DNA of 51,805 bases, taken from assembly GCA_903850425.1 (NCBI GenBank), contig CAINLR010000167.1:1-51805 (forward strand). The letters are read 5' to 3'. The notes below the pieces were generated by a model. It did no database searches. It was not told the origin of the DNA and saw only the letters and a program-made list of their open reading frames with translations. The stretch comes from an uncultured Verrucomicrobia subdivision 3 bacterium. Its GTDB lineage: Bacteria; Verrucomicrobiota; Verrucomicrobiia; Limisphaerales; UBA11358. Both the position numbers and the translations under genes were made by a program. Shown piece after piece: positions 1-51,805 of the stretch (position 1 is the first letter of the stretch; every line of letters begins with the position of its first letter).

Positions 1-605
1 CGTATCCGTTGATGGTGCGGAATTTTCAGCGCATTATCGGCGACGAAGCCCGCGCACAGATTTTGGAAAAGGAAAAGCGCCTGCCGGACATGCTCATCGC
101 CTGCGTCGGCGGCGGCTCCAACGCCATCGGCCTGTTCTATCCGTTCCTCGACGACCAGTCCGTGAAGCTCGTCGGTGTGGAAGCTGGCGGCCTCGGCATC
201 AAGCCCGAACAGCACGCGGCGCGGTTTCAGGGCGGCTCGCTCGGCGTGTTGCAGGGCACGCGCAGCTACATTTTGCAGGACGAATTCGGCCAGATCCAGT
301 CCACGCACAGCGTCAGCGCCGGACTCGATTACGCCGCCGTCGGGCCGGAACACGCATGGTTGCGCGACGCCAGCCGCGCCGAATACACCTACGCCACCGA
401 CGACCAGGCGCTCGCCGCCTTCATGAAACTCGCGCGGCTCGAAGGCATCATCCCCGCGCTGGAAAGCTCGCACGCCGTCGCTGAGTGCATGGTGCGCGCG
501 CCGAAGATGAGCAAAGACGAACTCATCATCGTGAACCTCTCCGGCCGCGGCGACAAAGACGTGGCGCAAGTGGCGGCGAAGGTGAATTTGCAAATGCCCA
601 AATGA
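1..605 (+). CDS. trpB: Tryptophan synthase beta chain, 3' part
   Basis: This is the C-terminal half of the PLP enzyme that condenses indole with serine in the last step of tryptophan synthesis. The reading frame is open from the window edge (codon frame starts at base 3) and begins in the conserved YPxMVRxFQ stretch of TrpB. The glycine-rich phosphate-binding loop GGGSNA follows at bases 108-125, and the E(S)SHA motif and the terminal NLSGRGDKD motif are both present. About half of the usual roughly 400 residues are outside the window. The last 74 bases recur at 1181-1254 behind the next gene, so the 3' end has been duplicated. Assignment is from motif recognition and is firm. Confidence 0.93.
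532..605 (+). repeat. 74-bp direct repeat, copy A (3' end of trpB)
   Basis: Bases 532-605 encode the last residues of TrpB including its stop. By direct alignment they match 1181-1254 at 69 of 74 positions without gaps. The pair brackets the Uma2 gene. This looks like a duplication made when that gene entered the locus, or a trace of a second trpB copy. Confidence 0.9.
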
Positions 606-622
606 TTTGATAACTTGTTTCC

Positions 623-1183
623 ATGCTGGTTCAGACACAACATCGTTTCAGCGTAAAGGATTACTACCGCATGGCGGAAGGCGGCGTTCTGCGTCCCGAT
701 GCACGCGTGGAATTGCTCGACGGAAAGATCATTGATATGTCACCCATTGGTCCATTTCACGGCGGCCTGGTCAACCGGCTGATCCGGGTGTTCAACAAAA
801 TTTCCAAGGGCCGCTGGACGTTGTCCGCCCGAAACCCGCTGCGCCTCGACGACCATTCCGAGCCGGAGCCGGACGTGATGCTGCTCAAGCCGGCGGCGGA
901 CGATTACACCAGCCGCCATCCGCAGCCGGACGATGTGTTTCTGCTGATCGAAGTTTCCGACACCACGCTGGAATATGATCGCGCGGAAAAACTTCCCGCC
1001 TACGGACGCGCGGGCGTGGCCGAGGTGTGGATTGTGAACCTGCATGATGCGGTGGTTGAAATTTATCGTGAGCCGCACTTCACCGGCTACGGTTCAAAGA
1101 CCATGTTGAACGTCGGCGAAAAGATTTCGCCGCTGGCCTTTCCCGACGCAATTGTGGACGTGGCGGAATTGCTGAAACGCTGA
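623..1183 (+). CDS. Uma2-family restriction-endonuclease-like protein
   Basis: A 186-aa protein of the Uma2 (DUF820) family, a PD-(D/E)XK nuclease fold that is often found in large paralogous sets and whose biological role is not settled. Visible family signatures are the N-terminal VELLDGKIIDMSP segment (about residues 29-41), the EPEPDV motif (about 79-84), LLIEVSDTTLEYD (about 106-118) and the K-x(3)-YGRAGVAEVWIVN strand. These include the acidic and lysine residues expected of the active site. The ATG at 623 lies 18 bases after the trpB stop. The TGA stop is the first three bases of the second trpB-end repeat, so the gene sits exactly between the two 74-bp copies. This suggests late arrival in the trp locus. 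Confidence 0.85.
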   Translation: MLVQTQHRFSVKDYYRMAEGGVLRPDARVELLDGKIIDMSPIGPFHGGLVNRLIRVFNKISKGRWTLSARNPLRLDDHSEPEPDVMLLKPAADDYTSRHPQPDDVFLLIEVSDTTLEYDRAEKLPAYGRAGVAEVWIVNLHDAVVEIYREPHFTGYGSKTMLNVGEKISPLAFPDAIVDVAELLKR

Positions 1184-1254
1184 ACCTCTCCGGCCGCGGC
1201 GACAAAGACGTGGCGCAAGTCGCGGCGAAGGTGAAGCTGGAAATGCCGAAATGA
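1181..1254 (+). repeat. 74-bp direct repeat, copy B (orphan trpB 3' end)
   Basis: This copy has the same sequence as bases 532-605 apart from five substitutions, and it again ends in an in-frame TGA. It is not attached to a trpB body. Its first three bases provide the stop codon of the Uma2 gene. It may be the original end of trpB, displaced by the insertion, or a remnant of another copy. Confidence 0.88.
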
Positions 1255-1255
1255 A

Positions 1256-1948
1256 TTAAATCTTCGGCTTTAGTTCACCGTTCTTGAGTCGCTCAATTTT
1301 TTCCATACAGGATTGAAGTTCCGTCGCCGTCAGAAATGATTCGCGATAAAGCGTCCGCAGAAAATCATCCGCGCTCGAATCATTTTTTCGGTTGTTACAC
1401 TCACGGCAAGCAGCAACCAAATTACGATAGCTGTTGTTTCCTTCTGGACGGGAGACAATGTGTTCAATGACGTAATTTTCGGAGTTCAGGCTTCGCTTAC
1501 AATAGAAACAGTGATGAGATTCGCGCTCTAAAATAAAGGGGCGATTCTCTGGAACGGAAAAGAAATCCATGTCTTCAATGCTAACTGCAGAAGCTTCGTC
1601 TGCTGGAGATGTAATCACGCCGGGAATCTCTGATGGAAGTTTCAAACGCAAGCGACGACCAGTGCGCTCACTGGAAACAATTTCAATGCAGCCTTTGGAT
1701 TTCAAAGACTGTAATTTTTCATAAGCCGAATTTTCCGACATCGGCTTTCCCTTCTCCCCAATTCCACAAGCCATTCGTGCCCGCGCCGATTTGAAGCCAA
1801 TTACAACTTCATCCAGACCAAGCAAGCGGCTGTGGCGAAAAATGTAGAGGTAAAGAGCTTGCTCGTAAGTGTCGAGCTTTGGAGCGAGAAAATCATGAAA
1901 CTGCTCAATGAATAGTTTGAGATCAATGTTTGAGGACTCGTTGCTCAC
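1256..1948 (-). CDS. HNH endonuclease with N-terminal helical/winged-helix region
   Basis: A 230-aa protein. The C-terminal part holds a clear HNH nuclease: a CFYC zinc knuckle, then VIEHIVS with the catalytic His, a conserved NNSYRNLV stretch, and the second CRECN knuckle followed by RK (roughly residues 148-192). The N-terminal 110 residues are helical and resemble a winged-helix DNA-binding region (about 30-105). The gene is visibly richer in A+T than its neighbours. It is divergent from the remnant at 2012, and its 5' end abuts it. A role as a stand-alone mobile nuclease or a defence nuclease is possible; the sequence does not decide. The family is certain, the substrate unknown. Confidence 0.82.
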   Translation of the reverse strand: MSNESSNIDLKLFIEQFHDFLAPKLDTYEQALYLYIFRHSRLLGLDEVVIGFKSARARMACGIGEKGKPMSENSAYEKLQSLKSKGCIEIVSSERTGRRLRLKLPSEIPGVITSPADEASAVSIEDMDFFSVPENRPFILERESHHCFYCKRSLNSENYVIEHIVSRPEGNNSYRNLVAACRECNNRKNDSSADDFLRTLYRESFLTATELQSCMEKIERLKNGELKPKI

Positions 1949-2011
1949 GGATTCAGCTTACGACGAGCGTTTTTGGAATCAATACTGGAATCGAGCGTGC
2001 GGAAAAGTGGC

Positions 2012-2211
2012 GCAAACTTTTCCCCATCACCTTGACGGATCACGCGACGTTGAAAAAATGGGAGTGCCTGGACTCGGCCACCGGCGCAGCTTTAACGGCA
2101 GCCGTCCGCAAACATCACCTCCCCGATTTCTCGAACTGGAAAAACCACGACGCCTTTGAACGCGCCTTCGCCCGGCTGGAAAAAAATTTGCGCACCAGCA
2201 TCGGCAAATAA
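2012..2211 (+). pseudogene. Gene remnant, copy 1 of a duplicated segment
   Basis: The frame ending at 2211 encodes a C-terminal fragment of about 65 residues with the core KKWECLDSATGAALTAAV. I do not recognise the family. Bases 2012-2174 match 2401-2563 without gaps across 163 bp, with scattered substitutions. A third, shorter piece of the same segment (end portion only) occurs at 4870-4909. No convincing start codon belongs to it: the open frame runs back into the divergent HNH gene. I read it as the tail of a gene broken by insertion and then duplicated. Confidence 0.6.
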
Positions 2212-2213
2212 TC

Positions 2214-2397
2214 GTCCCGCAGGGACAACCGGAAATTAGCCAGACACGAAGTGTCTGGAAACGCCCCAAACAAATTTCCGTCCTGAAAGGACGACGGAAC
2301 ATTCGCGCCCGCCATCGTGCCTTCAGCACGAATCCATTCTGCTCATCGCCACCAGCCACTTCGTAGCTGGCTAATTTCCCTCCGTCGCTTCGCGACG
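2214..2397. repeat. Hairpin array within a 149-bp inverted-repeat element
   Basis: Six short perfect or near-perfect hairpins follow one another: 2214-2226, 2240-2258, 2279-2293, 2316-2330, 2352-2370 and 2383-2397. Most have stems of 5-8 bp and loops of 3-5 bases. A 13-bp terminal inverted repeat (2231-2243 with 2367-2379) frames the middle four, giving an element of about 149 bp. Its size and architecture match two other elements in the window (8052-8194 and 33435-33580). It carries no gene. It is probably a MITE- or REP/BIME-like sequence spread by an enzyme encoded elsewhere. Confidence 0.75.
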
Positions 2398-2400
2398 CCC

Positions 2401-2563
2401 GCAAACTTTTCCCGATCCCGTTGACGGATTACGCACCGTTGAAAAAATGGGCGTGCCTGGACTCGGCCACCGGCGCAGCTTTAACGGCAGCCGTCCGCAA
2501 CTATCCCCTCCCCGATTTCTCGAACTGGAAGAACCACGCCGCCTTTGCCCGCGCCTTCGCCCG
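2401..2563 (+). pseudogene. Gene remnant, copy 2 of the duplicated segment
   Basis: This is the same 163-bp segment as 2012-2174 with about a dozen and a half substitutions and no gaps. It can still be read in frame as LKKWACLDSATGAALTAAV followed by the shared WKNHAAFARAFAR region, but it then runs into unrelated sequence. The hairpin array lies exactly between the two copies. Confidence 0.6.
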
Positions 2564-2640
2564 TTCACTTTTTTCGGCACTATTCACCGGATTATCGGCG
2601 CAATAAATGCTCAGTTAAGCACACGGATTCTGTATCCCAG

Positions 2641-4707
2641 ATGAATATTTGCCGACATGACCGTTTGCGCACCTGTATGGTGGCGCTGGCTTTCTGCGTC
2701 TATCTGCAGTTCGGCGGCGAGGTCCGCGGGGCACAAACGTATGATTTCGGTTTCATTCCCATGGGCGTGACCAACAAGGTGAGCGGTTTCAGTTTTGCCG
2801 GCGGCTCGAATCTGTTCATGCAATCGGAAACTTTCATCGGTCCCAATGCCGCTGATTTTCAAACCAGTTCAAACTATGCCGGACAATTTCTTCCGACCGG
2901 CCAGAATCATCTGTATTCGCTGAGTTTCATCCCGCAAACACTGGGTTTTGAATCAGCAGGCCTCACTAATTATGAGACGCCCGATCCGCCCTACGGTGGC
3001 GGCATCTTGTATCTTCAAGGCGTCGGTATGCCTGCCAGCCGGCCCGGCAGCGGACCGGTCGTGCCGGAGCTGGCACCGCTGGAATCGGCCATGACCAATT
3101 TTCTGGTCGCCCATAATTTTGAGGCTGGCACGCTGGCTTTGATGAAAGACAGCAAGCTGGTGTTTCGCCAGGGCTACGGCTGGCGGGATAATAATTTCAC
3201 CAAGGTCATCCACCCGGATAATCTGTTTCGGCTCGCCAGTGTGTCGAAGATGCTGACAGCGTCGTCCATTTACAAACTCGTGGCGGCGGGAAAAATCACC
3301 ACCAGCACCAAGATTTATGATTATCTCGGTATCCAGCCGTGGGGTGGGGTGCTGGGCGACAGCCGCATCACGAACATCACCGTGCAACATCTGCTCGATC
3401 ATGCCGGCGGTTGGAATCAGTATAACTACAATCCGCCTTTCGACCCGGTATTCCGCACCGTCCAAATTTCCACGAACATGGGCCTGAATTATCCGGCGGG
3501 GCCGACGAACGTCATCAGTTGGATGTTTTCCAAGCCGCTCGACTTCGCGCCGGGCACTACGAACGTCTATTGCAATCTTGGCTACTTGATCCTGGGCCGC
3601 GTGATTGAAAAGGCCAGCGGCAAAATTTACATGGATTTCATCCAGCAGGACCTGCTCGGCAATGCCGGGTTGACGAACATTCTCGGCTTCACCAATGTCG
3701 TCCAATCGCACAGCCGCCCCGGCGATCTTGCGCCGTGGGAAATCTGGTATGCCGACACCCCGCAGTTTTTGAGCCGGTCCGCCGTGGACTTTCCCACCAA
3801 CCTCAATGTGCGCGTGGTTGATGGTGCAGGATATTATGAAGCCTATGATTCGTGCGCCGGGTTGAGCGCCTCGGCCGTCGGGCTGTGTCATTATCTGCAA
3901 AATTATCTGGAAGGCTACAACGCGCGGGTTCCCGGTTCCGCTTTCAGTTGGGACTATCTGTTTTATGGCAGTCTGGCGGGTGCCAGTTCCGTGCTCTCGC
4001 AAAATGTCACCCAGACTTCCTCCTCGACGAACGGCGTGGAATTTGCCGCGCTGTTCAACGAACGCTACGACTTGGTTGAAGGTGCCAACATCGCGGCCTT
4101 CACCGCCATCACCAATGCCATTGCCGGCATCAGTTCTTGGCCAGCCAATGGTGGCGGCATGATTCAATGGTCCACGACCTCCACTAACATCAACAAGAAC
4201 GGCGGCTTCATCAACATTCCATTGACCCGCACCGGCGCGAACAACCTCACCGTCAAAGTCAGCTACACCACCTATGCGTTCACTGCGACCAGCTCTAATT
4301 TCTTCCCCGTTTCCGGCGTCGTTACGTTCGGCTCCGGCGTCACGAGCAAGAATATTACGATTCCCATTCTGGACGACCGCGTCATTGACCCGCCGCGGCA
4401 GTTTTCCCTCGAACTGATCTCCGCTTCCGGTGGCGCGTGGCTGGGCGACAATGTGACGTGCATGGTGAATATTCTGGATACTAACACGCCGCCCGCCTTC
4501 ACCGGCCAACCGGTCGTGCTGCCCAACGGCAACTTCCAATTTCAAACGCTGTGCAGCACCGGCCTGATCCAGACCGTGCAGTTTTCCACGAACCTCTCGG
4601 ATTGGCTGCCGCTGCAAACCGTCACAAACGCAAACGCTATCACCACCTTCGTTGATACCAACAGCAACGGACACAGCGCACGTTTTTATCGCGTGGCTGT
4701 TCCGTAA
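2641..4707 (+). CDS. Secreted serine hydrolase (class C beta-lactamase-like) with Calx-beta module
   Basis: A 688-aa protein if started at the ATG at 2641, which places a signal peptide at the N-terminus (hydrophobic MVALAFCVYLQF, likely cleavage near VRGA). Residues about 140-500 form a beta-lactamase/DD-peptidase-like domain. It has an SxxK motif (SVSK, encoded near 3240) and a YxN motif (YCN, encoded near 3569). The third motif, normally H/KxG before the SLxG turn, appears as FYG near 3961, so the usual basic residue may be missing. Residues about 510-620 resemble a Calx-beta domain. The end (QFSTNLSDWLPLQ to FYRVAVP) is a C-terminal module common on Verrucomicrobial exported proteins. Substrate unknown; esterase or peptidase activity is an inference. 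Confidence 0.8.
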   Translation: MNICRHDRLRTCMVALAFCVYLQFGGEVRGAQTYDFGFIPMGVTNKVSGFSFAGGSNLFMQSETFIGPNAADFQTSSNYAGQFLPTGQNHLYSLSFIPQTLGFESAGLTNYETPDPPYGGGILYLQGVGMPASRPGSGPVVPELAPLESAMTNFLVAHNFEAGTLALMKDSKLVFRQGYGWRDNNFTKVIHPDNLFRLASVSKMLTASSIYKLVAAGKITTSTKIYDYLGIQPWGGVLGDSRITNITVQHLLDHAGGWNQYNYNPPFDPVFRTVQISTNMGLNYPAGPTNVISWMFSKPLDFAPGTTNVYCNLGYLILGRVIEKASGKIYMDFIQQDLLGNAGLTNILGFTNVVQSHSRPGDLAPWEIWYADTPQFLSRSAVDFPTNLNVRVVDGAGYYEAYDSCAGLSASAVGLCHYLQNYLEGYNARVPGSAFSWDYLFYGSLAGASSVLSQNVTQTSSSTNGVEFAALFNERYDLVEGANIAAFTAITNAIAGISSWPANGGGMIQWSTTSTNINKNGGFINIPLTRTGANNLTVKVSYTTYAFTATSSNFFPVSGVVTFGSGVTSKNITIPILDDRVIDPPRQFSLELISASGGAWLGDNVTCMVNILDTNTPPAFTGQPVVLPNGNFQFQTLCSTGLIQTVQFSTNLSDWLPLQTVTNANAITTFVDTNSNGHSARFYRVAVP

Positions 4708-5068
4708 GATCAGTCGGAGCCGCCTTTATTTATTGTCGCAATCATCATCTCCTCGGTTTTTTAGCTGCGCTGTCAGCGCCGTTCCTGGCGGACGGCCACC
4801 ATGGGAATCCGGCTCGTGAGAACGCTCGACCCACCGTCGCCGGTCACAGACCGCCGCTACCAAACCCCGCCGCCTTTGCCTTCGCGCGGCTGGAAAAAGA
4901 TTTGCGCACTTGCAACTCGTCGTAGCCGACGTAAGGAGGCTCCATCTGAAAAGCGACAGGCGGAAAGCAGAAAAGCGCAAACAAGTTTGAGCCTCCGCAC
5001 GTCGCCTGCTACGGGTCGCCGCCATAAAACCTTGCGTTTGCAAACCAGTCGGCTTTCCTGATGCCCAC
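4708..5068. other. Intergenic region with a gene remnant and an inverted repeat
   Basis: I see no intact gene in these 361 bases. Bases 4870-4909 repeat the end of the remnant described at 2012-2211, with a 6-bp deletion. Bases 4921-4942 and 4989-5013 are imperfect inverted repeats of 22 and 25 bp around a 46-bp centre, forming a palindromic element of about 93 bp. The rest shows no recognised structure. Confidence 0.6.
4921..5013. repeat. 93-bp element with 22/25-bp terminal inverted repeats
   Basis: The left arm 4921-4942 and the right arm 4989-5013 pair over nearly their whole length, apart from a 3-base bulge and two mismatches. The centre is non-coding. It differs in sequence and size from the 146-bp hairpin elements, so it looks like a second palindromic repeat family. 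Confidence 0.65.
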
Positions 5069-5773
5069 GTGAATACAGTTGAAAACATCGCAGGCACGAG
5101 TCCGCGCCGGATCAATTATTGGCGGCTCTGGATTTTCGACACCGTGCTGGTGAGCGCGGGCCTGCTTTTTTTCCTCGCCACGCAATACGGCACCTACGAG
5201 TTCTTCGGCAAAGCCTGCGCGATGGCGTTGTTGCCGTTGATTCCGGTCATCGTGTTGGTCGGGGGTGCCGGCAGCACGGTCTTCGCCCTGACCAAGGTCT
5301 GGATCGAGAAACGCTCGTTGCCGCGGCCGACGGCGCTGGCGTTGCTGGTCGGCCCCGCGCTGGTGGTGACGCTGTTGCTCGTGCTGCTGGGCACGGGCAA
5401 ATCCTACAGGCACCGGCTGGCTTACATTTGTCTGGGGAACACACCCGCCGCCGCCAGCCAGGTGCAAGTGGCGGGTTATTCCACATTTCTCCGCAGCGAA
5501 TGGCTGGCCGTTTTCAACGTGGACCAAAAGAGTTTCCAGACTTTTGTCACCGGCGCAAAACTGCAGCCGGGCGCGAGGCTTGAATTCAGCCGGATGGTCG
5601 AACGGTCCGCGCATAAAGGAACCAAGCTGGTCGCAAATCTGCCGCCGTTGACCAACTCGCTTTACTTCCAGCGCGTCTTCAAGGAAGCGGAGGAACACCA
5701 GCGCGGTGGCGTGTATGCGGTGTTTGACCCCGCCACTTCCACGGCGGTGATTTTTCGGGAATACCATGATTGA
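5069..5773 (+). CDS. Uncharacterised inner-membrane protein
   Basis: A 234-aa protein that I do not recognise. It has three predicted membrane segments (about residues 22-44, 50-73 and 87-108) followed by a soluble C-terminal domain of about 120 residues with a single Cys. The GTG at 5069 is the only start that keeps the first membrane segment; no strong ribosome site precedes it. The next gene follows after 107 bases on the same strand, so the two may be co-transcribed. No catalytic motif is visible. Confidence 0.6.
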   Translation: MNTVENIAGTSPRRINYWRLWIFDTVLVSAGLLFFLATQYGTYEFFGKACAMALLPLIPVIVLVGGAGSTVFALTKVWIEKRSLPRPTALALLVGPALVVTLLLVLLGTGKSYRHRLAYICLGNTPAAASQVQVAGYSTFLRSEWLAVFNVDQKSFQTFVTGAKLQPGARLEFSRMVERSAHKGTKLVANLPPLTNSLYFQRVFKEAEEHQRGGVYAVFDPATSTAVIFREYHD

Positions 5774-5880
5774 GTTGCGCGGTGACGGCTCGCACGGGCG
5801 CAAGCCGGTCGCCTTGAAGCGCGCCGGCGCACGGCTGAAAAATTCTTTGCGGCGGCACCCCTTTCCCGGAGAATTGAGCC

Positions 5881-6900
5881 ATGAAGAAAACGTCGCTCCG
5901 GTGGACGGCTCAAACCTTTCTCTTGCTGGCGATGTCGGTCGGCACGATCCACGCGCCGGCGCAGACCAACGTCGCATTTCAAATGGCCGGCACCGTCACG
6001 CGCCCGGACGACGGCTGCAATCAAGCGGTCGTCGTGTTGTGCGACCAGGCTTCCGGCGAACCGCTTTGCCGGCAAAACTTGCAGCCGTTCACGTCGGTCA
6101 TGGGCACGACCAATGAGCAATTCGCGATGGACTGGCTCCAAGCGATTCCCGACGCCACCGGGCATTTTGAGTTTAACAATCTGCCGGCAGGAAATTATAT
6201 CGTCGTGGCGCAAGCGTGGCCCGGTTCGTCGCAACCGACTAATATATTAAATTTTCGCGGGGAAACCGTGCATCTCCTCGGCCGGGCTGAAATCGCCGTG
6301 CCTTCGGCCGCGGCGCGCCAAGTGAAGTTCATCGCACCCGGCACCAACACCATTCAGTTCGACCAGCAATTTCCCAACGACGACGGATTCTTGATGTTGG
6401 GCACCCAACCGCCACGCGGCGATCCGGTGCTGGCGTGGCTCGGCTGGGGCACTAATTTCATCCGCCATCTCATCGGCTGTAACGCGATGCCGCGCGGCCG
6501 CACGGCCGTCCACGGTTTGCCGGCAGAAACTTACGCGGCCATTTTCATGAATGACGACAGCCCGGGATTTGGTGCCATGCGCCTCCCGTTTCGCGCCACG
6601 AATCCGGTCAAAATGCCCATCGTGGCGGGCTGGTCGGATGGCTATAAGACGCCGCCGACCAACCTGGTGTGGCTCGTGGAATGGCTGCAAACGCACAAGT
6701 TCAAGATAGACGAACTGCTGGGCATCTCGGCGAAGCCCAAAGCACGAGCGACCTTCTTTGAAAAGGAGTGCGAGCAGGCCCGGCTGGTCCTGCCGATTTG
6801 GGAAAAAGAAATCGTCCTGCCCACCGGCCAGAAAACGCGCGTGGTGGATTTGCTGACGGCCTTGGGCTACGCGCGGCTCAGCGGAAAATACAAAAATTGA
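5881..6900 (+). CDS. Uncharacterised secreted protein
   Basis: A 339-aa protein with a typical signal peptide (MKKTSLRW, then a hydrophobic core, cleavage likely after HAPAQ near residue 28). The ATG at 5881 is preceded by GGAGAA at a workable spacing. Residues about 35-150 look like a beta-sandwich of the carboxypeptidase-regulatory-like type, judged from the HFEFNNLPAGNYIVVAQA pattern. The remainder has no motif I recognise. It is probably periplasmic or outer-membrane associated. The function is unknown. Confidence 0.65.
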   Translation: MKKTSLRWTAQTFLLLAMSVGTIHAPAQTNVAFQMAGTVTRPDDGCNQAVVVLCDQASGEPLCRQNLQPFTSVMGTTNEQFAMDWLQAIPDATGHFEFNNLPAGNYIVVAQAWPGSSQPTNILNFRGETVHLLGRAEIAVPSAAARQVKFIAPGTNTIQFDQQFPNDDGFLMLGTQPPRGDPVLAWLGWGTNFIRHLIGCNAMPRGRTAVHGLPAETYAAIFMNDDSPGFGAMRLPFRATNPVKMPIVAGWSDGYKTPPTNLVWLVEWLQTHKFKIDELLGISAKPKARATFFEKECEQARLVLPIWEKEIVLPTGQKTRVVDLLTALGYARLSGKYKN

Positions 6901-6927
6901 TTCTGCCCGCCGCCCCGGAGCGGCGCC

Positions 6928-7947
6928 TTACTCAATTTTCCCGCCCAGTTTGCGCTCCCATTCGGCGATCTTCTTGAACAAATCCGGCAGCCGCTGCATG
7001 GCGATCATCACGCGCTTGGCTTTTTTGTCGGGCTGTGCCGGCGCGCCCAGCCAGGTTTCGCCGTCCGGAATATTGTGCATCACGCCGGACTTGGAACCGA
7101 TCGTGACTTTATTCCCGATCTTCAGATGGCCGGCGATGCCAACCTGTCCGGCGAGCACGACGTGATTGCCCAGCTTCGCGCTGCCCGCAATGCCCACCTG
7201 CGAACAGAGGAGGCAGTGTTCGCCGATCTGCACGTTGTGGCCGACTTGAACGAGGTTGTCAATTTTCGTGCCCTTGCCGACGGTGGTGGTCCCGAGCGCG
7301 CCGCGATCAATGGTCGAGCCCGCGCCGATTTCCACATCGTCGCCGATGACGGCAACCCCGACCTGCGTGACTTTGCGGTGGCTGCCGGCGTCGTAAACAT
7401 AGCCGAATCCGTCCGCGCCCACGACCGCGCCGGCATGGATGCGCACGCGCTGGCCAATCTGCGAGCGCGGATAAATGGTGACGTTGGCAAACAACTTCGT
7501 GTCGTCGCCGAGCGTGGCATCGTCACCGATGAAATCACCCGCCAGCAACGCGCACCGTGCGCCAATCTGCACGCGTTCGCCCACGGTGCAATGCGGGCCA
7601 ATGTGCGCGGTCGGATCGATGTGTGCGCTCCCCGCGATGACGGCGGACGGATGAATGCCGGCCGGCAGCGCCGGCTCCGGAAAGAACAGCGCCAGCGCCT
7701 TGGCAAATGCGATACGCCCATTGGCCACTTGGATGACAACCTTGCGCGCGGATGAAAACTTTTTCTCCGTCAGGATGGCGGTGGCGGCGCTGTTTTCGGC
7801 GGCGGTGAAGTAGTCTTCCGTTTCCGCAAACGCCAGGTCGCCAGGCTTGGCCTGGTCGGCGGTGGCGAAGCCGGTCAGCGTGGCTTGGGCGTCGCCCAGG
7901 ACGTCCCCGGCGAGCAATTCGGCGATTTCAGCGGTGGTAAAGGTCAT
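6928..7947 (-). CDS. lpxD: UDP-3-O-acylglucosamine N-acyltransferase
   Basis: LpxD adds the N-linked 3-hydroxyacyl chain to UDP-3-O-acylglucosamine in lipid A synthesis, in the cytosol. The N-terminal uridine-binding domain (about residues 1-95) is followed by a left-handed beta helix of hexapeptide repeats (about 98-290) and a helical tail. The catalytic His lies in the VQVGHN turn, and the GADGFGY segment is also typical. I chose the ATG at 7947 (MTFTTAEIAELL), which matches family N-termini and has GGAA upstream; a start at 7971 would add eight residues. It shows that the host makes LPS. It is convergent with the preceding secreted-protein gene. Confidence 0.93.
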   Translation of the reverse strand: MTFTTAEIAELLAGDVLGDAQATLTGFATADQAKPGDLAFAETEDYFTAAENSAATAILTEKKFSSARKVVIQVANGRIAFAKALALFFPEPALPAGIHPSAVIAGSAHIDPTAHIGPHCTVGERVQIGARCALLAGDFIGDDATLGDDTKLFANVTIYPRSQIGQRVRIHAGAVVGADGFGYVYDAGSHRKVTQVGVAVIGDDVEIGAGSTIDRGALGTTTVGKGTKIDNLVQVGHNVQIGEHCLLCSQVGIAGSAKLGNHVVLAGQVGIAGHLKIGNKVTIGSKSGVMHNIPDGETWLGAPAQPDKKAKRVMIAMQRLPDLFKKIAEWERKLGGKIE

Positions 7948-8051
7948 TTCAGTTCCAACTATCATAGCCACGACGGCAGGCAGTTCAATTCACAATTCAT
8001 CCGCCGAAATCACCGGGCGCGCCGCTCACTTTAGTGCCAGGCCATTTTTCT

Positions 8052-8194
8052 CATTAGCACCCGGCTTCAGCCGGGTGAACTCGGCGCGGAGAAAACAGAA
8101 ACGGTTTTAACCGTTTTCCACCGCCCGCAGCCACCAAGCCGTTGAACCGGCTTAAAGCCGGACTGCCTGTTTCCACTGAAGCCCGGTGCTAACG
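8052..8194. repeat. Palindromic hairpin element, about 143 bp
   Basis: The ends are imperfect inverted repeats (8052-8077 with 8174-8194). Inside are perfect hairpins at 8058-8077, 8099-8116 and 8147-8161. The outer hairpin and its flanking ATTAGCACC... sequence are shared with the element at 33435-33580, so this is a dispersed family. It lies between lpxD and the GT2 gene and is non-coding. Confidence 0.8.
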
Positions 8195-8248
8195 AGAGGT
8201 TGCAGGCAAGTGAAGTGAGCTGCGGCCGAATTACTCGCCGCGCCCCCG

Positions 8249-8980
8249 TCAGTTGATGCGCTCGGCGACTTGGTATTTGAACATCCGCTTCTTCATCCAG
8301 CGCACGGCGAGCAAATCGTAGAACGACGCGAACAACCGGTTCCACACGCCGTAATTGCTCTGGCCGGCGAAGCGCGGATTGTTGCTCACCTCGATCTCCG
8401 TGACGGTGTGGCCTTCGATCTTGAACAGCGTCGGCAGGAAGCGATGCATGCCCTTGAAGAATTTCAGGTTTTCAATGCACTCGCGCTTGAACGCGCGGTA
8501 GGTGCAGCCCGCATCGGCAATTTGCTCGCCGGACAGTTTATTCCGCACCGCGTTGGCGATGCGCGAGGAAGCCACCCGGATGAAATTGTCGCCTTCCCCG
8601 CGCGCCTTCACGCGGGTGCCGCAGACGCAGTCAAAGTTTTTCAGCGCGGCGAGAAATTTCGGCAGATCCTTCGGGTCGTTCTGCAAATCGGCGTCGAGCG
8701 TGAAAAGATATTTGCCGCGCGCCGCCTTGAGGCCGGCGAAGCTCGCCGCGCTCTCGCCGCAGTTGAACGCGAATTTCTGCACCCGGATGCGCGGGTCGGC
8801 CGCCGCGAGTTCCTGGAGGATGGCCCACGACTTGTCCTTGCTGCAATCGTCCGTGATGACAATCTCGTAGGCGATCTGCAACGGCTCAACCGCCGTGCGG
8901 ATGGCTTTGACGAGTTCGCGCAAATTGCCTTCCTCGTTGTAACAAGGAATGACCAGGCTGATTTCAGGTGGGGTTAACAT
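8249..8980 (-). CDS. GT2-family glycosyltransferase (polyprenyl-phosphate sugar synthase type)
   Basis: A 243-aa enzyme resembling dolichol/undecaprenyl-phosphate mannose or glucose synthases. It has the N-terminal nucleotide-binding strand ISLVIPCYNEEGNL, the DDCSKD motif, the metal-binding LDADLQNDP motif (about residues 95-103) and a C-terminal amphipathic RWMKKRMF stretch. There are no clear membrane segments, so it is probably a peripheral membrane enzyme that loads a sugar on a lipid carrier for cell-envelope glycans. It is read in the same direction as lpxD and is separated from it by the palindromic element. The family is certain; the sugar is not visible from sequence. Confidence 0.85.
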   Translation of the reverse strand: MLTPPEISLVIPCYNEEGNLRELVKAIRTAVEPLQIAYEIVITDDCSKDKSWAILQELAAADPRIRVQKFAFNCGESAASFAGLKAARGKYLFTLDADLQNDPKDLPKFLAALKNFDCVCGTRVKARGEGDNFIRVASSRIANAVRNKLSGEQIADAGCTYRAFKRECIENLKFFKGMHRFLPTLFKIEGHTVTEIEVSNNPRFAGQSNYGVWNRLFASFYDLLAVRWMKKRMFKYQVAERIN

Positions 8981-9308
8981 TCAATTCGGTTGGTGGCCTT
9001 CGGCGCTGGCGATGCGTGGTTGCTCGGCCAAATCCTGCCGGGCAAGGATGCCCAGTCCCGGAATGTGACGGTCACCTTCGCGCAATGGCAGCGGACGCCG
9101 GCCGGCGGGGTGACCGGGCGATTTTCTGTGCGCGTGGCGATCATTCAGAGGACTCGATTTTGCTGGAAAAAGCCGCCGAAAGAAAGCTGATTCGCGCCTT
9201 GGAACCAGCGGAATTAATTTAACAACCCGCTGCCTGGCTTCCTGGGCACAGCCCATGCGCTGGCAGTTGGTTTAGGCTCTGCTCCTCGTGTGCATTGGAT
9301 CCGCCCGG
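8981..9308. other. Intergenic region without a supported gene
   Basis: These 328 bases separate the GT2 gene from the giant glycosyltransferase gene. A short plus-strand frame (8990-9190) has coding-like composition in its first 40 codons but matches nothing I recognise and has no ribosome site. It may be a decayed gene fragment. I see no terminator hairpin. Confidence 0.4.
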
Positions 9309-14117
<4,809 letters not shown>

Positions 14118-14122
14118 ACCGA

Positions 14123-17100
14123 TTAACGGCGGGCAAGCTTCGCGGTGCCGTTTGGCTTGGGCGAGCCGCCGAGCAACGGCGTCCACTCTGGATGTTTTTC
14201 GAGCGCTTCCGCCAGAATCAAATTGGCCAGCACCGTGTGGTTTTGCTGCCGCGAACATTCGATCTGGCCGCGCCAGACGGTGATCTCGTTCGGCAAGCGG
14301 CGGCAAAGCACCCGGTAGATGTCGCCCGCCTCACTCCAATTGGACGCTTGAAAAAACGCGGCGGCTCTTTCCAGCAGCACCTCGGTGGCTTCAACCGGCT
14401 GGTGGCTGACCACAGCAGGCGGAGCCGGCTTCGGCGCTGGCTCACTCTCAAAATGTTTAAGCGCCTTGCAGAAGTCATCGGCATTGATGGCCTTCAGGGC
14501 GAGTGTGCGAATGGCTTCTTTTTCAGCGGTTCGTGCCGCCGACTCGGAGTCTTTGCTGGCAGTCACCTCTTGCATCCAGCCGCACACGGCTTGGTTCAGA
14601 AGGATTGCCGCCCCGGCAGAGGCGCGGGTGATGGCGGAAGCCAACTGCGGGTCCTTCAAAGCACGGGTCATCAGCTCCAGACGGGCGGTCAACGGGTCGT
14701 AGGGTTTCAGTTCCGCCGGCTGCTTAAGAAACTTCGCTTCGCCCGCGGCGTAGCAATCATATTGAACATGCCAGCCGGCCGCGCGTTCTTCGGCGGTGAA
14801 TCGCGGCAATCGCTCACGAAGGACCTTTTGTCGTCCGTGAGTTTCCCCGCGAATCGGGTAGTGGCGGTGCAGGAACGGCAGCGGAAATATCCGGCGCCCG
14901 GCAAACTCCGCCTGGTGCCCACCTGACGATGCCAGATCCACAGGTTGCCCCGTGTTCTTCCAGGCCTTGATCTGCGTGCGATTGAAAAATTCCGCTTCCT
15001 CGTAGTATTTCATGTGCTCGCGCACATCGCTGCCTGGAACAAAATGATCATCCACCGGGCGGAAATTGATCAGATCGAAACTGAGGGCGTTGAATCCCAG
15101 CGCGTCAACCCGGCGAATCGCTTCGGCGAGCGTCAACCCGGGCCACGGGCTCTCGCGAAATTCGTCGCCGTCCGCATGAATATACCAGGCCGCGTTCAGT
15201 TTCTTGGCGATCTCCGTTTTGCGCCGCAAGATGTCGCGCCACACATACTGCTGCTCCGACCGGTTGGAAGCGGCTGCGTCCTTGGGAAATCTTTCGATAT
15301 GGATGACGCCTTTGCCCAGCAGGCGACTGACCTCTTCCCGCGTGTTGTCCGTGGACGCGTTGTCCATGAAGTAAACCTTGATCCCGTTCTTGATCAAGTC
15401 GTCAAGCACCTGATAGATCACGTCCCCTTCATTATAGGCCGCAATGATGGCCACGATGTCGCCGCTTGGATTCGCGCCGGCCACGGCGCTCGTGGCCGGG
15501 CGTGAAGTTTCAGGCGAACTGGTGATTTGCTTCACCGCTTCCCGCGCCTGCTGGTCATCGGGATACAGATCCAACAAATTTCCGAGCACGGTTTCGGCTT
15601 CCGCGCGCTGGCCTTGTTTCGCCAAGGCGCAACCCAGGAAATAGAGAATGTGACGGTTGCGCGGATATTGCGCCAGCAACTCTCGGGTCTGCGCAATATC
15701 CCGCATCGGTGGCCGACGATGCCATCCATCGGGCATTTCCGACAGTTTTTGCCGGGCCGCCGCCAGGATTTCAGCCGAATAAAGTTCGGGATGACGGGAG
15801 TAAACAAATGCTTTGCAGATTGGATCAAGCCGACCTGAAAAGTTCATGAGTGAGGAGCCAAAATGATGGCGATAATAAAAGAGCGGTTCGGCGAGGTGTT
15901 TACCAAACCAGCCCTTGGTTCCAAGGCGTATCCACAATTCCCAATCTTCGTAATAACACCAGTTGTCGGAATCATAACCTCCGACGTCGTCGAACGCCGT
16001 CTTGCGGATCAACGAACAACAGCCGATGTAATTTTCACGGCACAGGCGAGCAAAATCATATTCCGGCTGCCGATAGAGCTTTTCCCCTTCGCCAAAGTAG
16101 ATCTGGTCCACATAAGCCAGCCCGAGCTTTGCCTCTGTCTCCAGCAACGCAACCGTTTTGGCGAGATAGTCCGGCGCGATTCGGTCGTCGGCATCCAGCG
16201 GCAGCAGATATTTGCCACGGGCTTGAGCGGCGCCAAAATTGCGGGCGGCGCTGGGGCCTACATTGTCAAGATGAAAGACCCGGAATGGAACTCCCTGGGC
16301 GGTTTCACCCGCCAACCGTTGGGCTACCGCAGCGGAATTATCGGTGCTGCCCACGTTGATGAGGATGATTTCAAAGTTACGGTAGGTTTGGTTCCACACG
16401 CTGCCTACCGACTCGGGTAAATACTCGGCGTAGTTATGGCACGGGATGATGACAGACACCAGCGGAGCGGAGGCGCCGTTCTTAGGCATCCGAATCCAGG
16501 AAGCCGGGAGCAAATCAACCGTGTTGAATTTTGGATCGTCAAACCATGGCTCCGGCACAATCACGATTTTATCCGGCGCGGCGCCGAGGAACGCCGTCCA
16601 CCAACTGAACGAGCTGTTCGCCAAAATGAAATGGCGGCACGCCGTCATTAGTTGAATATCCGCGTTGATACCTGCTGCGGCCGAATCCTGCGACGCAATC
16701 GTAAAGGGAGCGCCATTGGTCAGGTTGGCCGTCCGACACCATTCGACATCATCGGAGAAAATAAAAAAGTGCGCTCCAGGCACGCGTTGCCGGATGGTTT
16801 CGACTGCCTTTTGAAAATAATTTTCATCGCAGACCCCTTGAAAGCTGTTGGATTTGGGGTTGCTGATAAAATCTCCCCGCCGCACATGCAGGCATACCGC
16901 TGGGCAAGCCTTGATAGTTTCGGTAAGCTCCAGTTGTTTCCCGTGCAAGGGCGTCGCATAGGATGTGAATGTCCGCAACACTTCATCCTGCACCAGCTTG
17001 AAAAAGCGCGGCGATTGGAAGTAGCCATCGAGGTATGCATTCGGCCCTAACTTCTCAAAATTGGGGTCGAAATGATAGTGATGCTCGATGTGCGTTTGCA

Positions 17101-20100
17101 GGCGCTTCGCCAATTCCGCGGCATCGGAAACAATTTCGCAGTCCGCCGGCAGTTGGAACAGATCCAGGCAGTAATCACGCAGCACCACATTAAGCTGGGG
17201 TGAGCGGTTCCGCAGGAAACTCAAATCGAGTTTAAGCCGTGAACCGTGACGGCTCGCCAGCGCGAGGCCGGCGGCAAATTGGAACATCTGGTTGCCAAGG
17301 CCACCCTGAAGTTTGACCACCACCTCACCTGTGCGTGGCGCAAGGTTTACCGGTTTTCCCTTGGCTTCAGCCTGGGGAACCGAGTCAAATTTTGGTTCAC
17401 GGGGCGCGGCCCTTTCCAATAATTCCAAGTAGTCATCAACCCGGTAAATGGATCCGCAAATTCCCAGCAACAAGTTCCATCCAGAATGACCACCTAAAAA
17501 GCTGGTTGGAGAAATCCCACCGGTTATGAGGCGCTGAACTGGTGGAGTCACAGACTGGCCAGGCGCGCAGAGAGTTGCTGGGTTTGCACCACAACGCAGC
17601 GAGAGTTCCAGCACCGCAGGTTGATCTTTCAAGGTTTGAAGGATTCCAGCCAGGTGGAAATTCTCAGCAAACACGGTGCCGACGTTCAGAGCGAGCACAT
17701 ATTGGTAGGGACGCATCAAGTGCACAATATCCCCCCGGATGTGCTTTTCCGTGATGAACTCAGCACCAGGAAATTCTGCAGTTAAACTCTGGTATTTTAG
17801 CGCTTCCGTGCGGTTGGCCGCTCGGTAAATCACCTTCAGGTTCACGCGCTCCGCATCTTGGCAACGTTGAAAAAAAGATCGCAGCGTCACCGTCAGTGCC
17901 TCCGGCTGATTTGCGCTGAACAAAAAACCGACGGTGTGGGCACTGGGCTTGAACGCTGGGTTGTGCCATAACCCCAGTTTTTGATTGCGCAAAATCAAGG
18001 CGCGTATTTGATCACGCCGTTCCATGGGCAAGCGGGAATTTGCCGAATCCAATTGCGCCGTGAGGGCATCCAAAACAACTCGGCCAAAACAATCGCGGAA
18101 AGAGGACCAACTGTGATTCTTCAAAATATATTCCCGTGCCTTATGACCGGCAGTCGCCACCTCCGCTTGGCGCTGATACCAATAATCAAGTCCCTGGGCG
18201 ATGGATTCCGAATCGTCGTGCTTGACGTAAGCGCAGAACTCATGCGGAAAATCATGGCCAGATTCCCGAGTGGTGACGATTGGCAGACCGCACGCAGCCA
18301 CTTCCATGATGGCCGCCGCTTGGGCGTCGTCCAAGGTGGGGAAGACACCAACATGGCAGGAACAGAAAAGTTCCTGCAAGAAAGGTTCTTGGGATTTATA
18401 CGACCGAAGGTGCAGATGCACGCCTGCGGGGTGTTCGCCTTGAGTCTGCCCGCCAAATAGACGCTCCGTGACCGGCGTGGGCATGCCGACCAGATGCAAC
18501 TCAACATCCTTGCCAACTTTCCACGTTTCCCAGGCTTTCAACAAAGCCGGCAAGCCTTTGCGCACCCAGGGTGATCCGTAGAACACAAAAGAAAACCGTG
18601 CGCGCTTTTTGTCGGTTACCGCAGGCTGCCAGACCTCGGGATCAATGCTGTTGCGGTAACGACAGATCTGCTTTTGATCCACTCCGCGGGTGGTAAAATT
18701 CGCAATTCCCTCATCGTTTTCTGACACGATAAAAAAATCAGTTTTTTTGTAGGCCTCTAAAAAATGGGCCTCATCCGGCAAATCTTCACAAGGCAAATTC
18801 CACTTTGCTGCCGAGGCGAGCAGTCGCGCGCGCCTGACAGCCACGTGCGTGTTGCATGTGTAGAGGAAACGCACTGATTTATTGTCCGCCGGCAGTTTGA
18901 CGAATGCGGGAGTCAGCCCAACAATGATATCGGCCTGATTGATCGGCGCTGGATATGCCGGATCTTCTTGCCCGGCGAACACGGTTTTGAAGCCGAGACC
19001 TTGAAGGCATTTGAACACCTCCTGTTGCATGCGTCCGCTGCCTATGTTCCGATGTGCCAGATTCTTCTCCCAATGATAACGTGAAAAAATAAGCGCAGCC
19101 GTGGGTGGTTCGCTAATCAGGGAGCCGTCATGGGAACTGTGAGGGTTTGTCAGCTTAGAAGGAACATCTGCTGGTGTGCGATTGCATACCGCCAAATAAT
19201 TGGAATAGAGATTTACCTCCAATTCGTCACGCCACGCGCCAATATGAATGAGTCCTTCTGGGAGAATGCGAAACAAATCATACCCGGCTCCAGCGAGCAA
19301 ATGGTAAACTTGCTTCAGAGTGATGCCCGCATCCAGATAGCATCCCCCGTATTCAAATTGAATCAGCCCAATCCGATGTTGAGTCAGCATTCCGGTGGCC
19401 CCGCGCAGAACTTCTAGTTCAGCCCCCTCCGTGTCAATTTTCAGAAGGTCAACGAACTCGATGCCGTTTTGCGAGCAGAAATCATCTAGAGTGAGTGTTT
19501 GAACGGTGGCAGGAAGGGTTTCGACATTCAGACGTTTTTCCACGACCGGCCGTCGGAAAAACGTGTTCATGCCACAATACTCATCCTTGCCGGTAAACTG
19601 ATGGAGAATTCTGTCGCCCGCGAGATCGGACAAGGCAAAGTTGTGCAGGACCGCCGCCGTCGCTCGAAGATTGTTGCTCAGTTTGGCAAAGGTTGCCGGG
19701 CAGGGCTCGAACGAATGCAGGGATGATGGCTCCACAGTCGCAAGCAGGCGTTGGCTCCAGTCGCCAATATTCGCGCCAACATCAAATATAACATCGCCGG
19801 GACATACTAAGCGGCTCAGCAGCGAATATTCCCCGTTCGTGCTGGGATTATCGTCATTATATCCGCTCTTGTCCAAAGCCATCGAGTCAACATGTATCTT
19901 AATTGTTTCCAACCGTTGGCGCCAGCCCAGCCAATCGGGGCCGGCCAATTCTGCTTCCAAGTTTGGTGCCGGCACGCCCTGGCATTGGGGCCGACCGACC
20001 GCGTCGCAATGTGAGGCCGAAATCGACGCTGGGGTAAGCGTCCGACGCAATTCGCGGGCGGCGGCAAAATCGGGAACGACTTGGATCAACGCATCGAGAA

Positions 20101-21094
20101 TTTTGCACGCGCAATCAATTTCGCCGGCCCCATGGCAGGCAAGGGCGACATACCAGTGCATCCGCCAGTGATCAAACCCAAGTCGTTGGATTTCCTGAAA
20201 CCGACGCTTGGCTTCGAGAAATTTGGTTTCGCCAAGCAGCGTTTGTCCGTGCCAGAGCCGGTAGTGCAGTCCGAGGCTGTGGTTATCCTTGGCGGCAAAA
20301 GCCAAGGACAATTCTGCCAGCACCTCGCGCTCGACGCCTTCCGTTTGGGCGATGAGACTTTCGGCAGCGATGACTTCTTCTGCCGGCAGATTGGTGCCAT
20401 CAAACAAGCGGCTGATGGTCATCGCCAGAACCAGCGGGGAGACGTTGACGTTGGCCGCAGGGGGAAAAGCAATGGCCACGTCGCCCAAGGTAAAAAATTG
20501 ATAATCCGAGGCGATCTCACATACGGCGGCATGAACTTCATTCACCGAAGGAAAACCTTGCTGTGGTGCTGAATCGGCAGCAGAAAGAGGGCGGCGATCG
20601 AACATCCAAAGGTCATCAATCAAAATAACCGCATCCTTGCGGCCACTTTGCTTAACGGCACGCAGCTCGTTGAGGATTTGGATGGGGGCGTCGCAGCTGT
20701 GGGGCTTGTCCTCGCCACAGTGAGCGTCCAGCCAGATCAGGGCCGGACCGCGCTGACGAGTCAGGATTTTCGCAAGCATGCGGGCCGAGTCACCGATATG
20801 GACATGAACCTGCGGTTGCGTGGCAAACCGCTGCTTGGCCTTGCGGGCGAGCTCTGGTGCCAGCTCAATGGTGTGGACTTCCCGCACCATTCCGGCGGCC
20901 ATGGCAGCGGTATCGCCGCGATAGGTGGCAGTTTCGATGAAGGTGACAATGCCAAAATGTTCCACCAGACTGCGTAAAAATTCCGGTCGCAACGAATTTT
21001 GCTCGTTCTTGATCCGGGAAAAGGTCAGCAGCGCGCCGGTGGATTCGCCGGCACCGGGTTGGTCGTTAGGGGAGACGGCGGTGGAAGAGTTCAT
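14123..21094 (-). CDS. Giant methyltransferase/glycosyltransferase/fucosyltransferase fusion (2323 aa)
   Basis: Modules in order: a SAM-methyltransferase-like domain (about residues 45-210, with FIETATYRGD and LIWLDAHCG); helical repeats (about 250-350); an FkbM-type methyltransferase (about 425-620, with IFDVGANIGDW and LLKIDTEGAELEVLRG); a GT4-type glycosyltransferase (about 660-1010); a linker domain of unknown type (about 1055-1240); a GT11 alpha-1,2-fucosyltransferase-like domain (about 1263-1540, with GGLGNQMFQFA and HVRRGDF); a GT2 domain (about 1548-1780, with LPLDADDR); a TPR region; a second GT2-like domain (about 1880-2110, with HADGDEF); and C-terminal TPRs. The ATG at 21094 lies behind csrA on the same strand. 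Such assembly-line fusions can build one branched, methylated glycan. The flagellar neighbourhood hints at the target. Confidence 0.85.
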   Translation of the reverse strand: MNSSTAVSPNDQPGAGESTGALLTFSRIKNEQNSLRPEFLRSLVEHFGIVTFIETATYRGDTAAMAAGMVREVHTIELAPELARKAKQRFATQPQVHVHIGDSARMLAKILTRQRGPALIWLDAHCGEDKPHSCDAPIQILNELRAVKQSGRKDAVILIDDLWMFDRRPLSAADSAPQQGFPSVNEVHAAVCEIASDYQFFTLGDVAIAFPPAANVNVSPLVLAMTISRLFDGTNLPAEEVIAAESLIAQTEGVEREVLAELSLAFAAKDNHSLGLHYRLWHGQTLLGETKFLEAKRRFQEIQRLGFDHWRMHWYVALACHGAGEIDCACKILDALIQVVPDFAAARELRRTLTPASISASHCDAVGRPQCQGVPAPNLEAELAGPDWLGWRQRLETIKIHVDSMALDKSGYNDDNPSTNGEYSLLSRLVCPGDVIFDVGANIGDWSQRLLATVEPSSLHSFEPCPATFAKLSNNLRATAAVLHNFALSDLAGDRILHQFTGKDEYCGMNTFFRRPVVEKRLNVETLPATVQTLTLDDFCSQNGIEFVDLLKIDTEGAELEVLRGATGMLTQHRIGLIQFEYGGCYLDAGITLKQVYHLLAGAGYDLFRILPEGLIHIGAWRDELEVNLYSNYLAVCNRTPADVPSKLTNPHSSHDGSLISEPPTAALIFSRYHWEKNLAHRNIGSGRMQQEVFKCLQGLGFKTVFAGQEDPAYPAPINQADIIVGLTPAFVKLPADNKSVRFLYTCNTHVAVRRARLLASAAKWNLPCEDLPDEAHFLEAYKKTDFFIVSENDEGIANFTTRGVDQKQICRYRNSIDPEVWQPAVTDKKRARFSFVFYGSPWVRKGLPALLKAWETWKVGKDVELHLVGMPTPVTERLFGGQTQGEHPAGVHLHLRSYKSQEPFLQELFCSCHVGVFPTLDDAQAAAIMEVAACGLPIVTTRESGHDFPHEFCAYVKHDDSESIAQGLDYWYQRQAEVATAGHKAREYILKNHSWSSFRDCFGRVVLDALTAQLDSANSRLPMERRDQIRALILRNQKLGLWHNPAFKPSAHTVGFLFSANQPEALTVTLRSFFQRCQDAERVNLKVIYRAANRTEALKYQSLTAEFPGAEFITEKHIRGDIVHLMRPYQYVLALNVGTVFAENFHLAGILQTLKDQPAVLELSLRCGANPATLCAPGQSVTPPVQRLITGGISPTSFLGGHSGWNLLLGICGSIYRVDDYLELLERAAPREPKFDSVPQAEAKGKPVNLAPRTGEVVVKLQGGLGNQMFQFAAGLALASRHGSRLKLDLSFLRNRSPQLNVVLRDYCLDLFQLPADCEIVSDAAELAKRLQTHIEHHYHFDPNFEKLGPNAYLDGYFQSPRFFKLVQDEVLRTFTSYATPLHGKQLELTETIKACPAVCLHVRRGDFISNPKSNSFQGVCDENYFQKAVETIRQRVPGAHFFIFSDDVEWCRTANLTNGAPFTIASQDSAAAGINADIQLMTACRHFILANSSFSWWTAFLGAAPDKIVIVPEPWFDDPKFNTVDLLPASWIRMPKNGASAPLVSVIIPCHNYAEYLPESVGSVWNQTYRNFEIILINVGSTDNSAAVAQRLAGETAQGVPFRVFHLDNVGPSAARNFGAAQARGKYLLPLDADDRIAPDYLAKTVALLETEAKLGLAYVDQIYFGEGEKLYRQPEYDFARLCRENYIGCCSLIRKTAFDDVGGYDSDNWCYYEDWELWIRLGTKGWFGKHLAEPLFYYRHHFGSSLMNFSGRLDPICKAFVYSRHPELYSAEILAAARQKLSEMPDGWHRRPPMRDIAQTRELLAQYPRNRHILYFLGCALAKQGQRAEAETVLGNLLDLYPDDQQAREAVKQITSSPETSRPATSAVAGANPSGDIVAIIAAYNEGDVIYQVLDDLIKNGIKVYFMDNASTDNTREEVSRLLGKGVIHIERFPKDAAASNRSEQQYVWRDILRRKTEIAKKLNAAWYIHADGDEFRESPWPGLTLAEAIRRVDALGFNALSFDLINFRPVDDHFVPGSDVREHMKYYEEAEFFNRTQIKAWKNTGQPVDLASSGGHQAEFAGRRIFPLPFLHRHYPIRGETHGRQKVLRERLPRFTAEERAAGWHVQYDCYAAGEAKFLKQPAELKPYDPLTARLELMTRALKDPQLASAITRASAGAAILLNQAVCGWMQEVTASKDSESAARTAEKEAIRTLALKAINADDFCKALKHFESEPAPKPAPPAVVSHQPVEATEVLLERAAAFFQASNWSEAGDIYRVLCRRLPNEITVWRGQIECSRQQNHTVLANLILAEALEKHPEWTPLLGGSPKPNGTAKLARR

Positions 21095-21230
21095 TTTCGC
21101 GCGTTGATCGTGGTGGATAGAATGCAGGTGTCAGGCGTTGGGTTCAGCAGTGGTAAATTCACAGATTGAAAGCTACGCCCGCGTCAACTGCCGGAGCAGC
21201 GGGTTCGTTTCTTCTTTTTTCTCCTTATTT

Positions 21231-21263
21231 CCGGGCGGACTGGAAGCGATCCAATCCGCCCGG
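21231..21263 (-). other. Strong RNA hairpin between csrA and the giant gene
   Basis: A 9-bp GC-rich stem (21231-21239 with 21255-21263) with further pairing inside forms on the minus-strand transcript. It is followed not by a T-run but by an AAGGAG-containing A-rich stretch, so it is not a classical terminator. The minus-strand RNA carries several GGA triplets in and near it, the core of CsrA sites. Control of the giant gene by CsrA is possible but unproven. Confidence 0.45.
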
Positions 21264-21357
21264 GGAAGGAGCCAGTGGTCCGCACTCGTGGTTAATGAGA
21301 TACGTAATCACTGACATTCGTCAGCAGCCTCGCCGAGAGCGGCGGCGGGCGCTTAAA

Positions 21358-21621
21358 TTATATTTTCACGGTCGCAGCCGGCTTCGCAGCTCCGGCCAGC
21401 TTCGGAAACTTCGGCAGTTTCGGCAGCGGCATATTCTGCTTCGTCAGCGCCGCCTGATTGCTGCGCTGAATCTCTTCATAAACTTCTTTGCGATGCACCG
21501 GCACTTCCGTCGGCGCCGCGATGCCGAGCTTCACCACTTCGCCGTCCACCCGCATGACCGTCACATGAATGTGGCCGTCAATCACGATCGTCTCCCCAAG
21601 TTTGCGCGACAAAATTAACAT
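21358..21621 (-). CDS. csrA: Carbon storage/flagellin translation regulator CsrA
   Basis: CsrA binds GGA motifs in mRNA leaders and represses translation, classically that of flagellin. The first 50 residues match the family closely (MLILSRKLGETIVIDG, VKLGIAAPTEVPVHRKEVYEEI), including the RNA-contacting Arg in VHRKE. At 87 aa it is longer than the usual 60-75 because of a Lys/Pro/Ala-rich tail. It starts nine bases after the fliW stop on the same strand, the standard fliW-csrA pairing. FliW relieves CsrA repression when free of flagellin. Confidence 0.96.
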   Translation of the reverse strand: MLILSRKLGETIVIDGHIHVTVMRVDGEVVKLGIAAPTEVPVHRKEVYEEIQRSNQAALTKQNMPLPKLPKFPKLAGAAKPAATVKI

Positions 21622-21630
21622 AGCCTCAGT

Positions 21631-22077
21631 TTACTCTGAACCGTCGGCCACTGGCAATGGGTGCGTGATCGAATAGGCGCTGGCATTGGTGATGATCACC
21701 TGCCGGCCGATATGCGAACTCCGGTTGATGACGATCGGGCCCTTCAAATTCACCGTCGCCCGGCCTTCTTCATGGATCGTCACGATGCCCAGCACGATCG
21801 CATCCGACGATTGTTTGATTTTCAAAAATTCCACATCGCCCTTCGGAATGTCCGGCTGGTAATCCGGCAGCACCACGAACGGGTCAATGACCACGAACGC
21901 CAGCGCCGGATTGTTCTCCACCTGCAACCAGAGAAAGGGCGCTTCCTCCGGGTTGACCAACAAAACGTATTCCTTGATCTGCTCGAAGCCGAGCAATCCC
22001 ATCGGGAATCGCACCAGACGGCGGTTGTCCGCCACCGCAGTCTCGGTTTCGCTTTCGATCATTTCAGCGCATTTCAT
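21631..22077 (-). CDS. fliW: Flagellar assembly factor FliW
   Basis: FliW binds either flagellin or CsrA and so couples flagellin export to its translation. The 148-aa length is typical, and the conserved segments RFPMGLLGFEQIKEYVLL, PFLWLQV and VNLKGPIVIN are present. The ATG at 22077 has an AGGGAGG ribosome site at ideal spacing (22084-22090). A sigma-54-like promoter lies immediately upstream at 22092-22108, so close that the ribosome site would fall before the expected start of that transcript. Read-through from flgL would retain it. Confidence 0.95.
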   Translation of the reverse strand: MKCAEMIESETETAVADNRRLVRFPMGLLGFEQIKEYVLLVNPEEAPFLWLQVENNPALAFVVIDPFVVLPDYQPDIPKGDVEFLKIKQSSDAIVLGIVTIHEEGRATVNLKGPIVINRSSHIGRQVIITNASAYSITHPLPVADGSE

Positions 22078-22091
22078 TGCAAGCCTCCCTT

Positions 22092-22108
22092 TAGCAACGG
22101 TCGTGCCA
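22092..22108 (-). promoter_or_regulatory. Sigma-54 promoter upstream of fliW
   Basis: Read on the minus strand, the sequence TGGCACGACCGTTGCTA matches the sigma-54 consensus TGGCAC-N5-TTGC exactly, with the canonical 10 bases between GG and GC. The expected transcript start, about 12 bases on, falls near 22082, only about five bases before the fliW ATG. A very similar site precedes flgF. Confidence 0.7.
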
Positions 22109-22288
22109 TCATATTTGTTTCAGGATTTATAGTCAAAAAGTGCCGGAAAACCGGCCAATATGTCAGTTTTAGCGGGGAAATGGCCGCGGCGAGGTGCGCG
22201 GCGGATTCTTTACCCGGCAAAAAAGTCGCAGGCTGGGTCAAAATTTCCCCACGCGGCGCCGGGTGAGCGCGAAATTGAAAAGAGTGGT

Positions 22289-23257
22289 TCATGATATGTA
22301 GTTGAGAATCGAGAGTTGCATGATCTTGGCCCCGCTTTGCAGCGCGGCCTGATAGGAGCTTTGCGCCTGATTCAACTGCATGATGGTCTGCACCATGTCG
22401 GCGCTGGTCTGGTTGGAAATGGAGGTGTTCAACGTGCCCAGTTGATTCGTCAACTGCGTGTCGGCCACGTTCAACCGCGACTGGAGCACGCCGTTGTTGC
22501 TGATGTGAAAGAGCAGGTTGTCCGAATCCTTTTTCAAGGCGGCCGTGTCAGCGCCCGTGATGATCGCGGTGTTTTGCGTGGCCGGCGTGGCGCTGGCATT
22601 GGCGGCAATGTGGTCGCGCAGATTGATCAAATTGGCAAACAGGTTCGCCCCGCTGCCGGCGTCGCCAAACAGGCCGCGCGGGCCGGTGCCGGTGGCGTTC
22701 ACGCCGGGCACATCCACGGCCACCAGCGTGTCGCTGCCGATTTCGGATTGATTCACCGAACCGTTGCCGTTGTAGGTCACGCCGGTGATGTTGCCGTCGG
22801 CGTCCGTCGTGGCGGTGAACGGCGGCTGGCTCTGGTTGGTGCCGCCGAAGAGATAGCTGCCCGTCGTCGCATCCTGCGTGTTGGCCAGCTTCACGGCGTC
22901 TTTGAGGTAGCCATTCAACTGGCTGACATAATTCGTGAGGGTGCCCGGGGTGGCCGCGCCGTTGCCCGCCTGCGTCGCCAGTTCACCCACGCTGCTGGAC
23001 ATCGTCTGGAGCGACTCCATCACGTTGTAAATCTGGGTCGCGCGATCCTGGAGCGTGGCGATGTTTTTGCCGTATTGCGTCTGCGCCGACTTGTTGGCCA
23101 GCAGGTTCAACGCATTTTGCATCGCCGCCGGATCGTCGGCGGCCGACGTGACGCGCAGGCCGGTGGACACCTGGTTTTGCAGCGAATATTGCCGGGCGGT
23201 CAGTAAATTATACTGGTTCACCATCGCATCGGAATAGGCATGGGTTGCAACGCGCAT
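22289..23257 (-). CDS. flgL: Flagellar hook-filament junction protein FlgL
   Basis: The 322-aa protein has the flagellin-like N-terminal coiled coil (YNLLTARQYSLQNQVSTGLRV, ADDPAAMQNAL) and the matching C-terminal helix (LNQAQSSYQAALQSGAKI). The variable middle (about residues 120-240) contains the SYLFGGTNQSQPPF pattern typical of FlgL. It joins the hook (through FlgK) to the filament. It follows flgK after 13 bases on the same strand. No signal peptide is present, as expected for a type III export substrate. Confidence 0.94.
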   Translation of the reverse strand: MRVATHAYSDAMVNQYNLLTARQYSLQNQVSTGLRVTSAADDPAAMQNALNLLANKSAQTQYGKNIATLQDRATQIYNVMESLQTMSSSVGELATQAGNGAATPGTLTNYVSQLNGYLKDAVKLANTQDATTGSYLFGGTNQSQPPFTATTDADGNITGVTYNGNGSVNQSEIGSDTLVAVDVPGVNATGTGPRGLFGDAGSGANLFANLINLRDHIAANASATPATQNTAIITGADTAALKKDSDNLLFHISNNGVLQSRLNVADTQLTNQLGTLNTSISNQTSADMVQTIMQLNQAQSSYQAALQSGAKIMQLSILNYIS

Positions 23258-23270
23258 AGAAATTCAGTGG

Positions 23271-24653
23271 TTAACTTTTCATCGCGATCGTGGCCGACAG
23301 CATCGCATCAATGGTTTTCACCAGCGATGCCGAGGCGGAATAGGCCTGCTGAAAACTGATCAGGCTCGTCATTTCCTCGTCCACGTTCACGCCGCTGACG
23401 GAACCGCGCTGGGTCGTCAGCATGTTGCTCACCGCCGCCTGGTTGCTGACCTGCGTGTTGGCCGTCTGCAACGCGCCGCCGAGGCTGGCCACCGTCGCCG
23501 CATACGACGCCGTGAACGTCTGGTTGTTCAAGCCGGCCTGCGCGACCGTCGCGAGCTGGGCGAGTTGCAAGGCCACCTGATTGTCGCCGCCCGCCGTGGC
23601 GCTGGCGGAAACCTGCAGCCGCGAAGGATCGTCCGCGAGCGTCTGGTTGACGGTGATGGTGCCCGCATTGGTGCCGGTAAAAAAGCTGGTGCCGGTGCCG
23701 CCTGTGGCCGTGTAGCCGGCATTGTGCACCGTGTTCACCGCGGTAATGAGATTGGCGGCCAGCGCGTTGAGGTGGGTTTGCGTCGTGGCCAGCTCGCCAT
23801 CGCGCGCGTCAATCGTGCCCTGCATCGAGCCGCCGGTGAGCGTCAAGGGCGCGCCGCCGGTCGCCATCTTGACCAGCATCTGGCCGCCGCCTGCGTCGTA
23901 AGTCGCGAGGGAGTCGGCCACCTGGCCGTCGGCCACGAGCGACTGCCCGCCGAGGGTGACGTTTACCGCGCCGTTATTACCGGTGCTGGTCGTGACCTTG
24001 ACCAACTGCGACAAATTCTGCAAGTCCTGGGTGCGCTCGTCGCGCAGATCATTGGCGTTGCCGCCGCTGGCTTCGGCGCGGGAAATCTGCGCGTTCAGGC
24101 GGGCGATATCCGTGAGGAACGTGTTCGCCGAGGCCACGTCATTGGTCAGGGAATCATTCAACGACGTGTGCAGCTCGCCGAGCTGGCTGTTGATCTGGTT
24201 GAAGGTCTTCGCCACCTCCTGCGCCTTGCCGATCAATTGCGTCTGCGTGGCCGAGGTGTTGGACGTGGCCACATCCTGGAAGGCGTTGAATAAAGAGTCC
24301 AATTGCGCGGACAACCCGGTGCTGCCCGTGCTGTCGAGGGTTTCGTTCAGCCCATTCTGCGCGCCTTGCAGGCCGGTTTGCTGCGCCGTCCAATAGCCGC
24401 TGGTGCTGGCCTGCGTTTGAATCTGGCTGTCGAGCAGGCCGCTGACGATTTGCTGAATCTGCACCACCTGCGCGCCGGTGCCCTGCGGGCCGGCCGCCGA
24501 GTCAACCGTGCCAGCCGTCTGGATGTTCACGCGCTGGCGCGAGTAGCCCGGCGTGTTGATGTTCGCGATATTGTGTCCCGCGACTTCCACGCCGGTCATC
24601 TGCGTTTGCAGCGAACGCGCGGCCAGATTGAGGGTGCCAAATAATCCGAGCAT
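23271..24653 (-). CDS. flgK: Flagellar hook-associated protein 1 FlgK
   Basis: A 460-aa hook-filament junction protein, close to the normal length. The N-terminal motif AARSLQTQMTGVEVAGHNIANINTPGYSRQ and the C-terminal NVDEEMTSLISFQQAYSASA helix are diagnostic. The middle is rich in Gly, Thr and Asn. It is the substrate of the FlgN chaperone encoded just upstream, with six bases between the genes. It is exported through the flagellar type III channel. Confidence 0.95.
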   Translation of the reverse strand: MLGLFGTLNLAARSLQTQMTGVEVAGHNIANINTPGYSRQRVNIQTAGTVDSAAGPQGTGAQVVQIQQIVSGLLDSQIQTQASTSGYWTAQQTGLQGAQNGLNETLDSTGSTGLSAQLDSLFNAFQDVATSNTSATQTQLIGKAQEVAKTFNQINSQLGELHTSLNDSLTNDVASANTFLTDIARLNAQISRAEASGGNANDLRDERTQDLQNLSQLVKVTTSTGNNGAVNVTLGGQSLVADGQVADSLATYDAGGGQMLVKMATGGAPLTLTGGSMQGTIDARDGELATTQTHLNALAANLITAVNTVHNAGYTATGGTGTSFFTGTNAGTITVNQTLADDPSRLQVSASATAGGDNQVALQLAQLATVAQAGLNNQTFTASYAATVASLGGALQTANTQVSNQAAVSNMLTTQRGSVSGVNVDEEMTSLISFQQAYSASASLVKTIDAMLSATIAMKS

Positions 24654-24659
24654 AAAAAT

Positions 24660-25157
24660 TCAGCCGACCGCCTGGTAAAGCGAGCGGGAATGGGTTTCCA
24701 CCAAGGGCAAACGACCGGCCTCGTTGTAAGTCACCGGCGACGACGAAGGAAAAATCGAGTGGATGAACTGCTGCATCAAATCCACGCAGTGGCTCAACAG
24801 CAGATGGTTTTGCTGCGCCCGGCTCTGGACGCGCGTGAGCAGCTCGTTGTTTTCCGCCACCAGCGCGCCGACCAGCGGCTGGTAATCGGCCGGCAGTTGC
24901 GGAATCAGATTCACGAAGCCCGCCGTTTCCGGCACCGCCAGCGCGCGGGCGATGTGCCGCTGCCGCTGCTCGCGTTCCTGCCGCGCCACGGCGAGCACCG
25001 CCGCCTGCGCGTTGACGCTGTTCACATTCTCCGGCAGCTCCACCGTCTGGCGGCGCATCACGAGCACTTGCTGCTGGTCGAGCAGCGCGAGCATCTCGCC
25101 GTATTGTTTCAATTCCTCGCGGAGGGCTTCAATCAGGTTGGAAAGTAATTCATTCAT
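24660..25157 (-). CDS. flgN: Flagellar export chaperone FlgN
   Basis: A 165-aa, almost entirely helical protein with long heptad-like stretches (about residues 5-75 and 85-140). This is the profile of FlgN, which guards FlgK and FlgL in the cytosol before export. Sequence identity in this family is low, so the assignment leans on size, helicity, and position between the rod-cap gene and flgK. Its ATG overlaps the stop of the preceding gene (ATGA), indicating translational coupling. Confidence 0.82.
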   Translation of the reverse strand: MNELLSNLIEALREELKQYGEMLALLDQQQVLVMRRQTVELPENVNSVNAQAAVLAVARQEREQRQRHIARALAVPETAGFVNLIPQLPADYQPLVGALVAENNELLTRVQSRAQQNHLLLSHCVDLMQQFIHSIFPSSSPVTYNEAGRLPLVETHSRSLYQAVG

Positions 25158-25498
25158 GGCTGCGAAAGGTTGCCGGGCACCGCGTTGTTTTTCACCGGGT
25201 GCGAAAGTTGATGTTCAAACGATTTGGCGAGACCGATCCCGCCGGAATGCGAAATACTCTGGGCGAGCTGGTCGGTGACGAAATCCTTGTAAATAGACGC
25301 CGCCGTCGAGTTGTCGGTGAACTCCGTTTTGATTTCGGACTTCTGCGCTTCCGCCAGGATCTGCCGCAGCATGATCGCCTCGAACTGCTTGCTCGCCTCG
25401 GCGATTTTTTGCTGCTCGGTCAGGCGCTGGTTGCCCATCAGCGCTTCCGGCGCGAGGTGCGACGTGTCAATTTTCGGCTGGATCGCGGTGACTTGCAT
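25154..25498 (-). CDS. flgJ: FlgJ-like rod-binding (rod cap) protein without muramidase domain
   Basis: The 114-aa protein matches only the N-terminal rod-binding domain of FlgJ: KIAEASKQFEAIMLRQILAEAQKS, the IYKDFVTDQLAQSIS helix and the GIGLAKSFEHQL end. The C-terminal glucosaminidase domain of enterobacterial FlgJ is absent, as in many phyla. It probably caps the growing rod in the periplasm. The gene overlaps flgN by four bases and follows flgI directly. Confidence 0.86.
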   Translation of the reverse strand: MQVTAIQPKIDTSHLAPEALMGNQRLTEQQKIAEASKQFEAIMLRQILAEAQKSEIKTEFTDNSTAASIYKDFVTDQLAQSISHSGGIGLAKSFEHQLSHPVKNNAVPGNLSQP

Positions 25499-25499
25499 A

Positions 25500-26723
25500 T
25501 CAGCGCATGAGCAATTCCGCCTGCAACGCGCCGGCCTGTTTCATCGCCTGGAAAATCGCCATCATGTCGCGCGGCGTCGCGCCGAGCGCGCTCAGGGCGG
25601 ACGCCACTTTTTCCACCGTCGGCAATTCCGGCAGCGGCACCAGCAAGGATTTGTTTTCCGTCACCTGCGTCGTCGTGCGCGGCGTCACCACCGTGGAGCC
25701 GCCGCCAAAGGCGTTTGGTTGCGACACGTCCAGCGCGGAGGAAACATTGATCGTGATGTTGCCGCTCGCCACCGCGCAGCTTGAAATGTGGATGGCCGCC
25801 GTCGCCACAATCGTGCCGGTGCGTTCGTTGATGATGATCCGCGCTGGAATGTCCGGCGTCAGTTCGACGTTTTGCAGGCGCGCGATGAAATCCACCGGCG
25901 CACCCGCCGTGCCCGGGGGCATCTGCACCTGGACCGTGCTGGAATCCACCGCGTGCGCCGCGTTGGTGAACACCTCGTTGATGGCCACCGCCATGCGGGA
26001 AGCCGAACCAAAGCTCGGTTCGCGCAGCAGCAATTCCACCAAGTTGTTGTTCACGAACTGCGCAGGAATTTCCTTTTGGACCAGCGCCCCGTTGATGATC
26101 TGGCCGGTGTTCGGATGATTCTTGGTGACGGTCGCGCCGCCCGCGCCGCCGTCGCCGGCGGAGAAACCACCGATGGACAAAGCCCCTTGGGCCACCGCAT
26201 AAACTTTGCCGTCCGCACCGAGCAATGGCGTCTGCAACAGCACGCCGCCGGTGAGGGATTTCGCATCGCCCAATGCCTCCACCGTCACATCCATCCGTGC
26301 GCCTTCTTTCTGGAATGCCTTGATGTCCGCCGTCACCGAAACGAGCGCCACGTTTTTGGCCGAGAGCGTCGCCGCCGGCACGTTCAGTCCAAAACGCATT
26401 AACATGTTCGCGAACGCCTGTTTGGTGTAAACTTGATCCTTGTCGCCATCGCCCGCCAAACCAGCGACCAGGCCCACGCCCGTGAGTTGATTGTCCTGCG
26501 CGCCGTAAACAATTGCGATGTCGCGCACCCGGACACCCTCGCCTTGCGAAACGGAAGCCGGCCAGAGCAGGGCGCACAGCACCGCCAAGATGGCGGCAAA
26601 TTTGTTTTTCCGCCGCGCACCGCAGCTTTTTTCCGCCGCCGCCCGGGAAAAATCCGCCGGCAGCGCGCGGGCTTCCGCCGCGACGCGTTGACGGGGACGA
26701 AGATGGCGGGGAACGAGCGGCAT
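25500..26723 (-). CDS. flgI: Flagellar P-ring protein FlgI
   Basis: A 407-aa P-ring subunit that forms the bushing in the peptidoglycan layer. Conserved signatures are VRVRDIAIVYGAQDNQLTGVGLVAGLAGDGD (in part), FANMLMRFG, KNVALVSVTADI, GGVLLQTPLLGADGKVYAVAQG and the FQAMKQAGALQAELLMR end. The hydrophobic signal segment sits at about residues 42-60, preceded by an Arg-rich extension of some 40 residues. That extension is unusual and may mean that the true start is internal. It is transcribed with flgH and flgA. Confidence 0.94.
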   Translation of the reverse strand: MPLVPRHLRPRQRVAAEARALPADFSRAAAEKSCGARRKNKFAAILAVLCALLWPASVSQGEGVRVRDIAIVYGAQDNQLTGVGLVAGLAGDGDKDQVYTKQAFANMLMRFGLNVPAATLSAKNVALVSVTADIKAFQKEGARMDVTVEALGDAKSLTGGVLLQTPLLGADGKVYAVAQGALSIGGFSAGDGGAGGATVTKNHPNTGQIINGALVQKEIPAQFVNNNLVELLLREPSFGSASRMAVAINEVFTNAAHAVDSSTVQVQMPPGTAGAPVDFIARLQNVELTPDIPARIIINERTGTIVATAAIHISSCAVASGNITINVSSALDVSQPNAFGGGSTVVTPRTTTQVTENKSLLVPLPELPTVEKVASALSALGATPRDMMAIFQAMKQAGALQAELLMR

Positions 26724-26725
26724 AA

Positions 26726-27343
26726 TCAGAGCGGGTTGACTTTGTCCCAGATTTTGTTGAACCAGCCTTTCTTGGTGCTGTCGGTAACGGAACCCTTGCC
26801 GATGATGCTGATGGACGCGTCGGCAACGTGGTAGCTCAACACCGTGTTGTCGGCGGCCACGTCTTCCGCGCGGACGACGCCGTGCAGCGTGATGGTTTGA
26901 TGCTCCCCGCCAAAGGCCGTCTCGCGCTTGCCTTCAATCATGAGACTCTTATTCGGCATCACTTCAATCACTTTGACCGCGATATGGGCCACGATGCTTT
27001 CGGAATTATTGATCGCGCCACTGCCGTCGTGCTTGTGGTCTGAACTCATGTCCACCGCCGGCATGGAGCCGCCGCTCGCCAGCACGCCCGGATAAAAGAA
27101 TGACGAAATCTTGGCGCTCAAACTCGACGAACGCTCCGTCTTGGTCTCGTTGTTCTTGTTGGCCGTAGTGTTTTCCTGGATGATGATGGTGAGAATGTCG
27201 CCGACGCCTGCGCCGCGTTTGTCGGCGAACATCAGGCGGGAACTCTCATCCCGCCAGAGCGATTCCGCCGGGGCGACCGTCTGGCCGAGGAGCCAGCACG
27301 CGGCAAGCGCCGCCAATAATTGCGAAGGGGGTTTCATATTCAT
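26726..27343 (-). CDS. flgH: Flagellar L-ring protein FlgH
   Basis: A 205-aa outer-membrane ring subunit. It has SLWRDESSRLMFADKRGAGVGDILTIII and NKSLMIEGKRE, both typical of FlgH. The signal sequence contains LAAC at residues 13-16, which could be a lipobox, but the hydrophobic run is short and cleavage after VAPA is also possible. L-ring proteins are usually lipoproteins. The ATG overlaps the flgA stop (ATGA). The presence of FlgH and FlgI confirms a two-membrane envelope. Confidence 0.93.
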   Translation of the reverse strand: MNMKPPSQLLAALAACWLLGQTVAPAESLWRDESSRLMFADKRGAGVGDILTIIIQENTTANKNNETKTERSSSLSAKISSFFYPGVLASGGSMPAVDMSSDHKHDGSGAINNSESIVAHIAVKVIEVMPNKSLMIEGKRETAFGGEHQTITLHGVVRAEDVAADNTVLSYHVADASISIIGKGSVTDSTKKGWFNKIWDKVNPL

Positions 27344-28281
27344 AACGAGATTATAATGGTTTTGTCGTCGAGCACTTTGCCGGTGAGATCGCGGTGGGTG
27401 AATGCATTGCGGGCGCGCACCGTCTGGCCGGGCGCGCCGTCTTCGAGCACTTCCACTTTGGTTTTGACGCTGAGCGGGCCGTCCTGCACCAGGGCATCGG
27501 CACGCTGGCCGCGATGAATCACGGTGCGCGCCTTGAGCATCCGCGCCAGCAGCGGCACGCCGGGCGGGACAGCTTCGGCCAGTTCGAGCGCGTCATCGTT
27601 CACGCCAAGTTCCGCAATGGCTTCGTGAACCACCAGCAGATCGCGGCGGACATGGGCGAACAGGTCCTGGTTGACCTGCGTGCCGCGTTGCAGTTGAGAG
27701 CTGGCCACCCAGACTTCGCGCCAGACTTTGGCCTGCACATTCGCCGCCCAGGTGCCGAGCGTTTCGTGCGCGGTGCGCAACGTAAATCGGATGATAAAGC
27801 CCGGGGTGACCCCGGTGGCCGGCAATTCGATCACGTCCAGCGTGAGCGGTTCGTCGGGCAGCAGCAGCGCATTCCACGGCTGGGCGAGGCGCAGTTCGAG
27901 CTGGCCTTTGTCCTTGATATAATCGCGTTGCAGGTTGGCGGTAAGCAGGCCGAGCACATCCGATTCGCCGAGCGTGCGCGTGCGGCGGGAGATGCGGACG
28001 GAGTCCGCGCCGGAGAAATTCGTGCTGCACGCCGGCGCATTGGCCGCGAGCAGATCGTTGAGTTGGGTGCGCGTGAGCACCAAAGTTTTTCCAAACGCGG
28101 GCGCGTCGCACAGCCGGATGGCGGGCAGCGCCTCGGTGGATTGAAACAGTTGGGGCAGAAAAACGCCGTCGCCACAGACGGGCGCGGCCGCCTTCAATTC
28201 GAGCGGGGCTGCCGATTCGGCGGCGCAGACGGAAAGCCGCGCGGCGGCAATCATGAATAGGATGGTCGTGACGAATTTCAT
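27340..28281 (-). CDS. flgA: Flagellar P-ring assembly chaperone FlgA
   Basis: A 313-aa periplasmic protein with a signal peptide (MKFVTTILFMIAAARLSVCA). The C-terminal part (about residues 190-313) is the SAF/FlgA domain with RGTQVNQDLF, PPGVPLLARMLKA and the VRARNAFTHRDLTGKVLDDKTI end. The longer N-terminal region is typical of Planctomycete and Verrucomicrobial FlgA. It helps FlgI assemble. The start overlaps the stop of the flgG-like gene by four bases. Confidence 0.88.
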   Translation of the reverse strand: MKFVTTILFMIAAARLSVCAAESAAPLELKAAAPVCGDGVFLPQLFQSTEALPAIRLCDAPAFGKTLVLTRTQLNDLLAANAPACSTNFSGADSVRISRRTRTLGESDVLGLLTANLQRDYIKDKGQLELRLAQPWNALLLPDEPLTLDVIELPATGVTPGFIIRFTLRTAHETLGTWAANVQAKVWREVWVASSQLQRGTQVNQDLFAHVRRDLLVVHEAIAELGVNDDALELAEAVPPGVPLLARMLKARTVIHRGQRADALVQDGPLSVKTKVEVLEDGAPGQTVRARNAFTHRDLTGKVLDDKTIIISL

Positions 28282-29261
28282 GGTTTTGCCTGCGGGTTGG
28301 ACTGCAACATTTTTTCCGCGGTTTGCAGGGCTTGCTCGGTTACCGCATACGCTTGCTGGGCGATGAGGAGGTTCACCTTTTCCTCAACCACACTGACGTT
28401 GGAAAGTTCGAGGGAACCCTGTATCAATTCGCCGAAACCATTGGTGCCAGGCGTGCCGAGTTCGGGTGTGCCGGATGCGGGCGTTTCCTGGTAAAGATTG
28501 TGACCGATCGCATTGAGTCCGCCCGGATTGAGGAAGCGCGCCAGTTGCACCTGCCCGGTTGTGATGCCGCTCGCCGTCGAATAAGTAAATTGCCCGCGGT
28601 TGTCGAAAAGGATGGCGATTACCCCTGACGGCACCGGCTGAAAACCGCCGAGCACCGAGTAGCCTTCGCTCGTCACGATGAGACCTTGCGCATTCAGTTT
28701 GAAACCGCCATCACGCGTGAATGCCCGGGTCCCGTCCGGCAACTGCACTTCAAAAAAACCGCTGCCTTGAATCGCCAGATCGAAATCGTCTCCCGTTCGA
28801 TAGAGATCTCCCTGCGTGAAGAGACGCTTAATCCACACCGGTTCCGCGCCTTTGAGCAAAGTCGTTTGCCCCGCCACATCCCGGGTCATGTCTTGAAAAC
28901 GCATCCGGCTCGCTTTGAAGGCCGTGGTGTTCACGTTCGCCAGATTGTTGGCGATCAACTCCATGTTCATCTGCTGATAACGCAACGCCGCGGCCAGCAA
29001 ACGGAGGTGATTTTCATTGCCGGGTGCCAGCATGTGGCCGGAGCCATTGGTGCCGGCTACCGCCGCATCGGCGTTTACTTCGCGAACGGGCAGCGACGGG
29101 GCGGCGGCGGTCAATTGAAAGGGCGACGCTTCGCTGGCTCGGAGGAATGAGCTGAAGCCGTCGCCCAGGCAGGTGAACAGAAGGAAACAAACCAACTTCC
29201 GTCCCAGCAAATCTAATATCGGCCACCGGCGCGCGGACTGAAATGTAATTTCCAATTTCAT
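28278..29261 (-). CDS. FlgG-like rod protein with N-terminal extension
   Basis: A 327-aa paralogue of the neighbouring FlgG. From about residue 85 onwards it follows the rod-protein pattern: QQMNMELIANNLANVNTTAF, IQGSGFFEVQLPDGT, FTRDGGFKLNAQG, and a C-terminus nearly identical to that of FlgG (GELIQGSLELSNVSVVEEKV). The first 84 residues are extra and include a hydrophobic segment (about 20-33) that resembles a signal sequence. Rod proteins normally leave through the type III gate without one. The start at 29261 is coupled to the flgG stop (TGATG). An internal ATG at 29033 (residue 77) would remove most of the extension but lacks a ribosome site. Confidence 0.85.
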   Translation of the reverse strand: MKLEITFQSARRWPILDLLGRKLVCFLLFTCLGDGFSSFLRASEASPFQLTAAAPSLPVREVNADAAVAGTNGSGHMLAPGNENHLRLLAAALRYQQMNMELIANNLANVNTTAFKASRMRFQDMTRDVAGQTTLLKGAEPVWIKRLFTQGDLYRTGDDFDLAIQGSGFFEVQLPDGTRAFTRDGGFKLNAQGLIVTSEGYSVLGGFQPVPSGVIAILFDNRGQFTYSTASGITTGQVQLARFLNPGGLNAIGHNLYQETPASGTPELGTPGTNGFGELIQGSLELSNVSVVEEKVNLLIAQQAYAVTEQALQTAEKMLQSNPQAKP

Positions 29262-30043
29262 CAGCGCATCAGCCCGTTGCTTTGTTGCATCATTTCATCG
29301 GCGGCCTGCACCGCCTTGGAATTCACTTCGTAGGCGCGCTGGGCGAGGATGAGATTGACCATTTCCTGCACCACGCTGACGTTGGAAAGTTCGAGCGAAC
29401 CCTGCTGCAATTCGCCGAACCCATTCGCGGCGGGCGTGCCCAGTTCCGGCGTGCCAGACGCGCCGGTTTCTTTGTAGAGATTGTGGCCAATGGCATCCAG
29501 GCCGCCCGGATTCATGAAGCGCACGATCTGCAACTGCCCCGTCGTCGTGCCGCTCGCCGTCGTGTAGCTGACCTCGCCGCTCGAAGAAATATTGATATTG
29601 GTGGTGCCGGCGGGCACCGTCGGAAAACCGCCTTGGATCGGATGGCCATCGTTGGTCATCACCACGCCTTGGGCATCGCGCTTGAACGCGCCATCGCGTG
29701 TGTAGGCCAGCGTGCCGTCAGCCAACTGCACCTGGAAAAATCCCGTGCCCTGAATGGCCACATCGAGCGTGCCGCCGGTCTGCGTCATGTCCCCCTGGGT
29801 CCAGATCCGTTCCGTGGCGACCGGCACCGCGCCTTGACCGACTTGCAGGCTGGCCGGGACCATGTTGCCGCCGCCCGCCTGCGAACCCGCCGCGTGGGTG
29901 GTCTGGTAAAGTGTATCTTGAAATTGCAGCCGGCTCATCTTGAACCCCGTCGTATTGACGTTGGCGAGATTGTTCGAGATGACGTCCAAGTTCATCTGTT
30001 GGGACTGCATCCCGGAAGCGGCGGAGTAAAGAGCGCGCAACAT
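29261..30043 (-). CDS. flgG: Flagellar distal rod protein FlgG
   Basis: A 260-aa canonical distal rod subunit. The N-terminus MLRALYSAASGMQSQQMNLDV followed by ISNNLANVNTTGFK is close to consensus. The central IQGTGFFQVQLADGTLAYTRDG and the C-terminal SNVSVVQEMVNLILAQRAYE are also diagnostic. It lacks a signal peptide, as expected for a type III substrate. It lies between flgF and the extended paralogue. Confidence 0.96.
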   Translation of the reverse strand: MLRALYSAASGMQSQQMNLDVISNNLANVNTTGFKMSRLQFQDTLYQTTHAAGSQAGGGNMVPASLQVGQGAVPVATERIWTQGDMTQTGGTLDVAIQGTGFFQVQLADGTLAYTRDGAFKRDAQGVVMTNDGHPIQGGFPTVPAGTTNINISSSGEVSYTTASGTTTGQLQIVRFMNPGGLDAIGHNLYKETGASGTPELGTPAANGFGELQQGSLELSNVSVVQEMVNLILAQRAYEVNSKAVQAADEMMQQSNGLMR

Positions 30044-30098
30044 AAGTCAAAGTGAGGATGGAAGCGGGGCGCGTGACGGGATGGCTTGGGCGTTCATT

Positions 30099-30833
30099 TT
30101 AGTTGGTGCCACTCAGATCGGCGATGGTTTTGCCCATGCGATCGTTCTGCATGGACATGACTTTTTGGTTGGTCTCGAACATCCGCATGGCCGTGACGAG
30201 ACTGGCCATCGCCAGCGTGGGCGAAATGTTGGCGGCCTCGCTAAAGCCCTGCTGCACCTTGGTGTTGCTGGCTGGCAACGGCAGCATGTTGGGATCGTCC
30301 GAACGAAAATAGCCGCTGCTCAACTCGGCCAGTTTTGACGGATTGCTGAATTCGGAAATCGAAAGTTTTCCTTTGATATCCACGCCCTGGCTGACTTCGC
30401 CATCGGCGTTGACGCTGATGGGCTTGGGGTTGTTCGGATCAAATTGCAACGGCCCGCTACCGCTCATCACCGCATAACCCTTCTTGGTCACGAGCTGGCC
30501 CGTCGCACTGAGCATGAACTCGCCATCGCGCGTGTAGCCCGGCGAACCGTCCGGCATCTGCACGGTAAAAAATCCCGGCCCCTGCACCGCAAAATCCATG
30601 TCGTTGCCGCTGGCGCGCAGCTCGCCTTGCTGAAAATTGGTGAGGAAGCTCGCCTGCGGCATGACAAAATTCTCGCTGCCCGCCCCGGTCAGGCCCGCCT
30701 GCACGGTAGAGAAGCTGATCTCCCGCGCCCGCGCGCCCGGCACCGACGCGACGGAAAGGTTTTCCGCCACCATATCCTGCCAACGCTCGGTAGCGTTCAT
30801 CGCGGCAGCAGATTGGTAGAGGCTTACGTCCAT
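30099..30833 (-). CDS. flgF: Flagellar proximal rod protein FlgF
   Basis: A 244-aa rod/hook-family protein at the head of the operon. It shares the core VQGPGFFTVQMPDGSPGYTRDGEF and the C-terminal AMASLVTAMRMFETNQKVM helix with FlgF/FlgG. The N-terminus (MDVSLYQSAAAMNATERWQ) differs from FlgG, in line with FlgF. The ATG at 30833 sits 13 bases after a sigma-54 promoter, leaving a predicted leader of about four bases and no ribosome site. It may therefore be translated from a nearly leaderless mRNA. Confidence 0.88.
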   Translation of the reverse strand: MDVSLYQSAAAMNATERWQDMVAENLSVASVPGARAREISFSTVQAGLTGAGSENFVMPQASFLTNFQQGELRASGNDMDFAVQGPGFFTVQMPDGSPGYTRDGEFMLSATGQLVTKKGYAVMSGSGPLQFDPNNPKPISVNADGEVSQGVDIKGKLSISEFSNPSKLAELSSGYFRSDDPNMLPLPASNTKVQQGFSEAANISPTLAMASLVTAMRMFETNQKVMSMQNDRMGKTIADLSGTN

Positions 30834-30846
30834 ACGGTGGGACGAC

Positions 30847-30863
30847 TAGCAACGACCGTGCCA
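30847..30863 (-). promoter_or_regulatory. Sigma-54 promoter of the flgF-csrA operon
   Basis: The minus-strand sequence TGGCACGGTCGTTGCTA matches TGGCAC-N5-TTGC exactly, with correct GG-N10-GC spacing. The expected start of transcription is near 30837, just before the flgF ATG. Sigma-54 control of rod, ring and hook-associated genes is well known in other bacteria. Confidence 0.8.
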
Positions 30864-31065
30864 CCCCGGTTTTACAGGGGTTTTGCGACAATTCCGGCCG
30901 GCCAAGGGAAAATGCTGCCCGCACGACTAGGCAAGTTTGGCACTGAAACAAACGGAGGTGCCGCGCGGAATCCCTGCCGCCCAAGGAAGCTCGCCGTTAG
31001 CCAGCTAGAAAAAGTTCCATTCCAAACGCGAACGTAATTTTCCGCCCGCGCGACATCTTGCGAAA

Positions 31066-31458
31066 CTACTTCTTCTTCCCGTAAAGTTCCTCGGGAGTTT
31101 TGAGCTGCGCCTCCGTCGTCCTGAACGTCTCGCCCTGGCCTTCGATGGAGCGGAAGAAACAGGAGTTGTATCCCTCGTGGCAGGCCGGACCTTTTTGCTC
31201 AACCTGGATCAGCAGCGTGTCGCCGTCGCAATCGAACGCGATGTCTTTGACGGTTTGCGTGTTGCCGCTTTCCTCGCCCTTCATCCAGTATTTCTGCCGC
31301 GAGCGGCTCCAGAAATGCGTCTTGCCCGTGGCGACGGTGCTTTCGAGCGACGCGCGGTTCATCCAGGCCATCATCACCACGCGGCCAGTCTTCTGTTCCT
31401 GGATGATCGCGGGAATCAAACCGTTCGCATCAAATTTCAATTGGTCGTAGAAGCTCAT
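31066..31458 (-). CDS. hisI: Phosphoribosyl-AMP cyclohydrolase
   Basis: HisI opens the adenine ring of phosphoribosyl-AMP in histidine synthesis. The protein is 130 aa from the ATG at 31458 (MSFYDQLKFD), which fits the family better than a start at 31494. Visible motifs are VVMMAWMNRASLEST, HFWSRSRQKYWMKGE(E)SG, the metal-binding FDCDGDT and the Zn ligands in CHEGYNSCFF. It is a monofunctional HisI without the HisE domain. It stands alone here, away from other his genes. Confidence 0.95.
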   Translation of the reverse strand: MSFYDQLKFDANGLIPAIIQEQKTGRVVMMAWMNRASLESTVATGKTHFWSRSRQKYWMKGEESGNTQTVKDIAFDCDGDTLLIQVEQKGPACHEGYNSCFFRSIEGQGETFRTTEAQLKTPEELYGKKK

Positions 31459-31554
31459 GGCGGAAGATTCCACCACAAACGCGCCCCGACACAAAGTCTG
31501 AATTTGCCCAAGTCAACCCGGTTGGTGGCCGGTGCCGCACTCGGCGGCGGACCT

Positions 31555-31926
31555 CTACTTGGTCTGGCTGGCCAGCATGAAGACGCGCGGACCACGCGGC
31601 GTCGTCAACTGATGCTGCTGCTCTTCGGGCGTATGCGGCACGGCCAGGCCGTCGGCATGCTTGTCCAGCACGGGCCGGCCGTTCACGAGCAGCATGTAGT
31701 TGTGCGTGCGGTTGCCCGGAATGTCATGCAGCGTGAGCTGCCAGACGCCGGACACCCGGTCGCGCTTCAACGGCAGCCGTTGCCAGCCGTTGAAGGTGCC
31801 GGCCACTTCGACGCGCACCGGCATGGGCCCGTCCACCGATTCCGGCTGCCACCGGAAAACTTTGCTGAACAAGTGCGAGCGCTTGCCCGTCTCGTCTTTG
31901 GCCAAACTGTGAATGTTTTGCGACAT
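31555..31926 (-). CDS. Small protein with AMPK/CBM48-type glycogen-binding domain
   Basis: A 123-aa protein made almost wholly of an early-set domain of the AMPK-beta/CBM48 type: VRVEVAGTFNGWQRLPLKR, WQLTLHDIPG and HNYMLLVNGRPVLD are the family strands, with the aromatic residue of FNGW in place. I chose the ATG at 31926 (MSQNIHSL) over the upstream 31965. There is no signal peptide. Such stand-alone domains may tether partners to glycogen or act as small regulators. No partner gene is adjacent. Confidence 0.75.
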   Translation of the reverse strand: MSQNIHSLAKDETGKRSHLFSKVFRWQPESVDGPMPVRVEVAGTFNGWQRLPLKRDRVSGVWQLTLHDIPGNRTHNYMLLVNGRPVLDKHADGLAVPHTPEEQQHQLTTPRGPRVFMLASQTK

Positions 31927-32090
31927 GGTCAAACGATGCGTGGATCGGCCCGGACAACGGGCCAAAACCGCGTGCGCAAAAATACACCGGGACGGATAAA
32001 ATTCAAGTTGGGACGGGGTGAGGCGCCTTCCGAGCCTTCCACCGTTTCGCTTTGAGAACGGGTCTCAGGAGCTCGGCCGCGTGGGGCTCA

Positions 32091-33344
32091 TTATTTCTCC
32101 GCCTTCAGATGAATCGTCTGCGTCGGGAAGGCGAATTCGATTTTCTCCGCGTCAAACCGCTGCTTGATCGCCAAGTTCAATTCCTGCATCTCGGCGAAAT
32201 GCGCCTTCGCGTCCGTGCCGTTCCAGACATGGACCACCAGAATATTCAGCGCCGAGTCCGCGAATTTGTTGAAGCTGATGATCAGCTCGATCGTGCGCGG
32301 GTTTGTCTGGAAAATTTCTTCGAGGATGAGCGTGGCGCGTTTCACTTTTTCCATCGGCGTGTCGTAAGTGAGGCCCAGATTCATCTCCGTCTTGATCGTC
32401 GGCCGCCGGGTGACGTTGGTGATGATGGCATTGCCCATGAGTTTGTTGGGGATGGTGACGTGATGGCCTTCCAGGTTGCGCACCCGCGTGCTGCGCAGGC
32501 CGATGGATTCCACGGCTCCGTCCACGTCGTCCACCTTGATGCGGTCACCGATGTGAAATGGTTTATCCAAAAAAATCGCCACCGCGCCGAAAAGATTCGC
32601 GATGGTGTCCTGGGCCGCGAGCCCCAGCGCCAGGCCGCCGACGGAGAGGCCGGCCAGCAAACTTTTGATTTCCCAATGCAGGTTTTCCGCCGTCAGTAGC
32701 ACGGCGGCGACAATGATGAACGCCTTCGCGACCTTGCTGATGAGCGGGAACAAATGCGCGGCAAACGCTTTGTCCTGCGCCGAAACGGTCTTCACTCGCC
32801 ACACGTCCAACAGCAGGTCCACCACCTTCAGCGCGACGTAGGTGATCGAACACGCCACGACCACAATGAAACCGCGCGCCATATAGTCCTGAGCGCGGCC
32901 CGGCCATTCAAAGATCCCCAGCCCGACGTTCAAAAAAATCACAAAGGTCACCACTTTCACCGGCCCGCGCAGCAATTCCAACAGCAGATCGTCATATTTC
33001 GTCTCCGTCTTGGCGGCCAGCCGTCTGAGCCAGACATTGACGACCCAGTCCAGCAGCCACGCCACCCAGAACGCCAGGACGATGTAGATCAACGAGGCCA
33101 GATATTTCCACAGCGGCTGGGCCAGCAAGGTGTGGTCGCGCAAAACCTCCAAGCGGTCCAGCCCGAAGGACAAGGCGTGCGGCGGCAATTTGAAGGTAAG
33201 CATGGAGGGGGAGCTGGTGACAGCGGTGACAGTCGCCGCCGGCGCGTTGCTCTCTTGCGCGCTGGCCCAGACGGCCCAGAACGCGGTCAAAAACAAGACC
33301 AACAATCCGGCGCGGTAAATAAAATCAAACCTGAAATGTTTCAT
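32091..33344 (-). CDS. MscS-family mechanosensitive ion channel
   Basis: A 417-aa small-conductance mechanosensitive channel of the inner membrane. A signal-like segment (residues 10-30) is followed by four or five membrane helices (about 80-105, 125-145, 155-180, 205-225). The pore helix has the Gly/Ala pattern SLLAGLSVGGLALGLAAQDT, then NLFGAVAIFLDKPFHIGDRI and the beta domain with IGLRSTRVRN. It relieves turgor after osmotic downshock. It is a single gene with no operon partner apparent. Confidence 0.92.
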   Translation of the reverse strand: MKHFRFDFIYRAGLLVLFLTAFWAVWASAQESNAPAATVTAVTSSPSMLTFKLPPHALSFGLDRLEVLRDHTLLAQPLWKYLASLIYIVLAFWVAWLLDWVVNVWLRRLAAKTETKYDDLLLELLRGPVKVVTFVIFLNVGLGIFEWPGRAQDYMARGFIVVVACSITYVALKVVDLLLDVWRVKTVSAQDKAFAAHLFPLISKVAKAFIIVAAVLLTAENLHWEIKSLLAGLSVGGLALGLAAQDTIANLFGAVAIFLDKPFHIGDRIKVDDVDGAVESIGLRSTRVRNLEGHHVTIPNKLMGNAIITNVTRRPTIKTEMNLGLTYDTPMEKVKRATLILEEIFQTNPRTIELIISFNKFADSALNILVVHVWNGTDAKAHFAEMQELNLAIKQRFDAEKIEFAFPTQTIHLKAEK

Positions 33345-33434
33345 CCGCGCCGATTATTTGCCACTTGCTGTCTAACGGCAAGTGTTCTGCGGGCGGAAAA
33401 TCAGTCGGGGCGCAGCACGCTTGCTGGCAAATTT

Positions 33435-33580
33435 CATTAGCACCGGGCTTCAGCCCGGTGGTCGGGGTGCCCGAAGGCGATAGCCGTTTTAACGGCTTTT
33501 CCTAATGAGGTCAAGCCGCTGAAGCGGCTCAACTTTGAGTTTGATTTGCCACGACACCGGGCTGAAGCCCGGTGTTAATG
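33435..33580. repeat. 146-bp palindromic element with 26-bp terminal inverted repeats
   Basis: The ends 33435-33460 and 33555-33580 are inverted repeats identical at 25 of 26 positions, and each is itself a perfect hairpin. Two more hairpins lie inside (33482-33497 and 33514-33529). The outer sequence is shared with the element at 8052-8194. It is non-coding and sits between the MscS gene and thiS. It looks like a non-autonomous mobile repeat. Confidence 0.85.
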
Positions 33581-33608
33581 ACAGGCCCAACTTGAACGCC
33601 TGTAAAAA

Positions 33609-33812
33609 TCAGCCGCCGGCGACAATCTTGACGATTTCCAACTTGTCACCGGCGTTGAGTTGCCGCTGCGAAAACTCCGAGGGCGCGACGGCTTCGCCGT
33701 TGTGTTCCACCACCACGCTGCGCGGCAACAGTTTTTGCGCGAGCAGAAAGGTCTCGATCGAGCACGGCAGCGTCGCCGCGATTTTCTGGCCGTTGGCAAG
33801 GATGGTATTCAT
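33609..33812 (-). CDS. thiS: Sulfur carrier protein ThiS
   Basis: A 67-aa ubiquitin-like carrier ending in the essential Gly-Gly, which is thiocarboxylated to donate sulfur to the thiazole ring of thiamine. The beta-grasp pattern (MNTILANGQ, LLPRSVVVEHNGEAV, AGDKLEIVKIVAGG) is clear. The ATG at 33812 overlaps the stop of the upstream peptidase gene by four bases, so translation is coupled. Together with thiH it forms a partial thiazole operon. Confidence 0.93.
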   Translation of the reverse strand: MNTILANGQKIAATLPCSIETFLLAQKLLPRSVVVEHNGEAVAPSEFSQRQLNAGDKLEIVKIVAGG

Positions 33813-34879
33813 GGCAGATCTTTTTCTTCGCCGATTCTTAAAATAAATTTCCCCGGCCAGCCAGCCACCTCCAGCGTCACGTCGTCGCGGGTGATTTCGC
33901 AGCAATGCACCCGCACCGTGCGGCGTTGCAGCGGCACATGCTTCACGTCGCCCGCCGCAAACGAAACACCGCTGATCACCGCGTGCTGCGTCTGGCCGTC
34001 CAGGAGTAATCCGCCCAGCTTTAACGTCGCCGGAAATGGTGGCGGCACGTTGGTGAAGGCCAGCGCCGGAATTTTCACGCGCACCGCCCGCACAGTGGCT
34101 GGCGTGTCGAGCGTCGCGCCCGTGCCGTTTTTTACCCAGTTCAAAATGGAGCCGAAGCCGATTTCCTTCTCTCTCTCGACCAGTTTTTTGATTTCGCCGT
34201 GCGTGTAGGGATTGTCGAGAATCGTTTGCAATTGAGCCGCCTGCGAACGCGATTCCATCAGCTTGTAAGCCGCCAGTTCGCAGATGGCTTCCATCGTGTC
34301 ACCATCAATGCCGTGATCCTTCGGACAGTTTTCGCTGATCCACAAATGCGTGTATTCATGCGCCGCCGTGGCCGCCAGTTCGTTCCGCAAGCGACCGCTC
34401 AGCATAACGACCTCGTGCGTGCAATCGCCCTTCGGCGTGCGCCGCGTGCTGGCAAAGCCGAACTTGTGCAGGCCGTCCGAACGACCGGTTTCCGACCAGT
34501 AATCCACGTCGAACAAATTCACTGTTACGTCGGGAAAACCCAGCGCAAAGCCTTGGCCAAACCGCCCGACCAACTCGCGGCGCACCTCCGTGAAAACCTC
34601 GCGCGCCGCGGACACCTCCAGCACGGCATTCGTTTTGTCGAACTTGCAGATGAAGCGCCCGTCGCCCGTCTTGACGAAGTCCTTGCCGATGGGCAACCCG
34701 CAAAGCGCGCAATGGTTCTCAAGCTTGTAACAGCTCTCGCAGACTGCACCCCACTGGGACATCCAGATGCGGCCGGTCAACGGCCCCGTGCCGCAAATGA
34801 CGCAGAAATAATTCGTCTCGGCGGCGGCGGAACCCAGGGCCGGTGCGAACAAAAGTAAAATGAGCGCAAGGTGGCGCAT
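33809..34879 (-). CDS. Secreted DA1-like zinc metallopeptidase with LIM-like zinc cluster
   Basis: A 356-aa protein with a signal peptide (MRHLALILLLFAPALGSAAA). After it come two Cys pairs and further Cys residues (CVICG, CESCYKLENHCALCG, roughly residues 26-60) that resemble a LIM or rubredoxin-like zinc cluster. The middle contains AAHEYTHLW (about residues 170-178), a HExxH zinc-protease motif, followed about 20 residues later by the Glu-containing MEAICELAAYKL. This arrangement matches DA1-type peptidases. Its place between thiH and thiS, overlapping thiS by four bases, is unexpected for a secreted protease. The peptidase class is well supported; the role is unknown. Confidence 0.78.
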   Translation of the reverse strand: MRHLALILLLFAPALGSAAAETNYFCVICGTGPLTGRIWMSQWGAVCESCYKLENHCALCGLPIGKDFVKTGDGRFICKFDKTNAVLEVSAAREVFTEVRRELVGRFGQGFALGFPDVTVNLFDVDYWSETGRSDGLHKFGFASTRRTPKGDCTHEVVMLSGRLRNELAATAAHEYTHLWISENCPKDHGIDGDTMEAICELAAYKLMESRSQAAQLQTILDNPYTHGEIKKLVEREKEIGFGSILNWVKNGTGATLDTPATVRAVRVKIPALAFTNVPPPFPATLKLGGLLLDGQTQHAVISGVSFAAGDVKHVPLQRRTVRVHCCEITRDDVTLEVAGWPGKFILRIGEEKDLP

Positions 34880-34895
34880 TTTGATTTTGGCGCTC

Positions 34896-36098
34896 TCACA
34901 TCGTCAGCGCCGCATCCCAGTCTTTCCAAACCGGCTCGTAGCCGAGGCGGCGGATGAGTTCAGCGACTTCCTGCGGCGAGCGCTCGTCACCGATGTTGAA
35001 CTGGCCGGTGGCATTCGTCGGGCGGTGGGCTTGCGGTGCCCATTCGCTCGCGCCAGATGCGAGTTCCTTGATAATGCCGCGTTCGGTGTGATGGATTTTC
35101 TCGCGGCCGGCACCGGTGTAGCCGCCCGGTTCGGTGCGGGCACCGGCGCTCATCGTGGTCACGCCGAGCGGGATCAAACCGTCGCGCAGCTTTGGCGTTT
35201 CGCGGGTAGAGAGCGAGATGCCCACGTCGGGAAAGGTGAGGCGCAGCGCGCAAATGAGTTGGGCCAGTTCGCGGTCGCTGATGTGCGTGAGTGGCTCGAA
35301 CTCGCCGGCACACGGACGCATCCGCACGGTGGAAATCGTCAACGCGGCCTTCCAGCAATGGCGCAGCAAATAATCCGCGTGGGCCGCGACGCTCAGGGCT
35401 TCGAGCCGCCAGTCGGCCAGGCCGTAAAGCGGGCTGATGCCCAGCCGGCGAAACCCGGCGGCGTAGGCGCGTTCGGGCGTTTCGAGCCGCCAGTCGAAAT
35501 TCCGTTTCGGCCCGGCGGTGTGCATGTCGGCATACACTTTGCGGTCGTAGGATTCCTGATAAACGATGAGGCCATCGGAGCCGGCGGCGACGAGCGGGCG
35601 ATAATCTGCCACTTCCATCGGCCCGACTTCGAGCGAGATGCTCGGCCAGTCGGCGTGTAGCATGGCGATGCAGTCGCGCAGATAATTATTCGAGACAAAT
35701 TTCGGATGCTCGCCCGCGACGAGCAGCAGATTGCGAAAGCCTTGTTCGCGCAGCGACTCGGCTTCGCGGCGCACTTCATCAAGCGCGAGCGTGACGCGGA
35801 GAATTGAATTGTCGCGCGAGAAGCCGCAGTAGGAGCAGTTGTTGACGCATTCGTTGGAAAGATACAGCGGCGCGAACAGTCGGATGGTTTTGCCAAAGCG
35901 CTGCTGGGTCATCGCGTGCGCCCGGCGGCCCATGGCTTCCAGTTGCGCGCTGGCGGCCGGCGAAATCAGCGTGCCAAAATCAGCCAGCGACAGCGCGGAT
36001 TTGCCGAGCGTTTCGCGCGCGGCAACGGAACTGGTGGCGACGGATTTCTTGACCAGCGCCTCCAGCGGCAGGGAATTAAATTCAGAGACAAAACTCAC
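34896..36098 (-). CDS. thiH: 2-iminoacetate synthase ThiH
   Basis: A 400-aa radical SAM enzyme that cleaves tyrosine to dehydroglycine for thiazole formation. The cluster-binding CVNNCSYCGF motif (about residues 84-93), LYLSNEC, LEVGPM, and the C-terminal BATS-type region with TMSAGARTEPGGY are all present. It lies 16 bases upstream of the peptidase gene and is transcribed with it and thiS. It implies the anaerobic-type tyrosine route rather than ThiO. Confidence 0.93.
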   Translation of the reverse strand: MSFVSEFNSLPLEALVKKSVATSSVAARETLGKSALSLADFGTLISPAASAQLEAMGRRAHAMTQQRFGKTIRLFAPLYLSNECVNNCSYCGFSRDNSILRVTLALDEVRREAESLREQGFRNLLLVAGEHPKFVSNNYLRDCIAMLHADWPSISLEVGPMEVADYRPLVAAGSDGLIVYQESYDRKVYADMHTAGPKRNFDWRLETPERAYAAGFRRLGISPLYGLADWRLEALSVAAHADYLLRHCWKAALTISTVRMRPCAGEFEPLTHISDRELAQLICALRLTFPDVGISLSTRETPKLRDGLIPLGVTTMSAGARTEPGGYTGAGREKIHHTERGIIKELASGASEWAPQAHRPTNATGQFNIGDERSPQEVAELIRRLGYEPVWKDWDAALTM

Positions 36099-36144
36099 CG
36101 GGCTAGTCTAACCAATCTCGCTGCGAAGTCGAGGGGCGGCGCGG

Positions 36145-36357
36145 CTACTGATAGTGCGGGGGCTTGGTATTATTGGACTTGATGCGCTCCAGCTCGAGCG
36201 TTTCCATGGCGGACGACTGCTTTTGGATTTCCTTTTTCAATCGCTCGAGCAGCTTGCCTTGCGCAACTATAACGCTGTTCATCTGCTCGACCTGGTGCTC
36301 AAGATGCGCGGCATTCGATTCGAGTCGGCCAAGGCGCGTGGAAATTTCATCGTTCAT
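36145..36357 (-). CDS. slyX: SlyX-family coiled-coil protein
   Basis: A 70-aa protein that is nearly all heptad coiled coil (RLGRLESNAAHLEHQVEQMN onwards) and ends in PPHYQ. Both features are typical of SlyX. The cellular role of this family is not established. It is read in the same direction as the flanking thiH and AI-2E permease genes. Confidence 0.8.
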   Translation of the reverse strand: MNDEISTRLGRLESNAAHLEHQVEQMNSVIVAQGKLLERLKKEIQKQSSAMETLELERIKSNNTKPPHYQ

Positions 36358-36403
36358 AAGAGAAATTGGTTGCTGCGTCGGTGTGCGGACGAGCCGGCGG
36401 CTT

Positions 36404-37558
36404 TCACGCTTCTGATTTTTTCCAAACGTAGCGGAACATGATCACGCGCAGCGCGGCGGCGAGCGGAATGGCGAGGATGCCGCCGAGAATGCCGCCGAGC
36501 AACGTGGTCCCCGCCATCACCGCGATGATGATGGCCAGCGGATGCAGCCCCACGCGGTCGCCCATGATTTTGGGCGAGATGAACAGACCTTCGAGCGATT
36601 GCACCACGGCAAACACGCCTAGCACCAGCGCCGGATGCTGCCAGTCGCCATATTGCACAAAGGACAGCGTGAGGGCGGTGACGCAGATCACAATCGCGCC
36701 GAGAAAGGGAATCATCGTGAGCAGCACGGCCGCGAAGCCAAGCAGGAAGGCGTAATTCACGCCGACGGTGAGAAAGCCGATCGTGTAGAGCACCGCATCG
36801 CAGATCGCCACCAGCACCTGCCCGCGAAAAAACGCCACGAGATAGCCGCTGATCGCATCGAGCACAAACACCACTTCTTCCTTGGCGCGCGAATCTTGCA
36901 GCGGCAGGTATTCTTTCCAGTTCTTTTCAATGCCGCGTTTCTCCAGCAGAAAATAAAAGGCGTAAACCGGAATCAACGCCAGCCCCGCCAGCAAGCCAAA
37001 GCCGGAGGCGACTTTGGAGATGCGGCCCCAGAGCCAGGAAGTCATGGCTGGCAGTGTGCTCGTCAGCCAGTCGGTCGCGGAGGCGAGCGCGGAATTTTGC
37101 GGCAGGCCCGTCGGCGTCGCATCCGAACCGACCGCAGGCGCGGGCAGCAGGTGGCGAAGAAATTCCGGGGGCTGAGCGATAATCTCCTGAATGCGCCGCT
37201 GCAGGTTCTTGGAGTATTCCGGCACCTTCTCGGCCAGTTGCGCGGTTTCATTGACGACCTGTGGAATCACGCTCGCCAGCACGGCCAGCACGATGGCAAA
37301 GGCCATGATGAAAACCAAAATGATCGCCCGGACACGGGGAATCTTCCGCCGCTCGAAGAAGTCCACCAATGGCGACAAGAGACACGCCACGACGCCCGCA
37401 ATCGCCAGCGGCCACAGCACTGGGCTCAATAAGTCCAGCACGCGACCCAGTCCCCACACCGTCGCCACGATGAGCGCAATGACCGTGGCCACGGCCAAAC
37501 CGGTCAGCGCAAACCAGATGACGCGCGCCTGCTTTTCGGTGGGAGATTTTAGATTCAT
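36404..37558 (-). CDS. AI-2E family transporter (PerM/YdiK type)
   Basis: A 384-aa inner-membrane permease with about seven to eight membrane segments and the large extracytoplasmic loop (about residues 85-170) usual for this family. Segments such as LLSPVLWPLAIAGVVACLLSPLVDFF, FRGQVLVAICDAVLYTIGF and ISPKIMGDRVGLHPL are recognisable. Family members have been linked to autoinducer-2 export and to cation/proton exchange, so the substrate cannot be named. Its ATG overlaps the proC stop (ATGA). Confidence 0.88.
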   Translation of the reverse strand: MNLKSPTEKQARVIWFALTGLAVATVIALIVATVWGLGRVLDLLSPVLWPLAIAGVVACLLSPLVDFFERRKIPRVRAIILVFIMAFAIVLAVLASVIPQVVNETAQLAEKVPEYSKNLQRRIQEIIAQPPEFLRHLLPAPAVGSDATPTGLPQNSALASATDWLTSTLPAMTSWLWGRISKVASGFGLLAGLALIPVYAFYFLLEKRGIEKNWKEYLPLQDSRAKEEVVFVLDAISGYLVAFFRGQVLVAICDAVLYTIGFLTVGVNYAFLLGFAAVLLTMIPFLGAIVICVTALTLSFVQYGDWQHPALVLGVFAVVQSLEGLFISPKIMGDRVGLHPLAIIIAVMAGTTLLGGILGGILAIPLAAALRVIMFRYVWKKSEA

Positions 37559-38370
37559 CCTTCTCCCAATTTCTTCGCTTTCTCCGCCGAGGCGCGGACC
37601 GCGCTCATGACGGTGGCGCGCAGCCCGCCTTTTTCCAGTTCGTGAAGGCCTTCAATCGTCGTGCCGCCGGGACTGGTCACTTGATCCTTGAGCACGCCGG
37701 GATGCTGGCCGGTTTCCAACACCATTTTCGCGCCGCCCAAAACCGTTTGCGCGGCGAGCTTGGTCGCGACGTCGCGCGGCAGGCCGGCCGCCACGCCACC
37801 ATCGCTCAAGGCTTCGATGAATTGATAGACGTAAGCCGGCCCGCTGCCACTCAAGCCCGTCACAGCGTCGAGCAGGCTTTCCTTTACTTGCAAGGCGAGG
37901 CCAACGGCGGACAACAGTTTTTTCGCGAGTTCACCATCGGCAGCGGTGGCGTGGTTGCCGAGCGCAAAACCCGAAGCGCCGGCACCGACGAGCGCGGGCG
38001 TGTTGGGCATCACGCGGATGACGCGAGCGCCAGCGGGCAGCGCCGCTTCGAATTTGGCCAGCGTCACGCCAGCGGCGATCGAGATCAGCAGATGATTCTG
38101 GGTGAACGCGCCGGAAATCTCCGCGAGCGCCGCGCCGACTTGATCCGGCTTGGTTGCCAGGATTAACACATTGGCTGCCTTGGTGACCGCTAGATTGGCG
38201 GTCACGGTTGCCGCGCCGGTTTCGTCGGTGAAAGTTTTTCGCGCGGCGTCAAACGGATCTGCGGCGAGCAGTTGGCTGGCTTTGACGAGCCTGGCGTTGA
38301 TGAAACCACGGGCGAGCGCGGTGGCCATTTTGCCCGCGCCGAGAAAACCGATTTTTAAGGGTGCTGCCAT
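37555..38370 (-). CDS. proC: Pyrroline-5-carboxylate reductase
   Basis: ProC reduces pyrroline-5-carboxylate to proline with NAD(P)H. The 271-aa protein from the ATG at 38370 begins MAAPLKIGFLGAGKMATAL, the Rossmann dinucleotide-binding motif. The C-terminal dimerisation domain has SGSGPAYVYQFIEAL and TSPGGTTIEGL. The longer open frame to 38514 adds a non-homologous leader and is rejected. It is translationally coupled to the downstream permease gene. Confidence 0.95.
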   Translation of the reverse strand: MAAPLKIGFLGAGKMATALARGFINARLVKASQLLAADPFDAARKTFTDETGAATVTANLAVTKAANVLILATKPDQVGAALAEISGAFTQNHLLISIAAGVTLAKFEAALPAGARVIRVMPNTPALVGAGASGFALGNHATAADGELAKKLLSAVGLALQVKESLLDAVTGLSGSGPAYVYQFIEALSDGGVAAGLPRDVATKLAAQTVLGGAKMVLETGQHPGVLKDQVTSPGGTTIEGLHELEKGGLRATVMSAVRASAEKAKKLGEG

Positions 38371-38467
38371 GCCGCTTTTGTAACAGGCGGCGGCGGGAAG
38401 CGGAAGCGGAATTCGTGGCTTGAAATCAGCAGCCAGCCCGTTAAGCTTTTCGGGGTCAAAAAATTTA

Positions 38468-39166
38468 ATGTCCACCATCCGCAAATCTTGGGATTCGTTT
38501 GAGTTGATGCGCACCGCCGCGCAGGAAGGCGATGCGCAGGCGCAGTGCTATCTCGGCGTGTGCTATCAAAACGGCCAGGGCGTGCAGCAGGATTACACCG
38601 AGGCGGTGAAATGGTTCAAGCGGGCCGCCGACCAGAACGACCCGGTGGCGCAATGCTATCTCGCGGTCTGCTATCTCAACGGCGCGGGCCTGCCGCAGGA
38701 ATTTTCCGAGGCGGCCAAGTGGCTGCGCGAGGCAGCCGATCAGGACGATCCGGCGGCGCAGTTCAACCTCGGCATGCTTTACGAAACCGGCCAGGGCGTG
38801 CCGCAAAATTACCCGGACGCGGTGAAGCTGTATCGCAAATCGGCGGAACGCGGCTATCCGGCGGCGCAATTCAATCTCGGCTGCTTTTACGAATCCGGCC
38901 AGGTCGTCGAACAGGATTTTGCCGAGGCGGTGAAATGGTATCGCGCCGCCGCCGAGCAGGAACTGGCGGACGCCCAATGCAATCTCGGCCTGTGCTACCA
39001 GACCGGCCGCGGGGTGGAACAGAGCGACCGCGAAGCCGTGCAATGGTTCATCAAAGCCGCTCGCCAAGGCAACAAGATGGCGCAGCACAATCTCGGCTTG
39101 CATTACGCGAACATGGAAGCGGCGGAAATCGCCGCCGCCGAAGCGGCCAGGAACAAGTCGCGCTGA
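38468..39166 (+). CDS. Sel1-repeat protein
   Basis: A 232-aa protein made of about five to six Sel1-like TPR repeats of 36 residues. Each carries the A-Q-(C/F)-(Y/N)-LG and (Q/R)G-V-x-Q-(D/N) signature, for example AQCYLGVCYQNGQGVQQDYTEA. There is no signal peptide, so it is probably a cytosolic scaffold. The ATG at 38468 is chosen because repeats begin soon after; the frame is open further upstream without homology. The partner is unknown. Confidence 0.85.
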   Translation: MSTIRKSWDSFELMRTAAQEGDAQAQCYLGVCYQNGQGVQQDYTEAVKWFKRAADQNDPVAQCYLAVCYLNGAGLPQEFSEAAKWLREAADQDDPAAQFNLGMLYETGQGVPQNYPDAVKLYRKSAERGYPAAQFNLGCFYESGQVVEQDFAEAVKWYRAAAEQELADAQCNLGLCYQTGRGVEQSDREAVQWFIKAARQGNKMAQHNLGLHYANMEAAEIAAAEAARNKSR

Positions 39167-39243
39167 TGGGCTGGCCACCGCGAAAGCCAAGCAGGTGTTT
39201 TTCGGAATTGAATTTCTTCTCCGTTTTCTCCGTTAACTCCGGT

Positions 39244-40284
39244 TCAACTTCCGGTTAATTCCGCGAGCTTTGCCCGCGCTGCGCCGGAATCAATGGTCGT
39301 CGCCGCCAGCTCCCACCCTTCGGCCAGCGATTTGGTTTTGCCCGCCACGAACAACGCCGCGCCAGCATTGAGCAAAACCGCATCGCGCTTCGGGCCGCGG
39401 TCTTCGCCGCGCAAAATCCGCCGGATGATTTCCGCGTTCACCAACTTGTCGCCGCCGTGCAAATCCGCCAGCGTCGCCGGTTGCAGCGGGAAATTTTCCG
39501 GCGATAAAACGGAAGTGCTGAAACCGCGTTCCTGATAAAATTCCGCGACGTGCGTAGGCCCAAGCGAGGAAAGCTCATCCAGATTTCTTCCTTCCGCCAC
39601 GCCGCAGACCACCATTCCGCGCCGGACGCCGAGCGCCTGCAGCGCGTGCGCCATCGGCGCGCACAGTTCCGGTCGCGGCACACCGACCAGCATCGCGGAG
39701 GGCTGCGCGGGATTCAGCAGCGGCCCGAGAATGTTGAAGACTGTCCGCTGGCCGCGCTCCGCACAAAGTTTCCGCGCGGGCGCAATGTGCTTGAAGGCGG
39801 GGTGAAAATTCGGGGCAAAGAGAAAAGCAAAGCCGTGCTCACGCAGCGCGTGCGCCGCTGCCGTCGGCGACAAGTCCACCCGGATGCCGAGGGCTTCAAT
39901 CACATCCGCGCTGCCGACCGAGGAGGTCACGGCGCGATTGCCGTGCTTGGCCACAATCACGCCGGCGGCGGCGCACAGGATGGCGGCGGTGGTGGAAATG
40001 TTGAACGTGCTCAAGCGGTCGCCGCCGGTGCCGACGATATCCAAAATCTCGCGGGTGTCGCGCCAGGATTTTTCAATCGGCAGGGCGATAGATTTTTGGT
40101 GCAGCGCGCGGGCGAAGGCGGTGATTTCTTCGGGTGACTCACCTTTTTGCGCCAGGGCAATGAGAAACTCCGCCTTGCTGGCCACGGCGATTTTTTCATC
40201 GGCCAGCAAATCCACGGCACCGCGGATTTGCGCGGCGTCGAGCGATTGTGAGGCCGCGAGGTGTTGGACTAGAGTTGCGAGCAC
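39244..40284 (-). CDS. trpD: Anthranilate phosphoribosyltransferase
   Basis: The 346-aa enzyme transfers phosphoribose from PRPP to anthranilate, the second step of tryptophan synthesis. The PRPP-binding motif DIVGTGGDRLSTFNIST is at about residues 74-90, followed by AKHGNRAVTSSVGSADVIEALG. Near the end DLHGGDKLVNAEIIRRIL is also typical. It stands alone and is about 38 kb from the trpB end in this window, so trp genes are scattered here. Confidence 0.96.
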   Translation of the reverse strand: MLATLVQHLAASQSLDAAQIRGAVDLLADEKIAVASKAEFLIALAQKGESPEEITAFARALHQKSIALPIEKSWRDTREILDIVGTGGDRLSTFNISTTAAILCAAAGVIVAKHGNRAVTSSVGSADVIEALGIRVDLSPTAAAHALREHGFAFLFAPNFHPAFKHIAPARKLCAERGQRTVFNILGPLLNPAQPSAMLVGVPRPELCAPMAHALQALGVRRGMVVCGVAEGRNLDELSSLGPTHVAEFYQERGFSTSVLSPENFPLQPATLADLHGGDKLVNAEIIRRILRGEDRGPKRDAVLLNAGAALFVAGKTKSLAEGWELAATTIDSGAARAKLAELTGS

Positions 40285-40358
40285 GCGCGGATTTTACGCC
40301 GGGGCGCGCCCGGCACAAACTGAAATTACGGCCGCAAGTCAATTCGACTGGGGACGGA

Positions 40359-41084
40359 TCACCTCGGCATTTCCCCGTAGTTGATGGCCATCGCACCGCC
40401 GAGCAGGTTGATGATGCGGACGTTGGCCAGTTGGAGCTGGCGCATCTGGTCCGCCACGGCCAGTTGGGCGGGATAGTGTTTCAGCGATTCCAAAATATAG
40501 GCGTAGGCCGACGCGTTGCCGCAAAAAAGCAGCCCGATGAGCGGCACGGACATCTTCAGATGCGCGAAATAAACCGCGCGCCACAGGGCGTTCGCCGGCT
40601 TGCCAAAATCCAGCACGATGATCCGCGCGCCCGGCCGGGCCACGCGGCGCATCTCCTCCAGCCCACGCTGCCAGCTCGTCAGGTTGCGCAGCCCGTAGCC
40701 CACCGTCACAATGTCGAAGGAGTTTTCGGGAAAGGGCAATTGCTGCGCGTCGCCCTGAACGAATTTCAAATTTGAGATTGGAGATTTCATATTGCGCTGC
40801 CGCTGCGCGGCGACTTCGAGCATCTGTGGGCTGAAATCCAGTCCGGTGGTTTCGGCGCCGCGTTGGGCGAGGGCGGCGGCGATGTCGCCGGTGCCGCAGC
40901 ATAAATCCAAGGCGCGCTGGTCGGCTTTCACCGCCGCCAGTGCCACGACCCGCCGCTTCCAATTCCGGTGCAGGCCGAAACTTTGCAGGTCGTTGATCAG
41001 GTCGTAGCGCCGCGCAATGCGGGCGAAGAGGTCGTTGACCTTGGCGGCGCGCGCTTCGCCGGCGTCGTAAAAAACATTGCTCAC
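40359..41084 (-). CDS. ubiE: Demethylmenaquinone/ubiquinone C-methyltransferase
   Basis: A 241-aa SAM methyltransferase of the UbiE/MenG family that methylates the quinone ring. The motifs are VNDLFARIARRYDLIND near the N-terminus, LDLCCGTGDIAAALA (SAM binding), NSFDIVTVGYGLRN and a C-terminal GGAMAINYG. In this phylum the quinone is likely menaquinone, so MenG is the more probable role. It is 74 bases from trpD on the same strand. Confidence 0.92.
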   Translation of the reverse strand: MSNVFYDAGEARAAKVNDLFARIARRYDLINDLQSFGLHRNWKRRVVALAAVKADQRALDLCCGTGDIAAALAQRGAETTGLDFSPQMLEVAAQRQRNMKSPISNLKFVQGDAQQLPFPENSFDIVTVGYGLRNLTSWQRGLEEMRRVARPGARIIVLDFGKPANALWRAVYFAHLKMSVPLIGLLFCGNASAYAYILESLKHYPAQLAVADQMRQLQLANVRIINLLGGAMAINYGEMPR

Positions 41085-41212
41085 GCGCGGAGTTTAGCGG
41101 CGCGGCGGGCGCAAGGCAAAGCGTAGAAATTCCTTTGCGCTCGCAGGCCGCTTTGTTAGTGTCCGGCCGATGGAAGCAACCGGTCCCATGCCGTTGTGCT
41201 GAAGTCCTGATT

Positions 41213-41638
41213 ATGAGTGCCGAACCACCCGCCGCGCCGGCGAGGAAGATTCTTGTGGTGGATGACAACCAAGTTGTCATCAAGGCAATTTCATTAAAGT
41301 TGCTGGCCGCCGGCTATCAGGTGATCACAGCCATGGACGGCGCGGAGGCGGTGGCGGCGGCGCGCAAGGAAAATCCAGATTTGATCCTGCTCGACATCAG
41401 CTTTCCCCCGGATGTCGGCAGCGTGCAATGGGACGGCTTCCGGATCATGGAATGGTTTCACCGGCTCGATACGGCGCGGAAAATCCCGGTCATCGTGATC
41501 ACCGGCAGCGAAGATCCGAAGGCGCGGGAGCGGGCCACGAGCAACGGCGCGGTGGCCTTTTTTCTCAAGCCCATCGAGCATGACAGTTTGTTGAAAGTCA
41601 TCCGCGCGACCTTGGGCGAGGCAGCCCCCAGCATCTAA
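41213..41638 (+). CDS. Single-domain response regulator (receiver)
   Basis: A 141-aa stand-alone receiver domain. The acidic pair is in ILVVDDNQVV, the phosphorylatable Asp in LILLDISFPP, the Thr in VIVITGSED and the Lys in FFLKPIE. There is no output domain, so it likely works like CheY or in a phosphorelay. The ATG at 41213 follows the family start (short linker and then KILVVDD). A loop of about ten residues follows the phospho-acceptor strand, longer than usual. No histidine kinase is adjacent. Confidence 0.9.
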   Translation: MSAEPPAAPARKILVVDDNQVVIKAISLKLLAAGYQVITAMDGAEAVAAARKENPDLILLDISFPPDVGSVQWDGFRIMEWFHRLDTARKIPVIVITGSEDPKARERATSNGAVAFFLKPIEHDSLLKVIRATLGEAAPSI

Positions 41639-41692
41639 AAATTCAGGCTTGCCAGCGGCTGCCATTGGCTTATTATCTCCTCACTCTTGGAA

Positions 41693-41768
41693 GCGAGCGT
41701 AGCTCAGTTGGTAGAGCATCACGTTGCCAACGTGAATGTCGAGGGTTCAAATCCCTTCGCTCGCTCCA
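41693..41768 (+). tRNA. tRNA-Gly (GCC), presumed provirus attachment site
   Basis: A 76-nt cloverleaf including an encoded CCA. The acceptor stem GCGAGCG pairs with CGCTCGC, the anticodon stem TCACG pairs with CGTGA, and the loop TTGCCAA gives anticodon GCC. The T arm GAGGG-TTCAAAT-CCCTT is standard. The sequence changes to compact, virus-like genes directly after the CCA, and a minus-strand viral gene ends inside the tRNA. This is the usual pattern where an integrase uses the tRNA 3' half as attB. Confidence 0.95.
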
Positions 41769-41931
41769 TTTGTCTTTCTAGTTTTTCGGCCCTCTTCTTA
41801 AGCTCGGCGTCCATGTGCGCTTCGAGAATTTCGTTTATGATCTCCGACACGTTTAGGTGTAGCGTCCGCGCCATGTTTAAGCGGTTTTGATTCTTCTCTG
41901 TTGGTCTGAAATTTGCAGGTGCAATAGCCAT
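41719..41931 (-). CDS. Ribbon-helix-helix regulator ending inside tRNA-Gly
   Basis: A 70-aa protein whose central part (FRPTEKNQNRLNMARTLHLN, then VSEIINEILE) has the strand-helix-helix pattern of Arc/CopG-type repressors. The ATG at 41931 has an AAAGGAAA ribosome site, so this is a real gene. Its last 16 codons (ERAKGFEPSTFTLAT and stop) lie in the antisense of the tRNA. Its C-terminus therefore depends on the attachment sequence. It diverges from another small regulator across an operator-like dyad, as expected for a repressor of lysogeny. Confidence 0.65.
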   Translation of the reverse strand: MAIAPANFRPTEKNQNRLNMARTLHLNVSEIINEILEAHMDAELKKRAEKLERQMERAKGFEPSTFTLAT

Positions 41932-41952
41932 ATAATTTCCTTTCGTCGGTAA

Positions 41953-42020
41953 TACTGTAACAGGGTAATTAAAATAATCAAGATTTACCTTGATTTGTCG
42001 GGTAGTCGTGTATTACAGTA
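41953..42020. promoter_or_regulatory. Nested-dyad operator between divergent regulators
   Basis: TACTGTAA at 41953-41960 and TTACAGTA at 42013-42020 are perfect inverted copies. Inside them AATCAAG (41976-41982) pairs with CTTGATT (41989-41995). Both dyads are centred within about 1 base of 41986. The stretch is AT-rich and lies between the two divergent ribbon-helix-helix genes. It is the likely binding site for one or both and the site of their promoters. Confidence 0.65.
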
Positions 42021-42025
42021 GCCGC

Positions 42026-42193
42026 GTGTCCGATATCCCACTCAAAAAACCACGACGGAAGCTGACCTCGCTGGAATTGTCAGCCCCGGCGCGCGGCACG
42101 CTTTGCCGCATCAAACGCAAACACGGCATCAACAAGACCAACGCCATTGAGCGCGGCCTGGTGATGCTCGAAACCAAACTGGAGGCCGTGTGA
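42026..42193 (+). CDS. Small ribbon-helix-helix DNA-binding protein
   Basis: A 55-aa basic protein. The segment KLTSLELSAPARGTLCRIKR with KHGINKTNAIERGLVMLE matches the strand-helix-helix layout of Arc/CopG proteins. The GTG at 42026 is six bases after the operator half-site. Alternatives are a GTG at 42008 or a TTG at 41990, which would put the operator inside the gene. Its stop overlaps the next ATG (TGATG). It probably heads the rightward operon and acts like a Cro/Arc regulator. Confidence 0.6.
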   Translation: MSDIPLKKPRRKLTSLELSAPARGTLCRIKRKHGINKTNAIERGLVMLETKLEAV

Positions 42194-42312
42194 TGGCCAT
42201 GCTTCCCAAATGGCTGAACGTCTGCGCGGCCATCGTCGTCAGCATCGGCCTCGGCACGGTGCTCGGCAAAATCATCTGGCTCGGTTTAACCCACATTCCC
42301 CATCAACCATGA
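42193..42312 (+). CDS. 39-aa single-span membrane protein
   Basis: The protein is M-A-M-L-P-K-W-L followed by a hydrophobic helix (about residues 8-33, VCAAIVVSIGLGTVLGKIIW) and a short His/Pro tail. It starts on the stop of the regulator gene and overlaps the next gene by four bases. This coupling on both sides is the main evidence that it is real. Role unknown; membrane-containing viruses carry many such peptides. Confidence 0.6.
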   Translation: MAMLPKWLNVCAAIVVSIGLGTVLGKIIWLGLTHIPHQP

Positions 42313-42626
42313 TAAAAGATCACCCTTACAACTCCGGCCCGCTCATGCCGGAACTCCCTGAAAAAGTTTCCGTGTCCGAAAACTTCAACCAACCAACTCC
42401 CATGAAAAAGTTCCTCATCCTCTACGACCTCGACAACAACGGCGGGCTGGCCACCAAGACCGCCGCCTACGTCATTCAAGCCGACAACAAACAAGACGCC
42501 CTGACGCTGGCGCAAAACCGATGTGTGGCCAATGTGGCGGCGCAATACGTTTTTCAGCTCGTCGCGAGCGTCGAGCCGCAAGAAACCAAAGTCACCGCCC
42601 TAACCCATTACGAAGCCGGCCTATGA
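42309..42626 (+). CDS. Unknown viral protein, 105 aa
   Basis: I do not recognise this protein. The ATG at 42309 overlaps the preceding stop (ATGA). A later ATG at 42402 (MKKFLILYDLDNN) would give a 74-aa form beginning at a strongly predicted beta strand. The C-terminal part has the look of a small alpha/beta fold. Its stop overlaps the next ATG by four bases. Confidence 0.55.
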   Translation: MIKDHPYNSGPLMPELPEKVSVSENFNQPTPMKKFLILYDLDNNGGLATKTAAYVIQADNKQDALTLAQNRCVANVAAQYVFQLVASVEPQETKVTALTHYEAGL

Positions 42627-43042
42627 ATGCTACCACCACCACCGAACCGGCGAAAGCCACGCTCAGTGAACCAACCCGCATCTTGTTTCAAATCGCCTCG
42701 CGCAGTCACACGTTGTGCGAGCTGCTCGGCATCGAGGTCATCGAGCGCGGCGACGTGGTCAACAAATTGCGTTACCAAATTATGCCACGCTCCTGGCTTG
42801 TGCCGCATCCGACCCGGATGAACGAGCTTAGTTTTGACCCGGACATTTTCGCCAAGCGCCTGGCCGGCGGCATGAGTGACGGCGAACGGCACATGTCGCT
42901 CTTTCTGTTGAACGTCTGGAATCCCGGCTATGCGCGCCAGCAAAAGGGCTGGAATTTTGATCTGTTCGCCGCGCTGCGGCAGTTGGACGGCGGCAACTGC
43001 GCCGCCATCGCGTGGTTTCTCCACTGCCCGATCTGGCCATGA
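42623..43042 (+). CDS. Unknown viral protein, 139 aa
   Basis: A soluble protein with no motif I recognise. The segment FDPDIFAKRLAGGMSDGERH and a conserved-looking LFLLNVWNPGYARQQKGWNF occur in the C-terminal half. It starts at 42623 by four-base overlap with the upstream gene and ends by a four-base overlap with the downstream one. It is part of the early rightward operon. Confidence 0.55.
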   Translation: MNATTTTEPAKATLSEPTRILFQIASRSHTLCELLGIEVIERGDVVNKLRYQIMPRSWLVPHPTRMNELSFDPDIFAKRLAGGMSDGERHMSLFLLNVWNPGYARQQKGWNFDLFAALRQLDGGNCAAIAWFLHCPIWP

Positions 43043-43380
43043 AAGCGCGCATCATCAACCTGGCGTCGGCGGTCACGGCGGCGCTCATTCTGGAAATCAT
43101 TTGCGGCGTGCTGTTCTGGCGGGTGGATTGGCGGCTCGGGCTGGCCTGGCTGCTCTCGAACCTCGCGAATCTCTGCTCGAAGGACGCCGTCGGAAAGGCG
43201 TTGCTGGACCCGGAAGTCTTGAAAGTGTTTCACCAAATCGGGCGGGAAGAAGCGGCGTTGAAGGTCTGCTTTTATTGCCCGGCGTGCGGCAAGTATTACT
43301 CGCACCGGGCGGCGCACAAGGGCTGTGACGAGCTGGGGGAGAACATGCGCGAGACGCGCGACTACAACGGACAATTCTGA
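43039..43380 (+). CDS. Membrane-anchored zinc-ribbon protein, 113 aa
   Basis: The ATG at 43039 overlaps the previous stop (ATGA). An N-terminal membrane segment (about residues 8-26) is followed by a helical region and a zinc-ribbon-like CPACGKYYSHRAAHKGC (about 83-99). Nucleic-acid or protein binding at the membrane is plausible. The family is not recognised. Confidence 0.58.
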   Translation: MKARIINLASAVTAALILEIICGVLFWRVDWRLGLAWLLSNLANLCSKDAVGKALLDPEVLKVFHQIGREEAALKVCFYCPACGKYYSHRAAHKGCDELGENMRETRDYNGQF

Positions 43381-43383
43381 ATT

Positions 43384-43590
43384 ATGAACTGCGCGAAATG
43401 TTACCGCACCGACCGCAGTGGCCGCCAGCCGGCCACGTTGCGCCTGGCCACCCAAGTCAAGCTGCTCAAGGTGGGCGTCGTAGGCGACCACTACAAATAT
43501 CAATGCCCGCAGTGCCGCGCGATTTTCTTTTTCCCGATGGCCCCGCAGGAAACCCAAGTCACGTTTAACGCAGCACTAGTGCCGGCCTGA
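43384..43590 (+). CDS. Small zinc-ribbon protein, 68 aa
   Basis: Two CxxC pairs (MNCAKC at the start and CPQC near residue 42) make a two-knuckle zinc ribbon. It starts three bases after the previous stop, and its own stop overlaps the next ATG by one base (TGATG). It is likely a DNA-binding or transcription-modulating protein of the virus. Confidence 0.6.
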   Translation: MNCAKCYRTDRSGRQPATLRLATQVKLLKVGVVGDHYKYQCPQCRAIFFFPMAPQETQVTFNAALVPA

Positions 43591-43958
43591 TGCTCACCAA
43601 CAAAGATGTCGCGTCGGAAATGGGCTGCAACCGCGACACGCTGCGCAGCCGCTGCAAGCTCACCAAAACGAAACCGACGTTCAGCGGTTATTCCGGACAC
43701 CGATGGACGCGCAAGCAAGCCGATCTCCTGTTTCAACGCTGGTCGGATTACACCCAAAAAAAATATGTCACCCCATCAAAAGCCCTGGGCAAAGGGACTC
43801 GAAAGTCTCTGCCTCATCAAACTCAAAGAACTCGGCGGAACCGCCACGGCGCACACGCTCGCCGCCGCGATCTTGCAGCCGATGGCAAACGTGTCACCCC
43901 GCATGAACGCGCTGGCGATCGCCGGCCTGGTGCGCGACACCGGGCGGCGCGTCAGTGA
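43590..43958 (+). CDS. Helix-turn-helix protein with possible frameshift into the next gene
   Basis: Only the first 58 or so residues look like genuine coding sequence: MLTNKDVASEMGCNRDTLRS is MerR/excisionase-like, and a WTRKQADLLFQRW helix follows. After an eight-A run at 43756-43763 the frame turns into Arg/His-rich text that shadows the next gene. With seven As, or a +1 slip, this frame would run directly into the protein starting at 43765. Either the real protein has a meaningless tail or the two are one gene of about 178 aa. Confidence 0.5.
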   Translation: MLTNKDVASEMGCNRDTLRSRCKLTKTKPTFSGYSGHRWTRKQADLLFQRWSDYTQKKYVTPSKALGKGTRKSLPHQTQRTRRNRHGAHARRRDLAADGKRVTPHERAGDRRPGARHRAARQ

Positions 43959-44127
43959 AGGCCGAGGCCGTCCGCTGATTGTGTGGACGCTCGCCGACGC
44001 GGATGCTGTGCATATCCTAGCGCCAGAACCGGCGCTGAAGGCCCACCAGATTGATTTGCTGGCGCGGCTCGATGCCATGCCGGCCCGCGAACGCGGCTAC
44101 CTACTCAACGCGGTCCAACAGCGTTAG
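43765..44127 (+). CDS. Winged-helix protein, 120 aa
   Basis: The core KGLESLCLIKLKELGGTATA, then MNALAIAGLVRDTGR and GRGRPLIVWTL has the helix-helix-wing layout of small winged-helix DNA-binding proteins. The ATG is preceded by an A-rich leader (AAAAAAAATATGTC) nearly the same as that of the capsid gene at 47662, rather than by a Shine-Dalgarno sequence. Its 5' part overlaps the upstream frame by 194 bases. It may be the second half of a fused gene. Confidence 0.58.
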   Translation: MSPHQKPWAKGLESLCLIKLKELGGTATAHTLAAAILQPMANVSPRMNALAIAGLVRDTGRRVSEGRGRPLIVWTLADADAVHILAPEPALKAHQIDLLARLDAMPARERGYLLNAVQQR

Positions 44128-44197
44128 ACCCGGCGTTTCCGGCCGGCAGTCAGCGCTAGATCGGTGCGGTTGAATTTCTAAAATAATTATTTTACTC

Positions 44198-44899
44198 ATG
44201 CGTGACCCTCGAATCTTCCGGCTCAAGCTCCTGATCGAAGCTGACAGCAAAATCAGCCACGGCGCGCGAACGCTCGCCCTGCGCGTTTGCAGCCACGTCC
44301 ACAACGACCCGCACATCATGCCAGAGGAGCCTTTCCCGCTGCCCTGGACGCTCGCCAGCTTCCTTTGCTGGGGGATGTGTGAAAGCGAGTGCTACCGCAA
44401 CCTGCGCGAGCTGGTGAAGCAAAATCATTTCAGCTACGAAGGCGTTAAAGGCTGTCCCGGCTTCGCGCACTACAAGCTGAATTTCCTAGCTGTGACCGAC
44501 AATTCTAGGGCAGTCAGCAAAGACGGTCCTAGGGCAGTCAGCAAAGACGGTCCTAGGGCAGTCACAGTTGCGCGACCAAGCACCGTCAAACGTGACAGCC
44601 CTAGGGCAAGCAAGGAAGAATGTCCAAGGACCGTCCGCGAAGAATGCTCTCATATATCTACTCTTCCTTCGGAAGAAATGATTAAGACCAATGGAAGAAA
44701 ATCGAGTTCGCTTCGCTCAGAGGAACGTGGGGAAGATAAAAGTTCGCTCCGCTCAGAGGAACGAAGTGGAATTAAAAGTTCGCTTCGCTCACAGGAACGA
44801 ACGGGAGATGGCAAACCGGCTGCGCCGCAGATGACGAGCGCAGAGCGTGCGCGATGCGCCAAACAAGTCCGGGAACTGGCGGCAAAACTTAGCTCTTGA
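44198..44899 (+). CDS. Putative replication initiator with internal peptide repeats
   Basis: A 233-aa protein. Residues about 1-100 (MRDPRIFRLKLLIEADSKIS onwards) resemble the N-terminal winged-helix region found in plasmid and phage replication proteins of the DnaD/Rep_A type. After it come two in-frame repeat blocks: RAVSKDGP in tandem (24-bp units) and SSLRSEER every 12 residues (36-bp units). The C-terminal end is Lys/Arg-rich. An AT-rich 20-base stretch precedes the ATG. Initiator function is an inference from fold resemblance and from repeat clusters inside the gene. Confidence 0.5.
   Translation: MRDPRIFRLKLLIEADSKISHGARTLALRVCSHVHNDPHIMPEEPFPLPWTLASFLCWGMCESECYRNLRELVKQNHFSYEGVKGCPGFAHYKLNFLAVTDNSRAVSKDGPRAVSKDGPRAVTVARPSTVKRDSPRASKEECPRTVREECSHISTLPSEEMIKTNGRKSSSLRSEERGEDKSSLRSEERSGIKSSLRSQERTGDGKPAAPQMTSAERARCAKQVRELAAKLSS
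44505..44564 (+). repeat. 24-bp tandem repeats (2.5 copies)
   Basis: Copies at 44505-44528 and 44529-44552 are identical, with a partial third at 44553-44564. All begin CTAGGGCAGTCA. The same CTAGGGCA core recurs at 44601. The period is a multiple of three, so the reading frame is kept. Possible initiator-binding iterons. Confidence 0.8.
44705..44799 (+). repeat. 36-bp-spaced direct repeats (three copies)
   Basis: Units of 23 bp at 44705-44727, 44741-44763 and 44777-44799 differ at single positions and are spaced exactly 36 bases apart. A 14-bp piece of the unit recurs at 44910-44923, just inside the next gene. They encode the SSLRSEER peptide repeats. The fixed spacing would suit a multi-site protein-DNA complex. 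Confidence 0.8.
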
Positions 44900-44904
44900 T
44901 TTTT

Positions 44905-45549
44905 ATGATCGCTTCGCTCAGAGTTCAGCACCCACTAAACGGGGAAGGCGAGTCCGGCCATGTTGCTGGCTCGCTTTTTCCAATTTCGGGGGAAGCTCCG
45001 CCGGTCACACTTCAAACCCTGCTCGCCCGCTTCCCCGCTGTGACGCCGAAAATCCTGCTCGCGCTCGCCGTGCTGGCCATGTGTGACAACTCGGTCACGC
45101 CGCAACGGCAATGCGCGTGCGGTTGCGGCGCAACTGTGACCGGCAAGGAAAAGACCGCCGGCCCCGCGTGCCGGAAACGGATGCAACGCGAGCGCGACCG
45201 CGTGCGCCTGGCGGCGCTGCCCGCGAACCGGCAGTTCAACCTGGTGCTTCAAAACGAACTGCCGATGCCGATCAAGCCGGCGAAATTTCTGTTGTGCTGG
45301 ATGACCGGCCACAAGCCGCCGCGCGTGATCTACTACCGATCCAACCCGGAGCCTGGTTTCTGTTGGGGCATAACCTACGACAAGGCGCAAGCTCACCGCT
45401 TTGGCTCGAAGGCCGAAGCCGAGGCGCGCTGGCTTTCGATTCACCAGTGGCCGGAAGACTACCAGCATTGCCTCGACGAAGGCACGACGTGGGCGGATCG
45501 GTCGTTAGCTAGACCGCGCGATTTTCGGCGATTATCGGCAAACAGCTAA
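44905..45549 (+). CDS. Zinc-knuckle protein, 214 aa
   Basis: An unrecognised protein with a Cys-rich knuckle CACGCGATVTG followed by GPACRKRMQRERDR (roughly residues 70-98), which could bind zinc and nucleic acid. The second half has an alpha/beta look with several Trp residues. The ATG at 44905 lies just after the stop of the initiator-like gene; the first codons contain part of the repeat unit. Replication or transcription roles are possible. Confidence 0.5.
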   Translation: MIASLRVQHPLNGEGESGHVAGSLFPISGEAPPVTLQTLLARFPAVTPKILLALAVLAMCDNSVTPQRQCACGCGATVTGKEKTAGPACRKRMQRERDRVRLAALPANRQFNLVLQNELPMPIKPAKFLLCWMTGHKPPRVIYYRSNPEPGFCWGITYDKAQAHRFGSKAEAEARWLSIHQWPEDYQHCLDEGTTWADRSLARPRDFRRLSANS

Positions 45550-45577
45550 ACCAGCTAACAGCTAAGATCGGACTGCT

Positions 45578-45706
45578 ATGAAAACTTGGAAATCAAAACG
45601 CCTGGTGTGCCGGCGCACGAAAAATGGCCGGTTCGCGCGCAAGGGTGCCTGCAAAACCTTTCGCCGCACCAAGGTCAAATGCGTCTTCGGAAAACTCTTC
45701 CAATGA
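45578..45706 (+). CDS. 42-aa highly basic protein
   Basis: The peptide begins MKTWKSKRLVCRRTKNGRF and contains 17 Lys/Arg residues and three Cys. It has no membrane segment. The stop overlaps the next ATG by four bases (ATGA), which supports expression. A DNA-condensing or DNA-binding virion peptide is a reasonable guess for a virus with small basic proteins. Confidence 0.55.
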   Translation: MKTWKSKRLVCRRTKNGRFARKGACKTFRRTKVKCVFGKLFQ

Positions 45707-45969
45707 GCGCCACCGGATCACCAGCGGGCAACCCAGCCCCGCCCGCTTCGGCCCTGATCGTCTTGAACGGCAAAACCGAGGCGGAGATGGCCGCGCTGGT
45801 TCCCAAGCTCGTCAAGGCCGTCAAGGTCACAGCCGCGCAGAAGCGGAAAGTCGAGATCAAGGCGGCAGAGCTGGAAAACGAAAATGAACAGCTCAAGGCC
45901 GCCTTGCAGCCGCCGGCCCCGCAGCCGCCAAAGGAAAAATTTTCATGGATGGGATTCACCGCAAGCTAA
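45703..45969 (+). CDS. Coiled-coil protein, 88 aa
   Basis: A Pro/Ala-rich start, then a long helix with heptads (about residues 25-68, including KRKVEIKAAELENENEQLKA), then a Pro/Lys linker and a short hydrophobic end. The ATG at 45703 overlaps the preceding stop, so the longer frame from 45586 is not needed. It may be an assembly or scaffolding factor, which fits its position before the structural genes. Confidence 0.55.
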   Translation: MSATGSPAGNPAPPASALIVLNGKTEAEMAALVPKLVKAVKVTAAQKRKVEIKAAELENENEQLKAALQPPAPQPPKEKFSWMGFTAS

Positions 45970-45973
45970 GGCT

Positions 45974-46681
45974 ATGGCTGACGAACTACCAACGCCGGCA
46001 GCAGGAAGCGGATTTTCAACGCAAATGGAGCAAACGAGCCAAGCAACGGCACTGGGTCAACCGCTGGCTGGCACGGATAGCAAGCTGGCTGCTATCCTCG
46101 AAAAACAAGCCAAAGGCGAAACGCTTTCAGCGCGTGACCGTGGCTATCTCGGCGCTGTCAAGCGGCGCGGAAAACCTAAAACGGTTGCTGCCGCTCCCGC
46201 TCCGAACCCGCTGTTCGAGCTGCCGCAAAATTCTGACAACGAACTTTTCGACCAGACGCCGCCAGCTCAAACTCTGGCTGCGGCTGCGGTCGCTACAGCT
46301 TTTGATTCCGCTCTTTTACACCGCGTTGCTGATTCGATTCTGTCGAGTGTGGATAAGGCAACCAAGATCATCGTCGGCTACGAAGCCAAGCAAGCTGGGC
46401 TAGTGCCGGACACGGTCGAAAAATACAAGGAAGCGGTTTCGCTCCAGCCGGAAAACCGGTCACTGATGGTCGAGAACTCCGACCCCGTTATCATCGGCTT
46501 GGCAAAGCTGTTCGACTGCGCGCCGGATAAACTCGAAACCGTCGTCAAGTCGTCTGGCTTTGTCGGCGGATTCCTGGCTCACGGCTTTGGCGTTTACACG
46601 GCGCTCAAGGATTTGCGCGAGGCGCGCAAGGAACGGCTGTCACAGCCTGCACCCGCGTCAACCGTGACCCCGCAGCCGTGA
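45974..46681 (+). CDS. Unknown virion-region protein, 235 aa
   Basis: I do not recognise the family. The N-terminal 100 residues are Ala/Gln/Pro-rich and disordered in appearance. The C-terminal 120 are helical, with a Gly/Phe-rich amphipathic segment (GFVGGFLAHGFGVYTALK, about residues 196-213) that might touch a membrane. The gene immediately precedes the packaging ATPase, with one base between them. It may be a structural or packaging partner. Confidence 0.5.
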   Translation: MADELPTPAAGSGFSTQMEQTSQATALGQPLAGTDSKLAAILEKQAKGETLSARDRGYLGAVKRRGKPKTVAAAPAPNPLFELPQNSDNELFDQTPPAQTLAAAAVATAFDSALLHRVADSILSSVDKATKIIVGYEAKQAGLVPDTVEKYKEAVSLQPENRSLMVENSDPVIIGLAKLFDCAPDKLETVVKSSGFVGGFLAHGFGVYTALKDLREARKERLSQPAPASTVTPQP

Positions 46682-46682
46682 C

Positions 46683-47318
46683 ATGTCCCTTCAGTATAAA
46701 AATAAAAATCTGGTGCTGCTCGTCGTGGGCTGTTCCGGTTCAGGCAAGTCAACCTACGCGATTCGCTTCCTGCTCAACTGCAAGGCCAGTTGCCGCTTCA
46801 TCTTTGACCCCAGAGGCGAGTATGCGGACAAACTCAAGCGCCGGGCCTGTCGCGTTCCGGCAGAGTTGCACGCAGCCGTCGGCACCGGCTGGGTCATCTA
46901 CGACCCGTCCTACCTGTTTCCCGGAGATCCCAACACGGCGCTGGAAAAGTTCTGTGAGTGGGCTTGGACCGTGTCGGCGAAATTGCCCGGCCAGAAAATC
47001 ATGTTCGTTGACGAGGTGTGGAAACACTGCTCGCCAAACTTCATTCCCAAATCGCTGGCGATGATTCTGATGGACGGACGGAAAAACGGCATTGGCTCGC
47101 TGCTCACCACGCACCGGCCCAACAAGCTCAACGATGCCATTGCCGGCGAGGCCACCGAGCTGGTTTCGTTTTCGCTCAACGGCGGGCTGAAGCTGGAATG
47201 GCTCGCGAAAAATTTTGACGACTTCCCGGTTGACCAGGTGAAGGACTTGCCCCCGCTCCACTTCATCGCGCAGAACCTCGACAGCACGGCGATTTCGCGC
47301 GGCGAACTCAAATTTTAG
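46683..47318 (+). CDS. FtsK/HerA-type genome-packaging ATPase
   Basis: A 211-aa P-loop ATPase. Walker A is GCSGSGKST (residues 16-24), Walker B is KIMFVDE (about 95-101), and the DGRKNGIGSLLTTHRPNK stretch (about 121-138) holds the sensor region and Arg typical of the FtsK/HerA clan. The small size and single domain match the A32-like packaging ATPases of tailless viruses such as PRD1, PM2 and STIV, not large terminases of tailed phages, which also carry a nuclease domain. It sits about 340 bases before the capsid candidate, the order commonly seen in double-jelly-roll viruses. A Zot-like secretion ATPase is the main alternative. Confidence 0.75.
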   Translation: MSLQYKNKNLVLLVVGCSGSGKSTYAIRFLLNCKASCRFIFDPRGEYADKLKRRACRVPAELHAAVGTGWVIYDPSYLFPGDPNTALEKFCEWAWTVSAKLPGQKIMFVDEVWKHCSPNFIPKSLAMILMDGRKNGIGSLLTTHRPNKLNDAIAGEATELVSFSLNGGLKLEWLAKNFDDFPVDQVKDLPPLHFIAQNLDSTAISRGELKF

Positions 47319-47501
47319 TCACACTTCGGCGATCTTCGTAGATTTTCGGCGATTTCACGACTACCCAACTCGCTGGCGTCCGCTAGTGTCGCTCCAGAAA
47401 GTTCGCCGCAGTGTGAACGACGATACGAGCGCGGATGCGCCAACGGTTTTCCGAATCACTGCACAGCGTTCGTCAATCAACCGCCGCAAGGCACCTTCGT
47501 T

Positions 47502-47612
47502 ATGCTCAAAAATCCCATCGTGCAATCTGTCCTCACCATCATCGTCGTTCTCGCCGTGCTGAAAATGGTCGGCAGCAAAATCCCCCTCGTGGGCAAATAC
47601 ATCGCGCTCTAA
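47502..47612 (+). CDS. 36-aa membrane peptide
   Basis: MLKNPIVQSVLTIIVVLAVL followed by KMVGSKIPLVGKYIAL: one hydrophobic helix (about residues 6-21) and a short amphipathic tail. It lies between the ATPase and capsid genes. The 183 bases before it (47319-47501) show no gene. Small one-span proteins of this kind line the internal membrane of PRD1- and PM2-like virions. Confidence 0.55.
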   Translation: MLKNPIVQSVLTIIVVLAVLKMVGSKIPLVGKYIAL

Positions 47613-47661
47613 GTCGCGAGTCAACCTCACCCCGCAACCGCAACCAAGTCCTCCAAAAAAT

Positions 47662-48564
47662 ATGTCCACTAAACGCAGAGTTCTTCTACCGACGATTACC
47701 GGCATCGTGCCGAGTTCGCCCGTAGGCACCGTCGGCACGCTCGACATTCCCATCGGCTCCGGTTTCCGGTTGCACGATCTCCAAATCGTTTACATTGACG
47801 GCGGCGGCGCTCCCACCGATGTCAACGCCATGTTTTCGGACATGGGCATTTACCGCAACGGCACGCCGCAGCGGACGTATTTGTCCTCGGCGGATTTGGA
47901 CCACGCCAACAACATCAACGGCTCGCAGTATGGCCGGCAACAGGTCAACACCGCTGCCGCGATGCGTCAGACGATGACTCACTTCTTCGCCGAACCTTGG
48001 CGCAAAGACAAGGTGGACACCGACGTGCTGGCGTGGAACGTCTGCGCGGAAAACGGCTGGAAAACGCTTCAGGTGAAAATGAAGCTGGCGACGGCGATGC
48101 CGGCGACGGGTTCGATTGTGGCTTATGCCTGGATTGAAGACGTGCCGTCACAGTTGCGCGGCGTGGCGCAGTCCATCAAGAAAGTCTATGCCCAGCAGAT
48201 TCCGGCCAGCGGCTTGACGGTTGACGTGACCACGCTCGACCAGAAGGACGCTTACCAGCTCATCGCGCTGAAGCATCCGACCACGGGCCTGATCACCAAG
48301 GTTTCGCTCAAGCGCAACACCGATCTCATCATGGACCAAGTGGTTCGCGAGGACAATTACGCGGCGCTGATTGGCAAAGGTTTGGTCGCTGCCAACTCGA
48401 CCACGGCCAGCGCCTTCGGTTACGACATCGTGCTCGACGCGGATGATCCGAACAATTCGGCGCTCTACGCCCAAGGGCAATCCATGTGGCTGCAAGTCGG
48501 CTTCAATGTCGCGGCGGCGGGCAACGTGATTGCGCTCATTGAACGCATCGGCCCGTTCGACTAA
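47662..48564 (+). CDS. Candidate major capsid protein (double jelly-roll type)
   Basis: A 300-aa protein rich in predicted beta strands, with no signal peptide, membrane helix or enzymatic motif. Its size lies between PM2 P2 (269 aa) and PRD1 P3 (about 394 aa). Two halves of about 150 residues can be imagined, the second beginning near the VDVTTLDQKDAYQLIALKHP region. Between strands are short turns such as FFAEPWRKDKVDTDVLAWNV. It follows the packaging ATPase and is followed by two stable hairpins, as a highly expressed late gene might be. The ATG has an A-rich leader. The fold itself cannot be proven by eye. Confidence 0.6.
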   Translation: MSTKRRVLLPTITGIVPSSPVGTVGTLDIPIGSGFRLHDLQIVYIDGGGAPTDVNAMFSDMGIYRNGTPQRTYLSSADLDHANNINGSQYGRQQVNTAAAMRQTMTHFFAEPWRKDKVDTDVLAWNVCAENGWKTLQVKMKLATAMPATGSIVAYAWIEDVPSQLRGVAQSIKKVYAQQIPASGLTVDVTTLDQKDAYQLIALKHPTTGLITKVSLKRNTDLIMDQVVREDNYAALIGKGLVAANSTTASAFGYDIVLDADDPNNSALYAQGQSMWLQVGFNVAAAGNVIALIERIGPFD

Positions 48565-48576
48565 GGCTTACAAAAA

Positions 48577-48625
48577 GGGCTTCGGCCCGCACTCCACGCG
48601 CGCCAGTCGGCAACGGCTGGCGCGC
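48577..48625 (+). terminator. Tandem hairpins behind the capsid gene
   Basis: The first is GGGC-TTCG-GCCC (48577-48588), a UUCG tetraloop of exceptional stability. The second has a 9-bp stem (48598-48606 with 48617-48625). A T-rich stretch (48640-48652) comes about 15 bases later and directly abuts the next ATG. They may stabilise the capsid mRNA or reduce read-through. Confidence 0.6.
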
Positions 48626-48652
48626 AATCTCCCAACTCAGTTTTATTTTTTT

Positions 48653-49015
48653 ATGGCTGCAACCGATCAATACGGCAACACGGCGGAAACTCTCGCGGCA
48701 ATCTATGGCGGCAGTGCCAGCGACTACACCGGCGACATGGTTGACGCTCCCTCTCCCACCGTCTCGTCTGGCAATAGCGGCGGCTGGTCTTCCATTTTTG
48801 GTTCACTCCTCAGCGCGGCAGGCTCGGCTTACAGTTCCACTGTGGCCGCCGACGCCTCGAATCAGCGCAGTGCGACCACGCGGCAAGTTGCGGCGCTCAA
48901 CGCCAACGCCGCCAACAACAGCAGCGCAACGCTGATGAAGCTGGTTCCCTGGCTGATTGGCGGCGCAGTGGTGTTGATCATCGGCGCGTTGTTCCTGAAA
49001 CGTAGTCGCGGTTGA
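48653..49015 (+). CDS. Tail-anchored virion membrane protein 1, 120 aa
   Basis: A Gly/Ser/Ala-rich soluble part is followed by one C-terminal membrane helix (WLIGGAVVLIIGALFL, about residues 100-115) and a basic KRSRG end. I chose the ATG at 48653, which is the first after the hairpins and T-tract. Two more genes with the same layout follow. Such proteins would span the internal membrane with the bulk facing the capsid or the DNA. Confidence 0.6.
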   Translation: MAATDQYGNTAETLAAIYGGSASDYTGDMVDAPSPTVSSGNSGGWSSIFGSLLSAAGSAYSSTVAADASNQRSATTRQVAALNANAANNSSATLMKLVPWLIGGAVVLIIGALFLKRSRG

Positions 49016-49022
49016 ACCGGCT

Positions 49023-49337
49023 ATGTATGACACCAGCACAGCCAACCCGATAAACCCGCAAGGGACCGTCGGCGGCGGCAATGTGTTCTACTCCGCGCCG
49101 ATCTTTGGTTATTCCGAAATCAGCGGCGGCGGCAGTTTTGGCAACAACCCGGCCACGACGACGAACAAGGACACGGCGGCACTGGGCGGCGGCGCGGCCT
49201 CTACGGACGTGCCGGCCAAGGCGGACACTGGCACCACGTTTACGGCTTTTCTGGCGGCCAATAAGACGGTGTTGATCATCGGGTCGGCCTGCCTGGTGGG
49301 TCTCCTGGTATTGCTTCGCGTGTTGAAAGGCAAATAG
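49023..49337 (+). CDS. Tail-anchored virion membrane protein 2, 104 aa
   Basis: It has the same design as its neighbour: a Gly/Asn/Thr-rich N-terminal region, then a C-terminal membrane helix (VLIIGSACLVGLLVLLRVL, about residues 83-101) and Lys-Gly-Lys. It starts seven bases after the previous stop. The first 60 residues hold no motif. It may be a structural linker between capsid and membrane. Confidence 0.6.
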   Translation: MYDTSTANPINPQGTVGGGNVFYSAPIFGYSEISGGGSFGNNPATTTNKDTAALGGGAASTDVPAKADTGTTFTAFLAANKTVLIIGSACLVGLLVLLRVLKGK

Positions 49338-49338
49338 C

Positions 49339-49890
49339 ATGATACGTTTTCACCCCCAATTTCGCCGCGTGAGGTTGGACGAAGCCGATGGCTTCATCCT
49401 TCATTCCTCAACCCTCATCCTTTGTTTCCACAAGGGCAACGCCTCCCAAGCGCAGACCAACACCAGCCTGGGCGCGCAGACTGCCGGCGTGGCTGTCAGC
49501 GGCAACGACAACCAGGCAAACAGCGGCAATCAAATCATCATCGGCGACATTTCTGGCAGCGGCCAGTCTGGCCGCAGCAATCGGCCTTGGCGTCCGCAAG
49601 ATGCCGGCAAAGATGGCTCTGCTAAAGCCAGTGCTGCCACGGCCTCGTCCCCCGTAGTCAATGCCACCATTACCAACGGGCTTACGTCTGAGGACGTGAC
49701 CACGGCCATTAGCGCACTGGCGGCGGCCTTCGCTCCCGCTGCCGCCCCGGCCGCCCCGGCGGTCACAGACCCAGTGAACACTGAACCAGTGAGCACGGGC
49801 TTCAATTTCACCCTGCTGCAAACGGCGGCCGCAGTTGTGACCATCGGCGGCGCGGTCTATCTGTTTGCAGCTCGAAAGAAAAAAGTATGA
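49339..49890 (+). CDS. Tail-anchored virion membrane protein 3, 183 aa
   Basis: After an N-terminal segment of about 35 residues of unlike composition comes a Gly/Ser/Asn-rich stretch (SLGAQTAGVAVSGNDNQANS), an Ala/Pro linker and a C-terminal membrane helix (TAAAVVTIGGAVYLFAA, about residues 162-178) ending RKKKV. The start at 49339 is one base after the previous stop. The stop overlaps the next ATG by four bases. Confidence 0.58.
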   Translation: MIRFHPQFRRVRLDEADGFILHSSTLILCFHKGNASQAQTNTSLGAQTAGVAVSGNDNQANSGNQIIIGDISGSGQSGRSNRPWRPQDAGKDGSAKASAATASSPVVNATITNGLTSEDVTTAISALAAAFAPAAAPAAPAVTDPVNTEPVSTGFNFTLLQTAAAVVTIGGAVYLFAARKKKV

Positions 49891-50504
49891 TCCTCGACTC
49901 TACCTTTACCATCCCGGCGGGCGGCGCGAACATGCAAGTAACGGCGGGAAAATATCTGTCCGTCAAAAGTTGCACGCTGCCGATCAAGGCGAGTTTCAAC
50001 GGCGGCCCGCTCGAACCAACGCAAGCCGGCCAAGTGACCGACAAAAGCGCGCAGCCGTTTAGCTACGTCAATTTCGTCAATCCGAACGCCATGGCCGTCA
50101 CGCTCACTTGTTTTATTGGCGATCAGCCTGTGACGTATCAGCCGTCGGACAATTCAGCCGCGAACGCGCAGACTTATTGCCTGGGCAATCTGGGCATTGC
50201 GAGCGGCGCGGCGGCGAACGGCGGCTTGCCCGCGTGTGACGCGACCGGCCTGCTGCAAATCACCGACGGCATGGCGCTGGTGATTCCCAGCACCAACAAC
50301 GGCCACCGTCGCCAGTCCATCACGTTTAGCATGTCGCCGACAACTCCCAAGCCGCTGAATGTCCTGGACGCGAACGGCAACAACTACATGACGATCTATG
50401 CCTCGCAGCAAATCGAGATTGTCAGCGATTCCGTTTTCCAACTCTCCGGCGCGCTGGGCATCGCCTCTGTAACCGTCGGCCAAATCTTTCTCTCCAGCAA
50501 CTGA
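49887..50504 (+). CDS. Beta-rich minor capsid/penton candidate, 205 aa
   Basis: No enzymatic motif, signal peptide or membrane segment is visible. The sequence alternates short strands and turns (for example FSYVNFVNPNAMAVTLTCF) in the manner of jelly-roll proteins. It lies between the membrane-anchored proteins and the spike candidate and is coupled to both sides by overlaps. A penton base or second capsid protein is plausible. The family is not recognised. Confidence 0.5.
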   Translation: MILDSTFTIPAGGANMQVTAGKYLSVKSCTLPIKASFNGGPLEPTQAGQVTDKSAQPFSYVNFVNPNAMAVTLTCFIGDQPVTYQPSDNSAANAQTYCLGNLGIASGAAANGGLPACDATGLLQITDGMALVIPSTNNGHRRQSITFSMSPTTPKPLNVLDANGNNYMTIYASQQIEIVSDSVFQLSGALGIASVTVGQIFLSSN

Positions 50505-50674
50505 TGCGCAAGCGCACCAAAAATTTGCAGTTGATTCCCACGCCGAACCGAGGCGCAACGAGCAGTTCCGGCGGCACTGGGCCCGGTTTGACGCCGCACA
50601 ACATCCGCATCTTGACCGAAGATGCCAACGCCGTCGTGACCGACGAAGACGGCAATCCGGTCATCACCCAATGA
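50504..50674 (+). CDS. 56-aa viral protein
   Basis: MRKRTKNLQLIPTPNRGATS followed by a Ser/Gly linker and an acidic end (ILTEDANAVVTDEDGN). Its ATG overlaps the preceding stop (TGATG), and its stop overlaps the next ATG by four bases. These overlaps are the main support. It may link capsid vertex and spike. Confidence 0.55.
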   Translation: MRKRTKNLQLIPTPNRGATSSSGGTGPGLTPHNIRILTEDANAVVTDEDGNPVITQ

Positions 50675-51702
50675 ATAAAATTCTCCTATCGTGTTTGCTG
50701 GTCGGAGCAACCCTCACCTCCACCGCGCAGCCGACGAACATCAAAGTCTCCGCCATGTCCCCGGCGTCCGTCCTGGACGGCACCGAAAAAATCATGGTCA
50801 CACAGTCCGGCGGCAGCAAGGCCGCGACCGTGTCACAGATTGCGACCAACGCCCGCGCGCAGTTCCTTGGCTGGAATGTCGCCGTGTTTGGCGACAGCAT
50901 CGCCGCCAAAGAAAACTCTGTCGTTGGCACGAATGTTTGCTGGCCTTATCCACTCACAAACCAGCCCGCGCTTTTTGGAACGACGCTTTACAACTACGCG
51001 GCCAGCGGCCAGGGCATCGCCTACGCGATCAGCGCCATTCCCGGCGCAATGGCGACGTTGCTACCGCGCTTTAGTGGCAAGCATCTGGCCGTCATCATCG
51101 AAGTCGGCGCGAACGACTATCCTTCGTTCACCAACATCGCCGGGGCCAATGCCTACGCCGCCCAGCTTGACGGCATCGCCTACAACCTCCACACCAACGG
51201 CGTGGATAAGGTTTACGCCTGCACAGTGATGCTTCGTAGTAACGCGGTGAATTATTTGGTGATGCTGGGCAACTACCAGCTAAACCGGCTGATTTTGAAC
51301 TCTACTAACTTTGACGGCGTTGCTGATTTTGCCTCGGCCTTTCCTGACCCGGCCAGCGCGGTAGATTTTCAAGACGGATTACATTTGAACATCGCGGCCA
51401 GCCGGCGCGCAGCGATGTTGGTTGCCTCCACAATGGCCGGTCACGCCAGCGCCCCCGCCGCGTTTCAAAGTCCGTTCAACACGCAAATCTATGGCGGCAG
51501 TGTCACGGCGGACCCGTTGACCGGCGGCAACTTTACGCTGACGGGCAACAACATCAACCTCGGCCCCGGCAACAACGTCATCAGTTCGGACGGCTCAAAT
51601 CTGATTTTGAACCCGCCGACAGCGGGCGGCATTAACATCTTCAATCTGAACCGGGGCGCAGGCATACCTGAGCCCGCCGTATCCGGCCTGGAGTGTGGCT
51701 GA
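50671..51702 (+). CDS. SGNH/GDSL-family hydrolase, candidate receptor-binding spike
   Basis: A 343-aa protein. The SGNH catalytic blocks are visible: GDSIAAKEN with the nucleophilic Ser (about residues 73-81), a Gly in NYAASGQG, VGANDYP with the Asn, and DGLHLN with the Asp-His pair near residue 240. Residues 1-20 look like a signal peptide (MNKILLSCLLVGATLTSTAQ). The C-terminal 90 residues are Gly/Asn-rich and repetitive, like phage fibre shafts. In a virus this would suit an esterase that deacetylates surface glycans during entry. A secretion signal on a virion protein is unusual. Confidence 0.7.
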   Translation: MNKILLSCLLVGATLTSTAQPTNIKVSAMSPASVLDGTEKIMVTQSGGSKAATVSQIATNARAQFLGWNVAVFGDSIAAKENSVVGTNVCWPYPLTNQPALFGTTLYNYAASGQGIAYAISAIPGAMATLLPRFSGKHLAVIIEVGANDYPSFTNIAGANAYAAQLDGIAYNLHTNGVDKVYACTVMLRSNAVNYLVMLGNYQLNRLILNSTNFDGVADFASAFPDPASAVDFQDGLHLNIAASRRAAMLVASTMAGHASAPAAFQSPFNTQIYGGSVTADPLTGGNFTLTGNNINLGPGNNVISSDGSNLILNPPTAGGINIFNLNRGAGIPEPAVSGLECG

Positions 51703-51805
51703 GTTACGATGCGTGTTGCAGCCCGTCACGCGGTCACCGATTGAACTGGCGGAGTTGCAGCCGGAGTGGCGTTCGTATGACGCGTTGCTGAGTCAGGAGG
51801 TGGCC
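51695..51805 (+). CDS. Start of a further viral gene, cut by the window edge
   Basis: A frame opening with GTG at 51695 overlaps the end of the hydrolase gene by eight bases and stays open for 37 codons to the edge, containing SPIELAELQPEWRSYDALLS. No ribosome site of note is visible. Its overlap fits the habit of this operon. Too little is present for an assignment. Confidence 0.4.
   Translation, partial: MAELRCVLQPVTRSPIELAELQPEWRSYDALLSQEVA

Follow-up and report, generated by a model that had tools for sequence, protein, structure and literature searches.

The window, the whole 51,805-nucleotide stretch of DNA that was analysed, contains a PM2-type morphogenesis module in which genes for a packaging ATPase, a P7-like peptide, a capsid protein, small membrane proteins, a penton-like protein, and a GDSL protein follow one another. 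The contig ends inside the element, so that neither an integrase nor a right end is visible in the window. The features, all on the plus strand, are as follows.

41693..41768, + strand: tRNA-Gly, a possible left integration site (tRNA detected; Rfam)
45586..45969, + strand: small ORF with matches in related proviruses (phmmer: L016, L017, L019, L015, and L014, E 3e-8 to 0.0015)
45884..46681, + strand: ORF directly upstream of the ATPase gene in the place of PM2 ORF h, to which it is likened by position (homologue in L015, E 3e-15)
46683..47318, + strand: A32/FtsK-HerA-type genome packaging ATPase, 211 aa (PHROG 2666, profile match to STIV2 B204, tblastn)
47502..47612, + strand: single-pass membrane peptide of 36 aa at the PM2 P7 position (position, size, hydropathy)
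47662..48564, + strand: major capsid protein gene (profile matches to NO16 and PM2, Pfam P2_N/P2_C in relatives, AlphaFold2 model and fold matches, purifying selection)
48598..48625, + strand: RNA hairpin between the capsid gene and the next gene (12-bp stem, 4-nt loop, 92% complementary)
48653..49015, + strand: small protein with a C-terminal membrane segment in a P3-like position (hydropathy 2.52; ATG at 48653)
49023..49337, + strand: small protein with a C-terminal membrane segment (hydropathy 2.66; homologue in a second provirus, E 7e-47)
49339..49890, + strand: protein at the PM2 gp-j position, with a hydrophobic segment at its C-terminus (position and layout only)
49887..50504, + strand: beta-rich 205-aa protein, candidate penton or spike base (hhalign, model)
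50671..51702, + strand: GDSL-esterase-domain protein in the spike or receptor-binding position (Pfam Lipase_GDSL, E 3e-7)

The ORF at 47662-48564 starts with ATG and encodes 300 aa; the earlier note on this DNA had proposed it as a divergent double-jelly-roll (DJR) major capsid protein. A second copy lies on contig C154 of the same genome, with a product 87% identical to the window protein. The two genes show 73 synonymous and 40 nonsynonymous codon differences, with 36, 17, and 97 differences at the first, second, and third codon positions, respectively. With dN at 0.090 and dS at 0.627 (dN/dS 0.14), the pair is under purifying selection, and the ORF is therefore a conserved coding gene. Used alone as a query, the window protein matches Pfam family P2_C (PM2 coat protein P2, C-terminal domain) over residues 172-297 at E 1.1e-4, with a score of 22.5 bits that lies below the cut-off of 25; there was no P2_N match, no PHROG family, no tblastn match among 50,697 phage records, and no significant phmmer match among PDB sequences, where two matches to adenylosuccinate synthetase (E 0.19 and 0.35) were taken as chance. 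Peptide-pattern searches of viral contigs and genome contigs with this protein gained nothing, and a DNA-level search of phages with positions 46500-50600 gave no match.

The affiliation of the protein emerges when relatives are included. Profile A1, built from seven relatives, matches PDB entry 9t9v, "Double jelly roll capsid protein," at E 1.2e-15 over profile positions 2-286 of 292, and 9t9v is, by full-length match, the capsid protein of Vibrio phage NO16. PM2 P2 is matched at a whole-sequence E of 1.8e-5, the best single stretch reaching only 0.0023, and the remaining PDB matches, at 0.17 and 0.41, are to a transposase and chain MCPv4 of 8h2i (PBCV-1 capsid). Among the seven members, six have Pfam P2_C and five P2_N (best E 9e-15), and four belong to PHROG 8536, "major head protein." An hhalign comparison of A1 with an alignment of the PM2, NO16, and PG21 capsid proteins gave 99.5% (E 1.7e-22).

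Relatives of the window capsid are sparse. They were found in 6 of 293 genomes of the order by protein search (the window's own genome counted), in 6 of 384 genomes of a class draw with A1, and in 3 of 288 genomes of a phylum draw with a 16-row capsid profile; the draws overlap and the counts are not summed. In GTDB contigs, 17 stretches matched the A1 pattern and five loci were confirmed, all labelled as Verrucomicrobiota or a group within it, and these are, to judge by length and range, the same contigs as five from the order-level set. In viral contigs, 61 stretches matched the pattern and none was confirmed; the L014 and L017 capsid proteins found no relative there, and the capsid protein of phage 1.249.A found its own genome only. 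The L031 capsid protein matched no phage record. Pfam family PF25513, searched across 196 genomes of the order, gave five genomes at E ≤0.01, of which one exceeds the family cut-off, whereas the C154 copy escaped this family; two of the five were dropped, L011 because the match sits in unrelated open frames and L012 because only 13- and 33-residue scraps match the capsid protein. Leaving aside the second copy, the A1 relatives are 27-30% identical to the window protein. The motif AEPWRK (window residues 110-115) is invariant across all seven, is changed in L029 and L030, and is missing from L031 and the cultured phages.

The predicted structure points to the same protein type. An AlphaFold2 model made from six sequences is of moderate confidence (pLDDT 66.8, pTM 0.67), and its top Foldseek match in the PDB is PM2 P2 (E 7.1e-12), with DJR capsid proteins of PBCV-1, ASFV, an iridovirus, mavirus, faustovirus, PR772, and PRD1 making up the rest of the best 50 rows. 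With VIA-align, the best match is again PM2 P2 (2vvf; Z 20.4, 239 residues, 2.9 Å, model residues 3-300), at 14% identity in the structural alignment, and further Z scores are 18.0 for STIV, 17.1 for PRD1, 13.1 for phiCjT23, and 12.2 for FLiP; adenovirus hexon and 9t9v are absent among the best 50 VIA-align rows, from which we conclude nothing. The top named BFVD matches are capsid proteins of DJR viruses (an asfa-like virus, an ascovirus, and phage Wip1), and its lower rows include unrelated proteins (BTB and picornavirus-type capsid domains) with low TM-scores. Both halves of the model contain a single clear helix (76-85 and 229-238), and residues 110-133, including the entire AEPWRK motif, are poorly modelled (pLDDT <50). 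The fold search thus came out as the earlier note had anticipated, and nothing helical, single-domain enzymatic, or tail-fibre-like appeared in its place. The two adjacent eight-stranded barrels it looked for are borne out as barrels by the whole-length match to PM2 P2 rather than by a count of eight strands in each, as DSSP fuses several strands in the model.

In a tree of 16 capsid proteins, PM2, NO16, PG21, D526, and two autolykiviruses form a clade (100/99) with the window pair outside it, on a long branch (1.29) beside sequences of its own phylum. Support is weak (64/63) for the branch joining the window to the Verrucomicrobiota rows; G479, a row from this phylum, lies on its other side, and two rows are very long. 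The window capsid is a long, deep branch of the PM2 group (order Vinavirales), of the P2/NO16 type. It had been suggested that the protein belongs to no known capsid subfamily and may define a new group; the depth of the branch agrees with this in part, but the protein joins the P2/NO16 type (P2_N, P2_C) once relatives are added.

Several known systems can be compared with the locus. Vibrio phage NO16 shares the near full-length profile match and the order ATPase, small peptide, capsid, and small proteins; its capsid protein has 265 aa compared to 300 aa in the window protein, for which the alignment shows insertions within the first half and where the two halves join, and its host is gammaproteobacterial. 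Pseudoalteromonas phage PM2 (Corticoviridae) shares the fold, the P2_N/P2_C family, and the gene order, including a peptide in the P7 position. It differs in capsid sequence, and also in that the penton-like and spike functions of the window element apparently lie on separate genes; neither a PM2-type replication protein nor P5 was seen among the window ORFs scanned. The Autolykiviridae (Vibrio phages 1.249.A and 1.044.O) have a DJR capsid but are separated from the window by the capsid tree, and have an annotated type B DNA polymerase and a putative terminal protein that were not seen in the window. By their description in PMC9502842, the Vinavirales clade A proviruses of Verrucomicrobia also resemble the locus: they come from its host phylum, are likewise proviruses, and apparently have no known lysins. 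Jorvik phage of Rhodobacter capsulatus is described in PMC10589892 as a temperate member of Vinavirales with equivalent structural synteny, though with an alphaproteobacterial host. The window capsid is thus a divergent addition to a known protein type, and an association with Verrucomicrobia hosts is already in print: a 2022 paper (PMC9502842) reported such proviruses, in which some regulators and any known lysin are lacking. The PM2 group is described in PMC5894146, the main text of which does not contain the word Verrucomicrobia. In a literature search by title and start of abstract, with most subscription journals outside its coverage, no paper besides PMC9502842 ties DJR or PM2-type viruses to Verrucomicrobia.

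The genes upstream of the capsid gene conform to this affiliation. The P-loop ATPase ORF (46683-47318) precedes the capsid ORF, as the earlier note had it, with 343 nt between them, and its product matches PHROG 2666, "terminase large subunit," at E 3e-17. An ATPase profile of 13 rows (A5), five of them cultured-phage ATPases, matches the STIV2 packaging NTPase B204 at E 5.4e-14 over positions 9-202 of 209, and ranks several HerA proteins, matched in parts, above it (best 7.3e-18). A tblastn search with the window ATPase matched 52 phage records, 40 of them from Vibrio, 4 each from Thermus and Haloarcula, and 2 each from Sulfolobus and Streptococcus. The top record (E 2e-4) is a Vinavirales phage with the order ATPase, small ORF, and P2-type capsid. 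The ATPase and capsid genes are on the same strand in the window, L015, L019, L029, L030, and the Vibrio phages, and on opposite strands in L014, L016, and L017. The likeness of the peptide at 47502-47612 to P7 is one of position, length, and hydropathy, which for so short a peptide does not prove homology; a small gene in a P7-like place has been described across Vinavirales (PMC9502842). An ATG-started peptide of this kind is encoded no more than 280 nt ahead of the capsid gene at 9 of 10 Verrucomicrobiota-side loci (window counted; L031 is the one where it was not found), compared to 1.2% of 4000 background pieces taken from bacterial DNA in the window, by a criterion fixed after a first look at the loci.

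Further to the left, the tRNA-Gly gene at 41693-41768 is the possible left integration site and the only RNA found by an Rfam scan. A search for attachment sites gave no second tRNA-Gly end except an 80% match over 56 bases, which we take to be probably another tRNA gene. A minus-strand ORF of 70 aa (41719-41931) terminates within the tRNA-Gly gene, and genes at integration sites often end inside a tRNA gene; its Pfam matches are all below cut-off, the best being a galacturonosyltransferase domain (E 7.5e-4), with CcdA antitoxin at 0.013.

Downstream, the earlier note's stable hairpins are present. The hairpin at 48598-48625 starts 33 nt past the capsid stop codon and is preceded by a smaller one of 4 bp; the 76-nt stretch holding both folds at -35 kcal/mol (z -4.31), and none of 200 shuffles folds as well. 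The second capsid copy has two hairpins at the same place, and the larger one differs in its inner stem. No promoter was found, and terminator-like sites are not above shuffles, so we do not claim the hairpin as a terminator. Its retention with changed stem bases, in the two sequences compared, suggests that it may set relative expression.

Three ORFs with hydrophobic segments follow, consistent with the position before membrane proteins that had been noted, the third having a weak segment (hydropathy 1.75). The first (48653-49015), for which a longer frame from 48530 begins with TTG, has weak matches (E 0.0016 and 0.0036) to ORFs at the same position in L018 and L016. For the second (49023-49337), no homologue was found at the compared loci beyond the second provirus. 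Homology of the third (49339-49890) to gp-j is unsupported, an hhalign comparison with gp-j proteins giving a nonsignificant 9%. The 49887-50504 product aligns with the same-position proteins of NO16, PG21, 1.249.A, and D526, PM2 P1 excluded, at 88.5% (hhalign, E 2.7e-6, 87 columns). In its model (pLDDT 59.4, pTM 0.40), residues 1-80 match HCIV-1 chain b (Z 8.3) and PM2 P1 residues 1-84 (Z 6.7), with unrelated folds at similar Z, and the penton assignment is suggestive only.

The GDSL-domain protein at 50671-51702 lies directly behind the penton-position gene, the same place as the GDSL_2 protein of phage 1.249.A. Spike-position proteins of the window, L019 (14615-15502), L016 (13490-15643), and L018 (3336-5960) share an N-terminus and a short conserved stretch. 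By eye rather than by a prediction tool, this N-terminus looks like a Sec signal peptide in these four of five proviruses; the fifth, L017 (13462-14826), starts without it, as do PM2 P1 and the 1.249.A spike-position protein. The domains that follow are a GDSL esterase in the window and L018 and an alpha-galactosidase in L016 (Melibiase_2, E 1.6e-17), with none found in L019. The window GDSL domain (residues 64-331) is 53% identical to the product of a gene elsewhere in the same genome (G000:C165:62761-63564), and this likeness suggests exchange between a host gene and the provirus. In 19 kb around that gene, nothing matched the capsid protein, the P7-like peptide, the membrane proteins, or the penton-like protein, which rules the place out as a provirus of this kind; one 672-aa ORF there has a weak ATPase-profile match (E 3.4e-5).

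The second provirus, on contig C154, holds the same morphogenesis module and appears to hold most of the element, with an integrase at its far end. DNA similarity to the window (80%) is limited to window positions 47629-49750, the two ATPases are 35% identical, and the replication regions differ, C154 having a DUF5906 protein of which none was found in the window. Because the capsid segments are alike and the ATPases and replication regions are different, the capsid segment has probably been exchanged between otherwise different elements, to judge from this sequence comparison. Contig C154 ends in a repeat of about 140 bases (G000:C154:34599-34775) that occurs at 25 places in the genome, its own counted, and lies within 2 bases of a contig end in all 20 places where this was checked. 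It resembles a high-copy insertion element at which the assembly breaks off. The integrase frame takes its first ~31 codons from the repeat, suggesting insertion at the start of the integrase gene.

Profile, fold, and gene order together strongly support the identification of the capsid protein, and we regard it as very likely (a probability of about 0.95) that 47662-48564 is the major capsid gene of a PM2-group (Vinavirales) provirus, tailless and probably with a membrane, integrated in the genome of a member of Verrucomicrobiota. Whether the provirus is active is a separate matter, as a decaying remnant would carry a true capsid gene by descent and yet make no particles. No known lysin or integrase was seen in the window, the integrase start of the second provirus is interrupted by the 25-place repeat, and inactivation of Verrucomicrobia-associated members has been raised in PMC9502842. 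More widely, no known lysin was found by Pfam among the scanned ORFs (selected from the window, the second provirus, and three relatives), in which the lysis genes are only holin-like. Nonetheless, the described structural ORFs are open, the capsid pair is under purifying selection, and the right end is missing because the contig ends; we consider decay a possibility to be taken seriously, albeit an unlikely one. Holin-like proteins occur in the lysis position of L018 (6513-7007) and L019 (17059-17685), with Phage_holin_10 matches at E 1.1e-12 and, below the cut-off, 8e-4.

A cellular DJR protein of the DUF2961 or glycoside hydrolase 172 (GH172) type, sharing only its fold with capsid proteins, is very improbable. 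Such structures are among the VIA-align matches listed (DUF2961 Z 10.8, the highest of the cellular DJR proteins listed, and GH172 Z 10.7), and proteins of this type have been reported from Verrucomicrobia (PMC8812541), but these scores compare with 20.4 for PM2 P2 and 17.1 for PRD1, the significant profile matches are to capsid proteins and their families with no hydrolase among the matches listed, and the gene sits within a module of packaging ATPase and membrane protein genes. There is next to no chance that this beta-rich protein, one relative of which has a weak PHROG match to a tail fibre family (0.36), is a receptor-binding or tail-fibre-like protein of a tailed phage, given the whole-length DJR fold match, the DJR profile matches, the DJR-type neighbours, and the lack of any tail, portal, or HK97 gene among 10 window ORFs scanned with PHROGs and 20 with Pfam, even though PHROG 2666, matched by the ATPase, is named for a terminase large subunit.

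For the PM2-group provirus that we favour, virion assembly can be sketched by analogy with PM2. The capsid chain would fold into two adjacent jelly rolls and form trimers with a pseudo-hexagonal outline, which would tile an icosahedral shell; the membrane vesicle inside it would be held by the small membrane proteins from the neighbouring genes. The upstream ATPase would package the genome, the penton-like protein would close the vertices, and the GDSL-domain protein at the spike could recognise or trim the cell surface. The hairpin 3' of the capsid gene probably adjusts how much capsid mRNA there is in comparison with the downstream genes.

A broader and rather doubtful proposal is that these proviruses constitute a Verrucomicrobiota-specific, family-level lineage of tailless membrane phages in which the vertex protein joins an enzyme that can be exchanged (esterase, alpha-galactosidase, or other) to a conserved N-terminus that serves Sec export or anchoring in the viral or host membrane. 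If so, the spike would be put in place from the periplasm or the membrane, in contrast to the PM2 spike, which starts without such a signal, and in at least one case its enzyme domain would be related to a gene elsewhere in the host chromosome. The capsid itself adds to the sequence diversity of PM2-type capsid proteins a branch out of reach of single-sequence searches, and a seven-member profile finds such proviruses in Verrucomicrobiota. With the second provirus, it becomes possible to test the question raised in 2022, as to whether the Verrucomicrobia-associated members are dead or use a lysin of an unknown kind.
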